Source: a bacterium
GTDB lineage: Bacteria; NPL-UPA2; JAGMAN01
Length of the DNA: 10,760 nucleotides
NCBI GenBank assembly: GCA_023130215.1
Contig: JAGMAN010000055.1
Span: 1 to 10,760 of the forward strand
Reading direction: 5' to 3'
Below, piece after piece: positions 1 through 10,760 of this stretch. Numbering within the stretch: the stretch's first letter is position 1; each line of letters begins with the position of its first letter. Under the pieces are notes generated by a model. That model saw only the letters and a list, made by a program, of their open reading frames with translations. It was not told the origin of the DNA and searched no databases. The translations under genes were made by a program, and so were the position numbers.

Positions 1-605
1 GATGGTTGGAGCCCGGAGGTCTTGGTATCAAAATCAATGAACCCGGTGGGAACACCAGTCACCAACTGTTTTTTCTGGGTGAGGCTCTCAGCCAATTCAA
101 TACTATCGTGGATAAGGTCTCTTATGGGGACGAAGTCCTGTCGCAGCTTGCTCTCGGAGATGTCGAAAATCCGGCTCTCCACCTTATCTAAGAAAAAGTC
201 AACATCCTGCCGGTCTTCGTAGCTCTCAGTAATAATCTGGGTAGCGGTGTTAATCAAACTTCTAAGTATGGATTTCTCCTTAACAATCCTGGCATAATGC
301 TCTATATTAGCCGATGTGGGAACAGAGTTGATCAGAGAAGTGAGGTAAGCTGCCCCCCCTACTTTCTCCAAATCATCCCGCTTTCGAAGCTCCTCTGTGA
401 AAGTAACCAGGTCCACTGCTGCGCTCTTCTCATATAAATCAAGCATAGCTGAGAATATCTTCTTATGGGCTTCATGGTAGAAACTGTCTTTGTCCAGGAA
501 CTCAATGGCCCGGGCAATGGCCTCCTCCTCCATCATCATAGAGCCCAGGACTGACATCTCCGCCTCCAAATTCTGGGGCGGCACCTTCACATCACGGTCA
601 GGCAT
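1..605 (-). CDS. dnaB: Replicative DNA helicase DnaB, N-terminal part (runs off the left edge)
   Basis: DnaB is the ring-shaped hexameric helicase that unwinds DNA at the replication fork and recruits primase. About 201 residues are visible. They begin MPDRDVKVPPQNLEAEMSVL, the usual opening of DnaB (P-Q-[NS]-x-E-A-E-x-S-V-L-G). The all-helical N-terminal domain follows, with F-Y-H-E-A-H-K-K-I-F, the V-D-L-V-T-F-T-E-E-L stretch, and G-G-A-A-Y-L-T-S-L near residues 80-90. The linker and start of the RecA-like domain are reached at T-G-V-P-T-G-F-I-D-F-D; the Walker A motif lies outside the window. The ATG at 605 is fixed by an in-frame TGA two codons upstream. The Shine-Dalgarno is weak (GTAGGG), so translation may depend on coupling to rplI, which ends 38 bases upstream. 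It is the last visible gene of the rpsF operon. Confidence 0.96.
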   Translation of the reverse strand, partial: MPDRDVKVPPQNLEAEMSVLGSMMMEEEAIARAIEFLDKDSFYHEAHKKIFSAMLDLYEKSAAVDLVTFTEELRKRDDLEKVGGAAYLTSLINSVPTSANIEHYARIVKEKSILRSLINTATQIITESYEDRQDVDFFLDKVESRIFDISESKLRQDFVPIRDLIHDSIELAESLTQKKQLVTGVPTGFIDFDTKTSGLQP

Positions 606-643
606 AATTCAACCCTACAAGGAGCTGCCGCGCGAGCGGGCGG

Positions 644-1087
644 CTACGCTTTTACTACCCACACCTTCACTTCCGCAGTGATATCCGGAAGAAGTTTAAT
701 AGGAACATGATAGATACCTAAGGACTTTATTGGCTCTTCTAAGACTACCTTTCGCTTATCTATCTCAATCCCCTCTTTCTTTAAAGCCTCAGCGATGTCC
801 ATGGAAGTGACCGAACCAAACAGTTTCTCATCCTGGCCAGCCTCTGCGGCAATGGTGCAGGACACGGCAGCTAACTTCTCAGCTAAATCCTCTGCTTCCT
901 TCTTCTCTCTTCTTTTCTGAGCGGCTTCCATCTTCTTCTCTTCCTGGAATATCTTCATGTTTCTGGGAGTTGCTTCCAGGGCCAATCTTCGAGGCAGGAG
1001 AAAGTTGCGGGCAAAGCCTGGAGCCACCTCTACCACATCTCCTCGCTTTCCCAAACTCTCTTGATCTTGTCTAAGAACAACCTTCAT
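644..1087 (-). CDS. rplI: 50S ribosomal protein L9
   Basis: L9 binds 23S rRNA near the base of the L1 stalk and helps maintain reading frame. The 147 residues are normal family length. The N-terminal domain starts [20 protein letters not shown] and contains the G-F-A-R-N-F-L-L-P-R rRNA-binding signature (about residues 24-33). A long charged connecting helix (about 41-75) leads to a C-terminal domain ending in V-K-V-W-V-V-K-A. The ATG shares one base with the rpsR stop codon (TAATG). I see no Shine-Dalgarno upstream, so translation is probably coupled to rpsR. Confidence 0.98.
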   Translation of the reverse strand: MKVVLRQDQESLGKRGDVVEVAPGFARNFLLPRRLALEATPRNMKIFQEEKKMEAAQKRREKKEAEDLAEKLAAVSCTIAAEAGQDEKLFGSVTSMDIAEALKKEGIEIDKRKVVLEEPIKSLGIYHVPIKLLPDITAEVKVWVVKA

Positions 1088-1335
1088 TATTTAGCCACAA
1101 ATGGCAGGAGGGCAAGTTGCCTGGCCCTTTTGATAGCCTTAGTTAGCTGTCTCTGGTGTTTAGCACAATTACCGGAAATCCGACGGGGAAGAATCTTCCC
1201 CCTTTCAGTGATATAGTTCTGGAGCTGACTTACTACCTTAAAATCTATCTCTTTCACCTTACCCTGACAGAACTTGCAAGGGCGTTTCCTCCTGATGAAC
1301 TTCTTAGCTGGTTCCTTCTTCCTCGCTCTCCTCAC
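1087..1335 (-). CDS. rpsR: 30S ribosomal protein S18, zinc-ribbon (cysteine-containing) form
   Basis: S18 pairs with S6 on the platform of the 30S subunit. The 82 residues contain the family core: K-E-I-D-F-K (28-33), [14 protein letters not shown] (40-53) and [12 protein letters not shown] (61-72). C20-x2-C23 and C57-x2-H60 form a likely zinc site, which many bacteria have lost. The chosen start is a GTG with GAGGAG seven bases upstream, lying inside the 3' end of ssb, so the two genes overlap by 32 bases in different frames. The basic N-terminus ([12 protein letters not shown]) is typical. The stop overlaps the rplI start. Confidence 0.97.
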
Positions 1336-1729
1336 TGGCTATCTCCTCTGACACGCCTACTCCTTCCCGGCTCTCCTCAACCACCGGTCCCTCGGCCGGC
1401 TTCCTATCTAAAAACTGGACGCGTCTGGCTACCACTTCCATCCTGCTTCGCTTCTCACCGGCCTCAGTTTCCCAGGAAGAACTGCGTAGTCTCCCTTCCA
1501 CGAATATCTGACTTCCTTTGCTCAGGTACTGACTACAGTTCTCTGCCTGCTTCCCCCAGACGGTTATCCGCACAAAGCAGACATCTTCCTTTCTCTCTCC
1601 CGCCTGAGTGGTGAAGACCTGGCTGGTAGCTAAGTTCAGATTGGCTACTGCCTTTCCGCTGGGCACATAGCGAAGCTCTGGATCTCTAGTCAGACGTCCT
1701 ATCAAAAAGACACTATTTAAATTAGCCAT
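1304..1729 (-). CDS. ssb: Single-stranded DNA-binding protein
   Basis: SSB coats and protects single-stranded DNA in replication, recombination and repair, usually as a tetramer. The 141 residues start [20 protein letters not shown] and continue with the OB-fold core (about residues 4-108), including [13 protein letters not shown] (52-64) and [10 protein letters not shown] (72-81). The rest is a Glu/Ser-rich acidic tail ending E-S-E-E-E-G-T-S. It lacks the D-D-D-I-P-F-like hydrophobic tip that normally recruits partner proteins, and its last 10 codons overlap rpsR. The Shine-Dalgarno GGAGAGGGG lies just before the ATG. It sits between rpsF and rpsR, the common bacterial order. Confidence 0.97.
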
Positions 1730-1753
1730 TTCCCCTCTCCCGATAAACTATCG

Positions 1754-2041
1754 TCATTTCCGAAAGATTAGATGCCTCAAGATGGAACTATTTAGTTGGT
1801 AAACTCTCTTGAGTTCGGAAATCGCTTTTGGTTCTATTTTGAAGCTGAGCAAGAAGTGGAAACCCTCCTTCTTTCTCTTAATTTCATAAGCCAAGTTTTT
1901 CCTTCCCCACTTCTCCTTCTTCTCCACCGTGCCCTTATTCTTACCTATCACCTCCTCCACTGCGGCAATGGACTTCTCACCCTCCTCCCCCGAACTGGGG
2001 TCAATGATGAATACTCCTTCGTAATCGTGTCGAGTAGACAA
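1754..2041 (-). CDS. rpsF: 30S ribosomal protein S6
   Basis: S6 is the platform protein that binds S18 and helix 23 of 16S rRNA. The 95 residues show the S6 fold signatures: Y-E-G-V-F-I-I-D-P (7-15), the W-G-R-K-N-L-A-Y-E-I-K block (about 45-55), then G-F-H-F-L-L-S-F and R-H-L-I-F-R-K at the end. The start is a TTG (2041-2039) with a strong Shine-Dalgarno GGGAGGT (2055-2049) seven bases upstream; no in-frame ATG would leave the N-terminal strand intact. First gene of the operon continuing with ssb, rpsR, rplI and dnaB. Confidence 0.96.
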   Translation of the reverse strand: MSTRHDYEGVFIIDPSSGEEGEKSIAAVEEVIGKNKGTVEKKEKWGRKNLAYEIKRKKEGFHFLLSFKIEPKAISELKRVYQLNSSILRHLIFRK

Positions 2042-2065
2042 CCTTCTTACCTCCCATCTTGCGAT

Positions 2066-2094
2066 ACTATAACAGGATGACCAGCCATTGTCAA
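2066..2094 (-). promoter_or_regulatory. Sigma-70-type promoter of the rpsF-ssb-rpsR-rplI-dnaB operon
   Basis: On the minus strand TTGACA (2094-2089) is a perfect -35 element, separated by exactly 17 bases from TATAGT (2071-2066). The -35 directly abuts the TAG stop of ychF (2097-2095). The predicted transcription start is near 2059, which leaves a leader of only about 18 bases before the TTG start of rpsF, just enough for the Shine-Dalgarno. Confidence 0.85.
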
Positions 2095-3210
2095 CTAAAT
2101 TTGAAAATGAAAGTAGATGACGTCTCCATCCAGCACCGCGTAATTCTTCCCCTCTGTTCTAACTAAACCTTTCTCCCTCGCCACGGCGAGCGAGCCCTGC
2201 TCATTTAAATCCTCAAAGGGAATGACTTCAGCCCGGATGAAGCCAGTCTTCATATCCGAATGGACCTTGCCTGCTACCTCCGGCGCTTTCGTCCCTCGGA
2301 CTACGGTCCAGGCTCTCACTTTGCCCTCAACTACCGTATAGAAAGTGATTAAACCTAATAATGAATAACAGGCCTGAATTAATTTAGTGAGCCCAACCTG
2401 GGAAATGCCCATCTCTCGCCTAAATTCCTCGGCCTCCTCCTCTCCCAACTCGGCCATCTCCGCCTCTAACTTGGCCGGAACGGTCATTACCCCTGCCCCT
2501 TCCCTGGCAGCTACCTCCATAACCTTCCTCAGGTAAGGATGCCCAGGAGTGCACAGCATATCCTCCCCCACATTGGCTAAGTAAATAACCGGCTTTGAGG
2601 TTAAGAGACCAAGGCCCTTTATTGAATGGGATTCGGCTGCGTTCATGCTAAGGGAACGAACTGGTTTACCCTCACCGAGCCATGATTTAATCTTGGTGAG
2701 TAATCCTCTTTCCTCCTTCACCTTCGCTTGCAGCACTCTTACGTGTTCCCCACTTCTGGCCAACTTCTCCACCTTCTCCAAGCGCCGCTCCACCAACTCT
2801 AAATCGGCAAGAGCTAATTCTAAATTAACCATCTCAATATCCCGCTCAGGGTTAATGTCTGGCTCAATATGAGATACCCTTCCATCCTGGAAGCAGCGAA
2901 CTACATGCACCATAGCTTCCACTTCCCGAACATGGGATAGGAATTGGTTGCCCAATCCTTCTCCCTTGCTTGCTCCTTTAATCAGGCCGGCGATGTCCAG
3001 AAACTTAATGGTAGTGGGAGTTATATCTTCTGAGCCAACTATAGCTCCTAATCCTTTCAATCTCTCGTCGGGAACGGTCACCACGCCAACATTTGGCTCA
3101 ATAGTGCAGAAAGGATAGTCAGAAACTGAGGCTCCAGCCCGGGCAAGAGCATTGAATGCCATGGATTTTCCTACATTGGGAAGACCAATAATTCCGCAAC
3201 TTAAACCCAA
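2095..3210 (-). CDS. ychF: Redox-regulated ATPase YchF (OLA1 family, Obg-like)
   Basis: YchF is a ribosome-associated TRAFAC-class P-loop NTPase that prefers ATP to GTP and modulates translation and stress responses. From the TTG at 3210 the protein is 371 residues and opens MGLSCGIIGLPNVGKS, as family members do. Motifs: P-loop G9-L-P-N-V-G-K-S16; L-D-I-A-G-L (71-76) then I-K-G-A-S-K-G-E-G-L-G-N-Q-F; and N-V-G-E (213-216) in place of the GTPase NKxD, consistent with ATP use. A helical coiled-coil insert spans about 128-180, and the C-terminal TGS domain about 288-371 (V-R-A-W-T, A-G-K-V-H-S-D). The residue after K-S in the P-loop is Met rather than the usual Thr. GTG starts at 3237 and 3222 are also open, but would add residues coded by a palindromic repeat. 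The TTG has GGTGAGGG five bases upstream. Confidence 0.95.
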   Translation of the reverse strand: MGLSCGIIGLPNVGKSMAFNALARAGASVSDYPFCTIEPNVGVVTVPDERLKGLGAIVGSEDITPTTIKFLDIAGLIKGASKGEGLGNQFLSHVREVEAMVHVVRCFQDGRVSHIEPDINPERDIEMVNLELALADLELVERRLEKVEKLARSGEHVRVLQAKVKEERGLLTKIKSWLGEGKPVRSLSMNAAESHSIKGLGLLTSKPVIYLANVGEDMLCTPGHPYLRKVMEVAAREGAGVMTVPAKLEAEMAELGEEEAEEFRREMGISQVGLTKLIQACYSLLGLITFYTVVEGKVRAWTVVRGTKAPEVAGKVHSDMKTGFIRAEVIPFEDLNEQGSLAVAREKGLVRTEGKNYAVLDGDVIYFHFQI

Positions 3211-3215
3211 ATTAT

Positions 3216-3277
3216 CCCTCACCTTACTCCCCCTCACCCTTCCCTCTCTCCACGGGGAAAGGACTTAAGGTGGGGAG
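3216..3277. repeat. Imperfect palindromic C/T-rich repeat at the 5' end of ychF
   Basis: The plus strand reads CCCTCACCTTA (3216-3226), then a C/T-rich run with CTCCCC and TCACCCTT, then an AC-GGGG-AAAGG centre, then TTAAGGTGGGGAG (3265-3277). The outer arms pair with one or two mismatches. Short C/T-rich palindromes of the CCCTCACCCT...AGGGTGAGGG type are common interspersed repeats in environmental bacterial genomes; placing this one in that group is inference. It lies in the predicted ychF leader and contains the two GTG codons that could extend ychF. Confidence 0.5.
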
Positions 3278-3285
3278 TTGGAAAA

Positions 3286-3314
3286 ACTATACTATATCTA
3301 CCGATAGAAATCAA
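3286..3314 (-). promoter_or_regulatory. Probable ychF promoter
   Basis: On the minus strand TTGATT (3314-3309) and TATAGT (3291-3286) are 17 bases apart. A second TATAGT overlaps at 3296-3291 but has only a 12-base spacer, so the downstream one is preferred. The predicted start near 3279 gives a leader of about 70 bases that includes the palindromic repeat. Confidence 0.6.
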
Positions 3315-3350
3315 TGGAAAAATGGGATGTTCATGGAAATGGGATGTTCA
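3315..3350. repeat. Two tandem copies of TGGAAATGGGATGTTCA
   Basis: TGGAAAAATGGGATGTTCA (3315-3333) is followed at once by TGGAAATGGGATGTTCA (3334-3350). The copies are identical apart from two extra A residues in the first. The pair lies just upstream of the ychF promoter and just past the end of the 225-residue gene. Repeated short sites like this occur at the ends of some insertion sequences as transposase-binding sites, but no transposase or second end is in the window, so its nature is unknown. Confidence 0.75.
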
Positions 3351-3356
3351 GTGTTA

Positions 3357-3379
3357 AAAATATTCATTTAAAATATTTT
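3357..3379 (-). terminator. Weak AT-only hairpin overlapping the stop of the 225-residue gene
   Basis: On the minus strand AAAATATT (3379-3372), a seven-base loop, and AATATTTT (3364-3357) form a perfect 8-bp inverted repeat followed by further T residues. It could act as a terminator for the 3364-4041 gene. It has no G-C pairs and overlaps the coding end, so it may only reflect AT richness. Confidence 0.25.
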
Positions 3380-4041
3380 AATACCTTACGCTTTTTGTTT
3401 TTTGTTGTGATTTTGGCTATTATATTTGATTTATCTTTTCCTTTATTTAAGGTTTTTAAAATAGCTAATGCATGATTCGCGCGCTTAAAAGTAGTGGCTG
3501 AATCGATTTCACTACACCATGTTTCATCAGAAACATTGAAATAATGTTGCCATTTAGTTTTGGATGCAAAATTAGCCACTATAATATATCTTATTGGATC
3601 TTGGGAATCTTTCAGTCTTATATCTAATTCCTTTTTAGCTTTTTTTATTTTCGCTTCAGAAAAACCATGAAATGTCATATCAAATAGGCAATGCGAGACA
3701 ATTTCTTCTTTTGCATAATTGTTTAATATCTCTCCTGACAATGAAGATCCAAGCCATTCTGACCAGGGAGTGAGGCTTAATGAAAATTTCTCCAATTCCC
3801 CATCTTCTCTTTTTGTTCCGTCAACTCCATATATATCATGAAATTGGTCGTCTCCTTTCAGGATGGGCTCTCCTTTATCGCAAAATAATTCCATTGTGGA
3901 AGTTGTTGGGGATTTGGCTCGTAATTTTTTGTATACGAATTCATATCCAATGATTGATTTTTCCTGGCTTGGATAATTGCGCAGGAAGACCTTACGTACT
4001 GTATCCCAATCTGAAGCTGTAATAATCTCTTTTAATTTCAT
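3364..4041 (-). CDS. Hypothetical protein, AT-rich accessory gene
   Basis: The 225-residue soluble protein has no signal peptide or membrane segment. The N-terminus (MKLKEIITASDWDTVRKVF, then R-N-Y-P-S-Q-E, G-Y-E-F-V-Y-K-K-L and S-P-T-T-S-T-M) recalls small uncharacterised proteins such as DUF6557, which pair a W-x2-V-x-K start with a Y-x-x-V-x-x-x-L helix. I hold this only as a weak resemblance. The middle has W-S-E-W-L-G (93-98) and the end is lysine-rich (T-K-N-K-K-R-K-V-L-K). It is visibly more AT-rich than all neighbours and has no clear Shine-Dalgarno (TTAGAAAAAA before the ATG), both signs of a transferred gene. It starts about 15 bases after the recognisable intron remnant ends, so it either lies beyond the intron's deletion point or has inserted there. 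Confidence 0.72.
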   Translation of the reverse strand: MKLKEIITASDWDTVRKVFLRNYPSQEKSIIGYEFVYKKLRAKSPTTSTMELFCDKGEPILKGDDQFHDIYGVDGTKREDGELEKFSLSLTPWSEWLGSSLSGEILNNYAKEEIVSHCLFDMTFHGFSEAKIKKAKKELDIRLKDSQDPIRYIIVANFASKTKWQHYFNVSDETWCSEIDSATTFKRANHALAILKTLNKGKDKSNIIAKITTKNKKRKVLKYFK

Positions 4042-4055
4042 TTTTTTCTAATCGA

Positions 4056-4496
4056 CATAGGTAGGCTCTCACGGGAACCGTTCGGACCTTCAGCAAGGTG
4101 AGTCCTCCCCGCCTTTGCAGGGCTCGTATCCTCTGCCTACTATGTCCTCTGCTGACTTCTGCACGGCGTTCGGTCAGAATCTCTCCCAACCCAGTCCGCT
4201 TTTACTCAGACATCGTACAGACCTCCCGGGGTAAGATACATAGCCTTCCGTGCGTAAACGCCGGATTTATAAAGCACACCCCATTGCGGATGGAGAACTT
4301 CGTAGCCACGTGCCCACTCGTTCCGGGTGTACCACACCTCTTATCCGGTTCCTGTTCGTCGCCCCGCACTTTTGGATTGGACTTCCTCCAGACCCCGCCT
4401 CACGACGACGCCCCTGCCCTTTTCCTTACCTTCGGCTCCGCGTACACCTGGTGCGAGGACTTTCACCTCGCAAGCTATGTGCCATGCCTGGCACAC
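4056..4496 (-). mobile_element. Group II intron remnant: 5' RNA domains, truncated near the start of the intron-encoded protein
   Basis: On the minus strand the intron begins GTGTGCC (4496-4490), where TGTGCC pairs with GGCACA (4483-4478) around the AGGCAT loop. This is the classic group II 5' end (GUGYG). GCGAGGTGAAAGTCCTCGC follows, then the hallmark blocks CTTACCCCGGGAGGTCTG and CAGAAGTCAGCAGAGGACAT-AGTAGG, known from domain III/IV of bacterial introns such as that of Oceanobacillus iheyensis. A GGGGAGGAC stretch and TTGCTGAAGG follow, where the reverse-transcriptase reading frame would open. The similarity then stops at about 4056. No reverse transcriptase and no domain V or VI is present, so this copy cannot splice or move. 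The 3' boundary is approximate. Comparison with known introns is from memory. Confidence 0.85.
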
Positions 4497-4560
4497 ACGG
4501 CGGAGCTGAGTGACCATGGCACGAGCTTGCTTGCCTTAGCAAGCGAGTGACTGGTTAGGC
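4497..4560 (-). other. attC-like half-site interrupted by the group II intron remnant
   Basis: On the minus strand GCCTAAC (4560-4554) fits the integron R'' box (RYYYAAC). It starts five bases after the TGA of the 69-residue gene, as in a gene cassette. It is followed by a hairpin, GCTTGC (4544-4539) with GCAAGC (4530-4525), and a direct repeat of GTCACTC (4551-4545 and 4514-4508). The matching GTTRRRY box that should close the site is absent, because the intron begins at 4496. It is probably the left part of an attC site split by intron insertion and then by loss of the intron's 3' end. Confidence 0.55.
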
Positions 4561-4565
4561 ACCGT

Positions 4566-4775
4566 TCACACATATTCATACACGGGTGTTTCGATCACAC
4601 GCACAGGCTTCTCTTTCCCTCTGATCAGCTTCTGAATGTGCTCCACCGTTTCAGGAGCAAACAACTCCTCCCCGGTTTCCTTGCATACCCGTGCAGGAAC
4701 ATGCTCGATAATGTAGAAACTGCCTGCATGTTCCAGTGTGTAAATCACTTCAGTATCAAGCATGGTCTCTTTCAT
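4566..4775 (-). CDS. YgiT/MqsA-like antitoxin-type protein without the zinc-finger cysteines
   Basis: The 69-residue protein matches the C-terminal half of YgiT-type proteins, often the antitoxin partner of a small toxin. V-I-Y-T-L-E (9-14), I-I-E-H-V-P-A-R-V-C (22-31), G-E-E-L-F-A-P-E-T-V (35-44) and a closing V-I-E-T-P-V-Y-E-Y resemble the standard pattern of N-V-P-A-x-V-C-x-x-C-G-E-x-Y. The usual N-terminal CxxC is missing and the second CxxC is C-K-E-T, so only one cysteine remains and zinc binding is unlikely. Translation starts at ATG with GGGAGGT eight bases upstream, directly after the TGA of the DUF4258 gene. The pair is co-transcribed with a 16-base gap. Antitoxin function is inferred from this pairing; it could instead be an accessory regulator. 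Confidence 0.88.
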   Translation of the reverse strand: MKETMLDTEVIYTLEHAGSFYIIEHVPARVCKETGEELFAPETVEHIQKLIRGKEKPVRVIETPVYEYV

Positions 4776-4791
4776 AAAGGCCTACCTCCCT

Positions 4792-5109
4792 TCACCCCGT
4801 TTTCCTGACTCGGTAGTCGATCCAAAGATCCGGGTCAGGTTGGTAGAGCGTAATGATCTTGACCAAAGGACGGCTGGGATAGCTACACTGCACGTGCAAC
4901 GGATGTCCCGCTTTCGTAAACCCCAGGATCAGATAACTCGGCCCGTATTTGTCATCCGGGTAGTCCTCGATGACTTCGCTCTTGCCTATGATTGCCTCTT
5001 CAACTTCTGGAACGCTGATGCCGCGGATGATGCTCTGATCAACAGCATGCTTCGAAAATTCATACTGCCTCTGTCGAATCTTCCTCTTAATCCCATCAAG
5101 CATTTCCAT
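4792..5109 (-). CDS. DUF4258 family protein, probable toxin of a toxin-antitoxin pair
   Basis: The DUF4258 domain covers most of the 105 residues. Y16-x-F-S-K-H-A (to 22) is followed by I-I-R-G-I-S-V-P-E-V-E-E-A-I (27-40), E-V-I-E-D-Y-P-D-D (45-53), Y-G-P-S-Y-L-I-L-G (55-63), H-P-L-H-V-Q (69-74) and I-I-T-L-Y-Q-P-D-P-D-L-W at the end. The family is related to RelE/BrnT-like small toxins and is often encoded beside YgiT-like proteins, as here. The frequent H-A-x2-R motif is H-A-V-D-Q. The ATG at 5109 is preferred because a promoter -10 box ends six bases upstream and no Shine-Dalgarno is present. A TTG at 5115 and an ATG at 5103 are also in frame. Toxicity and an mRNA target are inferred from the family, not shown. 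Confidence 0.87.
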   Translation of the reverse strand: MEMLDGIKRKIRQRQYEFSKHAVDQSIIRGISVPEVEEAIIGKSEVIEDYPDDKYGPSYLILGFTKAGHPLHVQCSYPSRPLVKIITLYQPDPDLWIDYRVRKTG

Positions 5110-5115
5110 GGTCAA

Positions 5116-5144
5116 ATTCTATCAGATTAAACTCCCTTGGTCAA
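5116..5144 (-). promoter_or_regulatory. Promoter of the DUF4258/YgiT-like pair, positioned for leaderless mRNA
   Basis: On the minus strand TTGACC (5144-5139), 17 bases, then TAGAAT (5121-5116). The ATG at 5109 begins seven bases after the -10 box, where transcription would start. No ribosome binding site lies between. It starts 10 bases inside the cassette after the attC-like site, so the cassette would carry its own promoter. Confidence 0.7.
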
Positions 5145-5154
5145 CTTCCCATGT

Positions 5155-5210
5155 GCCTAACATTCAAGCTCACCTGCTGGCAATGAGCACCAGCGAATTG
5201 CCAGTTAGGT
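5155..5210. repeat. attC-like integron recombination site
   Basis: On the plus strand GCCTAAC (5155-5161) fits RYYYAAC and GTTAGGT (5204-5210) fits GTTRRRY; the two are complementary except at the outer base. Inside is a perfect 8-bp inverted repeat, CTGGCAAT (5177-5184) and ATTGCCAG (5197-5204), around a 12-base loop. ATTCAAGC follows the first box, as in many known attC sites. The 56-base length fits short attC elements. The site sits 11 bases after the stop of the 5222-5572 gene and just before the promoter of the next gene pair, as expected at a cassette junction. The internal arms are asymmetric (15 bases against none), so the match is good but not perfect. Confidence 0.68.
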
Positions 5211-5221
5211 GTTCGACGGGA

Positions 5222-5572
5222 TTACTTGGTTGTGCTCTTTTCCAATCTTTTTTGTTTCTTATTTATAGTGGCAAATGTAATAAACGATAGAAAAGACAAC
5301 TGACTTAGATGAGGCCACGAACTTAGCAGAAAAAACAAGAAGCATAAAGAAGCAAGGGAAACAAGAAATATCTTTTTCTCAGGCTTAATAGGAGACTTAA
5401 CCTTTGATGCATCAAATGGGATAAAAACCAAGTAAGATAGAAAGGACAAGAAAGACAAATATGATAATTGAGACAGATGCTGATAGGAATCACTACCCAG
5501 AAAGCCGAGAAAACCAAGAAAACCTATAAATCCAATAGCTCTCAGAAATCTACTATCATTTGCTCGTTTCAT
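5222..5572 (-). CDS. Low-complexity hydrophobic membrane protein of unknown function
   Basis: I do not recognise a characterised family. The 116 residues are rich in F, L, S and G. A G-F-L-G-F-L-G repeat spans 14-26, and L-S-Y-L-S-F-L-S-F-L-S-Y-L spans 36-48. A charged loop (54-67, with K-S-P-I-K-P-E-K-K) leads to a hydrophobic segment (68-86). A partial repeat H-L-S-Q-L-S-F-L-S-F (88-97) echoes H-L-S-Q-L-S-Y-L-S-F (32-41), and a basic tail (104-116) ends the protein. Three or four membrane segments are likely. A good Shine-Dalgarno (GGAGG, 5582-5578) five bases before the ATG and a strong promoter upstream argue that it is expressed. Its position directly before an attC-like site suggests a gene cassette. 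The repetitive composition leaves some chance that it is not a true protein gene. Confidence 0.6.
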   Translation of the reverse strand: MKRANDSRFLRAIGFIGFLGFLGFLGSDSYQHLSQLSYLSFLSFLSYLVFIPFDASKVKSPIKPEKKIFLVSLASLCFLFFLLSSWPHLSQLSFLSFITFATINKKQKRLEKSTTK

Positions 5573-5603
5573 TTATGCCTCCATTTTTCTATCCGTCGAA
5601 TAA

Positions 5604-5621
5604 TTAATAGACAAAGTTCAT
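5604..5621 (-). CDS. Possible five-codon leader ORF
   Basis: ATG-AAC-TTT-GTC-TAT-TAA encodes M-N-F-V-Y. A perfect AGGAGG (5637-5632) lies 10 bases upstream, almost at the predicted transcription start. It lies in the leader of the membrane-protein gene. It may be a short upstream peptide or only a ribosome standby site; the sequence alone cannot decide. Confidence 0.3.
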   Translation of the reverse strand: MNFVY

Positions 5622-5643
5622 GTTTGTATTTCCTCCTAGGGTA

Positions 5644-5700
5644 ATCGTAGCACTGTTTGAGGTATCTGTCAACAATTTTTCAAATTTTTCAAATTTTTTA
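5644..5700 (-). promoter_or_regulatory. Strong promoter with A-tract upstream element
   Basis: On the minus strand TTGACA (5672-5667) is followed by 17 bases and TACGAT (5649-5644). Directly upstream are three A-tracts in a roughly 9-base repeat (AAAAAATTTG, AAAAATTTG, AAAAATTG; 5699-5673), which look like an UP element or intrinsically bent DNA. The predicted start near 5637 is 65 bases before the ATG of the membrane protein. Confidence 0.72.
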
Positions 5701-5893
5701 TCTCCCTGGAAAGGTTTGGAAAAGATGTCCAGGAAATCTTAGAAAGGGTCAGGAAAGCAGAAGGCCGGGGATGGAGAGAAGACAGAGAAGGGAACAGCCA
5801 AAGTGGCCTCTGGAGAAGACTGCTGAAAGAATGGAGAGAGGGGAACACCCAGGGAGGTTCTGGAGGAGAGAGATGAGACGAGTTTTAAAATTC
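5701..5893. other. Intergenic spacer with strong purine bias on the plus strand
   Basis: No gene, RNA or terminator is recognisable between the der stop and the promoter at 5644-5700. The plus strand is dominated by G and A runs (for example GGAGAGAAGACAGAGAAGGG near 5772-5791 and GGAGGAGAGAGATGAGACG near 5862-5880). A plus-strand reading frame crosses it and enters der, but resembles no protein. There is no clear hairpin-plus-T-run terminator after der. Confidence 0.5.
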
Positions 5894-7315
5894 CTACCTT
5901 TTTCTCCCGCCCCTGGAGATAATCTTTATTGGGGTTCCCTGGAATCCAAAGGCCTGGCGGAGTCTATTGCTGATGTAGCGGTGGTATGATTCGCTGATAA
6001 ACCGGGGATTATCAGCGTAAAGGGCAAAGGTAGGTGGTTTTATTCCTACCTGGCTAAGGCGCTGTAGTTTCACTGGCTTGGCTCGCCTGCCAGCAGGCCG
6101 ATGGGATTTAGCCTCCTCAAAAACCCTGTCCAGGATTCTCTTAGCTGGCCGAAGCATCTGCTCTTTAGTCACCTCCCTCAGGAGGTCAATGACTTTGAAG
6201 ACCCGCTGTCCAGTAAGAGCTGAGACAAAAATAATAGGAGCGAAATTTAGGAAAGGAAGTTTCTTCTTAATTATTTCTCTATACTCCTCTATTAATCTGC
6301 CTTCGGATTCCCGTGCTTGCTTACTGGCTATGTGATTTTTAATAGTATCGGAAGCGGATGATTTTTGATATTCAACTACTAAGTCCCACTTATTTCCCAC
6401 GATAATAACCCCCCTGCCCTTCTCCTCGATATAGCCAGCTATTCGGCTATCCTGGGCACTCACCCCTTCCCAGGCATCGAAGAGAAGCAGGGCAATGTCA
6501 CAGCGTTCAAGGCTCCTTTGAGCTCGAGCAATGCTATAACTTTCAACCTGATGGCGGACTTTGCCTCTCGGCCGCATCCCGGCTGTATCAATAAAGATGA
6601 ATCTTTCTTCACCAAGACGGAAAATAGTATCCACGGCATCCCGGGTGGTCCCCGGCTCCTCATCAACGATGAGCCTCTCTTCCTGAAGAAGCCTATTAAT
6701 GAAGGAGGATTTCCCAACATTTGGTCTCCCCACTACAGCTACTTTGATGCCTGGGGGGAGAGTCCGCCGTAGCCCCTCGCTCCACTCGGGACAACCAGGT
6801 AGGCAACCCTGAGTGCGAACGGGTAGGAGGGCCGGCAGCAGTTCAGTCACCTTATCCAGAAGCTCATTTATTCTCAGGCCGTGAATAGCTGAGATGGGAA
6901 CCGGCTCCCCCAAACCCAATTGGTAGAACTGGGAGATGGTTATCTCTGATTCTAAATTATCAACTTTGTTCACGACCAGAATTATCGGCTTATCGGACTT
7001 GCGCAGGCGCTTCCCTATTTCTTCATCTACAGAGGTTAGGCCATCTTGAGCATCGACAACGAAGAGGATTAAATCTGCCTCTTGAATAGCTATCCTCACC
7101 TGCTCCCTGACCAATGACGAGATTCCCTGAGAGGCATCGGGTACCAGCCCCCCTGTGTCAATTAAGGAGAAACTCTTCCTGCTCCATTCCCCCTCAGCGT
7201 AAATTCTATCCCGGGTGACGCCTGGCTCTCGCTCAACGATAGCTCTACGCTCTCCAATGATTCGATTGAAGAGAGTGGATTTGCCCACGTTGGGGCGACC
7301 AACAATGGCCATCAT
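5894..7315 (-). CDS. der: Ribosome-assembly GTPase Der (EngA)
   Basis: Der has tandem GTPase domains and is needed for 50S subunit maturation. With the ATG at 7315 the protein is 473 residues. Domain 1: G6-R-P-N-V-G-K-S-T14, D-T-G-G (53-56), N-K-V-D (116-119), S-A (142-143). Domain 2: G196-R-P-N-V-G-K-S-S204, D-T-A-G (243-246), N-K-W-D (308-311), S-A-L (365-367). The C-terminal KH-like domain spans about 380-473 and ends in a basic tail. A lysine/glutamate-rich insert (about 316-344) after N-K-W-D makes the protein somewhat longer than usual. The start follows the pgsA stop by four bases, with AAAGGTG seven bases before the ATG. The frame stays open upstream to 7381, but those residues are not family-like. 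Confidence 0.96.
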   Translation of the reverse strand: MMAIVGRPNVGKSTLFNRIIGERRAIVEREPGVTRDRIYAEGEWSRKSFSLIDTGGLVPDASQGISSLVREQVRIAIQEADLILFVVDAQDGLTSVDEEIGKRLRKSDKPIILVVNKVDNLESEITISQFYQLGLGEPVPISAIHGLRINELLDKVTELLPALLPVRTQGCLPGCPEWSEGLRRTLPPGIKVAVVGRPNVGKSSFINRLLQEERLIVDEEPGTTRDAVDTIFRLGEERFIFIDTAGMRPRGKVRHQVESYSIARAQRSLERCDIALLLFDAWEGVSAQDSRIAGYIEEKGRGVIIVGNKWDLVVEYQKSSASDTIKNHIASKQARESEGRLIEEYREIIKKKLPFLNFAPIIFVSALTGQRVFKVIDLLREVTKEQMLRPAKRILDRVFEEAKSHRPAGRRAKPVKLQRLSQVGIKPPTFALYADNPRFISESYHRYISNRLRQAFGFQGTPIKIISRGGRKR

Positions 7316-7319
7316 AGGT

Positions 7320-7874
7320 TCACACCTTTCTCTCATTGAGAATCCGACCTCCCTTAAGAATGTAATCGAAAAAGGAGACAATGGTAAAACATATAGCTAA
7401 AATCCAGATGGGCTTAAGAACTCCAAGGGGAAGATTGAGCAGGGTAAAGATGACCACTCCCATCTGTAAGACGGTAGTCATCTTTCCGAGGAAGGAAGGC
7501 TTGACTTTTAGGTCGCCTGAGGTGACCAGGATGAGAGCTACGCCAATGACAAGAATTGTATCCCGACTAACTACCACTACTGGAATCCAGGCCGGGAGCT
7601 GGCAGGGAAGACTTTCGGTAATAGTTAGTAAGATGAAGGAGACATTGAGGAGTAATTTATCGGCTAAAGGGTCTAAATAAGACCCTAACTTCGTTCGCTC
7701 ATTTCTGATGCGAGCTATGAGACCGTCTAAGGCATCGGTAAGGGAGGCTAAGCTGAAGATAGCCAAGGCAAGCAGCCTGATGAAATCGTTCCCTGCCCGG
7801 TGGTAGCCTAAGGTAATGACGAAGAGCGGAATGAGAAGAATGCGAACTATAGTTAAGCAATTCGGGATATTCAT
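7320..7874 (-). CDS. pgsA: CDP-alcohol phosphatidyltransferase, probably phosphatidylglycerophosphate synthase
   Basis: PgsA transfers a phosphatidyl group from CDP-diacylglycerol to glycerol-3-phosphate, the first committed step of phosphatidylglycerol synthesis, at the inner face of the membrane. The 184 residues contain the complete family signature D47-x2-D50-G-x2-A-R-x8-G64-x3-D68-x3-D72, the metal-binding catalytic site. The start [12 protein letters not shown] is typical of PgsA. Several hydrophobic segments follow (about 9-24, 33-46, 76-90, 95-115, 130-175). The start ATG overlaps the trpA stop (ATGA), so it is translationally coupled to trpA. Another CDP-alcohol substrate (for example inositol phosphate) cannot be ruled out, but length and N-terminus favour PgsA. 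Confidence 0.92.
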   Translation of the reverse strand: MNIPNCLTIVRILLIPLFVITLGYHRAGNDFIRLLALAIFSLASLTDALDGLIARIRNERTKLGSYLDPLADKLLLNVSFILLTITESLPCQLPAWIPVVVVSRDTILVIGVALILVTSGDLKVKPSFLGKMTTVLQMGVVIFTLLNLPLGVLKPIWILAICFTIVSFFDYILKGGRILNERKV

Positions 7875-8674
7875 TCCCTGTCCCTGATTCCAGCAACCAG
7901 TTCCTCCACAAATTTTCCTACTTCTCTGACCAGTCCCTTATGCCCTAAGTTCTCTTCTACCTTTCTAACAATAGCGCTTCCGACAATCACTCCGTCAGCA
8001 AAGGAGGCAATTTCTCTGACCTGCTTTGGGTTGGATATGCCAAAGCCAACAGCGATTGGCTTCAGGGTAAAACGCCGAATTTTAGTAATGGTCGGCTTTA
8101 TGGCCTCAGCTAACCTCTCCCTGACACCTGTAACTCCCGTTAAAGAAACATAATAGATAAAGCCGGATGAATACCGAGCCACCAACTTTATCCTTTTTAG
8201 AGTGCTGGTAGGAGCTACTAAAAATATAGTATCCAATCCCATTTTTTGAGCAAGGCTCCTTAAATCTTTCCCTTCTTCTGGAGGCAGATCCGGAATAATC
8301 ACTCCATCAACTCCTCCCTTTACCGCCTCCTTAACAAATCTCTCTAAGCCATATTTATAAACAGGATTATAGTAGGTAAGAAGGGCAAGTGGAATCTCAG
8401 TCTCCCTCCTCAAATCTTTGACCAGGCCCAGAACATCCTTTAATCTAACCTTGTTCTTAAGGGCTCGCTCTGAAGCTGCCTGTATGGTTGGCCCATCGGC
8501 CAGGGGGTCGGAGAAGGGTACTCCTAATTCAATGATATCTACTCCTCTTTGCTCCAATTCCAAGACCAGGGACTTGGTAGTGATTAAATCAGGGTCTCCA
8601 GCGGTTATGAAGGCAATGAAGGCTTTCTCCTCTTTCTTTCTCAACTGCTCAAACTTCTCAGCGATTCTACTCAC
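7871..8674 (-). CDS. trpA: Tryptophan synthase alpha chain
   Basis: TrpA cleaves indole-3-glycerol phosphate to indole and glyceraldehyde-3-phosphate and channels indole to TrpB. The 267-residue TIM barrel shows I-T-A-G-D-P (23-28), the catalytic E49 in [14 protein letters not shown]60-G-P (D60 also catalytic), the flexible loop with S-L-T-G-V-T-G-V-R, and the phosphate-binding G-F-G-I-S and [10 protein letters not shown] near the end. The start is a GTG sharing GTGA with the trpB stop; GAGGTGG upstream serves as Shine-Dalgarno. Confidence 0.98.
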
Positions 8675-9870
8675 TTCTTGCCACCTCTCAATATCTCTGA
8701 AACGATCTGCACGTCTTTATCCCCTCTTCCAGAAAGGCAAATGATGATTATCTTGCTTCTCGGCAATTTGGGAGCTAACTTCATTGCATAGGCAATAGCG
8801 TGAGCTGGCTCCAAGGCCGGAATCATTCCTTCCAGCTCCGAGGTCAACTCAAAGGCTTTTAGAGCCTCCTTATCCGTAACTGAGACATATTCAGCTCTTC
8901 CCGTCTCCTTATAGAAGCTGTGCTCCGGTCCAACCCCAGGGTAGTCCAGCCCGGCCGAGACAGAATGGGTAGTCATAATCTGTCCATTTCTGTCTTGGAG
9001 GAGGTAGCTTCGGCTTCCATGCAGGACTCCCATGCTACCCGCCAAGAGAGCAGCGGCATGCTTTGTCGTTTGAAGACCAAGTCCTCCTGCCTCCACTCCA
9101 ATGAATTTTACCTTATCCTTGTAGAAGGGATGGAAAAGCCCCAGGGAGTTACTTCCTCCTCCCACACAAGCGACAAGATAGTCGGGAAGCCTTCTCTCAA
9201 CCTTCAGAATCTGTTTCTTCGTCTCCCTGCCAATCACCAATTGAAAATCCCGCACCATCATCGGATAAGGATGGGGGCCGACGACGGAGCCGAGGACATA
9301 ATGGGTAGAGCGAACATTTGTCACCCAGTCTCTGATGGTCTCATTGATAGCATCTTTAAGGGTCCTGCTTCCCGAGGAGACCGGGATGACTTTGGTTCCC
9401 AGTAACTGCATTCGATACACATTGATAGCCTGCCTCTCTATATCCTCCTCCCCCATATAGACTTCGCAGCGCAGACCAAACATAGCCGCTGCCGTAGCTG
9501 TGGCCACTCCATGCTGACCTGCTCCCGTCTCAGCAATGATGCGTTTCTTGCCCATTCTCTTAGCCAGCAGAACCTGTCCTAAGGTATTATTGATCTTATG
9601 AGCTCCGGTATGGGCCAGGTCCTCCCGCTTTAGATAAATCTTCGCTCCTTCTAACTCCCTGGTCAGCCTTTCAGCAAGATAAAGAGGAGTTGGCCGACCA
9701 GCATACTCTCTCAGATAATAATTTAGTTCCTTCTGGAATGCCCGGTCTCTCTTTGCCTTTAAATAGGCCTTCTCTAACTCATCAAGGGCTGACATCAAGG
9801 TCTCCGGAACGAACTTCCCTCCAAAAATCCCGAAACGACCGTTCTTATCTGGTAGCTTCACCTTTCCCAT
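8671..9870 (-). CDS. trpB: Tryptophan synthase beta chain
   Basis: TrpB condenses indole with serine to form tryptophan using pyridoxal phosphate. The 399 residues are the standard TrpB1 length. Motifs: R-F-G[10 protein letters not shown] (12-24); PLP lysine K92 in H-T-G-A-H-K-I-N-N; catalytic E114 in A-E-T-G-A-G-Q-H-G; phosphate-binding G-G-G-S-N (237-241); and L-S-G-R-G-D-K-D (379-386). The ATG at 9870 has GAGGAG five bases upstream and lies within trpF, overlapping it by 26 bases. Confidence 0.98.
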
Positions 9871-10480
9871 CCGTTCTCCTCACTGCTTCTATGAAGGCTC
9901 TCATCTTCTTGTGGTCCTTCTTGCCAGGGGCCTTCTCAATCTGGCTGCTAACATCAACTCCGTATGGTCTGACCTTCCTGACAGCCTCTACTACATTATC
10001 TGGCCCCAGTCCTCCTGCTAAGATAATGGGCGGGCCGATTTTCTTTGCCTCAATGGCTAAGTTCCAGTTAAAGGCCTCACCCGTCCCCCCTGCCATCCCC
10101 TCCACATAAGCATCCAATAGATAAGCATTTACCTTATAGGAGGAGATAGTTTTTAATGTTTCCTCATCTTTTATACGAAATGCTTTTATCATCTTGCGGG
10201 GAAACAGTTTGCAGTAGTCAGGTGATTCATTCCCATGAAACTGTAGAGCATCCAACAGGCACTCTTTCATAATCTCTCTGACCACTTCAGCTCGCTCATC
10301 TACAAAAAGACCAACCACAGTTATAAAGGGAGGAAGCGAGCGAATAATCTGAGATGCCACCTCAGGACCAATGCGGCGGGGACTTTCAGCAAAGACAAAT
10401 CCAAGGGCATCTGCCCCCAGCTCCACCGCCCCGAGAGCATCCTTCAGATTAGTTATCCCGCATATCTTTATCCTGGTCAT
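9845..10480 (-). CDS. trpF: Phosphoribosylanthranilate isomerase
   Basis: TrpF converts phosphoribosylanthranilate to CdRP in tryptophan synthesis. The 211-residue TIM barrel carries the catalytic C7 in K-I-C-G-I-T and D123 in L-L-D-A-Y, with G-F-V-F-A-x-S-P-R-R-I (27-37), Q-F-H-G-N-E (80-85), G-G-T-G (131-134) and L-A-G-G-L (phosphate site). The start overlaps the trpC stop (ATGA), with AGGA eight bases upstream. The last residues, [10 protein letters not shown], run into the trpB start and are a non-conserved extension. Confidence 0.97.
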
Positions 10481-10760
10481 TTCTGCTTTCCTGATAATTC
10501 TTCTATCTTTCCTCTTATATCCTTGCTTCTTAGCAATGATTCGCCGACCAGGATAGCGTCTACCTTCTCCTCAGCAAGTAGTTGCACATCCTCCCGACTT
10601 CGAATACCACTTTCAGCTACTACTATCTTACTATCTGGAATTAATTTCCTCAGCCGCCGGGTAGTAGAAAGGTCAACTTGAAAGGTGGAAAGGTCTCTAT
10701 TATTTATTCCAATAATCTCAGCCGGGGTCTCTAAGACTTTTTTCAATTCCTCCTCATTAT
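10477..10760 (-). CDS. trpC: Indole-3-glycerol phosphate synthase, C-terminal part (runs off the right edge)
   Basis: TrpC closes the indole ring of CdRP to give indole-3-glycerol phosphate, the substrate of TrpA. About 94 C-terminal residues are visible, entering the window at N-E-E-E-L-K-K-V-L. Signature motifs: I-I-G-I-N-N-R-D-L-S-T-F, V-A-E-S-G-I (catalytic/phosphate-binding Glu and Ser) and A-I-L-V-G-E-S-L-L. The frame is open to the window edge, so the 5' end lies to the right and a TTG at 10746 is not the start. It is coupled to trpF by an ATGA overlap. Confidence 0.96.
   Translation of the reverse strand, partial: NEEELKKVLETPAEIIGINNRDLSTFQVDLSTTRRLRKLIPDSKIVVAESGIRSREDVQLLAEEKVDAILVGESLLRSKDIRGKIEELSGKQK

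Follow-up and report, generated by a model that had tools for sequence, protein, structure and literature searches.

A degraded group IIC intron in an attC site of an integrase-less cassette array points to a lineage that targets the attC top strand

How did part of a group II intron come to lie within what looks like an integron attC site, and what kind of intron was it? The locus is on a 10,760-nt contig (JAGMAN010000055.1; "the window" is this whole stretch) from a bacterium of the sparsely sampled phylum NPL-UPA2, with a 1-Mb genome that is represented by one metagenome bin of 136 contigs. An earlier note on this DNA described the remnant of a group II intron, shortened by a deletion and lodged in an attC-like site, and linked it to integrons; it was right on both counts. 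We propose, with roughly 90% confidence, that a group IIC intron, now defunct, inserted by retrotransposition into the top strand of a cassette's attC site, at the R' box, in an array without an integrase, and that it later underwent an internal deletion. The intron, the cassette genes, and the attC-like sites of the window are all given on the minus strand.

Identity and borders of the intron

The intron remnant is real: between 4409 and 4085 on the minus strand, Rfam models match group II domains from domain I up to where domain IV begins. Domain I (4236-4409) matches RF02001 (group-II-D1D4-3; 120.3 bits, E = 6.5e-25), and the later domains up to the start of domain IV (4085-4194) match RF01998 (group-II-D1D4-1; 49.8 bits, E = 9.5e-7). 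Besides this domain I-III core, the intron has the GUGYG 5' end of class IIC (GTGTG at 4496), an upstream stem-loop (the attC site), and a short IBS1-EBS1 pairing. In class IIC, the partner of EBS1 is a stretch of 3-4 bases in the 5' exon (PMC7923331). The EBS1 of the window intron is ACG (4309-4311), which we identified from its loop and position, as in relatives, and from co-variation with the exon (see below); it pairs with the IBS1 CGT at 4499-4497. The earlier note had suspected another class of intron, but the Rfam core and the ACG/CGT pair show that the intron is class IIC.

Relatives with the same RNA encode a group II reverse transcriptase (RT). We found no RT in the window or elsewhere in the bin. 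D1D4-3 has no second copy in the bin and no copy in the other eight genomes of the phylum that we searched. Domain V has no Rfam match in the window. Class IIC introns should have domains V and VI; that this one does not have both is due to the deletion, and the locus is a remnant and not an intact intron.

The 5' end (GTGTGCCAGGCATGG at 4496) had been placed correctly in the earlier note. The intron of a distant genome (G014) aligns from exactly that base, and the 5' exon is 87% identical, right up to the border, to an intron-free site in another contig of the same genome (C84, positions 3298-3359). Two independent borders therefore meet here: homology to introns starts where homology to the intron-free paralogue ends.

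For the 3' end, relatives, whether full-length or partly deleted, end in a conserved domain VI of the form ..CCGTGAGG..CCCTATCCCGAT^T, where the caret marks the edge of the intron. The window reads CCGTGAGAGCCTACCTATGTCGAT^TAGAAA at 4074-4045, and its 4074-4051 portion, which we take to be the surviving 3' strand of domain VI with the 3' splice site, is the window's best match to the domain VI end of the lineage. In gapped alignments to the consensus of this end, position 4051 scored 28, as compared to 16 for the next best position on either strand of the window. The highest score in 60 shuffled windows was 20, and none of 4,000 random 60-nt stretches reached 28. (An ungapped position matrix gave 5.1 at 4051, below the 10.5 at 9260, and was not significant across the window; the gapped alignment resolved this.)

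With this 3' end, the intron spans 4496-4051 (446 nt) and has an internal deletion near 4079-4073. Comparison with L085, L078, and the domain VI ends of relatives puts the approximate junction in this interval, with the start of domain IV joined to the loop of domain VI. The intron has lost its RT gene, domain V, and half of domain VI. The earlier note had the intron ending abruptly, with the protein, domains V-VI, and the rest of the attC gone. The RT and domain V are indeed lost, but the intron is not truncated at its end, as the 3' strand of domain VI and the splice site are present, and so is the rest of the R' box. We also considered CGAACGGTTC as the 3' strand of domain V and rejected it: L085 has the identical letters at the start of its domain IV, before its RT.

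Other internally deleted copies of this lineage are lodged in attC sites and keep both termini (L032, L078, L122, L143, L100, and L109; about 219-731 nt). L032 and L078 are ORF-less: they have domains V and VI but no RT, so ORF-less copies may be common in the lineage. Given these two copies with intact domains V and VI, and given that the window copy keeps both termini, might it still be a useful ORF-less intron that is spliced or mobilised in trans, with the adjacent DUF6557 gene as its cargo or target? We consider this very improbable, because the catalytic core (domain V) is absent and the bin offers neither an RT nor a second intron to act on it. In particular, the DUF6557 gene cannot be cargo, as the intron's 3' end at 4051 precedes it.

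The internal deletion could also be a collapse or a mis-join during assembly, since the bin is fragmented and is known from its assembly alone. However, the remnant is internal to a single contig, with both of its flanks matched by the same pair of sister species, the intron is found nowhere else in the bin, and comparable internally deleted copies exist in other genomes, which leaves an artefact only a slim chance. We return to the preferred reading, a genuine internal deletion in an intron that had inserted into attC.

The split attC site and its cassette array

The GCCTAAC box reported in the earlier note is present at 4560-4554, and the closing GTTRRRY box, which was thought to be missing, is split by the intron, with GT at 4498-4497 and TAGAAA at 4050-4045. 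Joining the exons (CGCC-GT and TAGAAA) restores a GTTRRR box. As compared to the attC consensus (R'' RYYYAAC, R' GTTRRRY), GCCTAAC fits R'' and the joined GTTAGAA fits R' except that its last position is not Y. The part of the attC site before the intron (4497-4560) comprises R'', the L' arm, and the IBS1 CGT, and it lacks the L'' arm that is in the C84 paralogue. On the other side, TAGAAA is the start of the next cassette and joins to GTTAGAAA; the 3' exons of relatives also start with T-RRR.

Upstream of the intron is a cassette that resembles a toxin-antitoxin pair. It has a DUF4258 gene (4792-5115; PF14076, 75 bits), which would be the toxin-like partner, and a small ORF of 69 amino acids (4566-4775) that is antitoxin-like by eye and has no match in Pfam. 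This cassette (5115-4566) is bounded by GTTAGGC (5161-5155) and by GCCTAAC (4560-4554), which are complementary. GTTAGGC belongs to a second attC-like site (5155-5211), which is degenerate and scores 9-10 bits on either strand with our attC model. The order on the minus strand is the toxin-antitoxin-like cassette, the intron, and then the next cassette, with the DUF6557 gene (4041-3364; PF20194, 113 bits) and a weak R''-like box (TTTTTAAC) at 3360-3353. The ATG of the DUF6557 gene is 10 nt past the intron end (4041-4051) and has no visible ribosome-binding site, unlike the host's other cassettes. Between this gene and YchF, a 14-nt sequence (AAATGGGATGTTCA) is repeated exactly in direct orientation at 3320-3350, with 17 nt between the copies. 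Next to YchF or Der in two congeners, nothing matches the block 3210-5867, which makes the array specific to the host's lineage.

A second array is found on contig C84, where the genes are also on the minus strand. The contig also contains a MITE-like element with ends GAGGCTGTAGAAAAA and TTTTTCTACAGCCTC (L007, 3171-3296), and another such element is found in Solimonas aquatica (L136, about 7078-7244). In both cases the element follows immediately on the GTT of an attC R' box and is flanked by a duplication of GTT. The attC site with the element in L136 also holds a top-strand IIC intron.

No protein in the host bin matches IntI (TIGR02249) above the cut-off, so we do not have a complete integron. 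As the bin is about 90% complete, an integrase may still exist in the host. Another genome of the same phylum (G006) has an integrase match of 405.6 bits to TIGR02249 with attC beside it; this locus (contig C41; L025, 10570-12158) encodes a full integron integrase, with the attC site about 290 nt past its 3' end, unlike the layout of class 1 integrons. Clusters of attC sites that lack an integron integrase are known as CALINs. The window's array resembles a CALIN in having attC-bounded cassettes, toxin-antitoxin-like genes, and no integrase above the cut-off in the bin, but it differs in that its attC sites are eroded.

Which strand of attC was the target

To call attC sites and their strands, we replaced a cruder screen for boxes (regular expressions) with a covariance model, for which we used eight attC sites from class 1 integrons whose orientation is known. 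This small model does not call the attC sites of the window, which are too degenerate, so we argue their strand from the paralogue, the cassette genes, and the pairing of the boxes. In the C84 array, the model calls an attC on the minus strand with 36 bits. With filters off, the paralogue of the intron's target also aligns over its whole length on the minus strand, though at a weak 7 bits; in this alignment its L'' arm has an extra base, as in known top strands. The window copy has lost L''. A global DNA alignment of attC sites was uninformative.

The published IIC-attC introns are in the bottom strand of attC, at TTGT^T of R'', and run against the genes (PMC7923331). Among the introns that we compared, EBS1 and IBS1 co-vary: ACAA with TTGT for introns in the attC bottom strand, TAA with TTA or TAC with GTA for those at terminators, and ACG with CGT for those in the attC top strand. 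The window intron has ACG in the shared domain I loop, matching its exon CGT, although this pairing spans just 3 bases. Four plasmid introns have a TTGT exon, and their annotated neighbour genes run opposite to them. The window intron instead interrupts CGT^T in R' and runs with the genes.

Could it nevertheless be a classical intron in the bottom strand of an attC that is oriented against the genes? In favour of this, the classical type is the best known, attC boxes are nearly symmetric, and the window's sites are degenerate. Against this, the exon is CGT and not TTGT, EBS1 is ACG and not ACAA, every cassette gene in both arrays runs with the intron, the 36-bit attC of C84 is on the intron's strand, and the window's domain I groups with top-strand introns (see below), so a bottom-strand origin is very unlikely. 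As read from its sequence, the intron is in the attC top strand, between GT and T of the R' box, in the direction of the genes. This also explains why the earlier note found the exon CCGCCGT unusual: it does differ from TTGT^T, not because the intron is of another class but because the target is CGT^T in R' of the top strand. Cassette recombination does not use the top strand of attC.

A probable widespread top-strand lineage

We scanned GTDB contigs for the pattern CGT^GTGYGCCNGGCATGG and found at least 119 loci. Among the matches listed, the independent attC model calls the target itself in 18, always on the intron's strand (18/18); of the other attC calls in these loci, 39 of 40 agree with the strand of the intron. 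Because the pattern includes CGT by design, these counts do not give a ratio of top- to bottom-strand insertions. Most of these loci are from Pseudomonadota; also among them are single MAG contigs that are labelled as Verrucomicrobia, Armatimonadetes, Paceibacterota, and Methanomethylicus, which might be mis-binned.

Many full-length IIC introns use this target and carry an EBS1 that matches it. In class 1 integrons, such introns split the attC sites of aadA1 (L154), aadA2 (L153), and aacA4 (L145). In all three, the insertion reads CGT, intron, TAGATGC, in the direction of the gene and with intI1 present, which is the same point as in the window. These plasmid introns share with the window intron both the insertion at CGT^T of R' and EBS1 ACG. 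One published top-strand case, from Enterobacter cloacae (Rodriguez-Martinez 2012), is described in PMC7923331; by that description it is, like these three, a IIC intron in the attC top strand that runs with the genes. The window copy differs from these four in that it has no RT or domain V and is in a sedentary, integrase-less array.

In a tree of RTs, bottom-strand attC introns form one clade (support 98/94) and top-strand introns are elsewhere; the strand labels imply 3 changes, as compared to 8.6 when shuffled. (The ORF from L039 has a very long branch in this tree and is probably not a real RT.) As its RT is lost, the window copy has no direct place in the RT tree; in a tree of domain I, the window intron is with the top-strand set, separated by a 95/98 split from terminator and bottom-strand introns, though this tree rests on 300 nt, has modest support, and includes a few long-branch false positives of the pattern. 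The nearest sequence to the window in this tree is L085 (86% identical).

Classical IIC-attC introns (the S.ma.I2 type; L146, L155, L158, and L160) resemble the window intron in class, in having attC as the target, and in relying on a hairpin plus a short EBS1/IBS1 pairing. They differ in strand and site (bottom strand, TTGT^T of R''), in direction (opposite to the genes), in EBS1 (ACAA), and in their RTs, which make up a separate clade. Group IIC introns often follow terminators, as does the G014 intron, a distant homologue from outside this lineage. Terminator-inserted introns share the RNA class and the logic of insertion; they differ in their target (a terminator hairpin) and in EBS1.

We think it likely that IIC introns colonised attC along at least two separate routes: one lineage uses the bottom strand (R'', TTGT^T, opposite to the genes), and a second, widespread one is specialised on the top strand (R', CGT^T, in gene direction). 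In the literature that we consulted, the second is represented by one "unusual" case. The window would then show that it also reached arrays that have no integrase, in a sparsely sampled phylum. The window copy itself is a degraded representative of a kind that is known but has hardly been described; of greater interest is how broad the top-strand lineage is.

Discussion

Both intron ends, the split R' box, the EBS1/IBS1 match, the class and lineage, and the deletion can be read from the DNA, and they are the basis for our explanation; from them we infer hairpin-guided reverse splicing, the order of events, and the consequences for function. The intron RNP would have reverse-spliced into the single-stranded top strand of attC, folded as a hairpin, and the RT would have made the copy. 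The attC hairpin would have served as the upstream stem-loop while EBS1 ACG paired with IBS1 CGT, which would put the insertion between the two Ts of R' (G-T^T-R-R-R-Y), in the direction of the cassette genes. A later internal deletion would have taken the RT, the catalytic domain V, and half of domain VI and left both termini. As domain V is absent, the window copy is almost certainly dead and would neither splice nor move. Because the intron splits the attC, the toxin-antitoxin-like cassette is probably locked in place.

As a locus this is a fossil, and its value is that it exposes the logic of the target: an intron lineage regularly docks on the top strand of attC. Introns of this lineage insert in the direction of the genes, so splicing could remove an intact copy from the cassette transcript and keep the message whole, even though the insertion splits the attC DNA and probably locks the cassette. 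The two IIC lineages, with their mirror-image specificities, offer a testable contrast, and both are also found in clinical class 1 integrons.

Follow-up and report, generated by a model that had tools for sequence, protein, structure and literature searches.

We analysed a window of 10,760 nucleotides, contig C88 of a 1.01-Mb draft genome (136 contigs, 90% complete), in which the region 5572-3364 is very probably the relic of an integron cassette array enclosed by two conserved chromosomal blocks, trp-pgsA-der on one side and ychF onward on the other. Between der (7381-5894) and ychF (3237-2095), the minus strand carries, in this order, a DUF3796-like ORF, an attC-derived site (site A), a DUF4258 gene, a YgiT-type gene, a second attC-derived site (site B), a group II intron fragment and a DUF6557 gene. 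The DUF4258 and YgiT-type genes thus form a two-gene unit bounded by two attC-derived sites, with an R box at each end. The initial annotation had described this stretch as an integron-like cassette carrying a toxin-antitoxin-type pair, and the genes and boxes that it named, together with a promoter-like sequence, are all present in the window.

The DUF3796-like ORF (5222-5572, minus strand, 116 aa; Pfam PF12676, 25.0 bits against a cut-off of 24.8) is a probable cassette gene before site A, and shares 60% identity over 67 aa with an ORF next to the array on contig C85; its GC content is 34%, against 49-50% for the housekeeping flanks. At the other end, behind the intron fragment, the DUF6557 gene (3364-4041, minus strand, 225 aa; PF20194, E-value 3e-32; GC 33%) is possibly a cassette or another acquired gene, and no attC was found behind it. 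The GC content of these two genes is 33-34%, whereas the housekeeping flanks and the DUF4258-YgiT pair are at 47-50%, which suggests separate origins.

The attC-derived sites of the window and of the genome

Since a strict scan for RYYYAAC/GTTRRRY pairs recovered few sites at integrase-bearing loci and was therefore too strict, we used a scan for L arms and a covariance model (R1) instead. The latter was built from 15 attC sites of other genomes, drawn from loci that encode an integron integrase and from DUF4258-family loci, and describes the R and L arms with two bulged bases. In this genome R1 recovered canonical attC sites at C135:2922-2994 (48.3 bits, E-value 5e-8) and C84:3808-3873 (39.2 bits, E-value 7e-6), with weaker matches on C60, C134 and C84 (20.2 bits on C84). 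The strong sites consist of an R' box, a 6-base spacer, an L' arm, a hairpin, an L'' arm with a bulged base, a 5-base spacer and an R'' box, while spacers have been lost from some other attC-derived sites of the genome. On contig C84 we also observed, at the end of a cassette gene, a 19-base GCCTAAC-AATGC-GTTAGGC palindrome (L011:4790-4808) in which the R boxes almost touch.

Site A (5155-5211, minus strand) is a truncated attC, with an R' box at 5155-5161, a spacer at 5162-5167, an L' arm at 5168-5184, a loop, and an L'' arm at 5197-5211. The R' box reads GTTAGGC on the minus strand (GCCTAAC at 5155-5161 on the plus strand), and box, spacer and L' arm together (GCCTAAC ATTCAA GCTCACC) resemble the C135 site. 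The L'' arm pairs with L' (CACCT..CTGGCAAT with ATTGCCAG..AGGTG; fold z -3.1). An attC-like site delimited by RYYYAAC and GTTRRRY boxes had been proposed at 5210-5155, and the R' box stands. This is the sole such box pair in the window; shuffled windows are expected to hold 0.087 such pairs each, which leaves room for a chance pair here. The site is not a canonical attC, though: its score with R1 is 9-11 bits (E-value 1.5-5.5 over 56 kb), and in the most stable fold of 5155-5210 the L arms are paired while the two boxes are unpaired with each other.

The other end of the site is clarified by a homologue in a genome of the same genus (G002, C39:6466-6540; 83% identity over 46 bases, E-value 4e-6), which continues CAGT GATTT GTTAGAT, a regular end with an R'' box, where the window continues TTCGACGGG. 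The genuine R'' box in G002, GTTAGAT, lies nine bases past the matching stretch, and this tail is absent from the window; site A has therefore most likely lost its R'' end. We rejected the GTTAGGT sequence at 5204-5210 as the R'' box, since it sits within the L'' arm and corresponds to GGTCGGG in the G002 homologue; its match to the box consensus is probably due to chance. Another candidate end at 5229-5235 (GTTGTGC, 11.4 bits) is unconvincing, being too distant from the L'' arm. A lesion on the R'' side is common to three attC-derived sites, namely L012:1780-1843 on C85, L020:2369-2425 on C135 and 5155-5211 in the window: the spacer, or the spacer and the outer L'' arm, is gone, which brings the L'' stem directly up against the R'' box or into other sequence.

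Site B (4498-4560, minus strand), the attC of the DUF4258-YgiT cassette, has retained its R'' box, the GCCTAAC at 4560-4554 that had been noted five bases past the YgiT stop codon and is indeed found there. The R' box is cut after GT (4499-4498): site B shares 87% identity with C84:3298-3359, whose sequence runs on as GTTGAGGC, while at the same point the window has GT|GTGTGCCAGGCATGG, where a group IIC intron begins. The second site postulated in the initial annotation thus keeps one box, the other having been opened by an intron fragment which that annotation had missed. Site B has no match with R1, and we designate it an attC because it carries an element that enters attC R' boxes in the same position and orientation as in plasmids. 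As neither window site is significant with the covariance model, by which both had been expected to be recognised, standard software for calling attC sites might miss the locus altogether.

The DUF4258-YgiT pair

Both genes of the pair were confirmed. The DUF4258 gene (4792-5109, minus strand; PF14076, E-value 5e-21) begins with ATG, a TTG at 5115 being a possible alternative, and encodes a probable BECR-fold toxin; the gene downstream (4566-4775, minus strand) encodes a YgiT-type protein of 69 aa with the N-domain of MqsA (TIGR03831, 26.6 bits, cut-off 20.2), a probable antitoxin, which retains a single Cys. The promoter proposed before the DUF4258 gene corresponds to TTGACC-17-TAGAAT at 5116-5144 on the minus strand (10 of 12 matches). 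The sequence is there, but such sites are no commoner than chance (six in the stretch against 4.7 in shuffles), making it weak evidence when taken alone. About seven bases separate the end of the -10-like hexamer from the ATG (5109-5116, minus strand), and with the hexamer so near the start codon the transcript may be leaderless.

The AF2 model of the DUF4258 protein (pLDDT 91) has its closest fold in the toxin of a Salmonella toxin-antitoxin complex (7vd7, Z 8.6), followed by MqsR bound to the N-domain of MqsA (3hi2, Z 8.2) and by BrnT (3u97, Z 6.8), with RelE-family toxins scoring lower. A search of PDB sequences with the DUF4258 profile returned weak matches to kelch proteins alone, which we took as chance, and PADLOC gave no result above noise. 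In a survey from 2025, DUF4258 is classed as a BECR-fold type II toxin of unknown function, and DUF4258-MqsA fusions are reported (PMC11980606). Since the DUF4258 protein is predicted to fold like MqsR and BrnT, and its adjacent partner is of the MqsA N-domain type, the pair is most likely a putative MqsRA-like toxin-antitoxin module. As in MqsR-MqsA, the toxin gene comes first, the toxin has a BECR-type fold (MqsR being the second-best fold match) and the antitoxin has a YgiT/MqsA N-domain; unlike in MqsR-MqsA, the toxin belongs to Pfam DUF4258, and the antitoxin, with its 69 aa and one Cys, is without the DNA-binding C-domain.

The two proteins could also be carried on a cassette and jointly do something other than act as toxin and antitoxin. 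No activity is on record for DUF4258, and the partner is short with one Cys kept. However, the gene order is fixed in all of the best 80 of 131 loci (see below), the model has an MqsR/BrnT-like fold, the YgiT family match is above its cut-off and fusions of the two domains are on record, and we regard such a different function as unlikely.

Relatives of the DUF4258 protein are encoded at 131 loci in named genomes of many phyla. We kept the best 80 of these, leaving out the records of the source genome, and in every one of the 80 the gene directly downstream encodes the YgiT partner. The expectation that the same gene pair would occur between attC sites elsewhere was borne out in unrelated phyla. 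In a member of Planctomycetales (L084), attC sites at 2842-2902 and 3495-3554 flank the pair genes (2916-3500), and in Thiohalocapsa halophila (L108) an attC (4545-4619) follows six bases after the pair, with a HicAB-like pair beyond it and then a pair 48-50% identical to that of the C135 cassette of our genome. Further attC sites lie near the pair at L051, L045, L070 and L038. Most of the best 80 homologous pairs have no attC nearby, which indicates that the pair is a widespread module taken up by integrons more than once, and that it is by itself no proof of a cassette.

A group IIC intron fragment in site B

Immediately next to site B lies the 5' part of a group IIC intron (4060-4497, minus strand), comprising D1-D3 and the start of D4, with RF02001 matching at 4409-4236 (120.3 bits) and RF01998 at 4194-4085 (49.8 bits). 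Its start, GTGTGCC, aligns to complete introns, and the D1-D4 core with a GTGYG start places it in group IIC. The window intron is a 3'-truncated fragment and not a complete element: a search for D5 and D6 found neither, and the assembled genome encodes no reverse transcriptase (RVT_1). We considered whether the DUF6557 gene might be the frame within D4 of a complete intron, and rejected this since D5 and D6 are absent behind it. No further copies of the intron were found among eight members of the phylum.

The closest relatives are plasmid-borne, with 75.6% identity over 83% of the query; they carry ltrA and lie in class 1 integrons. The reverse transcriptases encoded by the plasmid introns have the accessions WP_015063576.1 and WP_181377807.1. 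The intron of pEC732_IMP14, downstream of aadA1, and that of pPp47, downstream of aac(6')-Ib4, are 75.6% and 74.9% identical to the window copy over D1-D3. The pEC732_IMP14 intron reads CTCAAGCGT|GTGTGTCGGGC at its 5' junction and CCCGAT|TAGATGC at its 3' end, and joining GT to TAGATGC restores the aadA1 attC R' box; pPp47 has the same GT|T junction in the attC of aac(6')-Ib4. The point of insertion, GT|T of the R' box, and the orientation with the cassette are therefore identical in the window and in the plasmid integron introns, and the intron and the cassette genes lie on the same strand in the window, as in L198 and L199. The window copy differs from the plasmid introns in being truncated, without D5, D6 and ltrA, and in residing in an unrelated phylum of small genomes. 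Two other group IIC introns, from more distant genomes, are located behind ordinary terminator-like hairpins, not attC sites.

The described group IIC-attC introns (PMC7923331) share with the window copy their group, the attC site and the GT/T motif. However, they are inserted in the bottom strand, against the direction of the cassettes, while the window copy is in the top strand, and it is thus not a member of that class; one top-strand case, in Enterobacter cloacae, is mentioned among them (PMC7923331). We put forward, with some doubt, that the fragment may come from a group IIC lineage that targets top-strand attC R' boxes (GT|TRRRY, in cassette orientation) across distant phyla, and that such introns, by cutting R' boxes, may help to freeze or dismantle integron arrays. 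If real, this top-strand lineage would be the counterpart of the known bottom-strand IIC-attC lineage.

A probable array in decay

An IntI formerly present in the lineage, or encountered by it, would have captured the cassette, which would be hardly movable now. If the pair works like MqsR-MqsA, with DUF4258 as a probably RNA-cutting BECR-fold toxin and YgiT as its neutralising partner, addiction to it would help explain its survival beyond the integrase. A large Vibrio array is stabilised by toxin-antitoxin cassettes (PMC11551772), and the pair in the window may likewise once have stabilised its array.

No integron integrase (TIGR02249) over the cut-off was found in this genome as assembled, in agreement with the earlier observation that none was in view, nor in two congeners and two members of the order; the full-length tyrosine recombinases that we read in this genome (on C67 and C100) are of the XerC/XerD type. 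Within the phylum, G006 has a full IntI, and in G008 two attC-like matches enclose a short match to the C-terminal part of IntI (C13:64401-64592). The same place in relatives lacks the array: in G001 and G002 an epimerase gene comes after der, and in G001 and G004 the gene before ychF is hppA. The congeners do carry attC sites, but at other places, which argues that the array arrived here in this lineage. The main caveat is that the joint of der, array and ychF could be a misassembly.

In the terms of IntegronFinder (PMC9024848), a CALIN is a group of attC sites with no integron integrase. The window resembles one in its attC-derived sites, small cassettes, toxin-antitoxin-type cargo, agreement of cassette and attC directions and lack of an integrase in the 90%-complete draft; moreover, the cargo is a cassette elsewhere and the array is absent in relatives. 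It differs in that its sites are too damaged for covariance calling, and two or more recognised attC sites are found not at this locus but elsewhere in the genome, where the clear sites are confined to C84 and C135. By the strict covariance definition the window is thus not a CALIN, but the relic of one. The initial reading as a small attC cluster without integrase holds in so far as the genome has canonical attC sites, the pair occurs among attC sites in unrelated phyla, no integrase was found and congeners are without the array; it has to be modified in that both sites of the window are damaged and fall below covariance significance.

The damage also bears on whether the integron might still be live, its integrase lying in the tenth of the genome that is missing from the assembly, or acting in trans and its cassettes still moving. 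The genome is a draft, integrons are known to be split by draft assemblies (PMC9024848), G006 shows that a full IntI exists in the phylum, and some attC sites of the genome appear intact. Set against the lack of an IntI over the cut-off in this genome, two congeners and two members of its order, the damage to both sites of the window and the loss of spacers at other sites, this seems to us very unlikely. Conversely, the low covariance scores, the occurrence of most homologous pairs outside arrays (among the best 80 of 131 loci) and the probably fortuitous GTTAGGT box might mean that no integron was ever involved, and that a free mobile DUF4258-YgiT module lies between palindromic repeats which resemble attC by chance. 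Such a coincidence is very improbable, as the R boxes are tight against the genes, the intron in site B sits at the exact attC insertion point, sites A and B both have attC homologues, either in this genome or in a congener, and the pair is a cassette elsewhere (L084, L108). We therefore keep to the reading of the region as a relic of a cassette array. Through it, the distribution of integron cassettes, and of a type of intron associated with integrons, comes to include a small-genome uncultured lineage, and it illustrates array decay through a lost R'' end, lost spacers and an intron in an R' box, with toxin-antitoxin-type cassettes among the remnants.

The canonical attC sites on the other contigs accompany other toxin-antitoxin-type cassettes. 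On C85 (L012:101-1182), a DUF3796-like ORF is followed by a gene for RlaP, an RNA repair protein of the polymerase-beta type, and by a PemK/MazF toxin with a small partner, and this cluster adjoins a damaged attC at the contig end. On C135, a two-gene cassette encoding proteins of 73 and 76 aa (L020:2420-2641 and 2653-2883, minus strand) lies between attC-like sites, with its 48-50% identical counterpart in the integron array of Thiohalocapsa halophila at L108:5172-5417 and 5410-5643 (plus strand). The same two-gene cassettes, this one and DUF4258-YgiT, are thus present in arrays of different phyla. The 73/76-aa pair has no match in Pfam or NCBIfam, and is a candidate for an undescribed toxin-antitoxin-type pair.
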